From an uncultured Lutibacter sp. (GTDB taxonomy: Bacteria > Bacteroidota > Bacteroidia > Flavobacteriales > Flavobacteriaceae), in contig NZ_CANLRG010000008.1 of NCBI RefSeq assembly GCF_947493565.1, forward strand, positions 1-64,000: a DNA stretch of 64,000 nt, read 5' to 3'. The notes below the pieces were generated by a model, which worked only from the letters and a program-made list of their open reading frames with translations, was not told where the DNA came from and searched no databases. Shown here piece by piece: positions 1-64,000 of this stretch. The number at the start of each line of letters is the position of its first letter. The first letter of the stretch is position 1. The translations under genes were made by a program, and so were the position numbers.

Positions 1-132
1 CAAAATTTACAGTATCTGACTATTTAAGAAAAAAATAATTAACAAAAAAATGGTCAACCTATATCAGTATAATACAAAACAAACTAAAAAATGAACAAAT
101 GAAAAAAAAGAATTTCATTTATATAAACAGAA

Positions 133-154
133 AAATACGTAATATATCGTATTT
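133..154. promoter_or_regulatory. Dyad upstream of the MORN protein gene
   Basis: Seven-base arms AAATACG (133-139) and CGTATTT (148-154) are perfect inverted repeats around an 8-base AT spacer, about 50 bases before the start at 202. This could be an operator for the first gene. No protein that binds it can be named, and the rest of 1-201 shows no gene I can support. Confidence 0.3.
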
Positions 155-201
155 CTCAAACCACATAACTACTTTAAATTACCAACCCAAAGTAAACGTT
201 T

Positions 202-2643
202 ATGAAGCATAAGAGTATCTTACTAATTGCACTGGTTAATTTATTCTCATTTGCATTTGCACAAAATATAGATTGGCAAAATGCCCCAGTAAACCCATTA
301 CCAAAAGGTGCTAACTTAAAAACTACGCAACTAAAAGGAGATGTGTTTCAAGAATATTTTTCCTTTTACGATGTTAATGGTAATACGCTAGATTTTGATA
401 ACATTTATCATATAAAAAGAGACCAACAAAACAGACCTATTGCTTATACCTATTCTGATGGAAAAACAACAGTGGCTACATACGATGCAAATGGAAATTT
501 AATAAACGATGAGGATAGAATTTATGAATATGACAACTATAACCGAATAATAAAAGCAACATATTCCTACCAAACTATCGAATACAGTTACCAAAAACAA
601 GATGACTTACTTATGGTAACTATCGTGTCTACAACAACAGATAAGGCACCAACCACTAAAATAGAATACTACAGAAATGGCTTATTAACTGCAAGAAAGT
701 TAACCCTAAACAGTGAGAAAACCTTTTTTAAATACAAATACGATGAAAAAGGCAACTGGATTAATAGGACAGAAACCTCTGCTGCAGGTAATTTAATAAA
801 ACAATACACAAGAAGTATTATTTACCATAGTGAATATAAGGATTTTAACAAAAATGCAATACTAAAAAAGACAACAGGAGATCAAAATTTAAAAGGAGGG
901 CTTGCAATACCTTATTTATATATTAACGGAAAATTAGACAACACAAATTTATTTGGCAGATTCAATAATGATTATATTTTTTTCAATCCTTTAACGTCTA
1001 CCTATTACATTGCCCCAAATGCCTTTGATGAGAGTATTTCCTTAAATAATTCAATACCCTTTAAGCCTTTAATTAACGTACAAAACATAATTGTGAGCGA
1101 TGGAAAAACTGCAATTTGTATAGAAGAAGGAAAGACCGGTATGTTTTCCAATAGGAAATGGGAGGTTAAAACCGAATATAGAAATATTATTATAACTGAT
1201 GCCAAAAGTGATGACGTATACTTTGCTGAAAATGCTTTTGGTAATGGTGCAAATAATGGAACCACGGCATACCCAGCCATTTCTATGACAAATAAAGGCA
1301 GTGAAGTATGGTATATACTAAACCAAGATAAGTCACGCATTGCATTTTATCATAAGGGAAAAAAAGTACCTGTAACTTCCAAAGGTTTTATTGCTAACTC
1401 ACAAGACCAAGTATATGCTGTAAATGGCGTAGCTACTTATGTTGCTCAAGATTATAGCAATGCAAAACCAATGCAATTTAACAAAGGCCGCATTTTTGAT
1501 TATTCTAATGATAAGCTAGCTACAACCACCATTAACAATAATATAAACACATCTCAAAAGAAATCATCAACCACTTCGTGCACATCAGGAAATTGTACAG
1601 ACGGTTATGGGACATATACTTATGAAAGCGGTGCAAAAGTAGAAGGTTTTTTTAAAAACGGAAAACTTAACGGTTACGGAGAGTTTATTTACGCCAATGG
1701 CGACACTTATAGTGGTAATTACCTTGAAGGTCAACTCGATGGTTATGGCATTTACCACTGGAAACAGAACAACTTACACTATTATGGCCATTGGAAAAAT
1801 ACAAAACAACACGGTTATGGATATTTTGTGAAAAACGGAGAAACTGTTGAAGCTGGTATTTATACTAATGGTCAACTAACTACCAATTTACTCACAGCCT
1901 TTCAAAACAAAAAAAACAACGGTACTTGTTTAGGAGATTGTACCAATGGCTATGGGTCTATCACCTACAATCAAGGTGATGTTTATGAAGGACTCTTTAA
2001 AGACGGTAAGCCATACAAAGCTGGTACTTATATGTGGACTAACGGCAATAGTTATATGGGCGATTGGGACGATTTAGGTAAAATTAATAATTCTGGACAA
2101 TTTTTCACCAGTTCATTTGTTTATAAGGGTGCTTTTGCACATAATGGGTTTATTACAGGACTTGGTGTAAAATTAGACAAAAAAACAAATCTAATTACCT
2201 ATGGAGAGTTTAAAGAAGGAAAATTAGTGGTTGATTATGCCAATCGCAATACATCCACTAACAGTACAAATATCACATCAAACAAAAAAAGCAATTACAA
2301 GTATATAGGTAAGGTAGATATAGGTAGTAGAAAAGTATCGCCAGAAGTCAGGACATTTATTAATTCATTTAACAAAAACCAAGATAATATCTCAAAACAT
2401 ATAACAGATTTAGGACAAGTTATTAGAGAAAATAAAGCTGAAGGTGAATCAGACCGCAAAGTGTTTTTAAGAGTTTTGAACGAAATTTATAATGTAAATA
2501 AATATTTGGCTTTTAGAACTGTTATGGCAGTAGATAAGAAAACTTTAGACTACGTAATAGCTAATGCTCCAAAAGATATGAGAGACTATTTTAGACAAGA
2601 AGCAAAATATTTTCAACGTATGAATAATCAAAAGCAACAATAA
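202..2643 (+). CDS. Secreted MORN-repeat protein
   Basis: Exported protein of 813 residues. A signal peptide of about 20 residues ends in FAFA before Gln21. Residues about 60-190 are tyrosine-rich, with YD-NG units resembling the YD repeats of surface proteins. Two blocks of MORN-type repeats follow (about 466-560 and 586-640), with recurring GYG, F-NGK and Y-G-W units such as NGKLNGYGEF. Each block is preceded by a Cys-x3-Cys pair (CTSGNC, CLGDC). The last 100 residues look helical. MORN repeats usually bind lipid or protein partners; the substrate here is unknown. The next gene starts on the last base of this stop codon, so the two are translationally coupled. It heads a five-gene co-directional run. 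Confidence 0.75.
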   Translation: MKHKSILLIALVNLFSFAFAQNIDWQNAPVNPLPKGANLKTTQLKGDVFQEYFSFYDVNGNTLDFDNIYHIKRDQQNRPIAYTYSDGKTTVATYDANGNLINDEDRIYEYDNYNRIIKATYSYQTIEYSYQKQDDLLMVTIVSTTTDKAPTTKIEYYRNGLLTARKLTLNSEKTFFKYKYDEKGNWINRTETSAAGNLIKQYTRSIIYHSEYKDFNKNAILKKTTGDQNLKGGLAIPYLYINGKLDNTNLFGRFNNDYIFFNPLTSTYYIAPNAFDESISLNNSIPFKPLINVQNIIVSDGKTAICIEEGKTGMFSNRKWEVKTEYRNIIITDAKSDDVYFAENAFGNGANNGTTAYPAISMTNKGSEVWYILNQDKSRIAFYHKGKKVPVTSKGFIANSQDQVYAVNGVATYVAQDYSNAKPMQFNKGRIFDYSNDKLATTTINNNINTSQKKSSTTSCTSGNCTDGYGTYTYESGAKVEGFFKNGKLNGYGEFIYANGDTYSGNYLEGQLDGYGIYHWKQNNLHYYGHWKNTKQHGYGYFVKNGETVEAGIYTNGQLTTNLLTAFQNKKNNGTCLGDCTNGYGSITYNQGDVYEGLFKDGKPYKAGTYMWTNGNSYMGDWDDLGKINNSGQFFTSSFVYKGAFAHNGFITGLGVKLDKKTNLITYGEFKEGKLVVDYANRNTSTNSTNITSNKKSNYKYIGKVDIGSRKVSPEVRTFINSFNKNQDNISKHITDLGQVIRENKAEGESDRKVFLRVLNEIYNVNKYLAFRTVMAVDKKTLDYVIANAPKDMRDYFRQEAKYFQRMNNQKQQ

Positions 2644-3662
2644 TGATATATATTAATAAACCATTTTTTTTGTGTATTCTATTATTGAATTCACCTGCCT
2701 TTTTAGCTCAATCCCTACCACAAATAAACGCTAAGGATTATGAATTTGAATCAAACACCAAACAAGTTGAAATTACCACCTACAATATTGAAAATGATAG
2801 TGTAGTGGTATCAAAAATTAGTAGCTACAGCTTTAACAGTGAAGGTGCTATGGAAAGCTATGAAAGCCGAAATAAGCAAAACAAGTCTTGGGAAAAAGAA
2901 AAAAACACTTATAAAAAGGGGAGATTACACAAAAAAACTGGGAAGTATAGTAATTCTGTCCTAAATAAAAAGCATCACTACACCTATGATGACAATGTTC
3001 ATCTAAGCAATGAGCAAATTCGTTTAAATAACGGAAATACGAATACCGTAAAATTCGAATATAAAGACAATTTGCTTCACAAAATTAGCAGTAATTTAGA
3101 TGAAACTGTCATCACACATCACTATACCCAAAAAGGACATTTATATAAAAAGGTATATGCTATGAAACAAGCTGGCAAACCTAATCTTGTTTCCAATCAT
3201 TTTTACTTAGAGAATAAAGAGATTTTCTCTTACATAGTGCCAAAAAACCATTATAAAGCACATATCTATAACGAAAACGTATACATTGGTTTTGAACTTA
3301 TAGACGACGAGCGTATTAAAAGCAAACTAGATAAAGGAATACAACGATTTAACAAAGAAGCACCCAAAGATAATCTTCCGTTCAATTTACAACAACATTG
3401 TAACCAAACTTGGCAATTTTACAATAAAAATTTAGACAAAGTAATCCCTTTTGAAATAAAAATTTACAAGTACAAAAAAGATGCTTCGGGTAATAAAATA
3501 AAATATGCTGAAGCAATAGTTGATATAAAAACTAAAACCATTTCTAGCGTTAGTTTTTATAAAACAACTTTTAATAATAACAGTGTTGTAGGTAGTACAG
3601 CTTTCGATGAAAACCTATTTTCAGAGTTTAAAGAAGATATTACATTTATAAATATCCCATAA
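2643..3662 (+). CDS. Secreted protein of unknown function with YD-like segments
   Basis: 339 residues with an N-terminal signal peptide (hydrophobic core FFLCILLLN, cleavage near FLAQS). Residues about 35-190 are Tyr/Asn/Lys-rich and repeat short strands like those in the middle of the preceding MORN protein (FEYKDN, HYTYDD, YSFNSEG), so the two may share a fold. I recognise no catalytic motif. It overlaps the upstream stop by one base (TAATG) and is followed 10 bases later by a membrane protein gene, which fits one operon. Function unknown. Confidence 0.65.
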   Translation: MIYINKPFFLCILLLNSPAFLAQSLPQINAKDYEFESNTKQVEITTYNIENDSVVVSKISSYSFNSEGAMESYESRNKQNKSWEKEKNTYKKGRLHKKTGKYSNSVLNKKHHYTYDDNVHLSNEQIRLNNGNTNTVKFEYKDNLLHKISSNLDETVITHHYTQKGHLYKKVYAMKQAGKPNLVSNHFYLENKEIFSYIVPKNHYKAHIYNENVYIGFELIDDERIKSKLDKGIQRFNKEAPKDNLPFNLQQHCNQTWQFYNKNLDKVIPFEIKIYKYKKDASGNKIKYAEAIVDIKTKTISSVSFYKTTFNNNSVVGSTAFDENLFSEFKEDITFINIP

Positions 3663-3672
3663 CATTTATAAA

Positions 3673-4692
3673 ATGACAACTAACAATTTTGAAATAAAAC
3701 CACTATCCTCTCAAGACAGAAATAAACTTAGAAAACAGTACTTATTTGCTGTTTTGTTCTTAGGTGTTGCAAGTGCTATATTTTCTTTCATCTATTTTTT
3801 TGTTATAAAACCAGATAACTTTAGTGGGATTCCTTTAGTGATGTTTTCTATATTTCTGGTATTCTTTGCTGGTATTTTTTCTTATTTATTCTGGAGTACG
3901 TATATCGATTTAAAACGCGGTATTAAACACTGTTACACAGGTATTATTACCGATAAACGTGTTGACAAACACACTACTAAATCAAGAAGTTATAATACAA
4001 GAATGGGCACAAATACAAGACACAAGTCTAGCAGAACCTATTATTATATAAGTATTGATAACAACGAACATAGTGTACCCTATTCAGAATATGCTAAAGT
4101 AAACGTTAACGATAAAGTGTATTTAGAATCTAGCCCAAAAAACAAAGAAGTTTTAGCTTTTACTATTTTAGAAAAAAATCAAAATCTAATTACAATTACT
4201 GCCAAAACATCTTATTCTTCCCCGTTTAAGAGTAAAAGCATTACTAAGCCAATGCGCCAAAGTGAAATTGATTTAGTAAAAGAAATATTTTTTAAAAAAG
4301 TAAGACGAGCATTAATTTACATAGCTATTTACAGCATTTTATTGTTTACCCTATGGCAAGGAATATTCATTTTTTTAATTCCTGTAATAATCGCCTTTAT
4401 TTATACTTCAATTAAATTGCTGATTCTGATTAATAAGTATGCAAAATTCAATAGAAACGGAAATCTAAAACAAATAACTACAGTACAAGTAATCGACAAG
4501 TTAACAACGACTTCTAATACTAGCTCTACTAAATTTAGAGTGACAACCAATGTTGAAAGTATTAATGTTTCTGAAAAAATATACAAGAAACTAAAGGCAA
4601 ATGCTATAATAGAATTACACAAAGCAACTTTTCTTAAATACTTAGTAGGTGTTAGTGTTGATGAAGGAACACAATATTTAGAAAATTTATGA
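3673..4692 (+). CDS. Four-helix membrane protein, unknown
   Basis: 339 residues with two pairs of membrane helices, at about 24-45 and 55-77 and again at about 213-235 and 238-262. Two similar soluble parts follow the pairs, so the protein may be an internal duplication. The stretch around residues 100-160 (a basic segment, then a short beta-rich piece with VNVNDKVYLE) resembles DUF3592-type proteins, but I cannot confirm the family. Its stop overlaps the next start (ATGA), indicating coupled translation. Confidence 0.6.
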   Translation: MTTNNFEIKPLSSQDRNKLRKQYLFAVLFLGVASAIFSFIYFFVIKPDNFSGIPLVMFSIFLVFFAGIFSYLFWSTYIDLKRGIKHCYTGIITDKRVDKHTTKSRSYNTRMGTNTRHKSSRTYYYISIDNNEHSVPYSEYAKVNVNDKVYLESSPKNKEVLAFTILEKNQNLITITAKTSYSSPFKSKSITKPMRQSEIDLVKEIFFKKVRRALIYIAIYSILLFTLWQGIFIFLIPVIIAFIYTSIKLLILINKYAKFNRNGNLKQITTVQVIDKLTTTSNTSSTKFRVTTNVESINVSEKIYKKLKANAIIELHKATFLKYLVGVSVDEGTQYLENL

Positions 4693-5738
4693 AAGCCGGA
4701 CTTTTCAAAATAGCATATAGCATCATCCTTATATTTTTTATAAGCCATAAGCTATATAGCAATGCAGCTCAACCTGGTATTTGGAACGCAGGCGGCACTG
4801 TTTTTACAATGCTACATCCCGAAGATTCCCTTAGCTTTAAAAAGGTGCAAATGCAACAAGAGCAAATTTACATTCAGTTGTACAAAGGCTTTGCGGTTGT
4901 AAAAGGCGTTTACTGGTTTCGCAATACTACTAAAGACCGCTTACAGTTTAAAATGGGATACCCTGTAAATGGTATTTACGCTGGCGGAGAAACAAACTTA
5001 AACCAAGTGAGTATAGATTCATTAAATGCGTTTAAAATAAAAGCCAAAGGCAACTGGCTACCACTACTTAAACAATCTTATCCAGAGCTTAATAATAATG
5101 ATAAAAATACAATGCCATATAGCGACAATTGGAAAGTGTGGGAAATGACGTTTCAACCCAACGAAATACAAATTGTCGAAGTATATTTTATAGTAAATAC
5201 CAATAATGCGCAAATAAGAAAGGGTTATAATGTGGATAACAAAAATGCGTTTATTTACTTGTTAGAAAGTGGCAGTGTATGGCAGTCACCAATTGAAAAA
5301 GCAACGTTTTATGTGCAATTAATGGATGGATTGCTGCCAACAGATATAAACGAAATGTCTTCAGGTTTCCATTTTAAATTTAGCAAAAAACATAAACTAT
5401 TTGTAGGTGAAAAACAGCACTTTTCACCTACACCAAAAGACAATTTAGTGATTAACTATTATACTCAAGAAGCTAAATTTTCATTTCATAATACGCTTTC
5501 AAACACCAATGCTTTGTACTTATCTATTGACAGTTTAGGAACTTTACCTAAAAATGGCCTCGAATATAAAGCCATAAAGTTAGGCAACCCTTATAAGGTA
5601 AAACCCACAGTTGATGGTTTTTTACCAATGCTATTAACCTATTTTGTAATGTATCTTCCAGGTATTATAATTGCTTTTTTAATAATACTATTTATACAAT
5701 ATATGCTTAAACGAAGAAAACTAAAAATCAATTCTTAA
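4689..5738 (+). CDS. Periplasmic protein with C-terminal membrane anchor
   Basis: 349 residues. A signal peptide (about 1-25) is followed by a beta-rich domain of about 280 residues and one membrane helix near residues 315-340 that ends in KRRK. The segment around residues 40-80 (IQLYKGFAVVKG, FRNTTKDRLQFKMGYPV) resembles beta-sandwich domains of the DUF4424 type, a tentative match. It overlaps the previous gene by four bases and lies 13 bases before the next, so it belongs to the same run. Confidence 0.6.
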   Translation: MKAGLFKIAYSIILIFFISHKLYSNAAQPGIWNAGGTVFTMLHPEDSLSFKKVQMQQEQIYIQLYKGFAVVKGVYWFRNTTKDRLQFKMGYPVNGIYAGGETNLNQVSIDSLNAFKIKAKGNWLPLLKQSYPELNNNDKNTMPYSDNWKVWEMTFQPNEIQIVEVYFIVNTNNAQIRKGYNVDNKNAFIYLLESGSVWQSPIEKATFYVQLMDGLLPTDINEMSSGFHFKFSKKHKLFVGEKQHFSPTPKDNLVINYYTQEAKFSFHNTLSNTNALYLSIDSLGTLPKNGLEYKAIKLGNPYKVKPTVDGFLPMLLTYFVMYLPGIIIAFLIILFIQYMLKRRKLKINS

Positions 5739-5751
5739 ACTAGTCTAAACA

Positions 5752-6369
5752 ATGCATTCCTTTATTGAAAAACATCTAAAACACTATTCGCAATGGGATT
5801 TTTTGGTTTTCACACTCTTTACAATTATTTCCATTTTAAATGGAAAAACCACCATATTTTATATTCTCTATTTCTTTTGGTGCAATGAAGTATTGCGCAT
5901 TATTATTGACCGCCTACTTTATAAAAGTAACTCAAATGCCATTTTAGGATTATCTAAAAAGCCCTCTATTTTACCTTCGTTATTCCCAATGGGTATATAT
6001 TTTGTATTTATTGTAGTCTTTTTTGGTTTTGTATCCAGCTGGAAAAATGAGGAAATTACGTTAATGAATATGCAAATATTGTTTTTTAAAAATACATTTT
6101 TTGTACTTAACCTAATTTTTGTAGCTATAGAACGCATACTACTTCACAGAACACAACAATCAGTAATAGTTATTTTTGGAATATTCACACCTAATATGCT
6201 CATACTTCATATTTCAATTATTCTCGGCGCTTTATTAATGTTTTTTGTTGTACGTAGTTTTCCCGAAACATTTACACCAAGCAACCTATGGGGTTCGGTT
6301 ATTATTATCTTTCCATTCTTACTTATAAAAGCTTTTTTTGCATATTACAGACAGAATAAAAAAAATTAA
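5752..6369 (+). CDS. Polytopic membrane protein, unknown
   Basis: 205 residues with five or six predicted membrane helices and very short loops. A small polar segment near residues 58-75 contains SKKPS. No family is recognised. It is the last gene of the 202-6369 run and is followed by about 480 bases without a coding gene, so the operon probably ends here. Confidence 0.6.
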   Translation: MHSFIEKHLKHYSQWDFLVFTLFTIISILNGKTTIFYILYFFWCNEVLRIIIDRLLYKSNSNAILGLSKKPSILPSLFPMGIYFVFIVVFFGFVSSWKNEEITLMNMQILFFKNTFFVLNLIFVAIERILLHRTQQSVIVIFGIFTPNMLILHISIILGALLMFFVVRSFPETFTPSNLWGSVIIIFPFLLIKAFFAYYRQNKKN

Positions 6370-6605
6370 CTGGCTACAACAAAGAACTGAGTTAAAAAAC
6401 AAGTAAATTCTTCAATATTATTTGGCACAACAATTATAGACCTATTAAGTATTTTTTAATTTTATTGGGTAAAATTTGTATACTTATGATATAAAAGAGA
6501 AACAAATTATAACTTTTAAGTTCTTTTTATAGTTTTAGTGCGCAATTAGGTGTGTATAATTACAGAAAACAATATAAATAACTGTTTAACAGTGTAGTAT
6601 AAAAA

Positions 6606-6722
6606 GGTGGTTAAACCTGCCACCCCGACTTTTTAACAAATCAATTAGTAACAAAAACTTGGTAGTCGTAAGATTATCAAGTTTTTGTGGTTTTACGACT
6701 ATCATTTAATTTGAATTGATTT
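6606..6722 (+). repeat. Structured non-coding element with a 17-bp hairpin
   Basis: The 6370-6847 gap holds this element and otherwise nothing I can assign. Arms 6651-6667 and 6672-6688 pair without interruption over 17 positions, with two G-U pairs, around a GTAA (GNRA-type) tetraloop. The G-U pairs work only in a plus-strand transcript. A second pairing, 6663-6671 with 6693-6701 (TAGTCGTAA / TTACGACTA), competes with the upper part of the hairpin. An outer nine-base pairing (AAATCAATT 6638-6646 with AATTGATTT 6714-6722) encloses it. A small GGTGG/CCACC hairpin lies at 6606-6624. It could be a REP-like element, the relic end of a mobile element, or an RNA leader. Confidence 0.45.
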
Positions 6723-6787
6723 AGTTAAAAAAATGATCTACTAGCTTGTTTTATTGTAAAAAATTAAAAGTCTCCAAATTTCACAAA

Positions 6788-6844
6788 ATTAAACGCTTTC
6801 GTTCAATAATTTTTATATATTTGCATTAAACGAATACGTCTAAT
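6788..6844 (+). promoter_or_regulatory. tetR promoter with two matching operators
   Basis: Two sites share the palindromic core ATTnnACG-N4-CGTnnAAT: 6788-6807 and 6825-6844. The left half ATTAAACG is identical in both. They bracket a perfect Bacteroidota -7 element TATATTTG at 6816-6823, and the second site ends three bases before the TetR start codon. This layout is what autorepression by a TetR protein needs. Confidence 0.65.
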
Positions 6845-6847
6845 ACT

Positions 6848-7396
6848 ATGCCTGCACTTAAAATTGAAAAAACAAAATGGTTAAAACTAGGAATCGAGTA
6901 CTTTTCTATTATAGGAAAACAAGGAATAAATGTAGAGCAAATGGCAAAAAAACTTAATTGTAACAAATCTAGTTTTTACCATCATTTTAAAACCAAGAAA
7001 AATTTTTTAAATGAAATAATTCAGTACTGGTATAACAAAAGTATGGAGCCAATTATAACTGAAATTGATAGTATTAGAGATCCCAAATTAAGGTTTGAGC
7101 GTTTTTTAATTTTAGGTTTCCGAGATAAATCGAGAAAAGATTTAATGTTCTATTTAAGAAAAGAATCCGAAACAAATTCCAATCTAAAACAGTTATTAAA
7201 TGAATTTAAAAAAACAAGAATCATATATGGTTCTCAACTAATTCAGAAGTTAGGCTATTCTGAAAGTGAGGCAATACAAAAAGCAGAAACTCTATATTTA
7301 TTTTATATAGGTTGGTACGAAATAAATAAATCATCAAATAATGATAAAGACATTGATGATGGAATTGACCTTATTAAAACATTTATTAAGTTTTAA
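6848..7396 (+). CDS. TetR-family transcriptional regulator
   Basis: 182 residues, normal for TetR regulators. The N-terminal helix-turn-helix covers about residues 12-55 (GINVEQMAKKLNC, then the recognition part KSSFYHHF). The rest is a helical ligand-binding domain with no identifiable ligand. The start is ATG 6848, directly behind two operator-like palindromes, so it probably represses itself. The genes downstream (7422-9965) are partly decayed; the small membrane protein and PPOX-like genes are the likely original targets. Confidence 0.85.
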   Translation: MPALKIEKTKWLKLGIEYFSIIGKQGINVEQMAKKLNCNKSSFYHHFKTKKNFLNEIIQYWYNKSMEPIITEIDSIRDPKLRFERFLILGFRDKSRKDLMFYLRKESETNSNLKQLLNEFKKTRIIYGSQLIQKLGYSESEAIQKAETLYLFYIGWYEINKSSNNDKDIDDGIDLIKTFIKF

Positions 7397-7421
7397 TTAC
7401 TGATTAAAAACTTCATCAAGT

Positions 7422-7819
7422 ATGCTAAAAAAAATTATACCATCGATTATATTATATTCTTTGATTGTTTTTCTTTTCTTATATCATTCTTTTAAACTCT
7501 ATAATGTTTATTTAGGAATTGACTTTATGGCTTCAGAAAACTTTTTAAGCACTTTATCTACCACTTTTAATGAAAGATTAATTATAAAATTTTTAGAGTA
7601 TTAATATTAGTAAGTTTAGCCTTCATTTTAATTGTTAAAAACAAAAAAATTGGAATAATAGGAATGTGGTTAGGAATTGGCTTGCTTGTATTATCACAAT
7701 TTTGGCTAGTTTCAAAATCAACTGACCAACTATTTCTTTCAATGTTTTCAGGTTTAAAACCCCTAAAAGGATTCCTATTACCAACTATTATAACAATACT
7801 CTATTTAAAACGTAAATAA
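7422..7819 (+). pseudogene. Small membrane protein gene with a one-base frameshift
   Basis: The reading frame from ATG 7422 stops at 7602-7604 after 60 codons. A second frame continues to a TAA at 7817-7819 and reads as two or three further membrane helices (for example LILVSLAFILIV and WLGIGLLVLSQFW). Adding one T to the T5 run at 7590-7594 would join the two into a protein of about 132 residues. The cause is either a true homopolymer frameshift or a sequencing error. No family is recognised. Confidence 0.6.
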
Positions 7820-7831
7820 ACAAAAAACAAA

Positions 7832-8311
7832 ATGGACATTAATAAGGATTGGAATATCATTCGACAACATTTTAATAAAAGTTTTAAATCAAATTTTCAC
7901 GTATCTATTGCGTCCGTTGACACCAATAACAACCCAACAGTTACACCTATTGGGTCGCTTTTTTTAAATGATAATCAAACAGGTTTCTATTTTGAAAAAT
8001 TTCCATCAAAATTACCATTATGTGAAAACTTAAATAAAAATATTTGTGCATTAGGCGTTAATAGTAATCGCTGGTTTTGGATTAAATCCTTGTTCAAAAG
8101 AAAATTTCCTAACCCACCTGCAATAAAACTATATGGAAAATTAGACAAAAAAAGAAAGGCTACAAAAAAGGAATTAGAAAGATTAAACAGAAGAATGAGA
8201 GCTACCAAAGGATTAAAGGGAAATACTTATTTATGGAAGAACATGGAATTTGTAAGGGAAGTTTATTTTGAAAAAGCTGAAAAAAATAACCTTGGTAAAA
8301 TGACACAATAA
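7832..8311 (+). CDS. Pyridoxamine 5'-phosphate oxidase-like flavin-binding protein
   Basis: 159 residues matching the FMN-binding split barrel of PPOX-like proteins. The first strands carry the typical HVSIASVD, then NNPTVTPIGSLF, which form the barrel and flavin pocket. The tail is lysine-rich. Such proteins bind FMN, F420 or heme; the substrate cannot be told. The next gene starts immediately after the stop (TAAATG), so the two are co-translated. Confidence 0.7.
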   Translation: MDINKDWNIIRQHFNKSFKSNFHVSIASVDTNNNPTVTPIGSLFLNDNQTGFYFEKFPSKLPLCENLNKNICALGVNSNRWFWIKSLFKRKFPNPPAIKLYGKLDKKRKATKKELERLNRRMRATKGLKGNTYLWKNMEFVREVYFEKAEKNNLGKMTQ

Positions 8312-8707
8312 ATGAATATCTATTTTTTATCTGCTGGAATTTTATGCTTTTTATTGGGGATTGTTCATTCAATTCTTGGGGAGTATTTAATTTTTAACGA
8401 CAAAAGGGATAAAGGAAAATTAGTGCCATCAAAAGAAAGTAGTGAATTAAAAGAACGACATTTAAGAATACTATTATGGGCTACTTGGCATTTGGCATCT
8501 ATTTTTGGCTGGTGTATTGGGACAGTATTAATAAAAGTAGCATTAACAAAAAACCAACAAAATATAGAATTTGTTGATTTTATTTTACAATCAATCGTTT
8601 ATACCATGGGCATTAGTTCTTTATTGGTTTTAGTTGGTACAAAGGGAAAACATCCTGGCTGGATAGTGCTTTTAATAATAGGAATATTAACAATAATTGG
8701 AAACTAA
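8312..8707 (+). CDS. Four-helix membrane protein, unknown
   Basis: 131 residues with membrane helices near 3-22, 50-70, 85-105 and 110-130. A polar loop at about 27-50 ends in ERHLRILLWATWH; the His and Trp residues could lie at the membrane face. The start directly abuts the preceding stop. The last 11 bases overlap the next gene if that gene uses its TTG start. Function unknown. Confidence 0.6.
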   Translation: MNIYFLSAGILCFLLGIVHSILGEYLIFNDKRDKGKLVPSKESSELKERHLRILLWATWHLASIFGWCIGTVLIKVALTKNQQNIEFVDFILQSIVYTMGISSLLVLVGTKGKHPGWIVLLIIGILTIIGN

Positions 8708-9443
8708 AAATAATAAAATTAAAAAAATAACCTTATTAACTCTGCTTACCTTTCTGCTTTTAAGCTGTTCTGAACAAACAAAAAATAATTCTGAAAAGAC
8801 AACAAATGCTAAAACATCAAAACAAGAAAAAATGACAGAAAAATTGATTAACAAAAACCTGCCAACAATAGGAATATTAGTATTTGATGGAGTAATCATT
8901 AATGAAGTTGTAGCACCTTTAGATGTTTTTTCAAATCCAGATATTCAAGGAAGACATCTTTTCAATGTTATAACAATAGCAGCTGAAAACAAGGTATATG
9001 AAAGTGCTCTCGGTTTAAGGATAACACCAGATTATTTGATTAACGCGATACCTAATTTAAAAGTTTTAGTTGTTCCTAGTTCCTATAATCCATCCGATCA
9101 AACATCCAATAAAAAATTAGTTGATTTTGTAAAAGAACAAAATAAAACAACTGATTACATTGCAAGTCATTGTGCAGGAGCCTTTTTAATTGGTGAATCA
9201 GGTATTGCTGATGGAAAAGAAATTGTAACCTATTGCGGTGGTGGAGAATCTTTACAATCAATCTATCCAAATATAATGGTGGCAGACGATAATAAAGTTT
9301 CGGTTGTTCAAGATGGAAAATTTATTTCTTCAAATGGTAGTCTAGTAAGTTATATTGCATCATTTGATCTATTAGAAAAACTAACCAGCTTAGACCATAG
9401 AAAATTTGTTGAAAAAGCCATATTGATTGATAGACTAAAATAA
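8697..9443 (+). CDS. DJ-1/PfpI (GATase1-like) lipoprotein
   Basis: Up to 248 residues, starting from TTG 8697 inside the previous gene; no ATG lies before the lipobox. A lipoprotein signal ends in LLLSC (Cys about 23). Then comes a class I glutamine amidotransferase-like domain from about residue 55 (IGILVFDGV). The nucleophile elbow SHCAGAFLIG has the expected Cys, and GVIINEVVAPLDVF matches the AraC-associated and isonitrile hydratase-like branch. A DJ-1 domain tethered to the membrane is unusual but known. Substrate unknown. Confidence 0.65.
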   Translation: METKNNKIKKITLLTLLTFLLLSCSEQTKNNSEKTTNAKTSKQEKMTEKLINKNLPTIGILVFDGVIINEVVAPLDVFSNPDIQGRHLFNVITIAAENKVYESALGLRITPDYLINAIPNLKVLVVPSSYNPSDQTSNKKLVDFVKEQNKTTDYIASHCAGAFLIGESGIADGKEIVTYCGGGESLQSIYPNIMVADDNKVSVVQDGKFISSNGSLVSYIASFDLLEKLTSLDHRKFVEKAILIDRLK

Positions 9444-9456
9444 AACATTAGAAATC

Positions 9457-9965
9457 ATGAAAGCAATAATTGGAGGAGGAATAGGAGGATTTACTACAGC
9501 TTTAGTATTTGAAAAATTAAGAACCCTATACAAATTATTCGAAAAAGCTAAAACTATTGATGCAGTAGGTGCTGGTATTTGGTTACCTCCAAATGCACTT
9601 CAGGTATTTGATTAGATAAATCCAAAACTATTGACAAAAATTAAACAAACTGACACAAAGGTAATATCTGTCTCATTGGAGATGCTGCCCACAGTATGAC
9701 TCCAGATTTAGGGCAAGGTGAAGCGCAAGCCATTGAAGATGCTTTTTATTTAACACAGGCAATTAGCAATTCAAAAAAGGAAGAAGATGCCTTTGTTGAT
9801 TTTCATAAATCTCGAAAAACAAAAGTTGAAAAATTGGTTAAATTGTAAAGACAAACATCTAAAATGGCCGTTTTAAAATATGGTTCAAGTTTCAGAAATT
9901 TTGCATTAAAGAATATGCCAGAAAAATACACTCTAAAACAAATGCCAAATATCTATACTTTATAA
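9457..9965 (+). pseudogene. FAD-dependent monooxygenase, internally deleted
   Basis: Remnant of a UbiH/PHBH-type flavin monooxygenase. The first frame (9457-9615) reads the dinucleotide fold GGGIGGFTTALVFE and GAGIWLPPNALQVF, then hits TAG. From about 9670 a different frame reads the second FAD motif GDAAHSMTPDLGQGEAQAIEDA, then a stop at 9846-9848, then the in-frame tail RQTSKMAVLKYGSSF to TAA at 9963-9965. A normal enzyme has about 380 residues, so roughly 200 central codons are missing, including the substrate domain. It cannot be functional. Confidence 0.75.
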
Positions 9966-9987
9966 TAACATAAATTATTAATAAATA

Positions 9988-10080
9988 ATGTATATCAAAT
10001 CAAAAGAACGCATTCTTACAGCGTCCATTTTAAAGCTCTTATTTGAACTTAGTATACTAAATTATCTGCTGTTGGTGTAG
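9988..10080 (+). pseudogene. Possible TetR N-terminal fragment
   Basis: A 30-codon frame beginning MYIKSKERILTAS resembles the first helix of TetR regulators (the common KERIL-AA start), then loses similarity and ends at TAG. It lies just before the mlaE remnant in another frame. It may be the junction of a deletion that removed the rest of a regulator and most of mlaE. Short and tentative. Confidence 0.3.
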
Positions 10081-10178
10081 GTAGAGCATCTAATACAGCA
10101 GTGGTTTACTCTTCAATGTTATTATTTATTATAGATTTTATTGCGGTATTTATTTCTGACATTTTTTTCGAAATTTAA
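10053..10178 (+). pseudogene. mlaE permease remnant (C-terminal end only)
   Basis: This frame reads the last helix of an MlaE/MCE-type ABC permease: GVGRASNTAVVYSS, then a hydrophobic segment MLLFIIDFIAVF and TAA at 10176-10178, three bases before mlaF. MlaE proteins end in a conserved GVGRAT-x-AVV-SS motif followed by the final helix. A complete permease has about 250 residues; only about 40 codons remain, with a stop upstream. The order mlaE-mlaF-mlaD is the standard one, which supports the call. Confidence 0.7.
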
Positions 10179-10181
10179 ATT

Positions 10182-10922
10182 ATGAAACCAAATACAAACA
10201 TATCTCCAATTTTAAAAATTGTAAATCTTAAAAAAAGCTTTGGAACTAACCACGTGCTTAATGGATTTAATTTAGAATTATATAAAGGTGAAAATTTAGT
10301 ATTAATGGGGAAATCAGGTTCAGGAAAATCTGTAATGATTAAATGTTTGGTTGGATTGATGCAACCCGATGAAGGTCTTATAGAAATTATGGGAAAAGAT
10401 ATTTCTACATTAAGTCAAAATGATTTGAATAGCCTACGCACTGAACTGGGATTTTTATTTCAAGGAAATGCGTTGTATGATTCTATGACTGTCCGAGAAA
10501 ATTTAGAATTTCCCTTAAGAAAAAGTATTGAAAAAAATTTTGATACAGAAGAACTAGTATTACAGGCACTTGATAATGTAGGATTAATTGACGCCATTGA
10601 TTTAATGCCTGATGAACTTTCAGGTGGAATGAAACGAAGAGTAGCCTTAGCACGTGCTATTATTTTAAAACCGAAGATTATAATTTATGATGAACCAACA
10701 ACGGGCTTAGACCCAATAACTGCAAAGGAAATTATTCAATTAATAAGAGCTATCCAACACAAACAAGGTACTTCATCATTAATTATTACTCATGATGTTG
10801 ATTGTGCCAGAGTTATTTCAGAACGTATGATTTTATTAATTGATGGTGTTAATTATATTGAAGGAACTTTTAAAGAATTAGTCTCTTCAAAAGATGAAAA
10901 GGTTCAAGCATTTTTTAAATAA
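10182..10922 (+). CDS. mlaF: MlaF-like ABC transporter ATPase
   Basis: 246 residues, an ABC ATPase of the MCE/Mla lipid-transport branch. Walker A is GKSGSGKS (about 43-50), the signature LSGGMKRR and the Walker B IIIYDEPTTGLDP. The LSGGM form followed by a C-terminal EGTFKEL-S segment is typical of MlaF. With MlaE and MlaD it would move phospholipid between the inner membrane and the periplasm. The cognate permease gene directly upstream is reduced to its tail, so this ATPase lacks its own membrane partner unless another mlaE serves it. Confidence 0.85.
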   Translation: MKPNTNISPILKIVNLKKSFGTNHVLNGFNLELYKGENLVLMGKSGSGKSVMIKCLVGLMQPDEGLIEIMGKDISTLSQNDLNSLRTELGFLFQGNALYDSMTVRENLEFPLRKSIEKNFDTEELVLQALDNVGLIDAIDLMPDELSGGMKRRVALARAIILKPKIIIYDEPTTGLDPITAKEIIQLIRAIQHKQGTSSLIITHDVDCARVISERMILLIDGVNYIEGTFKELVSSKDEKVQAFFK

Positions 10923-10926
10923 TACT

Positions 10927-11922
10927 ATGATGAAACAAACGAATACACAAAAATTTAATTTAGGGCTGTTTATTGTAATAAGTACATTACTATTAATCCT
11001 AACCCTATATTTTATTGGAAACAAACAAAATTTATTTGGAAATACCTTTAAAATAAGTGCTGTATTTAATAATGTAAATGGTTTACAACTTGGTAATAAT
11101 GTTAGGTATTCAGGAATCAATGTAGGAACGGTAAAAAGTATCGTTATGATTAATGACACCACTATTTGCGTTGATATGGTTATTGAAGAAAAAATACTTA
11201 AACACCTGAAAAAAAATGCCATAGCTGCCATAGGCTCAGATGGTTTGGTTGGTAGTATGGTGATAAATATTGCCCCTAATAAAAATTTATCAAGAGCTTT
11301 GTTACCAGGTGACACCATTCAATCCTATAGCAAAATTAACACAAATGATATGCTGGAAACCTTAAACACAACAAATGAAAATGCAGCCATACTTACCTCA
11401 GATCTTCAAAAAATCACAACAGCTATTAATCAAGGAAAAGGTACTTTAGGAATGCTAATTAAAGATGATGAACTGTCAAAAAATTTAAAACAAACCATCT
11501 TAAATTTAACCAAAACAAGTGCTGAAGCATCTCAAACTTTTTCAAAATTAAATACCATCGTTACTTCAATTAATTTTGACCAAAGTATTGCAAATTTAAT
11601 TGTTAACGATTCTATTGCTACCAACCAATTCAAATCGGTAATTACAAATTTAGATTCATCAAGTAAAAAAATGGACTCTGTAATAACTAATTTAAATGCT
11701 TTTATTACAATGCTACAACATAGCGAAGGTACTTTAAACTATTTAGTTAAAGACACTATATTGGTTAAAAACATTGATGAAACTATATTTAATATTAAAG
11801 AAAGTAGTGTTAAACTAAATGAAGATTTAGAAGCCTTAAAACACAATTTTTTATTTAGAGGCTACTTTAAAAAGTTAGAACGTCAAAAAAAACGTGATGA
11901 AAAAAAGGCTATTAAACATTAA
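10927..11922 (+). CDS. mlaD: MlaD-like MCE-domain protein
   Basis: An N-terminal membrane helix (about 14-32) is followed by an MCE domain (FKISAVFNNVNGLQLGNNVRYSGINVGTV pattern, with the conserved G-x-NVR-G-x-VG). A long C-terminal helical tail rich in Ser, Thr and Asn probably forms the periplasmic barrel or needle. I chose ATG 10927 rather than 10894 because the upstream start lies inside mlaF and the membrane helix follows more naturally. It is a substrate-binding component of a lipid transporter, co-transcribed with mlaF. Confidence 0.8.
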   Translation: MMKQTNTQKFNLGLFIVISTLLLILTLYFIGNKQNLFGNTFKISAVFNNVNGLQLGNNVRYSGINVGTVKSIVMINDTTICVDMVIEEKILKHLKKNAIAAIGSDGLVGSMVINIAPNKNLSRALLPGDTIQSYSKINTNDMLETLNTTNENAAILTSDLQKITTAINQGKGTLGMLIKDDELSKNLKQTILNLTKTSAEASQTFSKLNTIVTSINFDQSIANLIVNDSIATNQFKSVITNLDSSSKKMDSVITNLNAFITMLQHSEGTLNYLVKDTILVKNIDETIFNIKESSVKLNEDLEALKHNFLFRGYFKKLERQKKRDEKKAIKH

Positions 11923-11954
11923 ATTAATTACCTATTTGTAAATACGTTATACTA

Positions 11955-13169
11955 CTAATTTTCAAGCTTTATCAATGTAATTTCTGGTCGCATTCCCAAT
12001 CTACCAGGAAAGCCCAACCAACCCAAACCTCTATTTACATATAAATATTGATTATTAAACTTATAAAGACCTGCCCAATGTTTATATTTATATTTTATAG
12101 GACTCCATTTTTTATTTTTAAACTGAATTCCAGCTTGCATTCCGTGGGTATGACCAGAAAGTGTAAGCGCAATATTTTCTTTACCTACTACTTCTTCACT
12201 CCAATGCGTTGGGTCATGTGAAAGTAAAATTTTAAAAGAAACACCTTTGGTTATAGTCAATGTTTTTTTTAAATCTCCATATTGTTTGAATGGAGGAACT
12301 CCCCAATTTTCGATGCCTAAAATGGCTATTTTTTCATTTTCTTCTTCATAAATGTCAGCTTCATTCAATAATACTTTAAAGTTTATTTTCTGGTAAAATT
12401 TTAAAATAGCTTTAAAGTTAGCTTCCTTTAAACTAGCTGTTTCCCAAGTGCTATAATCTCCATAATCATGATTCCCTAAAACTGCAAACTTTCCTTTGGT
12501 TGCGTTTAATTTGTTAAAAACAGTATCCCAACCTTTCAATTCCCAAGCATAATTATTCACTAAATCTCCAGTAAAAAAAATAAAATCAGGATTTAAATCA
12601 TTTATCATATTTACTGCTCTTTCTAATATTTGATATCGGTAATTAAAGCTTCCTAAATGAAGATCTGAAATATGGACAATTTTTAAATGATTAAATTTTT
12701 TAGGCAACCATTCAAACTTTAACTTCACTGTATAAACTTTAAATCGATATACTGCCAAAAAAATTCCATAAAGTATTACAAAAAACGGTAAAACTCCTGA
12801 AAACACTCCAATTAACGGAATAACAATCAGAGAAACTTCTTCAGTAAAAAAAGTATTAGAAAAATAGAGTACACTAATAATAATTACAAAAATTATTTTT
12901 GGAAAAAAAGAAGTTACTGTAAGTCCATAAAGCGATGATATAAACAATTGTTTACGTTTGGGATGTATTGAATTTAAAGTAACTCTTAAAGTAATTATTG
13001 AAGTTATTAAACCAAAAGTAAACACCCAAAAAGCCGTATAAACTATTGGCCTAAAAAAAGGAATTTCTATTGATTTTGTGATAGCCTGTAGCCAATAAAA
13101 AGTTAAAACATCAACAATTAAAAATGCTATACATAACCATATTATTGATAAAAAAGAAAATTTCCGCAT
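11955..13169 (-). CDS. Membrane-anchored metallophosphoesterase
   Basis: 404 residues. Four membrane helices fill the first 145 residues. A calcineurin-like phosphoesterase domain starts near residue 158 with all metal motifs: DLHLG, GDLVNN, GNHDYG, LSHDP and SGHTHG. This arrangement matches the YkuE/YaeI-type membrane phosphoesterases, whose substrates are often lipid-linked phosphates. It lies 11 bases downstream of a CDP-alcohol phosphatidyltransferase gene, which suggests a shared role in phospholipid turnover. Substrate not predictable. Confidence 0.85.
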   Translation of the reverse strand: MRKFSFLSIIWLCIAFLIVDVLTFYWLQAITKSIEIPFFRPIVYTAFWVFTFGLITSIITLRVTLNSIHPKRKQLFISSLYGLTVTSFFPKIIFVIIISVLYFSNTFFTEEVSLIVIPLIGVFSGVLPFFVILYGIFLAVYRFKVYTVKLKFEWLPKKFNHLKIVHISDLHLGSFNYRYQILERAVNMINDLNPDFIFFTGDLVNNYAWELKGWDTVFNKLNATKGKFAVLGNHDYGDYSTWETASLKEANFKAILKFYQKINFKVLLNEADIYEEENEKIAILGIENWGVPPFKQYGDLKKTLTITKGVSFKILLSHDPTHWSEEVVGKENIALTLSGHTHGMQAGIQFKNKKWSPIKYKYKHWAGLYKFNNQYLYVNRGLGWLGFPGRLGMRPEITLIKLEN

Positions 13170-13180
13170 TTCATAAACTA

Positions 13181-13765
13181 TTACAATTTTAATCTTCTTC
13201 TATCTCTTAAAGCCCAATAAATTCCTTTTACGCCTGTCACCCAAGAATCATACATGAATATGAGTGTAATTTCTTCAATAGTTTCTAAAACCCCCAATAT
13301 AATCATTCCATAAAACAACCAATAAATAGGCTCAAAAAATAATAACCATAAAATAAAAACTGCTTGTACTATGGCCGATAATTTTGCCAAATAAGTATGA
13401 AAGGCAGTTGCTTTTTTATATTTTATAAATGCGAGTAGCATTTGAATAACATAAGGCAAAAAAGCAATTAGAATTAGCAGGTAATTTTTTTTTAAAAATT
13501 CGTATTCAAAAACAAACAAACCTAACAAACCAATAGCAAATGTAATTTGGTCTCCAAATGAGTCTAATTGAGAACCTCTAGCGCTTGCAATATTTAATTT
13601 CCGAGCTAAAAACCCATCAATCATATCCGTACTATAACTAACTAATAAAAACCAAGTAAATAGGTTTCGATTATCTAATAGTAATAGACATATTAACCAT
13701 GGAGCTGCAGCAATTCTATAAAATGAAAACCAATCAGCTATATTGTAATTTTTAAACGTAAGCAT
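13181..13765 (-). CDS. CDP-alcohol phosphatidyltransferase
   Basis: 194 residues with about six membrane helices. The class I signature is complete: the pattern D-x2-DG-x2-AR-x8-G-x3-D-x3-D begins at DMIDGFLAR and ends at LDSFGD. The family moves a phosphoalcohol from CDP-diacylglycerol or a CDP-alcohol in membrane lipid synthesis. The acceptor cannot be identified. It is the upstream gene of an operon with the metallophosphoesterase. Confidence 0.85.
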   Translation of the reverse strand: MLTFKNYNIADWFSFYRIAAAPWLICLLLLDNRNLFTWFLLVSYSTDMIDGFLARKLNIASARGSQLDSFGDQITFAIGLLGLFVFEYEFLKKNYLLILIAFLPYVIQMLLAFIKYKKATAFHTYLAKLSAIVQAVFILWLLFFEPIYWLFYGMIILGVLETIEEITLIFMYDSWVTGVKGIYWALRDRRRLKL

Positions 13766-13938
13766 TATTTTAAATCAAATTTCTTATTTCTTATAACATC
13801 CATCAATTTAAAATTACTTTTATTTCTTCTAAAAAATAATGACTCCCATCAGTTTATGTACATTTTATGTATTAAAAATCAAATAATTAAACTTTTTTTC
13901 CGAAATTTAATAGTAAAATCTCTCTTAATTAAAATTCT

Positions 13939-15192
13939 ATGTTTCATCAAAATAAAAATATTTTTGACATTTTATTTGAAGCTATTCCTGAAGGAGTTAT
14001 TATTGTTAATCAAAAACAAATAATAGTTGCCGCTAACTCTTCAGCTGCTAACATGTTTGGTTACCGTAAAAGTGAGTTAATCAATAAAGCACTTCACATT
14101 TTAATTCCTTCTAAATTTCACAAAAATCACATCGCACATTTTAACAATTTTATAAAAACAAACCATATTAAAAAAATTGAACATGGATCAGACTTATATG
14201 GCATTGGTAAAAACAATAAAGAATTTCCTGTTGAAATTGGATTAAACCCATTTAAAGTAGGAAATGACAATTTTGTAATTGCTTTAATTATTGATGTTAC
14301 TACTAGAAAAAAAAATGAAAAACAAATTGAAACATTAAACGACGAGTTAGAAAAAAAAATTAAGCATAGAACTGCTGAACTCAATAACACCATTAAACAA
14401 CTAAAAGAGCTAAATTTAAATTACAAAGAAGAAATTAAAAAAAGAATTATTGCCGAAACTAGAATTAAAGCTGCCTTAAAAAAAGAAATTGAACTTAACG
14501 ACCTTAAAACAAAATTTTTATCTATGGTTTCTCATGAATTTAAAACTCCCTTAAGTGGAATTTTAACTTCCTCAATGCTCTTAAAAAAATACCAACGCAA
14601 TGAAGAACAAAAAAAACGTGACAAACATATTGAAATTATTACCAATAAAGTTCATTACTTAAATGACATTTTAAATGATTTTTTATCCATTGAAAAATTA
14701 GACTCTAATAAAATAGTTTATAAATTCTCAACATTTCATTTAAGTAAAGTTATAAATGAAGTGGTTTATAATGCCAATTTATTATTAAAAACAGGGCAAC
14801 GAATTATAATCCCTGATAATATTGATGATTTTGTTCTTCAACAAGATGAACGCATATTAGAGTTAATACTTTCTAATTTAATACACAATTCTATTAAATA
14901 TTCTGGAGAAAATACCACAATTCAAATTGCTGTTTACCAAAATAACGGTACTATTATTTTTAAAATAAAAGATGAAGGAATAGGAATTCCTCAAAACGAT
15001 CAAAAATTTATATTCAATCGATATTTTAGAGCTGAAAATGCATTAAATATCCAAGGAACGGGCATTGGACTCAATATTATAAAAGCTCATATAGAAAATC
15101 TAAAAGGAAAAATTAATTTTTCAAGTGAAGAAAACATAGGATCCGAATTTGTATTAATTCTTCCTAAAGAAAACAAAAATAACAATCAATAA
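13939..15192 (+). CDS. Soluble PAS-domain sensor histidine kinase
   Basis: 417 residues without a membrane helix, so it senses a cytoplasmic signal. A PAS domain (about 9-125; AIPEGVIIVNQ, NMFGYRKSELI) is followed by a coiled coil (130-190), then HisKA with the phospho-acceptor His199 in SHEFKTPLSG, then a HATPase domain with the N box NLIHNSIKYS and G boxes DEGIGIP and GTGIGLNI. The next gene is a receiver-CRP/FNR regulator, its likely partner. No heme or flavin ligand can be read from the PAS sequence with confidence. Confidence 0.9.
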   Translation: MFHQNKNIFDILFEAIPEGVIIVNQKQIIVAANSSAANMFGYRKSELINKALHILIPSKFHKNHIAHFNNFIKTNHIKKIEHGSDLYGIGKNNKEFPVEIGLNPFKVGNDNFVIALIIDVTTRKKNEKQIETLNDELEKKIKHRTAELNNTIKQLKELNLNYKEEIKKRIIAETRIKAALKKEIELNDLKTKFLSMVSHEFKTPLSGILTSSMLLKKYQRNEEQKKRDKHIEIITNKVHYLNDILNDFLSIEKLDSNKIVYKFSTFHLSKVINEVVYNANLLLKTGQRIIIPDNIDDFVLQQDERILELILSNLIHNSIKYSGENTTIQIAVYQNNGTIIFKIKDEGIGIPQNDQKFIFNRYFRAENALNIQGTGIGLNIIKAHIENLKGKINFSSEENIGSEFVLILPKENKNNNQ

Positions 15193-15288
15193 ATTATTTA
15201 TTGATAAACAAAATGATTAAATTTAAGGAGGCAAAAAATAGCGCATTCAAATTCCCCTTGCACTATCTAAATATTAAAACATAAACTC

Positions 15289-16350
15289 ATGAAAAAAGTT
15301 TTATTAATAGAGGATGATGCTGTTGTAAGAGAGAATACGGCTGAACTTTTAGAATTAGCCAACTATACTGTTATTTGCGCTTCAAATGGAAAACATGGAA
15401 TAATTGAAGCAAAAAAACACCTACCTGATATTATTATTTGTGACATCATGATGCCTGAACTAAATGGTTATGGTGTATTACAAATTTTATCTAAAGAAGA
15501 TGCCACCAAAAAAATTCCTTTTATATTTTTATCTGCAAAAACCGAGCATAAAGATATCCGAAAAGGGATGAACTTAGGTGCAGACGATTATATTACAAAG
15601 CCTTTTGACGAATCTGAATTGTTTAGCGCAATTGAAAGCAGGCTTGCTAAAATTGCCATTTTAAATGAGGTTTCTGTTGAAACAGAAAATCATTTTAATG
15701 AAGAAATAATTTCAAAATATGAACTTAAAAACTTAAATCATTTAAAGAAATTTTTTATTGAAAATGTAGAAGAAATCTCATTTGAGATGAATAAAATTAT
15801 TTATCATAAAGGAGACAACTCAAATTATGTTTACTTAATTAAAAAAGGCGTAGTAAAAACCTATAAAATTGATGAACAAGGAAAAGAATTGATTACAGCC
15901 TTACATAAAGAAGATGATTTTTTTGGGATAACTTCATTTTTACATAATCTCCCTTATCAAGAATATGCTACCGCAATTGAAGAAACCGTGGTTTTTAGAA
16001 TGTCTAAGAGTGAATTAAAAAAAATTTTAGAACAAAATCATGAAGTTACTTTAGAGTTAATAGACCATTTAACAGATAATGTCAAAGAAATTAAAGATCA
16101 TTTGCTTGAAATGGCCTACAGTTCTGTAAGAAAAAAAACGGCTAATACCATTTTGCATTTTTCAGAAAAAATTAAAAATAGACCCGAAGAATCCATTAAA
16201 ATTTCCAGAAGTGATTTGGCTAGTATTGCTGGAATAGCTACTGAAACTTTTATTAGAACTCTTTCCGATTTTAAAAAAGATGGAATTATTGATATTGAAG
16301 GAAGAAATATTAAAATTCTGAATTTAGAAAAACTACAAAAAATAAATTAA
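15289..16350 (+). CDS. Receiver-CRP/FNR fusion transcriptional regulator
   Basis: 353 residues. A response-regulator receiver (1-122) has Asp52 in CDIMMPELNGY and the conserved Lys in ITKPFD. A cyclic-nucleotide-binding-like beta roll (about 150-250) and a CRP-type helix-turn-helix (about 275-340) follow. The recognition helix TETFIRTL keeps the E-T-x-x-R pattern with which FNR reads TTGAT half-sites. No FNR cysteine cluster is present; phosphorylation probably replaces it as the input. It is likely the activator of the four FNR-like promoters at 16363, 17714, 20625(-) and 20751. Confidence 0.85.
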   Translation: MKKVLLIEDDAVVRENTAELLELANYTVICASNGKHGIIEAKKHLPDIIICDIMMPELNGYGVLQILSKEDATKKIPFIFLSAKTEHKDIRKGMNLGADDYITKPFDESELFSAIESRLAKIAILNEVSVETENHFNEEIISKYELKNLNHLKKFFIENVEEISFEMNKIIYHKGDNSNYVYLIKKGVVKTYKIDEQGKELITALHKEDDFFGITSFLHNLPYQEYATAIEETVVFRMSKSELKKILEQNHEVTLELIDHLTDNVKEIKDHLLEMAYSSVRKKTANTILHFSEKIKNRPEESIKISRSDLASIAGIATETFIRTLSDFKKDGIIDIEGRNIKILNLEKLQKIN

Positions 16351-16362
16351 TACTACAAAGTG

Positions 16363-16406
16363 TTGATATATATCATTTTGCTTTTTAAATGTGCGTTTTA
16401 ACTTTG
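16363..16406 (+). promoter_or_regulatory. FNR-like box and -7 element of the usp gene
   Basis: TTGATATATATCAT at 16363-16376 matches the FNR consensus TTGAT-N4-ATCAA. A perfect TAnnTTTG element, TAACTTTG, lies at 16399-16406. The box centre is 29.5 bases before it, which places the box near -41.5, a class II activation position. Transcription would begin near 16412, between the two possible start codons of the usp gene. Confidence 0.75.
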
Positions 16407-16436
16407 AGTATAAACGCTATTAAACAATTAAGCATT

Positions 16437-17291
16437 ATGAAAAATATACTTCTCCCTACCGACTTTTCTGAAAACTCATGGAATGCAATTAAATACGCAA
16501 TTTCATTATTTAAGGAAACTGCTTGTAATTTTTATTTATTGCATGTTACATTAATTTCATATAGTTCAAGCAGCGGTGATTATCCTTTAGTAGCTACACA
16601 AGGTATTATTGAAAATACCTTATTAAAACAAGCCAAAACAACTATAAAAAAACAATTAAAAAAATGTGAATCACTTACCAAAAACCCAAAACACAATTTT
16701 TTTACAATTACTAGTTATGACTTTTTTATTGATTCTGTAAAAAATCATTTAAAAGAAAAAAATATTGATCTTATAGTAATGGGTACCAAAGGCGCATCTG
16801 GTTTAAATGAAGTTCTTATTGGTAGTAATACTGGAGATTTAATAACACAAGTTCAATGTCCGACATTAATTGTTCCCGAAAATTCAATTTACAAACCTTT
16901 AAAAGAAATTGCTTTTCCAACAGATTATAATATTTTTTATCAAACAAAAGTATTAAAAGAGATTTTAGAATTTATGAAATTACAAGATGCTTTTTTAAGA
17001 GTGGTTCATATTACAAAAAAAGATGAAAATTTAACCCCTTATCAAGTTGAGAATAAAGAAATGCTTCATACTTTTTTTACAGATGAAAAATGTACTTTTC
17101 ATAAAATAACCAATAAAAAAACTGAAGAAGGAATTCAATGCTTTGCAGAAAGTAGAGATATAGATATGATTGTTATGATAGCCAAAAACTTAAATCTTTT
17201 TCAACGAATTTTATTTAGACCAACTGTTGAAGAAATAAGTTACCATACAGAAATCCCATTTTTAGTATTACATGAAGAATTTAAATATTAA
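16437..17291 (+). CDS. Tandem universal stress protein
   Basis: From ATG 16437 the product has 284 residues with two Usp domains, starting MKNILLPTDFSENS and, near residue 160, LKEIAFPTDYN. The first domain keeps the ATP-binding pattern G-x2-G-x8-GS (GTKGASGLNEVLIGS); the second is degenerate there. I reject the in-frame ATG at 16389 because it would lie upstream of the inferred transcription start near 16412. A membrane protein gene follows after three bases. Confidence 0.85.
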   Translation: MKNILLPTDFSENSWNAIKYAISLFKETACNFYLLHVTLISYSSSSGDYPLVATQGIIENTLLKQAKTTIKKQLKKCESLTKNPKHNFFTITSYDFFIDSVKNHLKEKNIDLIVMGTKGASGLNEVLIGSNTGDLITQVQCPTLIVPENSIYKPLKEIAFPTDYNIFYQTKVLKEILEFMKLQDAFLRVVHITKKDENLTPYQVENKEMLHTFFTDEKCTFHKITNKKTEEGIQCFAESRDIDMIVMIAKNLNLFQRILFRPTVEEISYHTEIPFLVLHEEFKY

Positions 17292-17294
17292 CTT

Positions 17295-17684
17295 ATGGAA
17301 AATAGCTCAATTTATTTAGCAAAGTTTTGGGGGTGGTACTTAATCATTTTCTTTTTAATATTAAGTTTTAACCCCAAAAGAATAAGGCAAATTGTAATAG
17401 ATTTAAAAGATCAAAAGTTTACCATAATTATTTCATTTTTAGCCATAATTATTGGGTTGCTTAATCTTTTATTTCACAATATATGGAAAGCAGATTATAG
17501 AATTATAATAACTTTATTTGGTTGGTGTTCTTTACTATTAGGTTTGTCTCTTTTTATAATACCTAAACAAACTGTTAAATGGTTAAATTTTGTAAACATC
17601 AAATTTGTTCAAGTGTTTTACATTTTATTGTTTTTAATTGGTGTTTACTTACTAAGTATTGCCTATGGCATTATTATTTATTAA
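17295..17684 (+). CDS. Small four-helix membrane protein
   Basis: 129 residues, nearly all in four membrane helices (about 12-30, 43-62, 72-92, 105-127) with short basic loops (PKRIRQ, PKQTVK). No family recognised. It starts three bases after the usp stop, so it is co-transcribed with usp and belongs to the FNR-box regulon. Confidence 0.6.
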   Translation: MENSSIYLAKFWGWYLIIFFLILSFNPKRIRQIVIDLKDQKFTIIISFLAIIIGLLNLLFHNIWKADYRIIITLFGWCSLLLGLSLFIIPKQTVKWLNFVNIKFVQVFYILLFLIGVYLLSIAYGIIIY

Positions 17685-17713
17685 AACTAAACTGATAACA
17701 ATCATATCGTAAA

Positions 17714-17757
17714 TTGATGGCAATCATTTTATTTATAAAATTTCCCATATACATTTA
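17714..17757 (+). promoter_or_regulatory. FNR-like promoter without an annotated gene
   Basis: TTGATGGCAATCAT (17714-17727) matches TTGAT-N4-ATCA, and TACATTTA (17750-17757) matches TAnnTTTG at seven of eight positions. The spacing is identical, to the base, to the usp promoter (36 nt from first T of the box to TA). A transcript from about 17764 would run into the hairpins at 17956 and 18146. Confidence 0.65.
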
Positions 17758-17763
17758 CAACAT

Positions 17764-18175
17764 AAAATTTAAGTTCTTTGATTTCTTAAAAAATAAATCT
17801 AAAAAATAAATTCATGATGTTTTTTAAAACATTATAAATTAGGAAGGCTAAGATATCCTTTTTGACAGTTTTAATTTATTAGCTAATTTTTAGTAATAAA
17901 AATTTTTGAAAGATTATTTCAATATCAAGAAGTTACCTTATTCTTTCTTAAAAAGGAAACAGGAAGTTTAGGCTTCCTGTTTCTAACAAAAAACCCATGA
18001 AAAAGAAAAATTTATACTTAACAAAGTATAAATTAGTTAAAGAATTTAAAAATGGTTTGGATTCGTATGATTCTAAAATTACTTGAGTTATAAAGCAATT
18101 TTAAAATTGTACAACATTAAATTGTTGAATTAAATTCTTTAAAAGGAAACAGGGAAGTTTTCACTTCCCTGTTTC
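17764..18175 (+). ncRNA. Candidate regulated small RNA or micro-protein transcript
   Basis: The 17685-18201 gap has no normal gene. It holds an FNR-like promoter, then two closely related hairpins: 17956-17983 (11-bp stem, arms GAAACAGGAAG / CTTCCTGTTTC) and 18146-18175 (12-bp stem, arms GAAACAGGGAAG / CTTCCCTGTTTC). Each is preceded by a similar TTCTTT...AAAAG sequence. Between them is a 29-codon frame at 17997-18086 (MKKKNLYLTKYKLVKEF...), lysine-rich and unsupported by similarity. A transcript of about 220 or 410 nt is predicted. Confidence 0.4.
18146..18175. terminator. Hairpin between the convergent transcripts
   Basis: A 12-bp perfect stem with a six-base loop (TTTTCA) is followed by T-rich sequence on the plus strand and by CCTTTTAAAG on the minus strand. 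It lies 26 bases past the stop of the minus-strand phosphoribosyltransferase gene and could terminate transcription from both sides. Confidence 0.5.
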
Positions 18176-18201
18176 TGTTTATAAAACTGCATTATAAATT
18201 A

Positions 18202-18819
18202 TTATTTTAATAATTGAATTACCTTTTCATCTGAAACTTGTCTAAAATCTTTATAAAATTGTCCAACTGCTCTAAAATTTTTTGGGGTTAATAAACAAAT
18301 TGTCTCTTTTACTATTGGCAACTCATTAATGGTATTAAATGCAACTATGGATGATACAGGAAGAGCTACAACAATATTTGCTGGATTTTCTTTTTTGATA
18401 AGGTCTATACTTGAAAGTAATGTTCTTCCAGTAGCTACGCCATCATCCACAACAATCACTGTTTTATTTTGTAAATTCATAGGAATTCTATCTCCATAAT
18501 ACAATTTATAACGATTTGTTAAAACCTCTCTAATTCTTTTAATTTCACTTTCAATATAATGTGCTGTTACTCCTTCAATAAATTCATTTAAACTTTTACT
18601 TTTTAAAGTTACAGCTCCAATAGCATATTCTTTATTAAATGGATGACCAATTTTTTTTGAGAGTACAATTTCTAAAGGAAGGTTTAATTTTTTTGCTATT
18701 TCATACCCTACTGGCACTCCTCCTCTAGGAATTGCCACTACTACAACATCTTTGTTGTTTTTATAAATTAACAATTCATCTGCTAATAAACTACCAGCCT
18801 GTTCTCTATTAATAAACAT
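18202..18819 (-). CDS. Phosphoribosyltransferase-domain protein
   Basis: 205 residues with a type I PRTase fold. The PRPP-binding loop reads VVVVDDGVATGRTL, and the N-terminal part has AIPRGGVPVGYEIA as in the family often placed next to stress genes. The base substrate is unknown. It is the last gene of a minus-strand operon (WG protein, DUF2267, hydrolase, PRTase). In mycobacteria a PRTase and a dienelactone-hydrolase-like domain of these kinds occur together in the dormancy regulon, which fits the regulatory theme here. Confidence 0.8.
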   Translation of the reverse strand: MFINREQAGSLLADELLIYKNNKDVVVVAIPRGGVPVGYEIAKKLNLPLEIVLSKKIGHPFNKEYAIGAVTLKSKSLNEFIEGVTAHYIESEIKRIREVLTNRYKLYYGDRIPMNLQNKTVIVVDDGVATGRTLLSSIDLIKKENPANIVVALPVSSIVAFNTINELPIVKETICLLTPKNFRAVGQFYKDFRQVSDEKVIQLLK

Positions 18820-18826
18820 TATAAGT

Positions 18827-19477
18827 TCATTTATTTTTTATATAAGTATTAAACCAACTTATTGTTTTTTGTGCTACTAAATCTAATTTTCCAGACTCAA
18901 CAAATAAATGTGAAGCACCTTCAATAATTTCTAGCTCGCAAACGCCATTTATTTGTTCTTTTGCTTTTTTATTTAATTCAATTACCACCCCATCATTTCC
19001 TCCAACAATTAAAAGAGTTGGAATAGTTATAGACTTTAACTCTATTATTGCCAAATCTGGTCTACCTCCTCGTGAAACTATAGCCTTTACTTTTTCACCT
19101 ATTTTAGATGCTGCACTTAATGCTGAAGCTGCTCCAGTACTAGATCCAAAATAACCAATAGGTAAATTGCTAGTTTCTTTATAATTAGAAACCCAATGGG
19201 TAACTAATACTAAACGTTCAGTCAATAAATTAATATCAAACCGATTTCCATAAACTAAATCTTCTTCAGGCATTAATAAATCAAATAGCAAACTGGAATA
19301 CCCTTGTTTAAATAATAAACTTGCTACATAATTATTTCGTATACTCAATCTACTACTACCACTTCCATGAGAAAATAATATGATTCCTTTTGAAGGATTG
19401 GTCATTCTTAAATTAGCATTTAATATAATGTTATCGAGTTTAATTTCTACTACTTTATAAGGTGATATTGTTTCCAT
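18827..19477 (-). CDS. Alpha/beta hydrolase (dienelactone hydrolase-like)
   Basis: 216 residues. The nucleophile elbow is GSSTG in GYFGSSTGAAS, the acid is probably Asp in VGGNDGVV and the His in GASHLF, so the catalytic triad is complete. An early HGSGSSR segment forms the oxyanion hole. The start codon lies 10 bases after the DUF2267 stop and the gene ends seven bases before the PRTase start. Substrate unknown. Confidence 0.8.
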   Translation of the reverse strand: METISPYKVVEIKLDNIILNANLRMTNPSKGIILFSHGSGSSRLSIRNNYVASLLFKQGYSSLLFDLLMPEEDLVYGNRFDINLLTERLVLVTHWVSNYKETSNLPIGYFGSSTGAASALSAASKIGEKVKAIVSRGGRPDLAIIELKSITIPTLLIVGGNDGVVIELNKKAKEQINGVCELEIIEGASHLFVESGKLDLVAQKTISWFNTYIKNK

Positions 19478-19487
19478 ATTAAAAGCA

Positions 19488-19934
19488 TTAAAACATTATA
19501 TTTTGATATATTATAAATTTTAGGTCTTTAGGAAGTTCTGTTCTAATATCTTCTAATTCACCTAAAGAAATATACTTTCTTAACACCATAAATGTTGATT
19601 TAATATAATTCTCAGCTTTGGCATCTGATCCGAAATCATGAATTGAAGTTTTTCCATCAAAAACCCTTATTAAATCAATAAACTCGGTCATACTTTTTAC
19701 TTTCTTCTTTTTACGAGATGACCATCCATTAACATAAACAGCCTTTAAAAACATTGGAAATTGAGCAATTAGTTGTAATGATTCTTCGGTAGATATAACC
19801 TCTCGTAAGCCATGTAATATAGAAGATAAAATACGTCCTGCCTGTTCGGTATCATTGCCAAGATTTAATTCCTTTGTATATATCTTTAGAAATTTATTGG
19901 CATCTATTGCAAATTGATTAAAGTTTAGTGACAT
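19488..19934 (-). CDS. DUF2267 protein
   Basis: 148 residues matching DUF2267, a helical domain: the pattern AGRILSSILHGLREVISTEES, then LIAQFPMFLKAVYVNGW, is diagnostic. A basic stretch RKKKKVKS follows at about residues 73-80. The biochemical role is unknown, but the family travels with Usp, PRTase and hydrolase genes in stress clusters. Here it is the second gene of the operon behind the WG-repeat protein. Confidence 0.75.
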   Translation of the reverse strand: MSLNFNQFAIDANKFLKIYTKELNLGNDTEQAGRILSSILHGLREVISTEESLQLIAQFPMFLKAVYVNGWSSRKKKKVKSMTEFIDLIRVFDGKTSIHDFGSDAKAENYIKSTFMVLRKYISLGELEDIRTELPKDLKFIIYQNIMF

Positions 19935-19949
19935 AGTTAAGCTTTTTAA

Positions 19950-20558
19950 TTATAGTTTATAAATACTCCAGGTATAATCATCCTTTTTTACAGCAACTAA
20001 ATTTGGAGCAATAAATTTAGAGCGGATGCTTGGAGGTAATTGAATAGTCAATTCTGAAGGAATATAAGTTCGTATATTGTATAAATAAGCTTCTTTGTCC
20101 CCATTGGTATTTATAATGTATTCTTCAATTTTATTAGCAATTACTGCTTTTTTTAACACTTTATTATAACCAATGGTATCATTGGTAAATTGAACAATAA
20201 TTGCATATCCATTAAAAAAATTTGTAGCGTTTAAAAATTGATGATTTACTACAGTTTCACCAAGTCTATTAATATATCCAAAAAAATATTTGTTATCCAC
20301 AAGCTTTTTAATTAAGCACCTTCCATCTTTAAATACAGGATATAAAAAATTGGCATCAGGCAAATTACTTAATACTAAATCGTCTCTGTAATCTATCACT
20401 AAAACACCATCATTATTAATAAACCCCCACTTTCCATCTTTTTTTACTGCAGCTAAATTGTCATGAAAAGGAGAAATTTGGTCTATATTTGAAATCATTT
20501 GTGCAAAATTCTCTGTAGTAAAAAATAAATAAACTAATAAAATAATTAATTTTTTCAT
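19950..20558 (-). CDS. Secreted WG-repeat protein
   Basis: 202 residues with a signal peptide (LLVYLFFTTENFA then QM). At least one clear WG repeat (VKKDGKWGFINNDGVLVI) and weaker copies follow (FFGYINRLGETVV, AVKKDDYTWSIY). WG repeats form beta structures of unknown role. It is the first gene of the minus-strand operon that runs to the PRTase, controlled by the FNR-like box at 20612-20625. Confidence 0.7.
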   Translation of the reverse strand: MKKLIILLVYLFFTTENFAQMISNIDQISPFHDNLAAVKKDGKWGFINNDGVLVIDYRDDLVLSNLPDANFLYPVFKDGRCLIKKLVDNKYFFGYINRLGETVVNHQFLNATNFFNGYAIIVQFTNDTIGYNKVLKKAVIANKIEEYIINTNGDKEAYLYNIRTYIPSELTIQLPPSIRSKFIAPNLVAVKKDDYTWSIYKL

Positions 20559-20581
20559 GGTTCATACATTTTTATTTACTT

Positions 20582-20625
20582 TAAAGTTATTACAGACTTT
20601 TATAAACTGGAATGATATTCCTCAA
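20582..20625 (-). promoter_or_regulatory. FNR-like promoter of the WG-DUF2267-hydrolase-PRTase operon
   Basis: Read on the minus strand, TTGAGGAATATCAT starts at 20625 and the -7 element TAACTTTA (seven of eight to TAnnTTTG) covers 20589-20582, again 36 nt from first T to TA. Transcription would start near 20576, 18 bases before the WG-protein ATG. The box and the one at 20751-20765 form a perfect 15-bp inverted repeat. Confidence 0.7.
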
Positions 20626-20750
20626 TTTCAAATAATCAATTATCTATATTTTAAAGAATTTTAAATTAAAAAGCGCCTATTATATAGCTTAAATGCCCAA
20701 TTGATTGCTTTATTTTTATAATCAATGAATGAATGAAATAAATTTTACGT

Positions 20751-20794
20751 TTGAGGAATATCATTTTATATCTCACAAATTTCAATTTAATTAG
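20751..20794 (+). promoter_or_regulatory. FNR-like promoter of the paralogous pair
   Basis: TTGAGGAATATCAT at 20751-20764 is identical to the minus-strand box of the divergent operon. At the same 36-nt spacing lies TTAATTAG (20787-20794), six of eight to TAnnTTTG, a weaker element that would depend on activation. It precedes ATG 20818 by 23 bases. Confidence 0.6.
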
Positions 20795-20817
20795 AAGAGC
20801 ATTTAAATTGAAAAACT

Positions 20818-21225
20818 ATGGAAACTAGCGAACTTACCTATAAAAAATTCGAACACAATAAAAGCATTAATGAATTAGAGTATGATACTTTAATTTGGAT
20901 TTCTAGATTTGAATTTATTAAAACAGAATTGGCCTTTTTAAAAAAACTAATTCAATCCAATTCTTTTAAATCTAGAATTCCAAACCTTTATGAACGGATA
21001 CAGCTTTTTATTCAAGAAATTGACATTTTACTAAAAAACAATCAAAGAATTTTACACAAACTAACCGAGCAACATAACAATTTAAGTGGAAAGTTATATT
21101 ATGAATCGTTTCAATTAATTGCTTATGAAAAATTGGCAGAAAAGATTTTTAATTACACTATAACTTATCAAAATTTTAAAATTAGAATTTTTGAATATCT
21201 CGAAAGTATTTTAAAACAAGAATAA
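20818..21225 (+). CDS. Small helical protein, paralogue 1, unknown
   Basis: 135 residues, predicted nearly all helical, cytoplasmic. It shares with the next gene an N-terminal pattern ending in SI-ELHYD / SINELEYDTLIWIS-EFI-ELAFL. I know no named family. It lies behind an FNR-like promoter and so probably belongs to the stress regulon. The pair may be structural or regulatory proteins that form coiled-coil bundles. Confidence 0.6.
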   Translation: METSELTYKKFEHNKSINELEYDTLIWISRFEFIKTELAFLKKLIQSNSFKSRIPNLYERIQLFIQEIDILLKNNQRILHKLTEQHNNLSGKLYYESFQLIAYEKLAEKIFNYTITYQNFKIRIFEYLESILKQE

Positions 21226-21248
21226 AAAATAATCTAAAATTACAAACG

Positions 21249-21692
21249 ATGGAAACCAAAATAAAAAAGGACTGGTTTGGCAGAGAAAAAAGCATCGCCG
21301 AGCTTCACTACGATTCAAAATTATGGATTTCAGAAATTGAATTTATTAATGATGAATTACGCTTTTTAGACAATTTATTAAGCATGTATTTTATAGACTG
21401 TTTAGATTTGGGTCTTAAAAAAAACATTGAAGATTTTGTAAAAAAAATAGCCACTGAAAAGCAATTAATTTCCACATTTATAAATTTAATAAACAAACAC
21501 GAAAAAATATTGGTTGACTTAATTGAAACCAATAGTGTTAAAAGCAATAAAAATTTCTTAGAGTCTCATAAAAAATTAGAACGAGAAATAAATACCTATT
21601 TTAAAAATTACAAAAAACTAAAAAAGGACATTTTTAATACCATTGAAAACATTATGAAGAAAAAAGAACAGTTGAAAATATCTTTAAAATAG
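21249..21692 (+). CDS. Small helical protein, paralogue 2, unknown
   Basis: 147 residues, helical and lysine-rich at the end. It aligns with the preceding protein over the N-terminal 50 residues (KSIAELHYDSKLWISEIEFINDELRFLDNLL against the equivalent in paralogue 1) and shares the spacing of later helices, so the pair arose by tandem duplication. The start is 23 bases after the upstream stop. Function unknown. Confidence 0.6.
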   Translation: METKIKKDWFGREKSIAELHYDSKLWISEIEFINDELRFLDNLLSMYFIDCLDLGLKKNIEDFVKKIATEKQLISTFINLINKHEKILVDLIETNSVKSNKNFLESHKKLEREINTYFKNYKKLKKDIFNTIENIMKKKEQLKISLK

Positions 21693-21742
21693 TTCTTAAA
21701 TTCAAGACATTAAATTGCACTTAAAAAATAAATAAAAAAATA

Positions 21743-21774
21743 CTTGTTTATTATCTAGAAAGTATTTTAATTTG
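21743..21774 (+). promoter_or_regulatory. Promoter of the tRNA-Thr gene
   Basis: CTTG at 21743-21746, a 20-base spacer and TTAATTTG at 21767-21774 (seven of eight to TAnnTTTG) fit the Bacteroidota sigma factor. The -7 element ends 13 bases before the tRNA. Confidence 0.5.
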
Positions 21775-21787
21775 CACCCGCAAACAA

Positions 21788-21861
21788 GCCGATGTAGCTC
21801 AGCTGGCTAGAGCAGCTGATTTGTAATCAGCAGGTCGTGGGTTCGAGTCCCTCCATCGGCT
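21788..21861 (+). tRNA. tRNA-Thr (TGT)
   Basis: Cloverleaf of 74 bases. Acceptor GCCGATG pairs with CATCGGC, the D arm is TAGCTCAGCTGGCTAGAGC, the anticodon loop TTTGTAA gives anticodon TGT (Thr, ACA), and the T arm contains GGTTCGAGTCC. CCA is not encoded (discriminator T, then CAAA). Confidence 0.95.
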
Positions 21862-21867
21862 CAAAAA

Positions 21868-21897
21868 AGTCTCTTCAATTTTGAAGAGGCTTTTTTT
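21868..21897 (+). terminator. Terminator after tRNA-Thr
   Basis: Arms AGTCTCTTCAA and TTGAAGAGGCT pair with two bases in the loop, followed by a run of seven T. A standard Rho-independent terminator seven bases past the tRNA. Confidence 0.85.
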
Positions 21898-21987
21898 ATT
21901 TATCACACTCCTCCTAAATAATAAAAAATTGAATTCACATATATTTATTTTTATTCCTTAATTTTGCTAACATCAAACTAACTATTT

Positions 21988-22593
21988 ATGCTTATAATTG
22001 GAATAGCTGGAGGTACTGGAAGCGGAAAAACAACCGTAGTAAATCAAATTTTACATGAATTACCTGTTGATGAAGTTTGTGTAATTTCACAAGATTCATA
22101 CTACAATATTACCACTGGATTATCTTATGAAGAACGTACAAAAATAAACTTTGACCACCCAAAAGCTATTGATTTTGAGTTATTGGTTGACCATTTAAAT
22201 TTATTAAGACAAGGAAAAGTAATTGAACAACCTGTGTACTCATTTGTAACGCATAATCGAACTTCAGATACGCTAATTACTCACCCCAAAAAAGTAGTTA
22301 TTGTTGAAGGAATTTTAATTTTTAATAACAAAGAATTAAGAGATATTTTTGACATTAAAATATTTGTTCATGCAGATACAGATGAACGTTTGATTAGAAG
22401 AGTTAGACGAGATATTGAAGAAAGAGGTAGAGATATAAATGAAGTATTAACAAGATATCAAACCACCTTAAAACCAATGCATCAACAGTTTATTGAACCT
22501 ACCAAAAACTATGCAGATATTATAATTCCTAATGATCGATATAATACGGTTGCTATAGATATCGTTAGAACTGTAATAACTAACAAACTATAG
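21988..22593 (+). CDS. udk: Uridine kinase
   Basis: 201 residues. Walker A GGTGSGKTT at residues 8-16, then VISQDSYY (the uridine-binding DSYY motif) and FDHPKAIDFELL. It phosphorylates uridine and cytidine in pyrimidine salvage. A septum-formation-type gene and the mutase subunits follow in the same direction, the arrangement common in Flavobacteriaceae. Length is normal. Confidence 0.93.
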   Translation: MLIIGIAGGTGSGKTTVVNQILHELPVDEVCVISQDSYYNITTGLSYEERTKINFDHPKAIDFELLVDHLNLLRQGKVIEQPVYSFVTHNRTSDTLITHPKKVVIVEGILIFNNKELRDIFDIKIFVHADTDERLIRRVRRDIEERGRDINEVLTRYQTTLKPMHQQFIEPTKNYADIIIPNDRYNTVAIDIVRTVITNKL

Positions 22594-22599
22594 TTTTTT

Positions 22600-22917
22600 A
22601 TGACATTTCATCAATTAAAAAATAAACCTATCATTAAAATTATTACCAATAGGTATGTAATTATACTTTCCATTTTTGTGGTATGGATGGTATTTTTTGA
22701 TGAAAATTCATTGCTGAATCATCTAGAATTCAATAAAGAAATTGATAAACTACAAAGTGAAAAAGAACATTTTAAAACTGAAATTGAAAAAGATAAAGAA
22801 CTCATAAAAAAATTACAAGATAAAGAACAGTTAGAGAAATTTGCTAGAGAAGAATACTACATGAAAAAAGAGAATGAAGAAATTTATATTATTGAATATG
22901 ATACTTTAAAAAAGTAA
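22600..22917 (+). CDS. FtsB/DivIC-like septum formation initiator
   Basis: 105 residues. One membrane helix (about 18-36) is followed by a coiled coil (about 42-85) and a short extracytoplasmic tail with EKFAREEYYMKKENEEIYI, the conserved end of the family. It would join the divisome complex with FtsL and FtsQ. It starts six bases after udk. Confidence 0.85.
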   Translation: MTFHQLKNKPIIKIITNRYVIILSIFVVWMVFFDENSLLNHLEFNKEIDKLQSEKEHFKTEIEKDKELIKKLQDKEQLEKFAREEYYMKKENEEIYIIEYDTLKK

Positions 22918-22986
22918 TGCTACCATTTTTAAAGTTACTTTTCCTATTTTTATTCAACATATTTCGCTTTCAAAATACTATAAATT

Positions 22987-24342
22987 ATGAGTGACTTTAT
23001 AACCAAAGATTTTAATCCTAGTTCGGCAGCTGCTTGGAAACAAAAAATCCAATTTGACTTAAAAGGAGCAGATTATAACAAAACTCTTTTAACTACAACT
23101 AATGAAGGAATAACTATAAAGCCATTTTACCACTTAGACAATTTTGAAAAGTTAAAGATTCCAACACCTCAAGAAGATTTTAAAATTTGCCAAAAAATAA
23201 CTATTTCATCAGAAAAAGAAGCAAATTTAAAAGCTACAAATGCTATAAAAAATGGAGTCGCCTCTATTAAATTTATTGTTAATCAACCTTTTAACTCCAA
23301 AATACTGTTTAAAAATCTATTAAATAAACAGCTCGAATTCCATTTTCAATTTTATTTTTTAGATGAAACTTTTATCGATGAGCTTTTCAAACTTCTTAAA
23401 AATGAAACCGTTTATTACAATTTAGATATTGTAGGCAATTTAGCTAAAACTGGAAATTGGTTTAACTCATTAACCAATGATTTTAATGTAATAGAAAACC
23501 TACTTCAACAAAACAAAAAACAATTTTTATTAAGTGTAGATGTTAACATTTATCAAAACGCTGGGGCAAATACCGTTCAACAAACAGCCTATACGTTAGC
23601 ACATGCCAATGAATATTTAACCAAATTTGGCGATGATATTGCTCAAAAAATTCAATTTAATTTTGCAATGGGTAGTAATTATTTTTTTGAAATCTCCAAA
23701 ATAAGAGCTTTTCGTTATTTATACAATTTAATTTTAGGAGAATACAACACCAATTCTATTGCACAAATATTTGCTGAACCTAGTCTAAGAAACAAAACTT
23801 TATACAATGCACATGTGAATATGCTTCGAACCACAACTGAAAGCATGAGTGCCATTTTAGGAGGAGCCAATACTATTTCTAATTGTTCATTTGACACCTT
23901 ATTTCATCATCCTAATGAATTTGGAGAACAAATTGCACAAAATCAATTACTAATTTTAAAAGAAGAAAATAATTTTAAAAATGCACAACATATAGTAACT
24001 GATACATACTATATTGAAACCATTACTAAAGAAATTGCAGAAAAAGCATTGGCTATTTTTAAAGATATAGAAAAAGGAGGTGGCTTTTTACATCAATTAA
24101 AAGAAGGAACCATCCAACGAAAAATAGCAGAAAACGCTCAAAAGGAACAAATTAAATTTAATAGTGGAGAGCTTGTTTTAGTTGGTTCTAACAAATACCT
24201 AAATGAACAAGAAAACATTAAAAACAATATAGAAATTAGTCCTTTTATTAAAAGGAAACCGTACAAAACATTAATTATTCCAATAAGTGCAAAACGGCTT
24301 TCTAAAACTTTGGAACAAAAAAGATTGAAAAATGAAACGTAA
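22987..24342 (+). CDS. mutA: Methylmalonyl-CoA mutase small-subunit-like protein
   Basis: 451 residues. The start (FNPSSAAAWKQKIQFDLKGADY) is that of the Flavobacteriaceae small subunit, followed by a TIM-barrel of mutase type (FNFAMGSNYFFEISKIRAFR, ILGGANTISN). It has no cobalamin domain, as is usual for this subunit, which is structural. It overlaps the catalytic-subunit gene by 11 bases. Given the damaged catalytic partner it may no longer serve a mutase. Confidence 0.8.
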   Translation: MSDFITKDFNPSSAAAWKQKIQFDLKGADYNKTLLTTTNEGITIKPFYHLDNFEKLKIPTPQEDFKICQKITISSEKEANLKATNAIKNGVASIKFIVNQPFNSKILFKNLLNKQLEFHFQFYFLDETFIDELFKLLKNETVYYNLDIVGNLAKTGNWFNSLTNDFNVIENLLQQNKKQFLLSVDVNIYQNAGANTVQQTAYTLAHANEYLTKFGDDIAQKIQFNFAMGSNYFFEISKIRAFRYLYNLILGEYNTNSIAQIFAEPSLRNKTLYNAHVNMLRTTTESMSAILGGANTISNCSFDTLFHHPNEFGEQIAQNQLLILKEENNFKNAQHIVTDTYYIETITKEIAEKALAIFKDIEKGGGFLHQLKEGTIQRKIAENAQKEQIKFNSGELVLVGSNKYLNEQENIKNNIEISPFIKRKPYKTLIIPISAKRLSKTLEQKRLKNET

Positions 24343-25789
24343 AGATTTTTCTAAACTAGCAATTAGCACTCAGCGCACTAAGGAAGTTAATTTTAACCAT
24401 GAAAATTATGTTGCTGGTATTGCGCCATTTTTAAGAGGTATTCATTCAACTATGTACGTAAAAAAACCTTGGACAATTATACAAAGTACTCGTTTTTCAA
24501 CAGCAGAAGAAGGTAATACCTTTTATCGCAAAAACCTAACCGCTAATCAAAAACATATTTCGGTTGTTTTTGATTTAGCAACAAATCTCGGTTATGATTC
24601 TGATTATGAGCATGTACAAAATTATATTGGAAAAAATGGGATTGCCATAGATTCTGTAGAGGATATGAAGATCCTTTTCAAAAAGCTTCCTTTAGAACAA
24701 TTAATTGTTTCTATATCTATAAATAAAGCTGTTTTACCCATACTTGCCTTTTACATAGTAGCTGCTAAAGAACAAAATATTGATGAGAACTTACTTTCTG
24801 GCATTCTTCAAATTGATGAGCTTACATTGCATAATACTACTATGCAACTACCTAAGCCTCCTATGAGAATAATTTCAGATATTTTGGATTACACCAATAA
24901 ACATCTGCCTAAATTTAATACTATATCAATTTCAAACTATCACTTACAAAAAGTAGGAATTCTACCAGAAATTGAACTAGCTTATACTTTAGCAAATGGT
25001 TTAAAATACCTTAAAGCTGCAATTAATAGCGGTGTAGATATTGATTCATTTGCTACAAAATTATCATTTTCTTGGAACATTGATAGGAATCATTTTATTG
25101 AAATTGCTAAAATGAGAGCTGCTCGTATGCTTTGGGCTAAAATAGTAAAACAGTTCAACCATAAAAATCAAGAATCTTTAGCTTTAAAAGTACATTGTCA
25201 AACTCATAACTGGAGTTCAACTAAACAACACCCTTTTGATACTATTACTGAAACCACCATTAAAGCCTTAACGGCAGCTTTTGGAGGTGCACAAAGTATT
25301 GATACCAATATTATTGACAACTCCAATGAATTATCCGAAGATTTTTCTGATAGAATTGCTCTTAACACACAGCTTTTTATACAAGAAGAAACAAATATTA
25401 CTAACACTGTTGATCCTTGGGCAGGAAGTTCATTTGTTGAAAAACAAACCCAAGAAATAACCACCAAAACTTGGGCTTTATTGCAAGAAATTGAAAAATT
25501 TGGAGGGATAAATAAAGCCATTGAAAATGGAATTCTTAATATACAAGTTAAGTCAAATATCAATCTTTCGATACAAGAAGACAACAAGTTAATACGAAGA
25601 AATCAACTAAATAATCTAACGCAATTAAAAGCTTCTAGAAATACAACTGAAATATCTGAAGCTCTCAATAACTTAGCAGCTTGTTCCAAAACTGGGAACG
25701 AAAATTTATTAGAATTAGCAATAATTGCTGCCAAAAAAAGAGCCACTTTAGGAGAAATATCAAATGCATTAGAAAACGTATTTGAATAA
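24332..25789 (+). CDS. Degenerate methylmalonyl-CoA mutase catalytic domain
   Basis: 485 residues aligning to the TIM-barrel part of the large subunit, but ending before the cobalamin domain, which is a separate gene. The scaffold is well kept (FSTAEE, FDLAT, GYDSD, ISIS-YH, EIAKMRAARMLWAK, LALKVHCQT, VDPWAGS). Key positions are changed: the usual RPWTIRQYAG is KPWTIIQSTR, so the substrate-stacking Tyr89 equivalent is Ser; DLATHRGYDSD is DLATNLGYDSD; and the segment between the conserved Gln and the Met-Arg is shortened. The His of YH (His244 equivalent) remains. Not frameshifted; probably not a normal mutase. Confidence 0.75.
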   Translation: MKRKDFSKLAISTQRTKEVNFNHENYVAGIAPFLRGIHSTMYVKKPWTIIQSTRFSTAEEGNTFYRKNLTANQKHISVVFDLATNLGYDSDYEHVQNYIGKNGIAIDSVEDMKILFKKLPLEQLIVSISINKAVLPILAFYIVAAKEQNIDENLLSGILQIDELTLHNTTMQLPKPPMRIISDILDYTNKHLPKFNTISISNYHLQKVGILPEIELAYTLANGLKYLKAAINSGVDIDSFATKLSFSWNIDRNHFIEIAKMRAARMLWAKIVKQFNHKNQESLALKVHCQTHNWSSTKQHPFDTITETTIKALTAAFGGAQSIDTNIIDNSNELSEDFSDRIALNTQLFIQEETNITNTVDPWAGSSFVEKQTQEITTKTWALLQEIEKFGGINKAIENGILNIQVKSNINLSIQEDNKLIRRNQLNNLTQLKASRNTTEISEALNNLAACSKTGNENLLELAIIAAKKRATLGEISNALENVFE

Positions 25790-25820
25790 AATTTAGCAAT
25801 CTTTTTAACAAATTCTAATA

Positions 25821-26291
25821 ATGTTCAATAAAAAACCAAACGATCAAGAGTTTAAAAAAGCTACCGATTTAGCCAATACATTTGCAGAATTAGAAGGCAG
25901 AAGACCTCGTATTATGATTGCTGAACTTGGGTCAAAATCACAAGATAATAATTTAAAAATAGTAGCCACAAGGTATGCCGATTTAGGATTTGATGTTGAT
26001 ATTGGATTTTTATTTCAAACTTCAAAAAAATTAGTGAAACAAGCTATTGAGAATGATGTACATTCGTTAAATATTTTATTATCAACAACCAATCACAAAG
26101 TATTTATTCAACAAATTATTGATGAGTTAAAATTGTATGGAAGAGAAGATATTATGGTTGTTATTCATGAAAATATTCCTTCTCAAAATTATGAGTACTT
26201 GCTTCGTACTGGTGTTAAATTTATTATCAGTTCCAAAACAACAACTTCTAAAACAGCTATTGATATTTTAACCTCTTTAATTAAAGGTTAA
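25821..26291 (+). CDS. Former cobalamin-binding domain without the B12 ligand
   Basis: 156 residues, the C-terminal domain of the mutase large subunit as a free-standing protein. The frame is clear (GRRPRIMIAELG, YADLGFDVDIGFLFQT, AIENDVHSL, GREDIMVV), but the cobalt-ligand motif DGHDRG reads KSQDNN, so the His is lost. The later B12-binding loops are replaced too: the usual SSLAAGH is LLSTTNH, the GG of GGVIP is HE in HENIP, and GPGT is SSKT. It is 31 bases from the catalytic-domain gene. The fold is probably intact but cannot bind adenosylcobalamin in the normal way. Confidence 0.75.
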   Translation: MFNKKPNDQEFKKATDLANTFAELEGRRPRIMIAELGSKSQDNNLKIVATRYADLGFDVDIGFLFQTSKKLVKQAIENDVHSLNILLSTTNHKVFIQQIIDELKLYGREDIMVVIHENIPSQNYEYLLRTGVKFIISSKTTTSKTAIDILTSLIKG

Positions 26292-26421
26292 AATAATTTG
26301 TCAAAAAATACAATTAAATATAAATAAACATCAAAAATAATAGCTCTATTTTCTGATAAACATATTATATGCTATTGTAAAAACACCCCATTAAAAAATA
26401 TTTTTAGAAAACAAAAACTAT

Positions 26422-26454
26422 AAAAGAGGCAATTAATTACCTATCACCTCTTTT
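26422..26454 (-). terminator. Terminator at the end of the MFS gene
   Basis: AAAAGAGG (26422-26429) and CCTCTTTT (26447-26454) pair across the MFS stop codon; on the minus strand the second arm ends in a T-run. A plausible Rho-independent terminator that overlaps the last codons. Confidence 0.5.
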
Positions 26455-27662
26455 TCTTTATGTAATAAATCTCTTAAAAAAATCATTAAAATAACTGCTA
26501 CAAACCCTAAGCCACCCATTACAAACCAATTAGTAATATATCCAAATCTATCAATAATTTCCATCCCTGTTTTGGCACTAAAAATATGTGCAACAGAAAA
26601 CGCCATAGTATATAGTGCTAAATAACGGCCTTCTCTACCTTTTGGAGCTCTATTCATCGCAAAATTATTAGTAAATGGAAACGCTAACATTTCACCAAAA
26701 GTTATAAACAACATTCCAATAATCAAAACACCCACCCAACTACTTACATTTAATATTATAAAACTTAGTGCAAATAAAACCAAACTCCAAGTAATAATTT
26801 TCATTCTGTTTAGTAATGTTTTTTCTATATAATGAATTAAAGGCATTTCAAATAAAAAGATTAAAAATCCGTTTAACCCCATAACTAAGCCTATTTGTAC
26901 TTCACTTAATGCATGCACCTCTTTGTAATATAGTGGCATGGTAGTGAATAATTGTAAGAAAATAAAGCCCATTAAAAAAACAATCACCAAAAACAACCAA
27001 TAAGGTTTATCTCTATATACCGAACGTTGTGTTTCTGAAGTATCTACAATAGCTTCGCTTTTCTTACTTAGTTCTCTTTTACTCAATACTAATTTTAATA
27101 AAAACACCGCAGTAATACAAGTTATACCATCTACCCAAAAAAGTCCAGAGTAATTTAAAGTCGCTATAATAATTCCTCCCAAGAAAGGTCCCAATGAAAA
27201 TCCTAAATTTATAGCCAACCTAATTAAGGTAAGTGAGCGCGTTTGGTTTTCAGGTTTACTATAGGCTTTTAATGAAACAAACATAGCTGGTCTAAAAGTA
27301 TCTGCTATAGACATGGTTATAAAAATTGCCAATGCAAACCCAATAAATGAATGTATAAATTGTAATGCTATAAATAAAAAACCTGTGATTAATAAGCTCC
27401 AAAACATAACTCTATAAAAACCAATTTTATCGGTTAATTTACCTCCTAACCAAGAACCTAATAATGAACCCACTCCAAAACAGCTCATAATAGTTCCTAC
27501 TTGCGCTAACGAAAAGTTTAAATCTTTCGTTAAATAAAGCGTCATAAATGGCAAAACCATAGTCCCCGCCCTATTAATAAATGTTATGAGTGCCAACCAC
27601 CAAACCTCGTTTGAGAGTCCTCTAAATGAATCTTGATAAGTTATAAATGTTCTTTTTACCAT
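26433..27662 (-). CDS. MFS multidrug-type transporter
   Basis: 409 residues, 12 membrane helices in two six-helix halves with a cytoplasmic loop near 195-215. The A-motif-like GSWLGGKLTDKIGFYRV (loop 2-3) and the exporter-type helix 5 GFSLGPFLGG indicate an efflux transporter of the DHA1 kind. The substrate is unknown. A terminator 19 bases upstream of the start codon and a promoter further up suggest regulation by premature termination (see 27675-27837). Confidence 0.8.
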   Translation of the reverse strand: MVKRTFITYQDSFRGLSNEVWWLALITFINRAGTMVLPFMTLYLTKDLNFSLAQVGTIMSCFGVGSLLGSWLGGKLTDKIGFYRVMFWSLLITGFLFIALQFIHSFIGFALAIFITMSIADTFRPAMFVSLKAYSKPENQTRSLTLIRLAINLGFSLGPFLGGIIIATLNYSGLFWVDGITCITAVFLLKLVLSKRELSKKSEAIVDTSETQRSVYRDKPYWLFLVIVFLMGFIFLQLFTTMPLYYKEVHALSEVQIGLVMGLNGFLIFLFEMPLIHYIEKTLLNRMKIITWSLVLFALSFIILNVSSWVGVLIIGMLFITFGEMLAFPFTNNFAMNRAPKGREGRYLALYTMAFSVAHIFSAKTGMEIIDRFGYITNWFVMGGLGFVAVILMIFLRDLLHKEKEVIGN

Positions 27663-27674
27663 ACTTTCAAAATT

Positions 27675-27837
27675 AAAAAACCCGGCAAAAAGCCGGGTTT
27701 ATATTGGATAACTATATTTTATATTTACATAATTATAACACATACATACTCCGACAGTTTATTAAAAACCTCTTCTTTACGGAAACCTTGTATGTGAAAC
27801 AATTCATCATTTTTTAATTTATTTTTTTTCAAAACTA
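27675..27837 (-). promoter_or_regulatory. Leader with promoter, micro-ORF and terminator before the MFS gene
   Basis: Minus-strand elements in order: a perfect -7 element TAGTTTTG (27837-27830), a possible leader peptide of 25 residues (27810-27733, start MMNCFTYKVSV), an 8-bp stem CACATACA/TGTATGTG enclosing TTCCG/CGGAG, and a Rho-independent terminator (CCCGGC / GCCGGG, 27697-27681, then six T). The transporter ATG follows about 19 bases later. This is the layout of transcription attenuation, or of a separate small RNA of about 150 nt. Confidence 0.5.
27681..27697 (-). terminator. GC-rich terminator in the MFS leader
   Basis: CCCGGC and GCCGGG pair around a five-base loop, the only GC-rich hairpin in the neighbourhood, followed on the minus strand by a run of six T. 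The start of the MFS gene lies directly behind it, so it cannot serve as its end signal. Confidence 0.85.
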
Positions 27838-27865
27838 CAAAAATTATTTAAACAACAATCTTTTT

Positions 27866-27894
27866 TATTACAAATGTAATATTTTGTATTTTTG
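27866..27894 (+). promoter_or_regulatory. BlaI/MecI-like palindrome and -7 element
   Basis: Seven-base perfect arms TATTACA (27866-27872) and TGTAATA (27875-27881) around AA. The TACA-n2-TGTA core is that of BlaI/MecI operators. Directly behind lies a perfect -7 element TATTTTTG (27887-27894), 20 bases before ATG 27914. A repressor here would block the promoter of the DUF1684 gene. Confidence 0.5.
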
Positions 27895-27913
27895 AGTTAC
27901 AAACTTTTTTGGC

Positions 27914-28528
27914 ATGAAAAAAACGTTTTTACTTATAAGTATCCTATCATTATTAATCGGTTGTACCCATAAACAAATTGGTTATGAAGATGAAATTAAA
28001 AATTTTCAATACGAATTAAATACTCAATTTGCTGATGCTGAAGAATCACCATTAACAGAAGAAGATTTAAAAAGTTTTAAGACTTTAGATTTTTTCCCCA
28101 TTGATAAAAAATACAACATTACAGCTAAGTTTACACGAACTCCTAATGAACCTGTTTTTGAAATGCCAACAACCACAGACCGATTGCCATTATATAAAAA
28201 ATACGGAGTTGCATATTTTACTTTAAATGGAAAAAAAATTGAGTTAAATATTTATCAAAATCAACAATTAATGACGAGTATTGGATATGAAAATCATTTA
28301 TTTTTACCTTTTAATGATGCTACAAACGGTAAAAGTACTTATGGAGGTGGCAGATATATTGATTTAGAGATTCCTGAAAAAGATACTACAATGATTCGCA
28401 TTGATTTTAACAGGACATACAACCCCTATTGCGCATATAATCACAAATACTCTTGTCCAATTCCACCAAAAGAAAATACAATTCCTATTGAGATTTTGGC
28501 TGGTGTAAAAGCCTATAACAAACATTAA
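27914..28528 (+). CDS. DUF1684 lipoprotein
   Basis: 204 residues. A lipoprotein signal ends in LLIGC (Cys17). The DUF1684 core is clear: FLPFNDATNGKSTYGGGRYIDL, then IDFNRTYNPYCAYNHKYSCPIPP, with a conserved Cys pair. The family's function is unknown. The gene has its own promoter with a BlaI-like palindrome and faces the remnant of a porin gene whose end it seems to have replaced. Confidence 0.85.
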   Translation: MKKTFLLISILSLLIGCTHKQIGYEDEIKNFQYELNTQFADAEESPLTEEDLKSFKTLDFFPIDKKYNITAKFTRTPNEPVFEMPTTTDRLPLYKKYGVAYFTLNGKKIELNIYQNQQLMTSIGYENHLFLPFNDATNGKSTYGGGRYIDLEIPEKDTTMIRIDFNRTYNPYCAYNHKYSCPIPPKENTIPIEILAGVKAYNKH

Positions 28529-28529
28529 A

Positions 28530-28771
28530 AAACCTATTTGGGCATCTCAGCTTTTAAGGACGTTAAAAGAAATCTAAGCATCCAAGGTAAAGTCATCTGA
28601 AATAAACTTTACATTAGGTTACATCACAGGAGAATTTTAAAATTCTAATCCATCCCAAATATATCTATTAGTAAAATCAACTCCAATATCTAACTTCTAT
28701 TTTCTTAAAACTTGCATTAAGTTACCACTTATTATGACTGTAAATAGTATTAGTATTTTTTTTAATTGATT
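28530..28771 (-). pseudogene. Outer-membrane porin-like gene with in-frame stops
   Basis: The 28529-28890 gap holds this relic. One minus-strand frame from 28771 reads a signal peptide (LKKILILFTVIISGNLMQ), a TAG, then KLDIGVDFTNRYIWDGLEF, TAA, NSPVM, TAA, PNVKFISDDFTLDA, TAG, ISFNVLKS, TGA, DAQIGF. The pattern GVD-x-SRY-W-GL-F-NSP-QPN is the start of TorF-like porins. Two stops fit CAA to TAA and TGG to TAG changes. The frame is unbroken but the protein (normally about 230 residues) is dead and truncated at the DUF1684 gene. In related bacteria such a porin accompanies the ammonium transporter. Confidence 0.6.
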
Positions 28772-28890
28772 TTATACAGTAAATTTTTAACTGTTAGTAA
28801 TCATTTTTATTCCATAGCAATCCTATTAAACATTATATGCTTTTAAAAAAATCTTCAAAATTGGCAATTAAGTACATTAATTAAATGCAA

Positions 28891-30132
28891 TTAATGTTGG
28901 TTTAATCGAAAATCAGGATAAGCATCCATACCATGTTCATGAATATCTAAACCGTCTTGTTCTTCTTCTAAAGAAACTCTAATCCCTACAGTAGATTTTA
29001 ATATTTTTATGATTGTATATGCAGAAACCAAACAAAAAACACCCACTGACAAAACTCCAATCAATTGTATTCCAAACTGTCCCCATCCAGCCATACTTCC
29101 AAAAATTCCTACTGCTAGTGTTCCCCAAATACCACATATTAAATGAACAGCAATAGCACCAACAGGGTCATCTAATTTCATACTATCAATAAATCCAACT
29201 CCTAAAACAATAAGCGTACCAGCTATAAAACCAATAAAAATTGAATCGGTAACACTCATTAAATCTGCTCCAGCCGTAATTCCGACCAATCCTCCTAACA
29301 CTCCATTTAAAAACATTGATAAATCGTATTGTTTATGTTTAAATAATGAAACAAAAAAAGCTGCTAAGCCACCTGAAGCTGCGGCAATACAAGTGGTTAC
29401 TAAAACTAAAGAAGTGCTTCCAGGATTTGCAGATAAAACAGACCCTCCGTTAAAACCAAACCAGCCCAACCAAAGTATAAACACACCTGCAGTAGCTAAA
29501 GGAATGTTATGACCTGGGATGGCTCCAATAGAACCATCTTTTTTAAATTTTCCAATTCGGGCTCCCAATAACCAAACCGCCACTAAAGCTGCCCAACCAC
29601 CTACAGAATGTACTAAGGTTGAACCTGCAAAATCATAAAAACCCAATTCATCTAGCCAACCTGCTCCCCATTTCCAAGAACCTGTAATAGGATACACAAT
29701 TCCAATATAAAAAATTGAAAACACCATAAAAGCGCCTAATTTTATTCTTTCGGCCACAGCTCCAGAAACTATGGTTGCCGCTGTTGCCGCAAACATTCCT
29801 TGAAATAAAAAGTCAGTCCAATAAGTATAACCTCCACTTGCATATTCTGCTGTTAAACCGTTTTCAGGTATTGACAACCCAAATAAATCGAAAAAATAAT
29901 CAGGAATAATTCCTAAAATGAATGAGCCTGGATACATTAAATTAAACCCTACCAAGGCATACAATACCAAACCAATTGATATAATAAATACATTTTTAAA
30001 TAATATATTGATGGTGTTTTTTTGTCTTGTTAATCCAATTTCTAACAATGAAAATCCTAAATGCATTAAAAATACTAGTGCAGTACAAATCATCATCCAA
30101 ACATTGCTCACTGTAAATAATGTGTTTTCCAT
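28891..30132 (-). CDS. amtB: Ammonium transporter
   Basis: 413 residues, 11 membrane helices. The twin histidines of the pore are present (His in STLVHSVGGW and in AVHLICGIWG), as is the Asp before the first (YDFAGST). It takes up ammonium at low concentration. The C-terminal tail ends HEHGMDAYPDF, the conserved region that contacts P-II. The P-II gene lies directly upstream in the same direction. Confidence 0.95.
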   Translation of the reverse strand: MENTLFTVSNVWMMICTALVFLMHLGFSLLEIGLTRQKNTINILFKNVFIISIGLVLYALVGFNLMYPGSFILGIIPDYFFDLFGLSIPENGLTAEYASGGYTYWTDFLFQGMFAATAATIVSGAVAERIKLGAFMVFSIFYIGIVYPITGSWKWGAGWLDELGFYDFAGSTLVHSVGGWAALVAVWLLGARIGKFKKDGSIGAIPGHNIPLATAGVFILWLGWFGFNGGSVLSANPGSTSLVLVTTCIAAASGGLAAFFVSLFKHKQYDLSMFLNGVLGGLVGITAGADLMSVTDSIFIGFIAGTLIVLGVGFIDSMKLDDPVGAIAVHLICGIWGTLAVGIFGSMAGWGQFGIQLIGVLSVGVFCLVSAYTIIKILKSTVGIRVSLEEEQDGLDIHEHGMDAYPDFRLNQH

Positions 30133-30153
30133 AATAAAAAAGTTAGTAGTTAT

Positions 30154-30492
30154 TTATTTTAATGAGTTAGCACCTCTTTCTCGAGTTCTTATTCTGTAGG
30201 TTTCTTCAATATTTGATATAAATATTTTTCCATCACCTACACTTCCAGTAAATGCTGATTTTAAAATAGCATCTACTGTCCTTTCCAAAAAAGTTTCTGA
30301 AACTACGATTGATAAAAATCTACGCTGAATATCTGTAGTACTATAACTAACACCTCTGTATACGTGTCCTTGTTTTTCATTTCCTACACCGGTTACATCC
30401 CAGTAACTAAAAAAGTTAATTTCAATTTGATGTAAAGCTTCTTTTACTTCATCAAATTTTGACTTTCGAATAATCGCTTCGATTTTTTTCAT
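30154..30492 (-). CDS. glnB: P-II nitrogen regulatory protein
   Basis: 112 residues. It starts MKKIEAIIRKSKFDEVKEAL; the T-loop contains HVYRGVSY with the Tyr that is uridylylated in other bacteria, and the C-terminal signature GDGKIFI-N-x-ETYRIRT is intact. It senses ATP/ADP and 2-oxoglutarate and blocks AmtB when nitrogen is plentiful. It is the first gene of the operon. GlnK would be an equally fair name, since it is linked to amt. Confidence 0.92.
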   Translation of the reverse strand: MKKIEAIIRKSKFDEVKEALHQIEINFFSYWDVTGVGNEKQGHVYRGVSYSTTDIQRRFLSIVVSETFLERTVDAILKSAFTGSVGDGKIFISNIEETYRIRTRERGANSLK

Positions 30493-30522
30493 GATAAAAT
30501 GATTTTTTAATTAATTTTATCA

Positions 30523-30619
30523 CAAAAATATATATAAATATACTTTAACCTTGTTTTTTATAGGGTATAAATATAATTTTTATTATTTTAAATAAAATAT
30601 ACCCTATTTTTTATAGGGT
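30523..30619 (-). promoter_or_regulatory. P-II/amt promoter with three ATAGGGT boxes
   Basis: A perfect -7 element TATTTTTG lies on the minus strand at 30530-30523. Upstream are three related boxes: ATAGGGTATA (30560-30569), TATACCCTAT (30598-30607, inverted) and ATAGGGT (30613-30619). The middle box can pair with either neighbour. They could be binding sites of a nitrogen-status activator. The hairpin 30601-30619 may also end the fluC transcript. Confidence 0.5.
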
Positions 30620-30701
30620 TTTTAAAATTTTATTGAGTTTTTTATTGTATTAAGTAAATTGGTATTGTTGAAAATTTGTTTTTTATTAAAAAACAGACAA
30701 A

Positions 30702-31073
30702 TTAAACAAGTTTGGAAAGATATAAGCCTAAAAAAACTGCTAAAAAACCAAAAACTAACGATCCTAAAGTATAGAACAAAAACTGAGAATAGTCTCCATT
30801 TTTAAGGAAAAGTTGGTTTTCGTAGGCAAAAGTAGAAAAAGTAGTAAAGCCCCCACAAAAACCACTTGCGAGTAATAATGATTGATTGGCTGGAATATTT
30901 GATGACTTAGATAGCACACCAATAATAAAACCAATAAGTAAACTACCAAGTACATTTGCTAAAAATGTGCCATAAGGAATATAATTCTCAACATTATTCA
31001 GCCATTTTCCTAATAAAAATCTTAAAACACTTCCAAAACCTCCTCCAACAAATACAAGAAATGCCTGCTTCAT
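30702..31073 (-). CDS. fluC: Fluoride channel FluC/CrcB
   Basis: 123 residues, four membrane helices. The diagnostic central motif GFCGGFTTFSTF and the early GGFGSVLRFLLG are present. It exports fluoride as a dual-topology dimer. It starts six bases after the upstream gene; no fluoride riboswitch is visible. Confidence 0.93.
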   Translation of the reverse strand: MKQAFLVFVGGGFGSVLRFLLGKWLNNVENYIPYGTFLANVLGSLLIGFIIGVLSKSSNIPANQSLLLASGFCGGFTTFSTFAYENQLFLKNGDYSQFLFYTLGSLVFGFLAVFLGLYLSKLV

Positions 31074-31079
31074 GTTAAC

Positions 31080-32051
31080 TTATTTAAGTATTAATTGAAC
31101 TTCATCAGCATCTGTCCAACTCCATTTACCTGTAACAGTACCTTTATGTAAAGTAACAATGCCTGGATTAGCTCTTATAATTGTTTTGAGTGTAGTTTCG
31201 TCACAAAACAACATTTCAAAATTTAAATTATATTTATTTTTAATTTCTAAAAATTCTTCATTCATTGATGCAGATAAGGCATAAACTTTAAAACCATTTT
31301 CTATAGCTTTATCTGTTAAATCTTTTAGTTTACTTAAACCACTTTTTTCACTCTTACTTAAATTATACGCTACAATTAACATTATATTATCTGCTGATAA
31401 GACTTCTTCTGTTAAATCGTTTCCATCATTTGTTTCTAAAAAGAAATCATGTACTGGTGGTAATTCTGTTCCAACAAATTGCATTCCTTCTTTAATATTT
31501 TTTCCAACAGCATAAGGTCTAAAATCAATAATTGGTAGATGAATTAATACATAATACCCTATGTATAAAAAAGCTGTAAACGACAAAAAGGAAACCCATT
31601 TTGCTAAATTCAAACTTGGAAACGGTTTAATATATTCATATTTTACAACCAAAAGTATAATTAGTAAAATTAAGAATACGTTTTTATAAAATGTTTCCCA
31701 AGGCGATAGCTTTACGGCGTCACCAAAACAACCACAATCAGTAACTTTGTTATAATAAGCAGAATACCAAGTTAAAAACAAGAAAATTAAAATCATTCCA
31801 AGCAAACTCCAAACCGTAATTTTTGGAAGGTAACCCACCAACAAGAAAACCCCTAACATTATTTCAGCTAAAATTAAAAATACCGAAAAAGGCAAAGCAT
31901 AAGGAATTAAAAATTCTAAATTTAAAACGTCAGCACCAAAATATTCTTGAAATTTATACGCTGAACCAAGCGGATCAACTAATTTTACAAATCCTGAAAA
32001 AATAAACGTTATGGCAACTATAAGCCTTGATATTTGAACTACTATTTTCAT
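31080..32051 (-). CDS. BT_3928-type DoxX-family membrane protein
   Basis: 323 residues from the ATG at 32051; an upstream ATG at 32069 would overlap the preceding gene. Four DoxX/MauE-like helices (SGFVKLVDPLGSAYKFQEYF) occupy residues 5-150. A C-terminal thioredoxin-like region of about 160 residues follows, with a Cys in the DCGCFGD motif at about 105-111. Known from the Bacteroidota family named BT_3928; a role in redox or thiol handling is only inferred. Second gene after the DUF1599 gene. Confidence 0.75.
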   Translation of the reverse strand: MKIVVQISRLIVAITFIFSGFVKLVDPLGSAYKFQEYFGADVLNLEFLIPYALPFSVFLILAEIMLGVFLLVGYLPKITVWSLLGMILIFLFLTWYSAYYNKVTDCGCFGDAVKLSPWETFYKNVFLILLIILLVVKYEYIKPFPSLNLAKWVSFLSFTAFLYIGYYVLIHLPIIDFRPYAVGKNIKEGMQFVGTELPPVHDFFLETNDGNDLTEEVLSADNIMLIVAYNLSKSEKSGLSKLKDLTDKAIENGFKVYALSASMNEEFLEIKNKYNLNFEMLFCDETTLKTIIRANPGIVTLHKGTVTGKWSWTDADEVQLILK

Positions 32052-32052
32052 A

Positions 32053-32598
32053 TTACAATTCTTTTTCATTAATATGTATTAAAGCAAAAACGGAATAATT
32101 AATCATATCTTGATAATTTGCATCTATACCTTCAGATACTAATGTTTTTCCTTTATTATCTTCAATTTGTTTCACTCGCAATAGCTTCTGTAAAATTAAA
32201 TCTGTAAGAGAACTTACCCTCATATCTCTCCAAGCCTCCCCATAATCGTGATTTTTGTCTTCCATCAATTGTTTGGTTGTTGCTATGTGTGTATCATACA
32301 GTTTTACGGCTTCGTCATTAGACATGTCTGGTTGTTCAGCAACTCCTTTTTCCAATTGAATTAAAGCCATTATGGCATAATTTATAATTCCAATAAATTC
32401 TGAAACTTCTCCTTCATCAACTTTTCTTGTTACATTTTCTTGCAGCTGACGAATTCGTTGTGCTTTAATAAAAATTTGATCTGTAAGCGATGGCAATCTT
32501 AAAATTCTCCAAGCCGTTCCGTAATCTTTTAATTTATTAATATATAGTGATCGGCATTTTTCAATTACCTCATCGTATTGTTTTGAAGTTTGTTGCAT
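32053..32598 (-). CDS. DUF1599 protein (duplicated domain)
   Basis: 181 residues made of two copies of one unit: KLKDYGTAWRILRLPSLTDQIFIKAQRIRQLQ near the start, and HDYGEAWRDMRVSSLTDLILQKLLRVKQIE later. DUF1599 has been linked to nucleotide modification, but here the gene sits by folP and a DoxX gene, as in many Flavobacteriaceae, and its role is unknown. Its stop codon almost touches the next start. Confidence 0.8.
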   Translation of the reverse strand: MQQTSKQYDEVIEKCRSLYINKLKDYGTAWRILRLPSLTDQIFIKAQRIRQLQENVTRKVDEGEVSEFIGIINYAIMALIQLEKGVAEQPDMSNDEAVKLYDTHIATTKQLMEDKNHDYGEAWRDMRVSSLTDLILQKLLRVKQIEDNKGKTLVSEGIDANYQDMINYSVFALIHINEKEL

Positions 32599-32663
32599 GT
32601 AACTTTAATTAATTCCGTAAATTTCGAACAAATTTAATGAATTAAAAAATCAATTATCTATTT

Positions 32664-33245
32664 ATGAAGAAAGTTGCTGTTTTTTGTGGCTCAAGCTTAG
32701 GGTTTAATGAAATATATAAAAATGAAGCTATTAAATTAGGCTTTCACTTTGCCAAAAACAACATTGGTTTAGTGTATGGAGGTGGAAAGATAGGAATGAT
32801 GGGAGTTTTGGCCGATGCAATAATTGAAAAAAAAGGAGAAGTAATTGGTGTAATTCCAGGATTGCTTCGTCATGAAGAAGTAGCACATACTGAAATTACT
32901 GAAATGATTGTTACTAAAACTATGAGCAAAAGAAAAATAAAAATAAGTAAACTTGTTGATGGGTATATTGCGTTACCTGGTGGTTTTGGCACCTTAGATG
33001 AAATTTTTGAAGCCTTAACTTTAGGACAATTAGGTATTGAACAAAAGCCTGTTGGAATTTTAAATACCAATGGTTTTTTTAATCATTTAATCAAACAGTT
33101 AGAAGTTATGGTAACTGAAGGATACTTAAAACAATCTAACAAAGAAATGTTAATTATAAGCGACTCTATAGAAGAACTTGTTTCAAAAATGTTCAACTAT
33201 CAAGCTCCAAAAATGACTAAAGTAATTAATAAAGTAGTAAAATAA
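32664..33245 (+). CDS. LOG-family phosphoribohydrolase-like protein
   Basis: 193 residues. LOG signature GGG(KIGMMGVLADA) followed by PGGFGTLDEIFEAL (the PGG-x-GT-x2-E motif) as in cytokinin-nucleoside phosphoribohydrolases. In bacteria these act on AMP or purine nucleotides. The stop overlaps the folP start (TAATG), so the two are co-translated. Confidence 0.88.
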   Translation: MKKVAVFCGSSLGFNEIYKNEAIKLGFHFAKNNIGLVYGGGKIGMMGVLADAIIEKKGEVIGVIPGLLRHEEVAHTEITEMIVTKTMSKRKIKISKLVDGYIALPGGFGTLDEIFEALTLGQLGIEQKPVGILNTNGFFNHLIKQLEVMVTEGYLKQSNKEMLIISDSIEELVSKMFNYQAPKMTKVINKVVK

Positions 33246-34078
33246 TGTTTAGTATTAATTGTAATGGAAAGCTTATCGATGTATCATCACCAAAAGTAAT
33301 GGGGATTTTAAACATTACTCCTGATTCATTTTTTGACGGTGGAAAATACAACAACCCCCAAAGCATTGTAAAACAAGTTGACAAAATGCTAAGTGAGGGA
33401 GCTACTTTTATAGATGTTGGAGCTTATTCCTCTAGACCAGGTGCTAAACATATTTCTGAAAAAGAAGAAAAAGAACGTATTTTACCAGTGATTAAACTTT
33501 TAGCTAAAGAATTTCCTCAAATACTAATGTCAATTGACACTTTTAGAAGTGAAATAGCAGAAGCATGTATAAATGAAGGCGCATGTATTATTAATGATAT
33601 TTCAGCTGGAAATATGGACGAAAATATGTTTACAACAGTTGCAAAACTCAATGTTCCTTATATTATTATGCATATGAAAGGCACACCGCAAAATATGCAA
33701 AAAAATTGCACATACAATCATGTTGTGAATGATGTTATATTTTACTTCTCAAAAAAAATTAACGAATTAAGACTATTAGGCGTTAATGATATTATAACTG
33801 ATGTAGGATTTGGTTTTTCTAAAAAATTAGAACACAATTATAAACTGCTTAAGCATTTAGAACTTTTTAAAAGCTTAGAAGTTCCAACACTAGCAGGTTT
33901 ATCAAGAAAATCTATGTTATTTAAACCTTTAGAAATAACACAAAAAGAAGCCTTAAACGCAACTACCACTGCAAATACAATAGCTTTATTAAATGGTGCT
34001 AACATTTTACGCGTACATGATGTAAAAGAAGCTGTTGAAGCTATTAAAATTGTTGAATTGCTTAAAAATGTAGAATAA
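33245..34078 (+). CDS. folP: Dihydropteroate synthase
   Basis: 277 residues. It opens with MGILNITPDSFFDGGKY and continues with VGAYSSRPGA, INDISAGN and DVGFGFSKKLEHN, all family markers. It joins p-aminobenzoate to hydroxymethyl-dihydropterin diphosphate in folate synthesis and is the sulfonamide target. It begins on the last base of the LOG gene stop. The next gene starts after three bases. Confidence 0.95.
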   Translation: MFSINCNGKLIDVSSPKVMGILNITPDSFFDGGKYNNPQSIVKQVDKMLSEGATFIDVGAYSSRPGAKHISEKEEKERILPVIKLLAKEFPQILMSIDTFRSEIAEACINEGACIINDISAGNMDENMFTTVAKLNVPYIIMHMKGTPQNMQKNCTYNHVVNDVIFYFSKKINELRLLGVNDIITDVGFGFSKKLEHNYKLLKHLELFKSLEVPTLAGLSRKSMLFKPLEITQKEALNATTTANTIALLNGANILRVHDVKEAVEAIKIVELLKNVE

Positions 34079-34081
34079 ACA

Positions 34082-34789
34082 ATGAAAAAAATACTATTTA
34101 TCCTCCCTTTTTTAATGATAAGCTGTGCTAAAAAAGAACTAAAAATTCCAACTCTAGCAGAAAAAGGAATTCAAGAAGTATTTGACCATTCACAAGTATG
34201 GTTTTTTTATGAAGTTAATAACAATGATACTTTGGCCGTTTTAAATAGAAAAAACACCATAAGTTCAACACATTGGATATTTAACATAGATAAACGTTTA
34301 CCTTTAAAAACATTTATTGATGATATTATAACGCTTCAAGACAAACATGCAAATTCCATACATTCAAAAGAAGGAATGCATAACTATTTTAGTTTTTCTG
34401 ATACCATTTCCCAAAAATTATCATTCTTAGAATTTGACAATGTTGTTTATAAAAAAGACAGTATTTTATCCAAATACTTCATCAAAGAAAACAGAAATAA
34501 CTATTTGAATTTTAATAACATCAACTTGGTTTTTAATCCAAACAATGTATTATTAAATGATTCTAAAATTGAAAAAGGAGATTTTAAAGAAACATTGCTT
34601 GAATTTATTGACTTTACCTCAGAAGGTAAACAAACCATGCTTCATTTAAATTTTAATGAAAATTTATTATACCAAGATTACCTAGCTTACAAAACAATGT
34701 TATTTAATTTAAATAATACCGCTATTCTAACCAATCACATCGAATTTATTTTTAATCAAATAAAAGTTCCTGATTGTGGTTGTGAATAA
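34082..34789 (+). CDS. Lipoprotein of unknown function
   Basis: 235 residues with a lipoprotein signal ending LMISC (Cys15). The rest is a mixed alpha/beta domain with a Cys-rich end PDCGCE. No family recognised. It lies between folP and cdaA, a position it also holds in related species; a role in the cell envelope is only a guess. Confidence 0.6.
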   Translation: MKKILFILPFLMISCAKKELKIPTLAEKGIQEVFDHSQVWFFYEVNNNDTLAVLNRKNTISSTHWIFNIDKRLPLKTFIDDIITLQDKHANSIHSKEGMHNYFSFSDTISQKLSFLEFDNVVYKKDSILSKYFIKENRNNYLNFNNINLVFNPNNVLLNDSKIEKGDFKETLLEFIDFTSEGKQTMLHLNFNENLLYQDYLAYKTMLFNLNNTAILTNHIEFIFNQIKVPDCGCE

Positions 34790-34835
34790 CTATTTTGTGT
34801 GCAATCTTTTTCCTATTTTTACAAAAACTAATTGA

Positions 34836-35609
34836 ATGCTAGATTTTTTAGACTTTTCTTTTTTAGATATTTTAGACATTGTTTTAGTTGCAGTATTACT
34901 GTACTATGTATACAAATTACTTAAAGGAACCGTTGCTATTAATATTTTTATTGGAATAGCTTTAGTAGTTTTAATATGGAAAATTACCGAAGCATTACAA
35001 ATGGAAATGCTAAGCGGATTATTGGGTGCTTTAATTAGTTTAGGAGCTATAGCCATTCTTATCGTTTTTCAGCCAGAAGTTAGAAAGTTTTTATTAATGC
35101 TTGGATCTACCAATTTTACAAGTAAAAGAAGTTTTTTAAAACAACTTAAATTTTTAAAAACTGAAATATATACCGATATGGATGTAGAAGCTATTTTACT
35201 TGCCTGTGAAAGCATGTCTTTAACAAAAACAGGAGCCTTAATTGTTTTAGAACGCTCTAATAATTTAGACTTTGTAAAACCAACAGGTGATAAAATGAAC
35301 ATTGAAGTTAATCAACCTATTTTAGAAAGTATTTTTTATAAAAATAGCCCCTTACATGATGGAGCCATCATTATTAAAGAAAATTTAATAGTTGCCACTC
35401 GAATTATTTTACCGTTATCTAAAAAAAGTTTACCTACTAGATTTGGTTTACGACATAGGGCAGCTATTGGAATTACAGAAAAAACAGATGCCCTTTGCTT
35501 AGTTGTTTCTGAAGAAACAGGTAAAATTTCTTATATAAAAGATGGTGAATTTATCTTATTTAAAAACCATAACGAATTAATAGAAACTATTCGATACGAT
35601 CTTAATTAA
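34836..35609 (+). CDS. cdaA: Diadenylate cyclase
   Basis: 257 residues. Three N-terminal membrane helices (residues 10-75) and a DisA_N catalytic domain with the DGA motif (HDGAIII) and the RHR motif (RHRAAIG). It makes cyclic di-AMP from two ATP. Residue order and length match CdaA. The partner CdaR is not adjacent. Located behind folP and a lipoprotein gene. Confidence 0.93.
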   Translation: MLDFLDFSFLDILDIVLVAVLLYYVYKLLKGTVAINIFIGIALVVLIWKITEALQMEMLSGLLGALISLGAIAILIVFQPEVRKFLLMLGSTNFTSKRSFLKQLKFLKTEIYTDMDVEAILLACESMSLTKTGALIVLERSNNLDFVKPTGDKMNIEVNQPILESIFYKNSPLHDGAIIIKENLIVATRIILPLSKKSLPTRFGLRHRAAIGITEKTDALCLVVSEETGKISYIKDGEFILFKNHNELIETIRYDLN

Positions 35610-35614
35610 AAAAA

Positions 35615-37381
35615 TTAAACAGCCGCCTCATTAACAAATTGCATATCGTATAAATTTTTGTAATAACCGTCTTTTTGAAGTAGTTCTAAATGCGAACCTT
35701 GTTCAACAATTTTACCTTTATCCATTACAATTATTCTATCCGCCTTTTTAACCGTTGTTAATCTATGCGCAATTATAATAGATGTTTGATGTTGAGTTAT
35801 TTTATCTGTAGCTTCTTGAATTAATTGTTCAGAATACGAATCTATACTAGAAGTTGCTTCATCTAAAATTAACACACTTGGTTTACTTACATAAGCTCTT
35901 AAAAAAGCTATTAACTGTCTTTGTCCTGAAGACAACATTACTCCACGCTCTTTCACATTATAATTGTAATTATTTGGCAAACTCATAATAAACTCGTGAA
36001 TACCAATTTCTTTAGCCGCTTTTTTCACTTCATCTAAAGTAATATTTTCATTACTCAAAACAATGTTATTGTAAATGGTATCTGAAAATAAAAAAACATC
36101 TTGTAATACTACAGCAATTTGATTTCTTAAAGAAGTGAGTGTGTATTGTTCTATATTATGATTATCTATACATATTTCGCCATCATTTATTTCGTAAAAG
36201 CGATTTACTAAATTGATGATGGTTGATTTTCCAGCTCCAGTTGCTCCAACTATAGCAATGGTTTCTCCTGCCTTTACATTGAACGAAATTCCTTTTAAAA
36301 CTTCTTCATCTTTAATATAACTGAACCGAACATTTTTAAACGAAATATTCCCTTTAAAATGAGTTGCTTCAACATTTCCTGTCTTAGTAATTTGACTTTG
36401 TGTATCTAAAATTTCAAAAACTCGATCTCCAGCAACCATTCCCATTTGCAAAGTATTAAATTTATCTGCAATTTGACGCAACGGTCTAAATAACATCTGA
36501 GACATCATAATAAATGCAATAATTTGACCTGCGTTTGTTACTCCTGAATCGACAATATCTAAACCTCCATACCAAACCAATAACCCTACTGCTATTGATG
36601 ATAAAATTTCAGCTATAGGAAAAAATATGGAATAATACCAAACCGTTTTAATGTGAGCTTTTTTATGTTTTTCATTAATTTTCACAAAGTTTTCATATTC
36701 AATTTTTTCTCGATTAAAAAGCTGAACAATGTTCATCCCAGTAACTCGTTCTTGCACAAAACCGTTTAAATTTGCTACCTGAATTCTAACTTCCTGAAAT
36801 GCTGATTTAATGGCTATTTGAAACAATTTTGTAGCATAAATTAATATTGGCAATACAATAAAAGCAATTAATGCCAATTTCCAATTCATCCATAACATAA
36901 CAATGGCTACTACCAACATTTTTAAAAGATCACTAATAATCATAAACAATCCTTGTCCAAAAAATTGTGCTATTGTTTCTGTGTCTGAAACCAAACGAGT
37001 AACTAATTTTCCTACAGAAGATTGATCAAAATATGCCATTTTAAATTGAAGCATATGCTTTTGTAGTTTTACCCTTATATCTTTAATAATATTTTGACCT
37101 AACCAATTTACCTTATAAATAAAAAGGAATTGTAAAAAAACTTCTGCTATTAAAAATACAACCATTAGTAATGAAAAATACAGAATACCTTCTTTATCTT
37201 TAGTTTCAAAATAGGTGTTTACAATTTCTTGTAATAAAATAGGCTTTGCTACTGAAACCAACGATAATAATATTGCTGAAAGCGTTCCAATAACAAATTG
37301 CAATCGATATTTTTTTGCAAAGCCCATTAAACGCTTAAATATTTTTGCGTCAAAAGCTTTTCCTGTTAATTTTTTACTCAT
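35615..37381 (-). CDS. ABC exporter (MsbA/multidrug type)
   Basis: 588 residues in the single-chain half-transporter form. The six-helix membrane domain (residues 30-320) is followed by the nucleotide-binding domain with Walker A GATGAGKST, signature LSSGQRQ, Walker B VLILDEATSSID and H-loop IIAHRLTT. It would work as a dimer to export lipid or drug. It overlaps truA by eight bases, so both are co-transcribed. Confidence 0.88.
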   Translation of the reverse strand: MSKKLTGKAFDAKIFKRLMGFAKKYRLQFVIGTLSAILLSLVSVAKPILLQEIVNTYFETKDKEGILYFSLLMVVFLIAEVFLQFLFIYKVNWLGQNIIKDIRVKLQKHMLQFKMAYFDQSSVGKLVTRLVSDTETIAQFFGQGLFMIISDLLKMLVVAIVMLWMNWKLALIAFIVLPILIYATKLFQIAIKSAFQEVRIQVANLNGFVQERVTGMNIVQLFNREKIEYENFVKINEKHKKAHIKTVWYYSIFFPIAEILSSIAVGLLVWYGGLDIVDSGVTNAGQIIAFIMMSQMLFRPLRQIADKFNTLQMGMVAGDRVFEILDTQSQITKTGNVEATHFKGNISFKNVRFSYIKDEEVLKGISFNVKAGETIAIVGATGAGKSTIINLVNRFYEINDGEICIDNHNIEQYTLTSLRNQIAVVLQDVFLFSDTIYNNIVLSNENITLDEVKKAAKEIGIHEFIMSLPNNYNYNVKERGVMLSSGQRQLIAFLRAYVSKPSVLILDEATSSIDSYSEQLIQEATDKITQHQTSIIIAHRLTTVKKADRIIVMDKGKIVEQGSHLELLQKDGYYKNLYDMQFVNEAAV

Positions 37382-38165
37382 GTATAAAAATTCTATTTGG
37401 GTAGGTTACTTCTGTTAAAAACAAACCTTGTGGAGGCGCAGATGGTCCTGCGTTACTCCTATTTTTACTTTCAATTATTTTTTTAAACTCTTCAAGTGAT
37501 GTTTTATTTGTACCAACATCTAATAAAGTTCCTACAACTGCTCTTACCATATTACGTAAAAAACGATCTGCTGTAATATAAAAAATTAGGTGCTGTTTAT
37601 TTTGAACCCACAATGCTTTTTTAAGGTCACAATCATAAGTTTTTACATCGGTGTTAGAACGAGAAAAACACTTAAAGTTTGTGTAAGTTAGTAAAATTTT
37701 AGCAGCCTCATTCATTTTAACAACATTTAACTTTTTATTAATTAACTGCCATGTTGTTTCAACTAAAAAAGGGTTTCTTCCTAAAAAAATTCTGTATTGA
37801 TAGCTTCTTTGTATGGCATCAAAACGCGCATGAGCATCCTCTATTACTTTCATAATATTCAGTATCACTATGTCATTTGGTAATAATGCATTTGTTTTAT
37901 AAACTACTTCATCTATATTAAATATACTGTCAATATCAAAATGTGCAAATAACTGTTCTGCATGTACACCTGCATCAGTTCTGCCAGCTCCAACAATATT
38001 AATCGGTTTCCTTAAAATTGTTGTTAAAGCTTTATTAATTAATTCTTGCACTGAAATAGCATTTGGTTGTAACTGCCAACCATGATACTTAGTTCCTTTA
38101 TAGGCTATTTCTAAAAAATATCTCAATTGAAATGTTATTTTTGTATGCTTGCAAATATAAGGCAT
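37374..38165 (-). CDS. truA: tRNA pseudouridine synthase A
   Basis: 263 residues; the catalytic Asp is in GAGRTDAGVHA. An early YKGTKYHGWQ and the late LRNMVRAVVGTLLDVG are typical. It makes pseudouridine at positions 38-40 of tRNA anticodon stems. The start is ATG 38165; an internal start near residue 16 is also possible because the first 16 residues are not usual for the family. Confidence 0.93.
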   Translation of the reverse strand: MPYICKHTKITFQLRYFLEIAYKGTKYHGWQLQPNAISVQELINKALTTILRKPINIVGAGRTDAGVHAEQLFAHFDIDSIFNIDEVVYKTNALLPNDIVILNIMKVIEDAHARFDAIQRSYQYRIFLGRNPFLVETTWQLINKKLNVVKMNEAAKILLTYTNFKCFSRSNTDVKTYDCDLKKALWVQNKQHLIFYITADRFLRNMVRAVVGTLLDVGTNKTSLEEFKKIIESKNRSNAGPSAPPQGLFLTEVTYPNRIFIHE

Positions 38166-38192
38166 ATTTACCAGTTAAGAATTTTATAAAGA

Positions 38193-38687
38193 ATGAAAAA
38201 AATACTACTACTTTCTGATACACATAGTTATATTGATGATCAAATTTTAAAATTCGTAAAACAAGCTGATGAAGTTTGGCATGCAGGAGATATTGGATCT
38301 ATAGAAGTTATAGACACCTTACAAAAATTAAAACCTGTTAGAGCTGTTTATGGGAATATTGATGATAAATTAATTAGAAATGAATATCCTTTAGATGCAA
38401 AATTTACTATTGAAAATGTAACTGTTTGGATGACTCACATTGGCGGGTATCCAACTAATTACGATGTTAGAATTAGACCGTTAATTAAAAGTGAGCCTCC
38501 TCAATTATTTATAAGTGGTCATTCCCATATTTTAAAAGTAATTTTTGACAAAAAATTAAATGTATTGCATATGAATCCAGGAGCTGCTGGCAAATATGGC
38601 TTTCATAAAATAAGAACTATGTTAAGGTTTGAAATTAACCAGGATAAAATAAGCAATTTAGAAGTTATTGAGTTAGAAAAACGTTAG
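38193..38687 (+). CDS. YfcE/MJ0936-type metallophosphoesterase
   Basis: 164 residues with all five metal motifs of a compact phosphodiesterase: SDTHS, GDIGS, YGNIDD, MTHIGG and SGHSH. Length fits the MJ0936/YfcE family, which hydrolyses simple phosphodiesters in vitro. It lies between the truA transcript and the minus-strand histidine kinase gene, overlapping the end of the latter by four bases. Confidence 0.9.
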   Translation: MKKILLLSDTHSYIDDQILKFVKQADEVWHAGDIGSIEVIDTLQKLKPVRAVYGNIDDKLIRNEYPLDAKFTIENVTVWMTHIGGYPTNYDVRIRPLIKSEPPQLFISGHSHILKVIFDKKLNVLHMNPGAAGKYGFHKIRTMLRFEINQDKISNLEVIELEKR

Positions 38688-40396
38688 TAAACTATTGGCG
38701 TTGAAATATAGATTCTTGTCCCTTCAGTTGAAGATTTTATTTTTATAATACCTTCTAATACATTGATTCGAGCTTTAACTTGGCTCAACCCTACTCCATC
38801 ATTTATTTCATTTAAATCAAAGCCTTTTCCGTTATCAAAAATAACGAGCTGTAATTGACCTTCTAATTGTTCTAATTTAATAGTTGCATTATTTGCATTA
38901 CTATGCTTTAAAATATTATTAACTAATTCACTAATAATATTAAATATTTTAAGTTCAAAATTTTGATCAAAACGTGTGATATTTTTAGTGTCACAAGAAA
39001 ATTCGATCGTTGAATTTGATGATTTTTCGCATAAATCTTGTACCGCTATACTTAATCCAAATTTTAGAAGAAGTGAAGGAACCAACCTATGAGATAAATC
39101 TCTAATACTTTCCGATGCTTCGTTTAATATTTTTTGAGATTTATTTATTTCAACTGGTACTTGGTCTTTCAATTGCTTTTTACTTGCAAATAAATGTAAA
39201 TTAGCTGCGGAGAGCAATGCACTTACATTATCATGTAAAACAGAAGCAATCACCTTTCTTTCCTCTAACCTACCGTCTAAAGTTGCTGCTAAAATTTTTG
39301 TTTGAGAATCACTTTTTAGCTTTTCAATTTTACTTTGATGCATTAACCTTTTTTGGTCAATTTTTAAAGTGTAATTTTTTTTATTCAATTTATACATTTT
39401 ATAAAGTACAAATAGTAATATTAATAAAATACATATTGAAAAACCTAACCCATATGATAAATATTCAGCTTCTAACCTTTTAGACTTTTCAATTTCTGCT
39501 TCTTTCTCTTTTGAAGCTACTTTGAATTTTGATTCAATTTCAGCTATTTCCTTATACTTTAACTCTTGTTTTATTGAGTCATCTAAAGAAATATATTTAT
39601 CTTGATATTCGAATGCTTTTTGAAATTGTTTTAAACCACTATATGCATAAGCACTATTGATGTATGAAGACCTTCTAATTTGCTTTTGTAAATCTTCTTG
39701 TCCAAACCCCACTAATTTAAATGTTTGCTGAAATACATTTAAAGCTTCTTTATAATTCCCTTGCATAAAATATATAGAACCAAGGTTGTTTAATATTCCT
39801 GCTTCAATTTCAATATTTCCAAGAATTTTTTGATAATTAGCTGCTATTTTGGAATGCTCAATAGCCTTTCCATAATCTTCTTTTAAATAGTAAATTCCTG
39901 CAAGATTGGCATTAATTTTAGCTTTTAAATCTTCATTATTATTAAAAAAATTACTGTAAAAAAGGGCATTCTTATAGTTTACCATTGCACTATCTATTTC
40001 GCCCTCTTTTTGATAATTACCTCCTTTTTTAAAATATAAAATTTGCAAATAATTATTATTTTCTTTAATTAAGGGAAGCAACTTATAAAATTGTTTATTT
40101 GAGCTTTTATAATCTCCATTGTCTCTATAAACATCTGCTAACAACAAGCTCCCTTCAATTATCAAATTGGTATCTTTTAATTTTTCAGCTTCTGCAATTA
40201 ATTGGTATAACTTTTGAATAGCTTCTTCAGTCTTATTAGTTTCCAATAAATCTTTTACTTGTTTCAATCTTTCATCATCTGAAAAATTAAAATCATATTC
40301 AATAAAATTAGCTTTTGGAAAAGTAAATGCAGTTAAACCATGATAACTACAGCTTATGATAATGAAGAAAAAAATTATTTTTTTATACCTGTTCAT
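38684..40396 (-). CDS. TPR sensor histidine kinase
   Basis: 570 residues. After an N-terminal signal or anchor, tetratricopeptide repeats fill about 30-290 (periplasmic), then a membrane helix near 315-335, and a HisKA_3-type kinase with the HDN motif (SVLHDNVSALLS) and HATPase (ELVNNILKHSNA, DNGKGFD). The usual partner of a LuxR-type regulator, which is the next gene upstream. Confidence 0.88.
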   Translation of the reverse strand: MNRYKKIIFFFIIISCSYHGLTAFTFPKANFIEYDFNFSDDERLKQVKDLLETNKTEEAIQKLYQLIAEAEKLKDTNLIIEGSLLLADVYRDNGDYKSSNKQFYKLLPLIKENNNYLQILYFKKGGNYQKEGEIDSAMVNYKNALFYSNFFNNNEDLKAKINANLAGIYYLKEDYGKAIEHSKIAANYQKILGNIEIEAGILNNLGSIYFMQGNYKEALNVFQQTFKLVGFGQEDLQKQIRRSSYINSAYAYSGLKQFQKAFEYQDKYISLDDSIKQELKYKEIAEIESKFKVASKEKEAEIEKSKRLEAEYLSYGLGFSICILLILLFVLYKMYKLNKKNYTLKIDQKRLMHQSKIEKLKSDSQTKILAATLDGRLEERKVIASVLHDNVSALLSAANLHLFASKKQLKDQVPVEINKSQKILNEASESIRDLSHRLVPSLLLKFGLSIAVQDLCEKSSNSTIEFSCDTKNITRFDQNFELKIFNIISELVNNILKHSNANNATIKLEQLEGQLQLVIFDNGKGFDLNEINDGVGLSQVKARINVLEGIIKIKSSTEGTRIYISTPIVY

Positions 40397-40420
40397 CGTA
40401 ATTCATTATTCAAAAAGTAA

Positions 40421-41098
40421 TTAAACTATATTGTTTTTTACAGCATATAAAGCTAATCCAACAACATTTTTTACATGCAATTTACTAATTAAATTTTTAC
40501 GGTGAGTTTCAACAGTATTAACACTTATATGTAATTTTTTACCAATTTCTTTAGAACTAAATTGCTGGGTAATAAGCCTTAAAACTTCTATTTCTCTAGG
40601 GGTTAAAGAGCTAAAAAATGAGCCATCTTGTGAGGGTGTTTCATTCTTAACCAAACTTGTTGTAAAAGTAGCCAATAATTTTTCTTGAATACTTTCACTA
40701 AAATACTGTTGATTATTATAAACCTTATTTATAGCATCAACAATATTTTCAGCAGCACATTTTTTAGCTAAAAACCCATTTGCACCAATTTTCAACACTT
40801 CTTTAATAAGTTTTGTATCATCATAACTTGATAAAACAATCACTTTTTGTTGAAATTTATGCTTTAAAAAATTTTGCAATACAGCAATTCCATCTATTTG
40901 TGGCATATTAATATCTAAAATTAATATATCGGCTTCATTAGAAGCAAACCAGCTTAATACATCGTTGCCATTTAGGGAGTAACCAACAACTTCAATATTT
41001 TCTTCTGAAGATAAAACTGCAATTATACCATCAATTAATAATTGATGATCATCTGCAATATGAACTTTAATCTTTTCCTGTATTTTCCTCATCATCAA
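40421..41098 (-). CDS. LuxR-type (NarL) response regulator
   Basis: 225 residues. Receiver with Asp in ILILDINMP and Lys later, a linker, and a C-terminal LuxR helix-turn-helix (LTPREIEVLRLITQQFSSKEIGKKL, then VNTVETHRKNLI). It lies 24 bases upstream of the TPR histidine kinase gene, and both form one operon. Regulated genes unknown. Confidence 0.92.
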   Translation of the reverse strand: MMMRKIQEKIKVHIADDHQLLIDGIIAVLSSEENIEVVGYSLNGNDVLSWFASNEADILILDINMPQIDGIAVLQNFLKHKFQQKVIVLSSYDDTKLIKEVLKIGANGFLAKKCAAENIVDAINKVYNNQQYFSESIQEKLLATFTTSLVKNETPSQDGSFFSSLTPREIEVLRLITQQFSSKEIGKKLHISVNTVETHRKNLISKLHVKNVVGLALYAVKNNIV

Positions 41099-41173
41099 AG
41101 TTATTTATTATTTTTTATTTATAATTACCCAAAAATAGCCATTTTCTAATATCCCTGAAAACCGTTAGAAATA

Positions 41174-41205
41174 AAAAACCATTTCAATTCATTGAAATGG
41201 TTTTT
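41174..41205 (-). terminator. Terminator after the DUF4293 gene
   Basis: AAAAACCATTTCAAT and ATTGAAATGGTTTTT are perfect 15-base arms around two central bases, ending on the minus strand in a T-run. It lies just beyond the stop of the gene at 41234. Confidence 0.8.
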
Positions 41206-41233
41206 ATGCACTAAATATACTAAGATGTTAGGT

Positions 41234-41668
41234 TTAACGTAATCTATCTACAGATTTTACAAGTTCCTCATCCTTTTTAATTGCTTTATTAGCTAAAACT
41301 ACTAAAACAATTGTAACGATAGGAATGAGTGACCCAATACCTTTCTCAGAAACGTTAATTTCTCCAGATAAATTTTGCGTAAAATATACGATAACTCCTA
41401 ATAAAATAAAATTGATTAAAATTGATAAACGTCCTAAAACAAATTGTAATTGTCTATTTTTATATTGAAAAATAGCAACCAAAGTTAGTATCGCTGAAAT
41501 AAAAAATAATGCTGACAGCCCTTTTAATAAAAGATTGTCAGAATTAAAAGAATCCATTACAAAAAACTTAATTTCTTCTTCCTGCACCCATAAATTTAGG
41601 AGAAAAATTACTCCTCCTGAAAAAGCTGTAGCAAGTAATAAATAAACAGTTTGTATTCTTTGAATCAT
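41234..41668 (-). CDS. DUF4293 membrane protein
   Basis: 144 residues from the ATG at 41668; an earlier in-frame ATG at 41689 would add seven unusual residues. Four membrane helices; the start MIQRIQTVYLLLA is diagnostic for DUF4293, found in nearly all Flavobacteriaceae next to rho. Function unknown. Confidence 0.85.
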   Translation of the reverse strand: MIQRIQTVYLLLATAFSGGVIFLLNLWVQEEEIKFFVMDSFNSDNLLLKGLSALFFISAILTLVAIFQYKNRQLQFVLGRLSILINFILLGVIVYFTQNLSGEINVSEKGIGSLIPIVTIVLVVLANKAIKKDEELVKSVDRLR

Positions 41669-41740
41669 ATTTATAATAATTGAACGCAAAAATACGTTTT
41701 ATTTTTAAAGTTATAAAGATTATATTACAAAATAAATTTA

Positions 41741-41748
41741 TATATTTG
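41741..41748 (+). promoter_or_regulatory. Promoter -7 element of rho
   Basis: TATATTTG is a perfect TAnnTTTG element. It implies a 5' untranslated region of about 130 bases before the rho start at 41884, long for this window, and a candidate site for the autoregulation known for rho in other bacteria. Confidence 0.5.
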
Positions 41749-41883
41749 CAATAGTCTACTACATAATAGTATACGAAAGCTACAACTAAGACAATTAATC
41801 ACCACTTTGATTATTTCACAAAAAATTCTTAACAAATAAGAACAAAATATTTATACATTAACAAATTTTACAAATAGACATAG

Positions 41884-43614
41884 ATGTTTGAAATTTCCCA
41901 ACTAAAGGAGAAAACTCTTGTAGAATTACAAGAGATAGCAAAAACTATTGGAGCAAAAAAGTATAGTCAATTAAAAAAATTAGATTTAGTTTATCTAATT
42001 TTAGATATCCAAGCTTCAACTCCATCAAAAGTTATTAAAACAAATTCTTCTGAGAGCGATAAGCCTAAAAGAAAAAGAATCGTAAAAAAAGTGAATTCTG
42101 ATAAACAATCTAAAAATCCTAATCAATCAACGGATAAAAAAAAGATTGTAGAAAAACCAAAAGTTTCAGAGAGCTCTGAAACTAAAAAAGAATCAACTCC
42201 TATTGCTCAAAAAGCTGACAATGTTGTTCCTAAACAAAAGCATAATAAAGAAGGTGAAAACCCTTCTAAAAAAAATAACGCTAAAAAAGAGATTAACAAA
42301 CCAGCCAACACTACCGAAACAAAAAAAGTAGTTGATAAAGATGATAAAAATGAGGTAAAAGATAAATTACCAAACGACAATAAACTTCATCATCAACAAA
42401 AACAACAAAACAGATCTAAACAACCAAACAACAATAAGCAACCAAGAGAAAAAGGACAACGTAAACAAGGAAATAGATACAGAGATCCTGATTATGAATT
42501 TGATGGTATTATTGAAAGTGAAGGTGTTTTAGAAATGATGCCTGATGGTTACGGATTTTTACGCTCATCGGATTATAATTATTTATCATCTCCTGACGAC
42601 ATTTATTTATCTCAATCACAAATTAAATTATTCGGTTTAAAAACTGGAGATACTGTTAAAGGTGTAGTAAGACCTCCTAAAGAAGGTGAAAAATATTTCC
42701 CATTAATTCGTGTTTCAAAAATTAACGGATTAAGTCCTAATGTAGTTAGAGACCGTGTTTCTTTTGAACACTTAACACCTTTATTTCCTCAAGAAAAATT
42801 TAATTTAGCTGGTAGAAGTAGCACTTTATCTACAAGAATTATAGATTTATTTTCCCCAATTGGAAAAGGTCAAAGAGGTATGATTGTATCTCAACCTAAA
42901 ACTGGTAAAACAATGTTATTAAAAGACATTGCAAATTCCATTGCGTCTAATCACCCTGAAGTTTATCAAATTATTCTTTTAATTGATGAAAGACCTGAGG
43001 AAGTTACTGATATGCAAAGAAATGTTAAAGGCGAAGTAGTTGCTTCAACGTTTGATGAACCTGCAGATAAACATGTTAGAGTTGCCAATATTGTACTAGA
43101 AAAAGCTAAACGTTTAGTTGAATGTGGACATGATGTTGTTATATTGTTAGATTCTATTACGCGTTTAGCAAGGGCTTATAATACAGTTGCTCCAGCATCT
43201 GGTAAAATTTTATCTGGTGGTATTGATGCCAATGCATTACACAAACCAAAAAGATTTTTTGGAGCCGCTCGTAATATTGAAAATGGAGGATCCCTTTCAA
43301 TTATTGCAACAGCCTTAACTGAAACTGGTTCAAAAATGGATGAAGTTATTTTTGAAGAGTTTAAAGGAACTGGTAATATGGAACTTCAATTAGAAAGAAA
43401 CATTGCTAATAGAAGAATTTATCCAGCAATAGATTTAGTTAAATCAAGTACACGTAGAGATGATTTACTATTAGATCCTAAAACCGTACAACGTATGTGG
43501 GTACTTAGAAAATATTTAGCAGACATGAACCCTGTTGAAGCAATGGAGTTTATTAAAGATAAAATCCAATTTACCACATCAAATGAAGAATTTTTGATTT
43601 CTATGAATGGATAA
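41884..43614 (+). CDS. rho: Transcription termination factor Rho
   Basis: 576 residues, against about 420 in E. coli. An N-terminal Rho_N domain (1-45) is followed by a low-complexity insert (about 46-195) rich in Lys, Asn, Gln and Ser. Then come the RNA-binding cold-shock-like domain (200-285; [14 protein letters not shown]) and the ATPase with Walker A PKTGKT, Walker [15 protein letters not shown] and the C-terminal RNA loop. Long disordered inserts are typical of Bacteroidota Rho and have been linked to condensate formation. A strong terminator follows. Confidence 0.96.
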
Positions 43615-43631
43615 TCATTAAACCTATAAAT

Positions 43632-43663
43632 AAAAAAAGCGAGCTTAATAGCTCGCTTTTTTT
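43632..43663 (+). terminator. Terminator after rho
   Basis: GCGAGC and GCTCGC pair around a six-base loop, followed by seven T. The A-run before it makes it usable in both directions, also ending the PpiD-like gene on the minus strand. Confidence 0.85.
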
Positions 43664-43680
43664 ATTTATTTTATTGTTCT

Positions 43681-45843
43681 TTAAAAGAATTTACTTCTAT
43701 TATCATTTATATCAGCTGTTTCTTCTAAAACTTTATATAGCTGATAAGCTCTTCCTTGTAATTGAGTAACCTTTCTTTTTCTGAAAGATTCATAATTTTC
43801 AAGCTCAGCTGGTAATTCTCTTTTGGTTACTTTAACAACAAACACGCCTTTGTCTCCTTCAATTGCATCAGAAACTTGATCAATCGGCAATGTAGACATT
43901 GCTCCAACAACAGCTGGTTCGTTACCAACTCCAGAAATTAATGGACTCGCTAAAGTTACTAATGATACTGAACGTACAGATGTATTTGCTGAAGAAGCTA
44001 TTTCTTCTAAAGTACTTCCTTTAAATGTTTTTTCTATTAAAGCTCTCTTTTTCTTATTAATCAACTCTGGTCTAATTTGTGTAATTAAATCTGAGCTAAT
44101 CACTAAACCATCTTTGTCTGTTTTACCTTTCAAAACAGCAACTGCATAAGCTCTTTTTCCTAACACATCAATATCAAAACGTTTAGAATCTCCTAATTCT
44201 CTCTCTTCGTTAAAAGCCCATGTTACCATTTGACGTTGTGTATTAAGTCCTGGAATAGCTTCATCTAAAGCTTTTAAATTAACAGCTGATTGAACATTTA
44301 AATCATCTTCTTTAGCTAATTCATCAATATTTCCACCTTCAGACAATCTTGCTGCCAATGTTTCAGCTTGTTCAAAAATATTATTTTCTGTTTCTTCTGA
44401 AGCTTCAATTAAACGAGCAAAAGTAGCTAGTTTTACAGCTTTTTCAGCTTCAGTTTGGTCATCAATTCTAATTACATGGTAACCAAAAGCAGTTTCTACA
44501 ACAGCAACACTTCCTTTTTTGTTTTTATAAATATAATCTGCAAAATCACGATCAAATCCTTGTGAAAAAGCTTGATCTTTTCTTATCCAACCAATATCAC
44601 CACCTTTTCCTTTTGTACCATCGGTATTTATTTCATCTGCAACTTCATTAAATTTAGCTTTGTTATTTCTAACTAAAGTAAAAATACTGTCAGCTGATTT
44701 TTTAGCTGCTTCTTTTGTTTTTAAAGAAATTGATCTTGTTGCTCCAACATAGGGAACTAAAATATGACTTGATTTTACAGAGTCTGGTAATTCTAAGGTT
44801 TCAACAACTTTAGAAATTTTATAATAACCATTATTTTTATAAGGACCAACAACATCTCCTACAGTTGCATTAAAAACTTCATCGGCTATTTCTGCTGGTA
44901 ATTGATTTTTGTATTTATAACCATTATCTAATGATAGATCCGATTTATTATCATTTAAAAAAGCTTCATAGTCTGTGGCATTTTTTAAACCTACTATTTT
45001 TACAGTAGTTTTTGCAGCGTTACTATATTCTTCTCTATCATTAATAAAATTTTCTACAGTTGCCTTTACGTCTGCATCATCAGCTTCAGAAGGAACGATA
45101 TCAAATTTTACATATTGTAATGTACGTGTAGCTTCTGGTTTAAATCTTTTAGTATTATCCTCAAGGTACTTCTTAATTTCTTCTCTAGACACAACACTTA
45201 AACTATCAGCAATTGTAGTATATGGTACATACACTAATTGAGCGTCCATTTTGGTATTTTGATATAAATAATCTCTTTTCCCTTCTTCTAAGGATGCCCC
45301 TAAACCAGCAGATACCAAATTAGTATAAGCCTGACGTTCAAGGTTTTGCTTAATACTTCTTTCAGTAGCTAACCAGTTCATCCAAGCTTGAGTATTACCA
45401 GCCTCAGCATCATCTTTCATGTTTGCTATGTACTCTTTTAGCTTTTCTTCATCAAAAAGATTCGCTTCATTTTTAAATAATGGAGAGTTTTGAATTTCAG
45501 GCAAAGAAGTCATAGCATCCCAAATATCTTTTTCACCCACTACAATACCTGCCTCTTCTAATTGCGTTTCAAATATTTTTTCGCTAATCATTGTGTTCCA
45601 AACTGCATTTACAGCTTGCATTTGAGTCGCTCTACCTCCACTTTGTGTTCTATAAGCTTCTACTTGACGAGCAAATTCTTCTCTATCAATTTCTTGACCA
45701 TTTACTTCACCAATTGAATTTATTTTACTTGAACTAAAAAATTGTTGAATTGAGCTTGGATCAAGTACAAATGCAAAAAGTGCTAAACCTACAATTAGGA
45801 TTAAGAACATTGAACGATCTCTAATTTTTGATAAAATTGCCAT
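43681..45843 (-). CDS. PpiD-like periplasmic chaperone/isomerase
   Basis: 720 residues. An N-terminal membrane anchor (FLILIVGLALFAFVL) is followed by a SurA_N-type chaperone region and one parvulin domain near residues 340-450 (SSHILVPY, then KGKGGDIGWIRKDQAF and FGYHVIRIDD), and a long C-terminal part. It assists folding of exported proteins. Called SurA/PpiD-type by domain order. Confidence 0.9.
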   Translation of the reverse strand: MAILSKIRDRSMFLILIVGLALFAFVLDPSSIQQFFSSSKINSIGEVNGQEIDREEFARQVEAYRTQSGGRATQMQAVNAVWNTMISEKIFETQLEEAGIVVGEKDIWDAMTSLPEIQNSPLFKNEANLFDEEKLKEYIANMKDDAEAGNTQAWMNWLATERSIKQNLERQAYTNLVSAGLGASLEEGKRDYLYQNTKMDAQLVYVPYTTIADSLSVVSREEIKKYLEDNTKRFKPEATRTLQYVKFDIVPSEADDADVKATVENFINDREEYSNAAKTTVKIVGLKNATDYEAFLNDNKSDLSLDNGYKYKNQLPAEIADEVFNATVGDVVGPYKNNGYYKISKVVETLELPDSVKSSHILVPYVGATRSISLKTKEAAKKSADSIFTLVRNNKAKFNEVADEINTDGTKGKGGDIGWIRKDQAFSQGFDRDFADYIYKNKKGSVAVVETAFGYHVIRIDDQTEAEKAVKLATFARLIEASEETENNIFEQAETLAARLSEGGNIDELAKEDDLNVQSAVNLKALDEAIPGLNTQRQMVTWAFNEERELGDSKRFDIDVLGKRAYAVAVLKGKTDKDGLVISSDLITQIRPELINKKKRALIEKTFKGSTLEEIASSANTSVRSVSLVTLASPLISGVGNEPAVVGAMSTLPIDQVSDAIEGDKGVFVVKVTKRELPAELENYESFRKRKVTQLQGRAYQLYKVLEETADINDNRSKFF

Positions 45844-45958
45844 TATTATATTTCTTTTAATTACAGTGTGCGAAAATACGATTTAGTATTTAATTATGAA
45901 AGTGAAATGATTAGAATTAATGCTAAATAACTGTTTATTTTTATGCTTTTATTAACAA

Positions 45959-47224
45959 TTAATCTGCTTGATCTAAAACCTTTAAATAAACCTCCATAAT
46001 TTTTGAAGAGTCAACTTTTAACATTTTAAAATGAAGGTTGTTTATTTCAATAATTTCATCTTGTTTAGGAATGTCTTCATTATGATATACGATAAATCCT
46101 CCTAAAGTTTCATAGGCTTCATTTTCTTCAAGGTTTAGGTTGTAGGTTTCGTTTAAATAATCTACTTCTAACCTTGCAGAGAATTCGTATTCACGAGAAT
46201 TTAAAATACTTTCTAACAATTCAACAGTATCGTGTTCATCAATAATTTCTCCAAACAATTCTTCTACAATATCTTCAACTGTTATGATTCCTGATGTTCC
46301 TCCAAATTCATCTAAAACTACTGAAATACTTCGTTTCTTTTTTATCAAACTATTTAGCACATTGTTAATTAACATACTTTCAGGAACAAACTCTACTGGT
46401 AAAAGTATTGATTTAATGGTTTTGGGTTTTTTAAACAGCTCAAATGCATGTACGTATCCTAAAACATCATCTAAAGAACCTTTATAAACTAATATTTTTG
46501 AATATCCTGTTTCTATAAATAACTTTCTTAAATTGGATAAACTTTCATTGATATTTACAGCTACAATTTCTGTTCTAGGAATCATGATTTCACGAGCCTT
46601 TAAATTGTCAAATTCAAGTGCATTTTGAAAAATTTGAATTTCAGAATCTACCTCTTCTGTATCTTTTGCATTTTCTAACTGCTTTGTGATATAATCTCCT
46701 AATTCTTCTTTACTAAATTCAGTTTGCTGAATATCTTTTGAGGTATTAAAAAACATTTTTAATACAAAATCTGAAATAAGTGTAATAAAATCTGAAATAA
46801 AATGAAATAGTATATAAAAAACATAAGCCAACGGCGCAAAAAACCACAAGGTTTCATTGGCATAAATTCTAAAAATTGCTTTTGGTAAAAACTCAGCAGT
46901 TACTAAAATTATTAAGGTAGAAATTACTGTTTGAATGAGTAATATAGCAAATTCATTTAAAGTATTTAAAGGTAATAAACTTACAATAAGTTTTCCCATA
47001 AAAAAACTATAAATTACCAATGCTATATTATTACCAACCAACATAGTTGTAATAAACTTGGATGATTTTGAGGTTAGTTTAGTTAATATTTTAGCGATGT
47101 AACCTTCCCTCTTTTTTTGCAGTTCAACTTGAAATTTATTAGCCGATACATATGCAATTTCCATTCCTGAAAAAAAAGCAGATAACAGTATTGAAATAAA
47201 TATGATGGCTAATTCAAGTTCCAT
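45959..47224 (-). CDS. CNNM/CorC-type CBS-domain membrane protein
   Basis: 421 residues. DUF21 membrane domain (1-185, with SGMEIAYVSANK), then two CBS domains (MIPRTEIVAVN, then VPESMLINNVL with FGGTSGIITVEDIVEELFGEI) and the CorC_HlyC C-terminal domain. Probably magnesium or cobalt export. In Flavobacteriaceae a related gene is gldE, but gldE lies next to gldD, which is absent here. Confidence 0.85.
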   Translation of the reverse strand: MELELAIIFISILLSAFFSGMEIAYVSANKFQVELQKKREGYIAKILTKLTSKSSKFITTMLVGNNIALVIYSFFMGKLIVSLLPLNTLNEFAILLIQTVISTLIILVTAEFLPKAIFRIYANETLWFFAPLAYVFYILFHFISDFITLISDFVLKMFFNTSKDIQQTEFSKEELGDYITKQLENAKDTEEVDSEIQIFQNALEFDNLKAREIMIPRTEIVAVNINESLSNLRKLFIETGYSKILVYKGSLDDVLGYVHAFELFKKPKTIKSILLPVEFVPESMLINNVLNSLIKKKRSISVVLDEFGGTSGIITVEDIVEELFGEIIDEHDTVELLESILNSREYEFSARLEVDYLNETYNLNLEENEAYETLGGFIVYHNEDIPKQDEIIEINNLHFKMLKVDSSKIMEVYLKVLDQAD

Positions 47225-47419
47225 TTATTTTGAATTCCTTTTTTCAATTCTCTTTCTAAATCTTTTTCTAAAAAAATACATAAAAACTGCCAAAACAGCG
47301 AACACTAATAATAAATAAGCTCTTTCTCTATTGGTATTCCAATTTAAAACTGTTTCTACAATAAAAATTATAGCGACAATTAAATAACCGTATTCAAATA
47401 TTTTCCAAATTTTTTGCAT
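47225..47419 (-). CDS. Small two-helix membrane protein
   Basis: 64 residues with two membrane helices (about 8-26 and 34-50) and a basic end (RKRFRKRIEKRNSK). It starts immediately before the CNNM gene (no gap) and after lptC by three bases, the usual place for it in Flavobacteriaceae. Function unknown. Confidence 0.65.
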   Translation of the reverse strand: MQKIWKIFEYGYLIVAIIFIVETVLNWNTNRERAYLLLVFAVLAVFMYFFRKRFRKRIEKRNSK

Positions 47420-47421
47420 CT

Positions 47422-47982
47422 CTATTCTTTAATATTAATGATTCCTGTTTGATTTTTCACCCACCAAGTTTTTAAATCTTCCGTAGCTTCAAAACCAGTT
47501 CCATATATAGTATCGGTTTGGGTGTAAAATGTAAATTTCTTTTCTGTAAAAAAATAATGAGTTTTTTGATCCCAATAAATTTGCTCAGTTTCTAATTTAT
47601 TTTTTTGAGCGTAGTTATAAATTACTACATTTTTTCTAATTTCTGCAACTTCTGTTTTTTTAAAGCTTTTTGCATAACCGCCCTCAATGGTGATAGAATC
47701 TCCATTTACTTCAATGGTTGTAATTTTTATTCCTTCAGGAAATTCAGAATACGGATGTTCTTCTCTGTTATCAAAATCGAGCATTAACGGAGCTTTCATT
47801 TTAATATTTATTCGTCCAGAATCAGTATGTTTATGGTTAATCTTTTCAGCTCTTCCTAAAGGTAAATTTTTATCTGCTAAAAAATCACGAACTTCTTTTA
47901 CATCATTAGTGCAAGAAAAAAACATTGCTGTTGAAAAAACAACAGCAATGTTTAAAATTATATGAATAACTGATTTTGTCAT
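47422..47982 (-). CDS. lptC: LptC-type LPS export protein
   Basis: 186 residues. A lipoprotein signal (AMFFSC) is followed by the LptC jellyroll with RINIKMKAPLMLDFDN, PYSEFPEGI and the recurring IEGGYAK-type strands. It bridges the LptBFG exporter and LptA. The Cys, rather than a membrane helix, suggests that this LptC is a lipoprotein, common in Bacteroidota. Confidence 0.85.
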   Translation of the reverse strand: MTKSVIHIILNIAVVFSTAMFFSCTNDVKEVRDFLADKNLPLGRAEKINHKHTDSGRINIKMKAPLMLDFDNREEHPYSEFPEGIKITTIEVNGDSITIEGGYAKSFKKTEVAEIRKNVVIYNYAQKNKLETEQIYWDQKTHYFFTEKKFTFYTQTDTIYGTGFEATEDLKTWWVKNQTGIINIKE

Positions 47983-48014
47983 ATAACAAATATACCAATT
48001 ATAATATTTTAAAT

Positions 48015-49370
48015 TTAATCTTTAGAACGAACTCTTACTGTTTCGTTAATCCAGCATCCAATTTTAAATGTAGAGCCAACTTCCACATTCGCAATGAATA
48101 AATCCTTTTTTGAAGGCAAGTTCGTTAAATACGTGTTTATGTATTTGTCTGCCTGTCTAGCAATACTTGGATCTACAGACTTTGCTTTAACTGCCATATT
48201 TAAGGCTGCAACATATACCATTCTTTTAGAAACAACGTCATCACCGCAAGAATTTGCACTGGTTGCGTATAAGCCTGAAATTAATAAGTATGCACTTCCC
48301 ATTGTTGGAGCTTCCTTTAAAGCTTGATAGCAATAACTTCTTGCTTCAGACTTTCTTCCTTTTTTTCCTAAAATTTGCGCAACACGTAATAAGTGACCAG
48401 CTTTTTTATAAGAATCAGTCTCCTGATCTACTGCTCTTTTAAAATACTCCATGGCTTTGTTAACTTCATTTTTCTTCATCAATATACCTGCATAAAATAC
48501 AGATGCTTGAGGTGAAGGGTCTGCATGAACATAAGCTTCAACTAACGTATCATAAAAAGGATCATCAGTACACTCTTTATTGTACATTCTAGACACTGCT
48601 CTTTTTAACCAAACAGCATTGTTTTTATTAGCTTCAAAATTCTTTTTATTTAAAGGAATTAAGTTTTCGCAAGTAGATATAGCAGATAATTTAGCATCTA
48701 AACCGCCTTCAACAATTGCAAAATTGGTTAATATTTGTTGGTAAACTTTTCTATTTTTTTTATCTCTAGAACTTAATGAAGTAGAATCTTTAGCATTGAT
48801 AATATCTATTTTTTTAGAATATTCAGCTCTACTTTTTTCTAAAGCTTCACCCACTTCATCATAAGTATCAAATACTATTTGAGGATTTGCATCTTTATGT
48901 TTTTGAAGTATTGCATCAAAGTATCTATAAATATTTTTTGGAGACAATTCAGTTGGATTTTCTTTGAACGCTTTTTCTAACCAACTATAAACTTCTTCAT
49001 CAGAAGCTCCAATTTCGGCTTTAAAACTTGCAATTTTATCTAAAATATCCGCTTTATCTTTTGGGAAATGTTCCATTCTTTGAGTATACACTCTCATTAC
49101 CAAATCTTGTGCAACTTTTTTATCAGCTTCTGTTGCAGTTTCCAACTTGTGTTCTGCAATATCTATTCCTAACTTATAAATATTAACTGATAGCGTTGGA
49201 CAATTATCCATACACCACATCCAATTTTCATAAGCCGCATCGTATTTTTTAGCTTTTACATCCCCTTTAAATAAATTGTATTTTATATTACAATCATTAG
49301 CTTGTGAAAAAACCATTGGTGCAGAAACTGTAAAAAATAATAAAGCTATAATTTGTCTCATTTTTTTCAT
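48015..49370 (-). CDS. Secreted TPR protein
   Basis: 451 residues with a signal peptide (LLFFTVSAPMVFS before Q). Several tetratricopeptide-like helices, clearest near residues 310-380 (ASVFYAGILMKKNEVNKAMEYF and AGHLLRVAQILGKKGRKSEARSY). It lies between an outer-membrane protein gene and lptC, in the order conserved among Flavobacteriaceae. Function unknown, possibly outer-membrane assembly. Confidence 0.75.
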   Translation of the reverse strand: MKKMRQIIALLFFTVSAPMVFSQANDCNIKYNLFKGDVKAKKYDAAYENWMWCMDNCPTLSVNIYKLGIDIAEHKLETATEADKKVAQDLVMRVYTQRMEHFPKDKADILDKIASFKAEIGASDEEVYSWLEKAFKENPTELSPKNIYRYFDAILQKHKDANPQIVFDTYDEVGEALEKSRAEYSKKIDIINAKDSTSLSSRDKKNRKVYQQILTNFAIVEGGLDAKLSAISTCENLIPLNKKNFEANKNNAVWLKRAVSRMYNKECTDDPFYDTLVEAYVHADPSPQASVFYAGILMKKNEVNKAMEYFKRAVDQETDSYKKAGHLLRVAQILGKKGRKSEARSYCYQALKEAPTMGSAYLLISGLYATSANSCGDDVVSKRMVYVAALNMAVKAKSVDPSIARQADKYINTYLTNLPSKKDLFIANVEVGSTFKIGCWINETVRVRSKD

Positions 49371-49386
49371 CTTCTTATCCTTTTAA

Positions 49387-50670
49387 TTAAAATATTTCTA
49401 ATTTTTTAAACCATTTATCGTTAAGTGATAAACTTAACCTGAAGTTTACATAATTTTCTTGTACTAATCCGTTAGTTGATTTACCTCTTTTACCAAACTC
49501 AAAACCCAAATTTAAATTAGATAATTGTTGACCAACTGGTAAGCCTACTCCAAAAGATATGCCAAAATCATCAATCGCTGTAAAATCATTTCCATTCCCA
49601 GAAGCATCAACCATCAATCCTGTCTTTTCAAACTTCACGCCTACCCTGTAAGTTACTCTCTCCCAATAACTTGTTATTGAATTATATTTTGGAATGTAAA
49701 AACCTCCTAAAGCGATTTTATTATATACATCGTATTTAATTTTTGAATAATTATTAAATACTCCCCCTTGAACATTAAGAGCTTCTTGGAAACTATAATC
49801 TGCACCAACAAACCATTTATTATCACTTCCTAAACCAACTCCTAAAGTAGTTTTTAATGGTGCTTTTAAAAAGCCTTTACTTTCTCGGTTTAAAATAGTA
49901 TCTCTTGGAGACTCAAATGAAATCAAAGATACAGAATATAAATATTCATTACCATCAGCTTCCGTTTCATTTTCAAAGTCAAAATTTGCTCCTACATTTA
50001 AATTTATTTTTTCATTTAATTTTGTTTTATATTGAAAACCTGCATTTAAAGAAAAACCATCAACATTTGAAATAGTTTCATATTTAGTTGCCAAAGCAAC
50101 GTCCTTTTGCTGATTAATAATACTGTTTTCTATTTTTCCAAATACATAACTCCCTTGAAGTCCAATATCAAAACCTTTAAATAAATTATAGCCAAAACCC
50201 AAAAATACTTTATTAGTTCCACCATCACCACTATATGCAGAGGCTTCAATTACTTCTCCGCTAGTATCATATTGATTAGCTAGTAAAGAATACCCAACAG
50301 TAGTATTAGGTAGTAAGCCAAAAGCGAGTCCTCCTTTTTGCCCTAAAGGAATCCCCATTGCTAAATAAGAAAGATAAGTAGCTGCAGCACTTTGCTTATC
50401 ATTACTATCCTTTGCCCAAGTATTTTTGTTTTCAAGTCCTAAAGAATACACCGTAAATCTAAGTGAAGCATATGCAGCGGGGTTAGATAAATTCAAGTGA
50501 TAGACATCACTTAAAGAAGTTCCAATTCCTCCCATACTTAATTGCTCAACAGTACTAGAACTATTTTTATCTCCAATACCAAAAAAAGAATATGCAGAAG
50601 TGTTGTTTTTTTGAGCAAAACCAACAATTGATATCAATAGAGTTAAAACTACTATTATTTTTTTTATCAT
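49387..50670 (-). CDS. Outer-membrane beta-barrel protein (FadL/PorV-like)
   Basis: 427 residues with signal peptide (LLISIVGFAQ). It begins SAYSFFGIGDKN-SST-EQLSMGGIGTSLSD, as in PorV/FadL-type barrels, and ends in an aromatic strand KWFKKLEIF. Amphipathic strands throughout. It may transport hydrophobic substrates. It follows coaX by three bases. Confidence 0.75.
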   Translation of the reverse strand: MIKKIIVVLTLLISIVGFAQKNNTSAYSFFGIGDKNSSSTVEQLSMGGIGTSLSDVYHLNLSNPAAYASLRFTVYSLGLENKNTWAKDSNDKQSAAATYLSYLAMGIPLGQKGGLAFGLLPNTTVGYSLLANQYDTSGEVIEASAYSGDGGTNKVFLGFGYNLFKGFDIGLQGSYVFGKIENSIINQQKDVALATKYETISNVDGFSLNAGFQYKTKLNEKINLNVGANFDFENETEADGNEYLYSVSLISFESPRDTILNRESKGFLKAPLKTTLGVGLGSDNKWFVGADYSFQEALNVQGGVFNNYSKIKYDVYNKIALGGFYIPKYNSITSYWERVTYRVGVKFEKTGLMVDASGNGNDFTAIDDFGISFGVGLPVGQQLSNLNLGFEFGKRGKSTNGLVQENYVNFRLSLSLNDKWFKKLEIF

Positions 50671-50673
50671 TTA

Positions 50674-51396
50674 TTATAAATTATAAGTCAAAATTGTGTT
50701 CAATCCTTGTAATAAAAAATTAGGATTGGCAAATATGCCATTTTTTAATCTATTTGACAAGAAATTAACGTCTCCACCTGTTAAAACTATTGTTAAATCT
50801 TTATTTTTTTTTCTATAACTTTCAATATTACTATCAATTTCATTTATAACTCCATTAACAATTCCAGAATGAATACACTCTTCTGTTGATCCCCCAATTA
50901 AGCCTTCAGGTTGTTTTGTTTCTAATAATGGTAATTTCTTTGTAAATTGATGCAATGATTGATACCTCATTTTTATACCTGGTGAAATTGCTCCACCTAA
51001 ATAACATCCTTTTTCATTTATAAAATCATAAGTGATACAGGTTCCAGCATCAATAATTAAAACGTTTTTATTTGGGAACTGGGAAGCTGCTGAAGAAACT
51101 AACGCAATTCTGTCTACACCCAACGTTTTTGGTGTTTTATAACAATTTTTAAAAGGAATTTTGGAGATGTAATCTAACTGAATTAAGTTAATTTTACTAT
51201 TTAGTTCATTAATTTGAGATTTTTTTAAGTTTCCTACAGAAGATAAAATAGCGTTTTTACAACTATAAACTTCAAGTAGTTTTAGTGCTTTAAAATAAAA
51301 CTCTTCGGTTGTAATTATTTCATTATGAATTATTTCAGCATTATTAAAAACTGCTATTTTAATTCTTGTATTACCAACGTCAATTATTAAGTTCAT
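50674..51396 (-). CDS. coaX: Type III pantothenate kinase
   Basis: 240 residues. It opens MNLIIDVGNTRIKIAVF and has GVDRIALVSSA and IDAGTCITYDFI, the CoaX signatures. It makes 4'-phosphopantothenate, the first step to CoA, without feedback inhibition by CoA. First gene of the run to the PpiD-like gene. Confidence 0.95.
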   Translation of the reverse strand: MNLIIDVGNTRIKIAVFNNAEIIHNEIITTEEFYFKALKLLEVYSCKNAILSSVGNLKKSQINELNSKINLIQLDYISKIPFKNCYKTPKTLGVDRIALVSSAASQFPNKNVLIIDAGTCITYDFINEKGCYLGGAISPGIKMRYQSLHQFTKKLPLLETKQPEGLIGGSTEECIHSGIVNGVINEIDSNIESYRKKNKDLTIVLTGGDVNFLSNRLKNGIFANPNFLLQGLNTILTYNL

Positions 51397-51446
51397 TCAA
51401 AATTTTTAATAAGTATCAAAAATACAATAGATTTTTTAAAAATTGT

Positions 51447-51478
51447 TTTGATTTGTATAAAAAATACATTTATATTTG
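51447..51478 (+). promoter_or_regulatory. Promoter of the tRNA-Phe gene
   Basis: TTTG at 51447-51450, a 20-base spacer and TATATTTG at 51471-51478 are a full match to the Bacteroidota consensus TTTG-N19-21-TAnnTTTG, the best promoter in the window and a reference for the others. Confidence 0.8.
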
Positions 51479-51494
51479 CAACCGCTAAAGCGAT

Positions 51495-51570
51495 GGTGCC
51501 TTAGCTCAGTTGGTAGAGCAAAGGACTGAAAATCCTTGTGTCCCTGGTTCGATTCCTGGAGGCACCACCA
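51495..51570 (+). tRNA. tRNA-Phe (GAA)
   Basis: Cloverleaf of 76 bases. Acceptor GGTGCCT pairs with AGGCACC, the anticodon loop CTGAAAA gives anticodon GAA (Phe), the T arm has GGTTCGATTCC. Discriminator A and the CCA end are encoded. Confidence 0.96.
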
Positions 51571-51572
51571 TA

Positions 51573-51600
51573 AAAGCCTAAACAAATTTGTTTAGGCTTT
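51573..51600 (+). terminator. Terminator after tRNA-Phe
   Basis: AAAGCCTAAACAAA and TTTGTTTAGGCTTT are perfect 14-base arms without a loop gap, then T-rich. It directly follows the CCA end. Confidence 0.85.
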
Positions 51601-51615
51601 TTTATTTTACTAAAT

Positions 51616-51651
51616 AAAAAAGCCGCGATAGGTAAATCCACGCGGCTTTTT
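51616..51651 (-). terminator. Terminator after the gene at 51670
   Basis: AAAAAGCCGCG and CGCGGCTTTTT pair around a 13-base loop; on the minus strand the stem is followed by a T-run. It ends the small acidic protein gene. Confidence 0.8.
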
Positions 51652-51669
51652 TGTATAAATTTTTAATTG

Positions 51670-51969
51670 TTAATCATCATCTAAATCAACTTCTAAATCG
51701 GCATCATCTACATCAATATTTAAATCGTCACTAATTACTATATCTTCTTCATCTTCTTCATGACTTTCCATACTATCTACTAATTCATCGCTAATTTTTA
51801 CCAAATACATAGTATCTTCTGTAGAAACTTCTACTGCTTCTATATATTGACCTTTATGATTTGTAAATTTAACGATATCTCTAATGCCATAACCATCAGG
51901 AAATTTTTCTACTAATAAGTTTAAAATTTCAGGTGTTAATTTTTTATAATCTACTATTATTCTCTTCAA
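51670..51969 (-). CDS. Small acidic-tailed protein, conserved in Flavobacteriaceae
   Basis: 99 residues. The first 70 form a compact domain (IIVDYKKLTPEILNLLVEKFP, DTMYLVKISDEL), the last 30 are almost all Asp and Glu. No function is known; the acidic tail suggests binding to a basic partner such as a ribosomal or RNA-binding protein. The start and RBS are unremarkable. Confidence 0.7.
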   Translation of the reverse strand: MKRIIVDYKKLTPEILNLLVEKFPDGYGIRDIVKFTNHKGQYIEAVEVSTEDTMYLVKISDELVDSMESHEEDEEDIVISDDLNIDVDDADLEVDLDDD

Positions 51970-52106
51970 AACAAACTAGTTATAATTAAACTTTTAAAAT
52001 AAAATTTATTTATGATTTAATATCTATAAAAATCAAATATATAAAAATATTATTATGAATAAAATTAATTTAATTATTCTGAAAATAAATTTTATAAATT
52101 ACTGTA

Positions 52107-53003
52107 TTACAACATCATAAGAGTATTTACCTCCATCTCGGTTAAATGCCTCCAATGACCTCTAGGCAAATCTTTTTTAGTTAAACCTGCAAAAATTACA
52201 CGGTCTAATTTTATAACATTGTAATTAAAATGTTCAAAAATTCTACGCACAATTCTATTTCTTCCTGAATGTATTTTTACTCCAACCTCATTTTTTGGCT
52301 GGTTTTGTATGTATGATATTTCATCTACAATCACACGTCTATCATCTAACATAAAACCCTCTGAAATTTTTTGCATATCACTCATTGCTAATTTTTTATC
52401 TAAGGTTGCATGATATATTTTCTGAATATTATGTTTTGGATGCGTTAATTTTTTTGCCAATTCACCATCATTAGTAAATAACAATAATCCTGTTGTATTT
52501 CTATCAAGTCTACCAACTGGATAAATTCGTTCTTTGGAAGCATTTCCTATTAATTCCATCACAGTCTTCCTGCCTCTATCATCATCCATAGTTGTAATAA
52601 AGTTTTTAGGTTTATTTAATAATACATACCTCTTTTTTTCTTGACTTATTAAGGTTCCGTCAAATCTCACTTCATCAGTTGGAGATACTTTGTATCCCAT
52701 TTCAGTAACTAACTTTCCATTAACTGTGGCACTTCCAGCTTTAATAAAGACATCCGCTTCACGACGAGAACAAATTCCTGCATTTGCAATGTATTTATTT
52801 AAGCGAATACCTTCTGAATTTGAGCTTGTATTTTTTGAAGTAGCCTTTCTTTCAACATCTAAAGGCTTCTTAAAAGATTTCTTGGTATTTTCATTTTTAG
52901 AAGTTGAATACTTCTTTTTTCCTTCAAACTTATTGTGGGTAGGTTTCTGAGGATTTTTTTTCCCTTGTTGTCGTCCTCTCGACGAGTTTTTACTTGAATT
53001 CAT
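52107..53003 (-). CDS. RluB/RsuA-type pseudouridine synthase
   Basis: 298 residues. A basic, Ser/Lys/Asn-rich N-terminus (1-65) precedes an S4 domain (IRLNKYIANAGICSRREAD) and the PseudoU_synth_2 domain with the catalytic Asp in GRLDRNTTGLLLF. The late RNRIVRRIFEHF is typical of RluB/E/F and RsuA. The disordered front probably binds rRNA. Exact target in 23S or 16S RNA not assignable. Confidence 0.9.
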   Translation of the reverse strand: MNSSKNSSRGRQQGKKNPQKPTHNKFEGKKKYSTSKNENTKKSFKKPLDVERKATSKNTSSNSEGIRLNKYIANAGICSRREADVFIKAGSATVNGKLVTEMGYKVSPTDEVRFDGTLISQEKKRYVLLNKPKNFITTMDDDRGRKTVMELIGNASKERIYPVGRLDRNTTGLLLFTNDGELAKKLTHPKHNIQKIYHATLDKKLAMSDMQKISEGFMLDDRRVIVDEISYIQNQPKNEVGVKIHSGRNRIVRRIFEHFNYNVIKLDRVIFAGLTKKDLPRGHWRHLTEMEVNTLMML

Positions 53004-53129
53004 TGTTATATGTTATATTTTTTGCAAAAATAGCTTTAATATATTAATAACATCAAAATTCTTATAAAATAATGGGTAACAATGTTTAAGGTTCATTTAT
53101 ATAATTATATAAACTAAAAATTAAGTATT

Positions 53130-53477
53130 ATGAAAACTACATTAATTATCACACTATTTTTAATTACATCCATCTCATTTGCTCAAGTAAAAGAAAAAAA
53201 TGAGCTTAAAAAACAGGTGGCTTTTAAAACTAAAACCATTAAAAAAAAGGAACGAAAAGCATTTGGTTACATAAAATTTGATGATGTTAAAGGAGAAGTA
53301 ACATCCACTTCAATAAAAAGAGTTATTATAAACCCAATTCGTAAAAACCCAAATTTAAAAAGATGGTGGGTTAATAAAAAAATGAAAGAAAGCTCACTTA
53401 CCACAACTACTAGCAAAAAAAGAAGAAGAGTTGAAGTGCTAAAAAGCAATAAACAAGGCGATCCAAATAAAAACTAA
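53130..53477 (+). CDS. Small secreted basic protein, unknown
   Basis: 115 residues with a signal peptide (LIITLFLITSISFAQ). The mature part is Lys/Arg-rich, including RKNPNLKRWWVNKK and a Thr-Ser-Lys run TTTTSKKRRR. No family recognised. It stands alone between two minus-strand genes. Confidence 0.55.
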   Translation: MKTTLIITLFLITSISFAQVKEKNELKKQVAFKTKTIKKKERKAFGYIKFDDVKGEVTSTSIKRVIINPIRKNPNLKRWWVNKKMKESSLTTTTSKKRRRVEVLKSNKQGDPNKN

Positions 53478-53490
53478 TACCAAAATTATC

Positions 53491-54438
53491 TTAATTTGGA
53501 ATAATACGCTCAATTAATACTGAATAGTCAATTAAAGCGAGGCTAAATACTCCTGCTAGAATTAGTAATTTTAACATCCAATGGAGCAACACATAGTTTC
53601 GCTTACTTTTGCTAAACCATAAAAAGCATAAAAATAAAATTAAAATTAAAACACTTGCATAAAAGTAATATTTCATCCCTCCTATTTCAGGATATTTTAA
53701 TAAAAAATAAATAGGATTTAATGTTAATACTACTAAAAAAGAAATTAATATTTTAGTAAAATACTCCCCATATTTTACAGCTATTGTTTGATAATTTTTA
53801 ACAAAATCGCCTTTAATTCGTTCCAAATCTTTTACCAATTCTCTAATTAATAAGACAAAAAATAAGAACGCTGCATGTGTAAAAATAATTTCGGAGAAGT
53901 TTTTATAATAAACAAAAACAGCAAAAAAAGGAAGTAAAGCTAATATGGCCGCAGAGAATAAACCTGTTAATGGGTATTTTTTTAACTTATGTGAATACAG
54001 CCAAATTGAGAAAATATACACCGAGAAAAACAACGCTGCTCTCCAAGAAACTAACAATCCAAAAATAAATCCTAGAAAATTAAGAATAAAGTAAATAGGA
54101 AGTTTTATTTTTTGGTCAACTATAGCATCTAATTTAGTTTTTAATGGTTTATTTATTTTATCTGTTTCATAATCATAAAAATTATTGATAATATAACCTG
54201 CAGCTATAACACAAGTAGTTGCCAAAACAATAAAATACAAATCAATATCTAACAGTACATGTTTGAGAGATTTTTCTGGAGAAAAAATAAAAATTGAAGC
54301 TAAATATTGAGCTATTATAATAAGTAATATATTATAGCCTCTAACAACAGAAAATAAACTTAACATTTTAACATAAAACGGAGCGTTTTTTTTACTGTTA
54401 TTTTTAGAAATCTCAAGTAAATCCATAAAAGTAAGCAA
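53491..54438 (-). CDS. UbiA-family prenyltransferase
   Basis: 315 residues with about eight membrane helices. The first Asp-rich motif is NNFYDYETDKINKP and a second is near KDLERIKGD. The nearest annotated relatives are geranylgeranylglycerol-phosphate geranylgeranyltransferases of Flavobacteriaceae, but acceptor specificity cannot be read. Its neighbours are mevalonate-pathway genes, which supply its prenyl donor. Confidence 0.75.
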   Translation of the reverse strand: MLTFMDLLEISKNNSKKNAPFYVKMLSLFSVVRGYNILLIIIAQYLASIFIFSPEKSLKHVLLDIDLYFIVLATTCVIAAGYIINNFYDYETDKINKPLKTKLDAIVDQKIKLPIYFILNFLGFIFGLLVSWRAALFFSVYIFSIWLYSHKLKKYPLTGLFSAAILALLPFFAVFVYYKNFSEIIFTHAAFLFFVLLIRELVKDLERIKGDFVKNYQTIAVKYGEYFTKILISFLVVLTLNPIYFLLKYPEIGGMKYYFYASVLILILFLCFLWFSKSKRNYVLLHWMLKLLILAGVFSLALIDYSVLIERIIPN

Positions 54439-54475
54439 TCGTTTTTATCATTTGAAAAATGATAACGTTTAAGTT

Positions 54476-55405
54476 TTAAAATCTATAAACTAATTCAAGT
54501 TTATACTCATTTAAAATACTTTTAGTTTTGTTAAAATCTTCCGTAAACCCTAATATATAACCACCTCCACCAGAACCACATAGTTTCAAATAATAATCGT
54601 TAGACTCTAAGCCTTTTTGCCAAATTGTATGAAAACGTTTAGGAATCATCGGTTGAAAATTATCTAAAACTACTTTTGACAATTGCTTTACGTTTTCAAA
54701 TAAAGATTTTACATTGCCATGCAGAAAGTCATCAATACAAGCATCTGTAAATTTAGCGAAATCTTCATTCAACATTTTTCTAAAGCCTTCATTCTTCATT
54801 TTATTCATAAAAATATTGACCATTGGTTCGGTTTCACCAATTATTTCTGAATCTAATAAAAAAACAGCTCCTTTACCTTCTCTTTGAGAAGGAATGCCTG
54901 TAGCTTCTAAATTATCTTTAGAATTGATTAATATTGGAATACTTAAATAAGAGTTTAAAGGATCTAGACCAGAACTTTTTCCGTGAAAAAAAGATTCCAT
55001 CAAAGAAAATATTTCTTTTAATTTAAGCAATTTATCTCTAGTTAAATTCTCTAAAACGGTAATTTTGTTAATGGCATACTTATCATATATTGAAGCAACT
55101 AAAGCTCCTGAACTTCCAACCCCATAACCTTGAGGGATACTTGAATCAAAATACATTCCTGCATCGATATCTGCTTTAAACTCATTCAATCTAAAACTTA
55201 CTAAGTTTTCATTGTTTAAATTTTGTAAATAATGGTAAAACTTTTGTAAATTTTGATTTGATTTTTCAGCAATATCTGTTAAATTTTCAGATTTTTTTAA
55301 TGCTCCTTTATAACTATTATAAGGAATGGCTAAGCCTTTGGAATCTTTAATAATTCCATATTCTCCAAAAAGTAAAATTTTCGCGTAAAAAAGCGGTCCT
55401 TTCAT
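54476..55405 (-). CDS. Mevalonate kinase
   Basis: 309 residues, GHMP kinase fold. The ATP-binding loop is PQGYGVGSSGALVASI and the late motif LCGSGGGGYILGF. A start of FYAKILLFGEYGII is the usual mevalonate kinase opening. It phosphorylates mevalonate at position 5. The stop of the decarboxylase gene lies four bases upstream. Confidence 0.85.
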   Translation of the reverse strand: MKGPLFYAKILLFGEYGIIKDSKGLAIPYNSYKGALKKSENLTDIAEKSNQNLQKFYHYLQNLNNENLVSFRLNEFKADIDAGMYFDSSIPQGYGVGSSGALVASIYDKYAINKITVLENLTRDKLLKLKEIFSLMESFFHGKSSGLDPLNSYLSIPILINSKDNLEATGIPSQREGKGAVFLLDSEIIGETEPMVNIFMNKMKNEGFRKMLNEDFAKFTDACIDDFLHGNVKSLFENVKQLSKVVLDNFQPMIPKRFHTIWQKGLESNDYYLKLCGSGGGGYILGFTEDFNKTKSILNEYKLELVYRF

Positions 55406-55409
55406 AAGT

Positions 55410-56522
55410 TTAAATATTGGATAATCGTTTTGCCCCTAATCCAATTCTATCGCAAATATAATGATTTTCTTGACAAAATTGAACTAACTCATTTATTATA
55501 AAATTATTAACACTCTCTTTTTCCTCTTCTGGAAATAATACATGAACGTTTGCACCAGCATCTAACGTAAAACAAACATTTGATTTGGTTATTGTTCTGT
55601 ACTCCCATATTTTATTGATAATTTTTAAAGTATTGGGCTTCATTAAAATAAAGTAAGGATTACTTGTCATCATCATTGCATGTAAACTTAATGCTTCACT
55701 TTCTACAATTTCTATAAACTGCTTTAGATTTCCATTTTGAAGTATTTCTGATATTTTTAAAATATTATCATTCGCTTGTTTAAATCGCTGTTGAGCAAAA
55801 GGATGGTTCAACATTAATTGATGTCCTATTGTACTTGATACCTGTTTTTCACCTTCGTCAACTAACAAAATTGTATCATGATAATTTTTAAAATTTTTGT
55901 GAACTTTATATGGATATTTTACGCCGAACAAATTAGAACTTCCTTCAATTTTAGAATGATTTCCCCAAACAATTAATTCACCTTCTATACTTCTGCAGGC
56001 ACTCCCCGATCCTAAACGAGCTAAAAAAGAAGCTTTTTTATTAAAAAATTCTTGTGAAATTGTTGGTTTAATTAGCTTTTCTAAACTCATAATACACAAT
56101 GCCAAAGCACTCATACCACTAGCTGAAGAAGCTATTCCACTACTGTGAGGAAAAGAGTTGCGAGTTTTAATTACCAAATCAAATCGTTTTAAAAAAGGCA
56201 CATATTGTTCAATTCTTTCAAAAAACTTTTCAATTTTTGGCTTAAAATCATCTTTTTTTTCTCCTTCAAAATAAATTTCAAAATTAAACTCTGGTTGAAG
56301 CTTGGTTTTCAACTTGAATTCTAGTGTAGTTAAGGTAAAACAAGCATCTAACGTAAAACTGATAGAAGTGTTTTTAGGTATTTGGGGTTCTTGTTTCCCC
56401 CAATATTTAACCAATGCAATATTACTTGGTGTTTTCCATGTAACTGCGCCTTCTTGTATTTTGGATAAAGAAAAATCGGATAAAATAAAATCGGTTTCAA
56501 TCAAAATAAAAAATTTTGACAA
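55410..56522 (-). CDS. mvaD: Diphosphomevalonate decarboxylase
   Basis: 370 residues. It has WKTPSNIALVKYWGKQ and the phosphate loop SSGIASSASGMSALALC, both diagnostic, and FTLDAGANVHVLFP near the end. It converts mevalonate diphosphate to isopentenyl diphosphate. First gene of the operon with mevalonate kinase. Confidence 0.93.
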   Translation of the reverse strand: MSKFFILIETDFILSDFSLSKIQEGAVTWKTPSNIALVKYWGKQEPQIPKNTSISFTLDACFTLTTLEFKLKTKLQPEFNFEIYFEGEKKDDFKPKIEKFFERIEQYVPFLKRFDLVIKTRNSFPHSSGIASSASGMSALALCIMSLEKLIKPTISQEFFNKKASFLARLGSGSACRSIEGELIVWGNHSKIEGSSNLFGVKYPYKVHKNFKNYHDTILLVDEGEKQVSSTIGHQLMLNHPFAQQRFKQANDNILKISEILQNGNLKQFIEIVESEALSLHAMMMTSNPYFILMKPNTLKIINKIWEYRTITKSNVCFTLDAGANVHVLFPEEEKESVNNFIINELVQFCQENHYICDRIGLGAKRLSNI

Positions 56523-56537
56523 AGATAATTGTTTTAG

Positions 56538-57254
56538 CTAAACATTTTCTAACCTTTGTAAAACCTCTTTTTTATAACTTCTACTAATTGGAAGTGCTTT
56601 ATTTTTTATTTCAATAAATTCGTTAGTAAACGAGTTTATTTTATAAATTGAAACTATGAATGATCTATGAATTCTTATAAATTCATTTTGAGGTAATTTT
56701 GCTTCAATACTTGTAATGGTTTCTCTGGTTACAATTAGCTTATCTAATAAATGAATTTTTAAATAATCACTAAAACTTTCTATGTATTGAATTTCTGAAA
56801 AGTTTACTTTTACCATTTTTCTATCAGCACGCACAAATATAAATTCACTTTTTTTCTGTTTAATTTCAACTTTTTCTTCAATTATTTCAAAAGTATTTTC
56901 ACCTACATATTTATTTACTGCTTGTAATAAACGCTCAAATGATATGGGTTTTAATAAATAATCTACTGCCTGCAAATTAAACCCATCTACTGCATATTCT
57001 CTATAAGCTGTTGTAAATATTACTTTAATGTTTTTGTTAATTGACTTTGCAAAAGAAAGCCCTGAAATTTCGGGCATATTAATGTCTAAAAATATCAAAT
57101 CAATTGGATTTGTATTAATTATATTAAACGCTTCTATGGCATTTTTACATGTTGAAATAACTTTTATAACTTCAATTTTTTTTAAATGACTGTTCAGAAT
57201 TTCACGGGCCATTGGTTCGTCATCAACAACCAAACAATTTATTTTATTTGTCAT
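56538..57254 (-). CDS. LytTR response regulator
   Basis: 238 residues. Receiver with the Asp in DLIFLDINMPEIS, then a LytTR DNA-binding domain (FIFVRADRKMVKVNFSEIQYIESFSDYLKIH). It pairs with the LytS-like kinase two bases upstream. LytTR proteins bind direct repeats about 21 bases apart; such repeats occur before the kinase gene. Confidence 0.93.
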   Translation of the reverse strand: MTNKINCLVVDDEPMAREILNSHLKKIEVIKVISTCKNAIEAFNIINTNPIDLIFLDINMPEISGLSFAKSINKNIKVIFTTAYREYAVDGFNLQAVDYLLKPISFERLLQAVNKYVGENTFEIIEEKVEIKQKKSEFIFVRADRKMVKVNFSEIQYIESFSDYLKIHLLDKLIVTRETITSIEAKLPQNEFIRIHRSFIVSIYKINSFTNEFIEIKNKALPISRSYKKEVLQRLENV

Positions 57255-57256
57255 TT

Positions 57257-58312
57257 TTATAAGTTTTTAATGAATAATTGAACATTGAAATTATCATTAG
57301 ATTCATCAATATTTAACTCATAATCATTGTTAAATAATAAATCCAATCGCTTTTTAACTGTTTCCAATCCAATTCCTTTTTCAATATTATTGACTGATTC
57401 TTTTACTGTGTTTTTTATACTGAAATTAAATTCATTTTTATATTGCTCAATAGCAATCTCAATAGTTAAAATACCATTTACTATACTTCCGTGTTTAAAA
57501 GCGTTTTCAACAAAAGGAATTAGTAACATTGGAGGAATTTGAATTGACTCATTTTCAATATCTGAATTAAAACTAACTTTTAAAGTATCCTGAAACCTAA
57601 TTCTTTCTAACTCAATATACTCATTAATATGATTGATTTCTTCAATTAAATTTACAGTCGGTTTTTTAACCTGATATAAAATATAATCTAACAAATTAGA
57701 GAGTTTTAAAATCATATCTGGAGTTTCATCTCCTTTTTTAAGTGCAAATCCGTAAATCGTATTCAATGAATTAAATAAAAAGTGTGGGTGAATCTGCATT
57801 TTCAAAAACTTCAACTCTTGCTCTTTTAATTGTAACTGGGTTTGCAAAAACTTATTTTTTAAATCTTCATTTTTTACAATTGATTTATAATTATATAAAA
57901 CCAATCCAAAAACAATCACCATTAAAACCACAAAATAAACTCCCAAAATTATAAATGGTAACGATTTAGTTAGTGGTGGTGTTCCTTTTGAGTTTAATTC
58001 AATTAAAAAAACTAAAGCATAAAGTATGGATAGTATAATCAAAAAAGCTGAAACTATAAATGTATAAACACTATATAGCAAGAACAGTCCTTGTTTTTTA
58101 GTGAGTAAATATTTGGGAATTAAAAAGTATAAAAAGAAATAGCTAACACATATAGTTACTGGCATTAAATAAATTGAAAACTTATTTACATATTCCGTAT
58201 TATTACTTCCATATCCTAAAAAATAGGTATAAATGAAATATATAATCAGCCAGAAAACTAAATGAGAAACAACTGTAATTAACCCTTTATAAACTTCTTT
58301 TGATAGTTTCAT
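57257..58312 (-). CDS. LytS-like sensor histidine kinase
   Basis: 351 residues. Four membrane helices in the first 150 residues, then a His_kinase domain with the phospho-acceptor in IHPHFLFNSLNTIYG and a HATPase with PPMLLIPFVENAFKHG. The signal is unknown. Partner of the LytTR regulator in the same operon. Confidence 0.93.
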   Translation of the reverse strand: MKLSKEVYKGLITVVSHLVFWLIIYFIYTYFLGYGSNNTEYVNKFSIYLMPVTICVSYFFLYFLIPKYLLTKKQGLFLLYSVYTFIVSAFLIILSILYALVFLIELNSKGTPPLTKSLPFIILGVYFVVLMVIVFGLVLYNYKSIVKNEDLKNKFLQTQLQLKEQELKFLKMQIHPHFLFNSLNTIYGFALKKGDETPDMILKLSNLLDYILYQVKKPTVNLIEEINHINEYIELERIRFQDTLKVSFNSDIENESIQIPPMLLIPFVENAFKHGSIVNGILTIEIAIEQYKNEFNFSIKNTVKESVNNIEKGIGLETVKKRLDLLFNNDYELNIDESNDNFNVQLFIKNL

Positions 58313-58357
58313 TAATGGTGCAATATCAAGCTTTTTCAGTTAAAAGTAACTCCTTTT

Positions 58358-58460
58358 GCGATAGAATTCAAAAAAGTAGCGATATTTGACATAAACTAAT
58401 CAAGTTTACCAAAAAATGGACTAATTTGGGTGTTAACAATTCATTTCTTGTATTCTATCG
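58358..58460. promoter_or_regulatory. Divergent control region with LytTR-type repeats
   Basis: Direct repeats GCGATA at 58358-58363 and 58379-58384 are 21 bases apart, the spacing LytTR regulators use. CGATAGAATTCAA (58359-58371) and TTGTATTCTATCG (58448-58460) form a 12-of-13 inverted repeat across the intergenic region between the kinase operon and the plus-strand gene at 58528. A -7 element TACTTTTG lies at 58491-58498. Confidence 0.5.
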
Positions 58461-58527
58461 AATTTTGAATCCATCAGACTTTTTAAGGAATACTTTTGAA
58501 GTGTATTAACACTAAAAAATAAATAAA

Positions 58528-58884
58528 ATGAATTTTTTAATTATCAATCTTTTAAACGATGGAGGACCAACTTTTACGTATCCAATGTTAATAATGTTTT
58601 TAATAGTTATAGCACTAATTATTAAAGCATTTTTGAAAGGTGACGCTGAAGGAAAAACTAAAAAATTAATTAGCCACATAAGTTTATTCGCTTTGGTGTG
58701 GGGTTTTTTAGGACAACTAATTGGTTTGATCGGTGCTTTTGATTCAATTCAAGCAGCAGGAGATGTTGCTCCTTCGGTATTAGCTGCTGGATTAAAGATA
58801 GCGCTATTGAGCCCAACTTTTGGAATGGTGATATTCTTAGTTGGTAGAGCGGGAATTATACTTTTATCAGTTCTAAAAAAATAA
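58528..58884 (+). CDS. MotA/TolQ/ExbB-like small membrane protein
   Basis: 118 residues with three membrane helices (about 18-38, 52-75, 90-115). The last two with Gly/Ala-rich GLIGAFDSIQAAGDVAP and LAAGLKIALLSPTFGM resemble the MotA/TolQ/ExbB proton channel core. Without partner subunits next to it, function is uncertain. It lies opposite the LytTR pair and is a candidate target. Confidence 0.65.
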   Translation: MNFLIINLLNDGGPTFTYPMLIMFLIVIALIIKAFLKGDAEGKTKKLISHISLFALVWGFLGQLIGLIGAFDSIQAAGDVAPSVLAAGLKIALLSPTFGMVIFLVGRAGIILLSVLKK

Positions 58885-58990
58885 TTATTCAATCCATTAC
58901 ATATAAAAAACTAACACGCCTTTAAAGTAATGTTTAATGCAAAATACTACTCTAAAGGCTTTTCTTATTACTAAATCTAAAATCACATCA

Positions 58991-60250
58991 ATGAACAAAA
59001 TTTTGTCATCAACTTTTAAGGTAATTTTAATGCTTCTAATTTCCTTTTCAGGTTATTCTCAATCTTCAAAAGGTAATTATTATTTAAATCACGTTGTTAA
59101 ATCCGACAGCCTATATTCCAACACTTTTGAAACTCACAAAAAATTCTGGATCCAACTACCTGAAAATTATAACCCCGACAGTTCTGAAAAATATCCAGTT
59201 GTTTATATTTTAGATGGAAGTATGCTTTTAAGCACTTTAGAAACTGTACAATCAAACTATTGGGGACATTATTTACCACATATGATTTTAGTTGGAATTT
59301 CTAATCAAACAAATAGAACTAGAGATTTAACCACTTCAAAAATAAAAACGCGACGTGGATCAGCATTCAAACAAGATACTGGTGGTGCTGAAGAGTTTAC
59401 TAAATACATTAAAACTGAACTCATACCTTACATTGATAAAAATTACAAAACGACTAATTATAGAACTTTAATTGGTCATTCTTACGGAGGATTGTTTACC
59501 ATAAATATGTTGTTAAATCATTCTGAAAATTTTAAAAACTACATTGCAATTGATCCAAGTTTAGATTGGGACAATCAAAAACTATTAAAAGAAGCCAAAC
59601 AAAAATTAGCTATTGAAAATTTTAAAGGGAAATCTCTTTTTGTATCACTTGCAGCAGAACAATTGCATATGATGGATGAAACAATTACTACTGAAAATGT
59701 AATGAACAACACATCTGAGTTTACGCTGTTTGGGCGTTCAATCATAGAATTTTCAAGGTTTGCAGAAACACAAAATGAAAACCAATTAAACTTTTTATGG
59801 AAGATATATCCTGAAGATTTACACGGAACTGTTCCTTTGCCATCAATTAGAGATGGATTAGTTTTTATTTTTAAATGGTTTCAATTTAAAAACCCACCTA
59901 AATACAATAACCCTGAAACTACTGTTGATGAAATCAAGGAAATGCTAAATGAACAAACGAATATTTATGCTAAAAACTTTGGGTATACAGTTCCACCTAT
60001 GCTTGAAGAAATGCTCAATGGTTATGGTTATATGAACCTACAAATGGGTCAACCTCAAAAGGCTAAGCTATTCTTTGAAATGGGGGTTAAATATTATCCT
60101 GATAGTGCAAACGCATATGATTCACTATCCGAATACTATGAGTCTCAGGAAGATTACAAAAATGCTTTAAAGTTTATAACAAAAGCTTACGAGCTGAGTG
60201 GAAGTGTAAATCACAAGCAACGAATGATTGATCTAAAATCTAAAGAATAA
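58991..60250 (+). CDS. Secreted esterase with TPR tail
   Basis: 419 residues from ATG 58991, where a signal peptide starts (MNKILSSTFKVILMLLISFSGYSQ region); an upstream ATG at 58937 would place 18 polar residues before it. The esterase domain has the nucleophile elbow GHSYGG and resembles enterochelin esterase (PF00756). Near the end lie two TPR-like helices (ANAYDSLSEYYESQEDYKNALKF). Possibly hydrolyses a siderophore or acyl ester. Confidence 0.85.
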   Translation: MNKILSSTFKVILMLLISFSGYSQSSKGNYYLNHVVKSDSLYSNTFETHKKFWIQLPENYNPDSSEKYPVVYILDGSMLLSTLETVQSNYWGHYLPHMILVGISNQTNRTRDLTTSKIKTRRGSAFKQDTGGAEEFTKYIKTELIPYIDKNYKTTNYRTLIGHSYGGLFTINMLLNHSENFKNYIAIDPSLDWDNQKLLKEAKQKLAIENFKGKSLFVSLAAEQLHMMDETITTENVMNNTSEFTLFGRSIIEFSRFAETQNENQLNFLWKIYPEDLHGTVPLPSIRDGLVFIFKWFQFKNPPKYNNPETTVDEIKEMLNEQTNIYAKNFGYTVPPMLEEMLNGYGYMNLQMGQPQKAKLFFEMGVKYYPDSANAYDSLSEYYESQEDYKNALKFITKAYELSGSVNHKQRMIDLKSKE

Positions 60251-60290
60251 AAATTCTACTGGGAAAGCCTTTTTAGTTACTTTTGCTTTA

Positions 60291-60899
60291 ATGAAAACTA
60301 AAAAGGCTTTTTTATTACTTAATGGTGATGCTCCAAAAGAAATTCCAAACTTATCATATTACGATATGGTATGTGCCATTGATGGTGCCTACAACCATTT
60401 TGAAGCAAACAACATATTACCAGATTTAGTTACTGGAGATTTTGACTCTATACACAATATACCTACAACTGTTGAGGTAATTAAAACACCTAACCAAGAG
60501 TATACCGACTTTGAAAAAGCATTACAAATTTTAAAACAACGAGGTTATTATTATATTGATGTTTATGGAGGAAGTGGAAAAGAACACGACCATTTTTTAG
60601 GAAATATAAGTACTGCTTTACAATGGAAATTAGATGTATCTATTTCATTTTTTGATGACTTTGGAAAATATTTTTTTATTAAAGAACACATTGAGTTAAC
60701 TAAAGTAAAAGGCAGGAATATTTCTTTAATTCCTTTTCCAAATGCTTACGGAATAAGCACTAAAGGGCTAAAATACCCACTTAAAAATGAAGATTTAACT
60801 TTTGGCGAACGAATTGGAACTAGAAATAAAGCCGATGAAGAAACGGTAGTTATTTCATATAAAAGTGGAAATTTATTAATTTATATAAGTCACCTATAA
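60291..60899 (+). CDS. Thiamine pyrophosphokinase
   Basis: 202 residues. TGDFDSI and the later DVYGGSGKEHDHFLGNISTALQW are the catalytic motifs; it begins with AFLLLNGDAP and AIDGAYNH. It converts thiamine to thiamine diphosphate. A small unknown gene follows after 12 bases. Confidence 0.92.
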   Translation: MKTKKAFLLLNGDAPKEIPNLSYYDMVCAIDGAYNHFEANNILPDLVTGDFDSIHNIPTTVEVIKTPNQEYTDFEKALQILKQRGYYYIDVYGGSGKEHDHFLGNISTALQWKLDVSISFFDDFGKYFFIKEHIELTKVKGRNISLIPFPNAYGISTKGLKYPLKNEDLTFGERIGTRNKADEETVVISYKSGNLLIYISHL

Positions 60900-60911
60900 A
60901 AAAGAATACTC

Positions 60912-61145
60912 TTGAATAAAAAACTAAAACTCATTTGGGATTTTAAAGGTTCAACTTCATTAAAAACTGCTGAACACCATTGCATTCATTTAAAAGAATT
61001 TGCCAATATTAAAAAACTACATTTTTATGAAATCAATTTTATTGCAATTTCTGAAATGCATAGTATTACATTTATAACCATAGATGAAACAGCTATGAAA
61101 ATTTATAGAGATGCTTTAAAACCTCACCGTGGACAATTGGCTTAA
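60912..61145 (+). CDS. Small protein of unknown function
   Basis: 77 residues from a TTG start (no ATG available). It has a compact alpha/beta look with a His cluster (AEHHCIHLKEF) and MHSITFITIDETAMKIYRD. It closely follows the thiamine pyrophosphokinase gene and converges with the gene at 61142 (four-base overlap). Function unknown. Confidence 0.6.
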   Translation: MNKKLKLIWDFKGSTSLKTAEHHCIHLKEFANIKKLHFYEINFIAISEMHSITFITIDETAMKIYRDALKPHRGQLA

Positions 61146-61528
61146 TTAGCTTTCCAATTTTTCAAGATTGTATTCAAATCTTTACGTGAATTTTTATCAA
61201 TCAAACGAGTTTTAATGTATAGTACCTCAATATCTGATTTCAAAATGTAGTCTTTACCATTTTTTTTAAGTTGTTTTAAATCTGCTAAATTTATTTTTTT
61301 AGGAATTAATTTATTTAACGTAATTACATTATTTTCAAAAGTCAGGTATTGCTTCTTACTTTTAAAAAAATAAATTCCAAAATAAAGCAATGCCGCTATT
61401 AAATAGCCATAGTTTAAATAGTTTTCAAAATTATTTGTGATTGCTATTATCCCTAAAACCAGCCAAAATAATCCGAAAACAAAAATCCATCTCAGGTGCA
61501 ATCTTTTATATCTTATTTGTATTTTCAT
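61142..61528 (-). CDS. Small membrane protein, unknown
   Basis: 128 residues with two membrane helices near 14-30 and 36-52 and a soluble C-terminal part of about 70 residues with IPKKINLADLKQLKKN. Possibly a PH-like domain; I cannot confirm it. It lies three bases after the BaiN-like gene and is probably co-transcribed. Confidence 0.6.
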   Translation of the reverse strand: MKIQIRYKRLHLRWIFVFGLFWLVLGIIAITNNFENYLNYGYLIAALLYFGIYFFKSKKQYLTFENNVITLNKLIPKKINLADLKQLKKNGKDYILKSDIEVLYIKTRLIDKNSRKDLNTILKNWKAN

Positions 61529-61531
61529 TTT

Positions 61532-62746
61532 TTATAAAGTAGAAATAGTATTAGCAACAATCCAACCGCTAGTCCAAGCATTTTGAAAGTTAAAACCACC
61601 TGTAATTGCATCAATATTTAAAATTTCACCTGCAAAAAATAAATTTTTATGAAGCTTACTTTCAAAGCGTTTAAAATTAATTTCTTTTAAATCTACTCCT
61701 CCTGCTGTTACAAATTCCTCTTTAAATGTACTTTTTCCAGTAACTTTAAAAACACTTTGAGTAAGCTGCTTAGCTAAATTTTCTAACTGTAAATTACTAA
61801 GCTGCGCCCATTGAAAATTTACTGGTATTTGAGATGCTGTTACTAATTTTTCCCACAATCTTTTTGGAATTTCTTCAAAAATAGACCTTATTATAACTTG
61901 TTTTTTTGATTGTTGTTTCTTTGTGGATTTTAAAAATTCTAGAATAGTTTCGTATTTTTTAGATAGCCAATTTACTTCAATTTCAAATTGATATTCTTTT
62001 GCATTCAATTCAAGAGCTCCCCAAGCTGAAAGCTTTAAAATACTTGGTCCACTTAACCCCCAATGAGTAATTAATAAAGGACCTTGTTCAAATAATTTAG
62101 AATTCAACACTTTAATGGATGCATTTGGAACAGAAATACCAGGAATATCTTTTAATAATTGATTTGAAATATTAAACGTAAATAACGATGGTACTGGTTC
62201 AATAATAGAATGTCCTAATTTTTCAACCATGTTCCATACTTTAGAATTACTTCCTGTAGCTACTAACAGGTAATCAGCTTCAAAATTATTTTTTTCAGTA
62301 GTAATTTGATACTTTTCTTGTTGTTTATCTATTGCATTAACCCTAGTACTTGTCAAAATTTTTACTCCAACATTTTTTGCACTTTCTAAAAAACAATCTA
62401 CGATAGTTTGAGAAGAATTACTTTCAGGAAAAACTCGATTATCGTTTTCAATTTTTAGCAAAATCCCTCTTTTTTCAAACCATTCCATAGTATCACCAGT
62501 CATAAACTGATGAAAAGGGCCTAATAATTCTTTTTTTCCACGAGGATAAAATTCTATCAATTCACTTGGTGTAAAACAAGCATGTGTTACATTGCACCTA
62601 CCACCACCACTTACTTTCACTTTTTGTAATACTTTATTACTCCCTTCTAAAATTATTACTTCCAAATTAGGGTTGAATTCTGCAGCATTAATTGCTGCAA
62701 AAAAGCCAGCAGCACCACCTCCAATAATGATAAATTTCTTTTTCAT
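61532..62746 (-). CDS. HI0933/BaiN-like flavoprotein
   Basis: 404 residues. The N-terminal FAD motif is GGGAAGFFAAINAA, then VSGGGRCNVTHACF, and near the end FAGEILNIDAITGGFNFQNAWTSGW, all typical of HI0933-like NAD(P)/FAD-dependent oxidoreductases. Substrate unknown. Same operon as the GYDIA kinase and HMG-CoA reductase. Confidence 0.9.
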   Translation of the reverse strand: MKKKFIIIGGGAAGFFAAINAAEFNPNLEVIILEGSNKVLQKVKVSGGGRCNVTHACFTPSELIEFYPRGKKELLGPFHQFMTGDTMEWFEKRGILLKIENDNRVFPESNSSQTIVDCFLESAKNVGVKILTSTRVNAIDKQQEKYQITTEKNNFEADYLLVATGSNSKVWNMVEKLGHSIIEPVPSLFTFNISNQLLKDIPGISVPNASIKVLNSKLFEQGPLLITHWGLSGPSILKLSAWGALELNAKEYQFEIEVNWLSKKYETILEFLKSTKKQQSKKQVIIRSIFEEIPKRLWEKLVTASQIPVNFQWAQLSNLQLENLAKQLTQSVFKVTGKSTFKEEFVTAGGVDLKEINFKRFESKLHKNLFFAGEILNIDAITGGFNFQNAWTSGWIVANTISTL

Positions 62747-63672
62747 TACAAAATTAAGTCTGTATAAGGTATTACTGTTTGGAAACCTTTGCTATTAAAA
62801 TAGTTAGGAGTATCATTATTGCCTGTTGCCAAAATAAAATCACCTCCCCAAGCCCCTAAGCTTTTAGTTTGCCCAAAATAATCGGTAAATAATTCTTTTT
62901 GAACTGGGTTTATTTGAATAATTTTTGAAACTAGTTGCTCATGCTCAATTAAAAGTTGTTCAAAATCTTGTAATTTATCACAAGTTAAAAATGAAGTTGA
63001 CAAATTTGAAATATATTGAATTTCGGAAGTTAATTTTCCTTTTAACTTCTTGTAACGTATAATTCCTTCTCTACTATTTTGCTTTTTGTTTAAATACACA
63101 AAATACAATTGATTTTTAAAAACTGGATTAAAATTTACTTGCTCAATTAATGGTTTAGCACCATTTCTCTTATATAAAATTGGGGTATTGTATTGTGCAC
63201 AAGCTATATCGTAACCGCTTCCACCAAATGTATTTTCAAGTAATTGATATGGATTAACTTTTGCCCAATTGGCTATGTTATTAATTAAAGTTGAAGAAGT
63301 GCCCAAACCCCAATTTTTTGGAAATGTTAAATTGGTTTTTACCTTAAATCCATTATTTGAATTTAAAAAAGAAGGATTCAATTTTTGTGTTTCTTGTAAA
63401 ATAGTTCTTAAATTTTCAGCTAAAGTATCGTTTCCTCCGTCTTCACTAGCTTCAAAAGTTGCACTTACTAAACGAAGGTTGGGTAAATCAAAAATTACTT
63501 CTAACCAACAAATTCCTTCATTAGTGAAACTATTCCAAATTAACTGAGGCTCTTTTATTGATGTTACTTGCAAATTTTGTCCACAAGCAGTTGGAACCGC
63601 TAATGAAGTTGCTCCATCAAGTACAAAATATTCACCTGTAAGTAATAATTTACCATTGCTGTAATACTCCAT
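62746..63672 (-). CDS. GYDIA-family GHMP kinase
   Basis: 308 residues, GHMP kinase fold. The ATP loop is KNWGLGTSSTLINNIA and the family mark GGSGYDIACAQYNTP is present. It shares the stop/start base with the BaiN-like gene and is two bases from HMG-CoA reductase. No phosphomevalonate kinase gene is seen elsewhere in the window, so this is a candidate for that step. Confidence 0.8.
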   Translation of the reverse strand: MEYYSNGKLLLTGEYFVLDGATSLAVPTACGQNLQVTSIKEPQLIWNSFTNEGICWLEVIFDLPNLRLVSATFEASEDGGNDTLAENLRTILQETQKLNPSFLNSNNGFKVKTNLTFPKNWGLGTSSTLINNIANWAKVNPYQLLENTFGGSGYDIACAQYNTPILYKRNGAKPLIEQVNFNPVFKNQLYFVYLNKKQNSREGIIRYKKLKGKLTSEIQYISNLSTSFLTCDKLQDFEQLLIEHEQLVSKIIQINPVQKELFTDYFGQTKSLGAWGGDFILATGNNDTPNYFNSKGFQTVIPYTDLIL

Positions 63673-63673
63673 G

Positions 63674-64000
63674 TTAATTATCTCCTATTAATTTTTTATA
63701 TGCTTCAACAACCGCATTATGAGTAATGGTTTTATTTTCAAAATAATTAATTAAAAACTGCTTTTCCTCTTCACTAGCACCTAACTGCTTTATAATGTTA
63801 GTTAAGTGCATTTTCATATGTCCTTTTTGAATTCCAGTAGTTGTTAAGGCTCTTAAAGCTGCAAAATTTTGTGCCAAACCAGCAACAGCAATAATTTCCA
63901 TCAATTCTTTTGCGGATGGATTTCCTAATAATTTTAATGAAAGTTTAGATAGTGGATGTAAAGATGTTAATCCTCCAATGGTGCCAAGCGCTAATGGTAT
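63674..64000 (-). CDS. mvaA: HMG-CoA reductase, class II, 3' end (partial)
   Basis: The frame runs off the right edge; 108 codons are visible. It reads IPLALGTIGGLTSLHPLSKLS and GLAQNFAALRALTTTGIQKGHMKMHLTN, the C-terminal end of class II HMG-CoA reductase. The catalytic His is the one in GHMKMH. The enzyme makes mevalonate. The 5' part lies outside the window, so the start cannot be given. Confidence 0.9.
   Translation of the reverse strand: MPLALGTIGGLTSLHPLSKLSLKLLGNPSAKELMEIIAVAGLAQNFAALRALTTTGIQKGHMKMHLTNIIKQLGASEEEKQFLINYFENKTITHNAVVEAYKKLIGDN

Follow-up and report, generated by a model that had tools for sequence, protein, structure and literature searches.

The methylmalonyl-CoA mutase locus of this Lutibacter genome raises the question of whether its genes still encode a B12-dependent enzyme, are the decaying remains of one, or have been kept for another role. 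The window, i.e., the whole stretch of DNA that was analysed, comprises 64,000 nucleotides of a marine bacterium, and all the features of the locus lie on its forward strand. The upstream markers are the uridine kinase gene udk (21988..22593; PF00485, 1.4e-41), which is 81-93% identical to udk in the other genus genomes showing it there, and a DivIC/FtsB-like gene (22600..22917; PF04977, 2.3e-13). They are followed by three consecutive open ORFs: a short MutA-type small subunit of 451 aa (22987..24342; PF01642, 3.6e-69), an apparently dead catalytic-type chain of 485 aa (24332..25789; PF01642, 3.3e-148), whose start lies 11 nt within the small-subunit gene, and a detached B12-binding-like domain of 156 aa (25821..26291; TIGR00640, 3.6e-30; PF02310, 8.8e-07). 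The position after udk and the DivIC-like gene and the two-gene large subunit, as given in a preliminary description made from the sequence, are thus confirmed by the ORF coordinates and the family matches. The PF01642 and TIGR00640 scores on the window chains are far above chance; descent from the mutase superfamily is indicated by PF01642 (494.9 bits vs a cut-off of 22.1) and TIGR00641 (521.9 vs 303.8), and that of the C-terminal domain by TIGR00640 (104.7 vs 57.45 bits), while PF02310 on the B12-like domain remained, at 29.2 bits, below its curated gathering cut-off of 32.1. The active-enzyme model NF006944, with a full-length equivalog cut-off of 876 bits, scored the catalytic chain at 601.7 and the B12-like chain at 138.6 bits.

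The alignment with mutases bore out all four motif changes proposed earlier. In the catalytic chain KPWTIIQSTR (24464..24493) replaces RPWTIRQYAG, the Tyr89 equivalent being Ser52, so that the Tyr89 within RPWT[IV]RQYAG expected of an active mutase is missing; this column was anchored on the Y89F chain 5req, which carries F at that position in the alignment. In the B12-like domain KSQDNN (25935..25952) replaces DGHDRG, with the loss of the DxHxxG signature and its cobalt-ligand His, and the loops SSLAAGH and GGVIP are replaced by LLSTTNH (26076..26096) and HENIP (26166..26180), respectively, although the domain retains 71 of the 115 columns invariant across 17 intact rows. Residue numbers other than Tyr89, such as Y243/H244 below, are those that we presume for these positions, and a doubtful anchor labelled R207 was left unused. 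Together with 12 relatives described below, the window forms a set of 13 degenerate copies; the cofactor His, Tyr89 and the adjacent Arg are lost in 13/13 of them and kept in 17/17 aligned intact rows, and a DxHxxG-type segment was found in none of the large chains of the 12 other copies. The window differs at 94 of the 301 columns conserved in intact enzymes. Sequencing error as the source of the motif losses was rejected because so many changes far exceed the yield of one indel. With the ligand and the radical-generating residues gone, the window pair apparently lacks mutase catalysis.

The separation of the large subunit into two genes falls in the inter-domain linker (25787..25820), where the comparison with intact relatives reveals a new stop codon and a net frame shift, and the B12-like ORF begins at an ATG lying within this linker. 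Accordingly, the earlier remark that frameshifts and internal stops are absent is correct for every ORF by itself but not for the split. The omega point estimate of the B12-like ORF is the higher one (0.112 vs 0.022), the difference being not significant, and its differences from the relative G033 by codon position (56, 35, 66) give a mild third-position skew. Its retention is weakly evidenced; this piece is probably being lost, since a B12 domain was found in none of the other twelve degenerate copies.

The search of the genome for an intact mutase and B12 enzymes, which had been recommended, was successful: genes for a mutase with intact motifs, for MeaB and for an IcmF-like protein lie away from the locus, and therefore the window copy is a redundant paralog. 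A cellular loss of B12 use is ruled out by the same genes. Such a motif-intact second mutase is present in 13/13 genomes with a degenerate copy.

Among 38 genomes of the genus Lutibacter, the locus is intact in 20 (2 of these judged from pieces). A further 12 have a truncated large chain, of 333-392 aa in eight genomes and of 205-208 aa, with one common shape, in four, all 12 chains being open. The 11-nt overlap of the small- and large-subunit genes persists in the window, in 4/8 mid-length forms and in 4/4 shortest forms. Outside the genus, three Confluentibacter and one Aureibaculum genome carry a native small subunit without the native large chain; these four orphans keep 0.953 of the conserved columns, and the three from Confluentibacter are constrained, with an omega of 0.097. 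In these four genomes and in that of the window the second mutase is adjoined by a small subunit of its own of 604-615 aa. A scan of the genome contigs with the catalytic chain returned no matches; for the later contig search the small-subunit alignment served as the query.

The dN/dS check proposed in the preliminary description yielded omega well below 1 both in the three window ORFs and in the truncated relatives. On the window branch omega is 0.029 for the small subunit, 0.062 for the catalytic chain and 0.112 for the B12-like ORF, each rejecting 1, these values being branch averages from one sequence that span the time before and after the loss; selection after the loss is inseparable here because there is a single branch with one sequence. 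The relatives are more telling in this respect. In the two truncated pairs with the least saturation both members were already truncated, and omega of the large chain is 0.134 for G036-G018 (dS 1.34, 2dl 122) and 0.165 for G032-G012 (dS 0.93, 2dl 56). The joint estimates, which hardly change between the small-subunit and the large-chain topology, are 0.146-0.150 for the four shortest and 0.066 for the eight mid-length large chains. In neutral simulations of the truncated chains a mean of 10.6, 22.6 and 27.3 stops arose in three cases, with 0/2000 runs stop-free in each. Constraint is nonetheless several-fold weaker in the shortened chains (0.099-0.165, and 0.056 in a saturated pair) than in the intact ones (0.014-0.042), dS being saturated in several comparisons. 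For the small subunit, omega is 0.138 in G036-G018 and 0.084 in G032-G012 vs 0.030-0.116 in three intact pairs, and the window copy keeps 0.931 of the 160 columns that are conserved across 34 reference rows, of which 20 are from Lutibacter and 14 are not. Thus, loss of catalytic residues combined with purifying selection characterises the lineage, and for the window alone the selection is seen as a branch average only.

What is retained in the large chain is concentrated in three islands, namely the N-terminal arm (chain residues 1-43; 24332..24460), a strand and helix, EIAKMRAARMLWAK (residues 240-281; 25049..25174), and a loop, TVDPWAGSSFVE (residues 354-376; 25391..25459). The intact consensus is kept at 62-81% in these islands and at 0-42% in the remaining 20-residue segments, and the short form keeps 4 of the 94 columns lost by the window vs 61 of the 207 that the window kept. 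The predicted model of the window catalytic chain has 8 strands and mutase large chains as its best match, and that of the shortest form has 3/8 barrel strands. In the small subunit of the shortened Lutibacter copies constraint is lost mostly at residues 251-325, which in the paralog alignment correspond approximately to the part that the large chain has lost, and therefore both chains changed together. From the retained islands and the gene overlap, a persisting association of the small and large chains as a heterodimer is inferred.

In the large-chain tree the 205-208-aa forms compose one clade (99/99), supported at 97/98 without the N-terminal arm and at 77/84 on the 44 columns of the arm alone, and rooting on the intact copies places the window deepest among the degenerate forms, of which it is the least reduced. 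The tree of the short forms conflicts with those of the neighbouring small subunit and rpoB, and forcing the four carriers together in the small-subunit tree is rejected (p-AU 0.0008); therefore, the genes were not always inherited together, and the conflict between the two subunit trees points to recombination or transfer. A convergent origin of the 205-208-aa form, hinted at by the small-subunit tree, finds no support in the large-chain tree with its single clade.

The reading that we consider probable is that the methylmalonyl-CoA mutase of the udk-divIC locus lost its catalysis beside a complete second mutase and was kept as a non-catalytic two-chain protein. The selection that still protects the fragment in relatives suggests that the pair probably has a non-catalytic job, and the earlier proposal of a retained pseudoenzyme rather than simple decay finds its support mainly in the 12 relatives, with their shortened large chain and constrained small subunit. 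Simple decay, in which the large chain along with the B12 piece became redundant beside the second mutase and only the small subunit or the operon expression is kept, would accord with the stop and frame shift in the window gene, the shortening in relatives, their raised omega and the orphan small subunits. However, it is unlikely given that in the truncated-truncated pairs the reading frames are open and omega is far lower than 1 where neutrality predicts many stops, and that the four shortest forms are alike in shape with the three islands conserved.

The conservation of the orphan small subunits, as if a full large partner persisted, and the constraint on those from Confluentibacter could also be explained if the small subunit now served as an alternative partner tuning the intact second mutase, the large-chain remnant being incidental; this is improbable, as the second mutase in those genomes and in that of the window already has its own small subunit and the small-subunit loss at 251-325 parallels the large-chain deletion. 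The proposed B12-free protein that binds or converts acyl-CoA could draw on the window chain, where the predicted eight-strand barrel and the active-site Tyr-His pair (Y243/H244) are retained; it is unsupported for the lineage, in which the active-site His is absent from 12/12 other degenerate copies and the shortest-form model has lost most of the barrel, and with the many altered columns of the window copy itself it appears very improbable. In the favoured non-catalytic protein, the islands would hold the large chain onto the small subunit, and the two may still form a heterodimer resembling MutAB. The work would then be done by the small subunit, which the dead large chain would assist in folding or binding, the whole acting possibly as a scaffold or regulator and not as an enzyme. 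That a B12 mutase heterodimer became a two-pseudoenzyme complex with a new non-catalytic role, the genus preserving a graded series from the intact through the split form to a partner-holding fragment of ~205 aa, we give an even chance.

Like the MutAB heterodimer (P. shermanii 1req, M. tuberculosis 6oxc), the window encodes two homologous chains, small and large, with recognisable TIM-barrel and B12-like domains; unlike it, the large chain is split, without the cofactor-ligand and radical residues, and reduced in relatives down to 205-208 aa. An inactive partner chain is already familiar from the MutA-type small subunit of bacterial mutases, the P. shermanii enzyme being described as binding the cofactor and the substrate analogue by the alpha chain only (PMC6257451; PMC9974510). 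In the window, by contrast, the formerly active chain is also without catalytic residues, so that both members of the pair would be pseudoenzymes. Separate chains for the catalytic-type and B12-type parts occur in 2-hydroxyisobutyryl-CoA mutase 4r3u as well, a mutase by its depositors' naming, whereas in the window the motifs are lost and the split is a stop and a frame shift relative to intact relatives. No description of a degenerate mutase pair in Flavobacteriaceae was found in the titles and abstract openings of a partial literature collection.

Pseudoenzymes are usually encountered as finished products, and here one genus, Lutibacter, appears to hold intermediate steps from an enzyme complex to a non-catalytic complex. 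This series, in which selection marks the smallest set of segments retained and every degenerate genome found has an intact second mutase, may offer a clean system for probing what a non-catalytic mutase subunit does. If the proposed role is true, the function of the short Flavobacteriaceae small subunit can outlive its enzyme, as the Confluentibacter and Aureibaculum orphans would illustrate. For annotation, mutA/mutB-like matches at this locus in Flavobacteriaceae should not be taken as a sign that a functional B12 mutase is encoded there.

As for other elements of the window, Rfam identified two tRNAs as the sole RNA elements, and promoter-like sites are at chance level (21 vs 27.8 in shuffles). 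Terminator-like sites are above chance (5 vs 1.7); two of them lie on the forward strand at a tRNA and its 3' flank, and one falls within the catalytic ORF at 25681-25701.

The locus is best regarded as a dead, redundant mutase copy retained as a non-catalytic pair; support for the retention is good across the lineage and moderate in the window itself. The three frames, namely the small subunit (22987-24342, 451 aa), the catalytic-type chain (24332-25789, 485 aa) and the B12-like piece (25821-26291, 156 aa), were confirmed downstream of udk and a DivIC-family gene at the positions of the preliminary description, and their descent from methylmalonyl-CoA mutase is beyond doubt by profile matches, with matches to PDB sequences also found. 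The motif losses claimed there (DGHDRG to KSQDNN, RPWTIRQYAG to KPWTIIQSTR, SSLAAGH to LLSTTNH, GGVIP to HENIP) proved genuine in alignments to PDB sequences and relatives; the statement that no frameshift or internal stop is present has to be qualified, as the linker between the two domains, compared with intact relatives, has gained a stop codon and a net frame shift, which together make the split. Of the 301 catalytic-chain columns that 32 intact relatives (taken from 70 intact chains found among the 80 best small-subunit loci) conserve at 95% or more, 94 are altered, and 71 of the 115 columns that show no variation in 17 intact Lutibacter rows remain in the B12-like piece.

The genome (3.1 Mb, 37 contigs, listed as 100% complete) was searched for an intact mutase, and a different contig was found to carry one. 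It is accompanied by a 604-aa small subunit of its own, retains the motifs DGHDRG, RPWTVRQYAG, SSLAAGH and GGVIP, and has MeaB nearby on the opposite strand. The domains and lengths of two further frames suggest a putative IcmF (1164 aa, in the order B12, MeaB, mutase) and a MetH-like protein (898 aa, with a B12 domain).

Among the 38 Lutibacter genomes searched, the window's included, a whole intact large gene stands at the locus in 18, and two more (G034, G004) are judged intact from fragments lying at the ends of contigs; the locus is degenerate in 13, window counted, breaks off just past the large-gene start in G025, and is not readable in G013, G015, G027 and G031. Besides the window form (451+485+156 aa), the degenerate large chain measures 333-392 aa in eight genomes and 205-208 aa in four, the B12 domain being absent from all these twelve copies. 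The second mutase (about 710 aa, motifs kept) occurs in all 13 degenerate genomes and in 11 of the 20 with an intact locus (Fisher p 0.005, with kinship ignored and some genomes incomplete). Directly behind the shortened large chain, nine of the twelve non-window degenerate loci carry a forward gene of 400-403 aa, which the window does not have there; the three scanned (L072:3812-5023, L073:4070-5275, L082:4124-5329) encode PALP-family, PLP-dependent enzymes. An extra udk copy (75%; G060:C64:21631-22233), followed by a 61-aa frame (22559-22699) like the native small-subunit N-terminus, could stem from contaminating sequence in a metagenome assembly.

A dN/dS analysis, proposed in the preliminary description for the three genes of the window, was run on the truncated large chains with a purpose-written codon likelihood model (GY94, F3x4), and omega came out well below 1, with neutrality rejected. 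The four shortest chains gave 0.150 (0.146 when refitted on the large-chain tree) and the eight mid-length chains 0.066 (unchanged on that tree), the value of 1 being strongly rejected in the first fit of both. Selection is seen most directly in the pairs with both members already truncated: G036-G018 (omega 0.134, dS 1.34), G020-G035 (0.099, dS 2.28), G032-G012 (0.165, dS 0.93) and the saturated G010-G022 (0.056, dS 7.5). Compared with 0.014-0.042 in three intact large-chain pairs, the constraint is thus relaxed several-fold, yet far from absent. The small subunit gave 0.138, 0.064, 0.084 and, under saturation, 0.007 in the same order, and 0.030-0.116 in three intact pairs. In neutral simulations over half of each pair's dS (2000 runs per pair), means of 22.6, 27.3 and 10.6 stops arose for the first three pairs, and none of the 2000 runs was stop-free in any of them. 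On the window branch, which spans the time before and after the loss, omega against eight intact rows was 0.062 (catalytic), 0.112 (B12-like) and 0.029 (small); all three reject 1, and none differs significantly from the background.

Only three islands of the truncated large chains, at residues 1-40, 261-280 and 361-380, remain close to the consensus of intact chains (62-81%), versus 0-42% in other segments. In the window, 44 of 52 columns inside the islands survive against 163 of 249 outside them (p 0.008, the island limits having been chosen after the truncated-chain result was seen), and the 208-aa form of L. flavus keeps 4 of the 94 columns lost in the window against 61 of the 207 kept there, deleted columns being scored as lost. 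Of 160 conserved small-subunit columns, the fractions kept are 0.93 in the window, 0.78 in the eight mid-length and 0.81 in the four shortest forms, with the loss mostly at residues 251-325, worst at 301-325, and a further dip at 401-425; by a paralog alignment, the stretch 251-325 corresponds roughly to the region deleted from the large chain. AlphaFold2 models, built on 34-row alignments and each with a mean pLDDT of 72.3, show eight strands in the window chain, and helices with three strands, by alignment the last three, in the L. flavus form. That form lacks the segments of strands two to five; the first strand's segment survives in part, with no strand modelled there, and confidence is low at residues 26-58. 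Mutase chains were the best matches of both in a PDB structure search. The islands would be located at the dimer interface, which in the human enzyme is made by the substrate domains, according to PMC10356863. Our committed guess for the role of the pair is that of a scaffold or regulator in which the small subunit does the work.

With six intact rows as the root, the large-chain tree places the window outside a clade (100/99) made up of the twelve other degenerate chains, and unites the four shortest in a clade of their own (99/99). In the small-subunit tree all degenerate rows fall to one side of a weakly supported branch (68/8), so that a single change is enough; the twelve group together (96/85), the four shortest not forming a clade of their own. 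The rpoB tree (31 of the 38 genomes, many forks weak) takes at least three changes between the intact and degenerate states. The conflict between these trees points to the short form having been recombined or transferred.

Outside the genus, the best 80 of 558 confirmed small-subunit loci were examined, four of them on Lutibacter contigs; 68 of the other 76 had a DGHDRG large gene in the fetched flank, and eight did not. All eight genomes were then searched in full. At L130 and L137 the large gene is present, interrupted by the contig end, and the assemblies of L148 (Lutibacter sp.) and L187 (1.4 and 1.9 Mb) are too partial to score its absence. In the remaining four genomes (three Confluentibacter, one Aureibaculum), the searches found the native small subunit and, besides IcmF-like matches, no mutase other than the second one. 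These orphan small subunits (L176, L180, L182, L169) adjoin udk-divIC; they retain 0.953 of the conserved columns, the three of Confluentibacter are constrained (omega 0.097), and their mode of action may differ from that of the Lutibacter pairs. Across a sample of the order, the small subunit had a match at 1e-90 in 50 of 296 genomes. Among the 30 loci listed, 27 of the 29 other than the window's had a native large gene within about 1.5 kb; L239, apparently the Aureibaculum locus once more, and L260 had none at that distance.

Within the window, two neighbouring small proteins encoded on the forward strand (20818-21225, 135 aa; 21249-21692, 147 aa), for which no Pfam family scored above its cut-off, are alike in sequence and resemble tandem paralogs.
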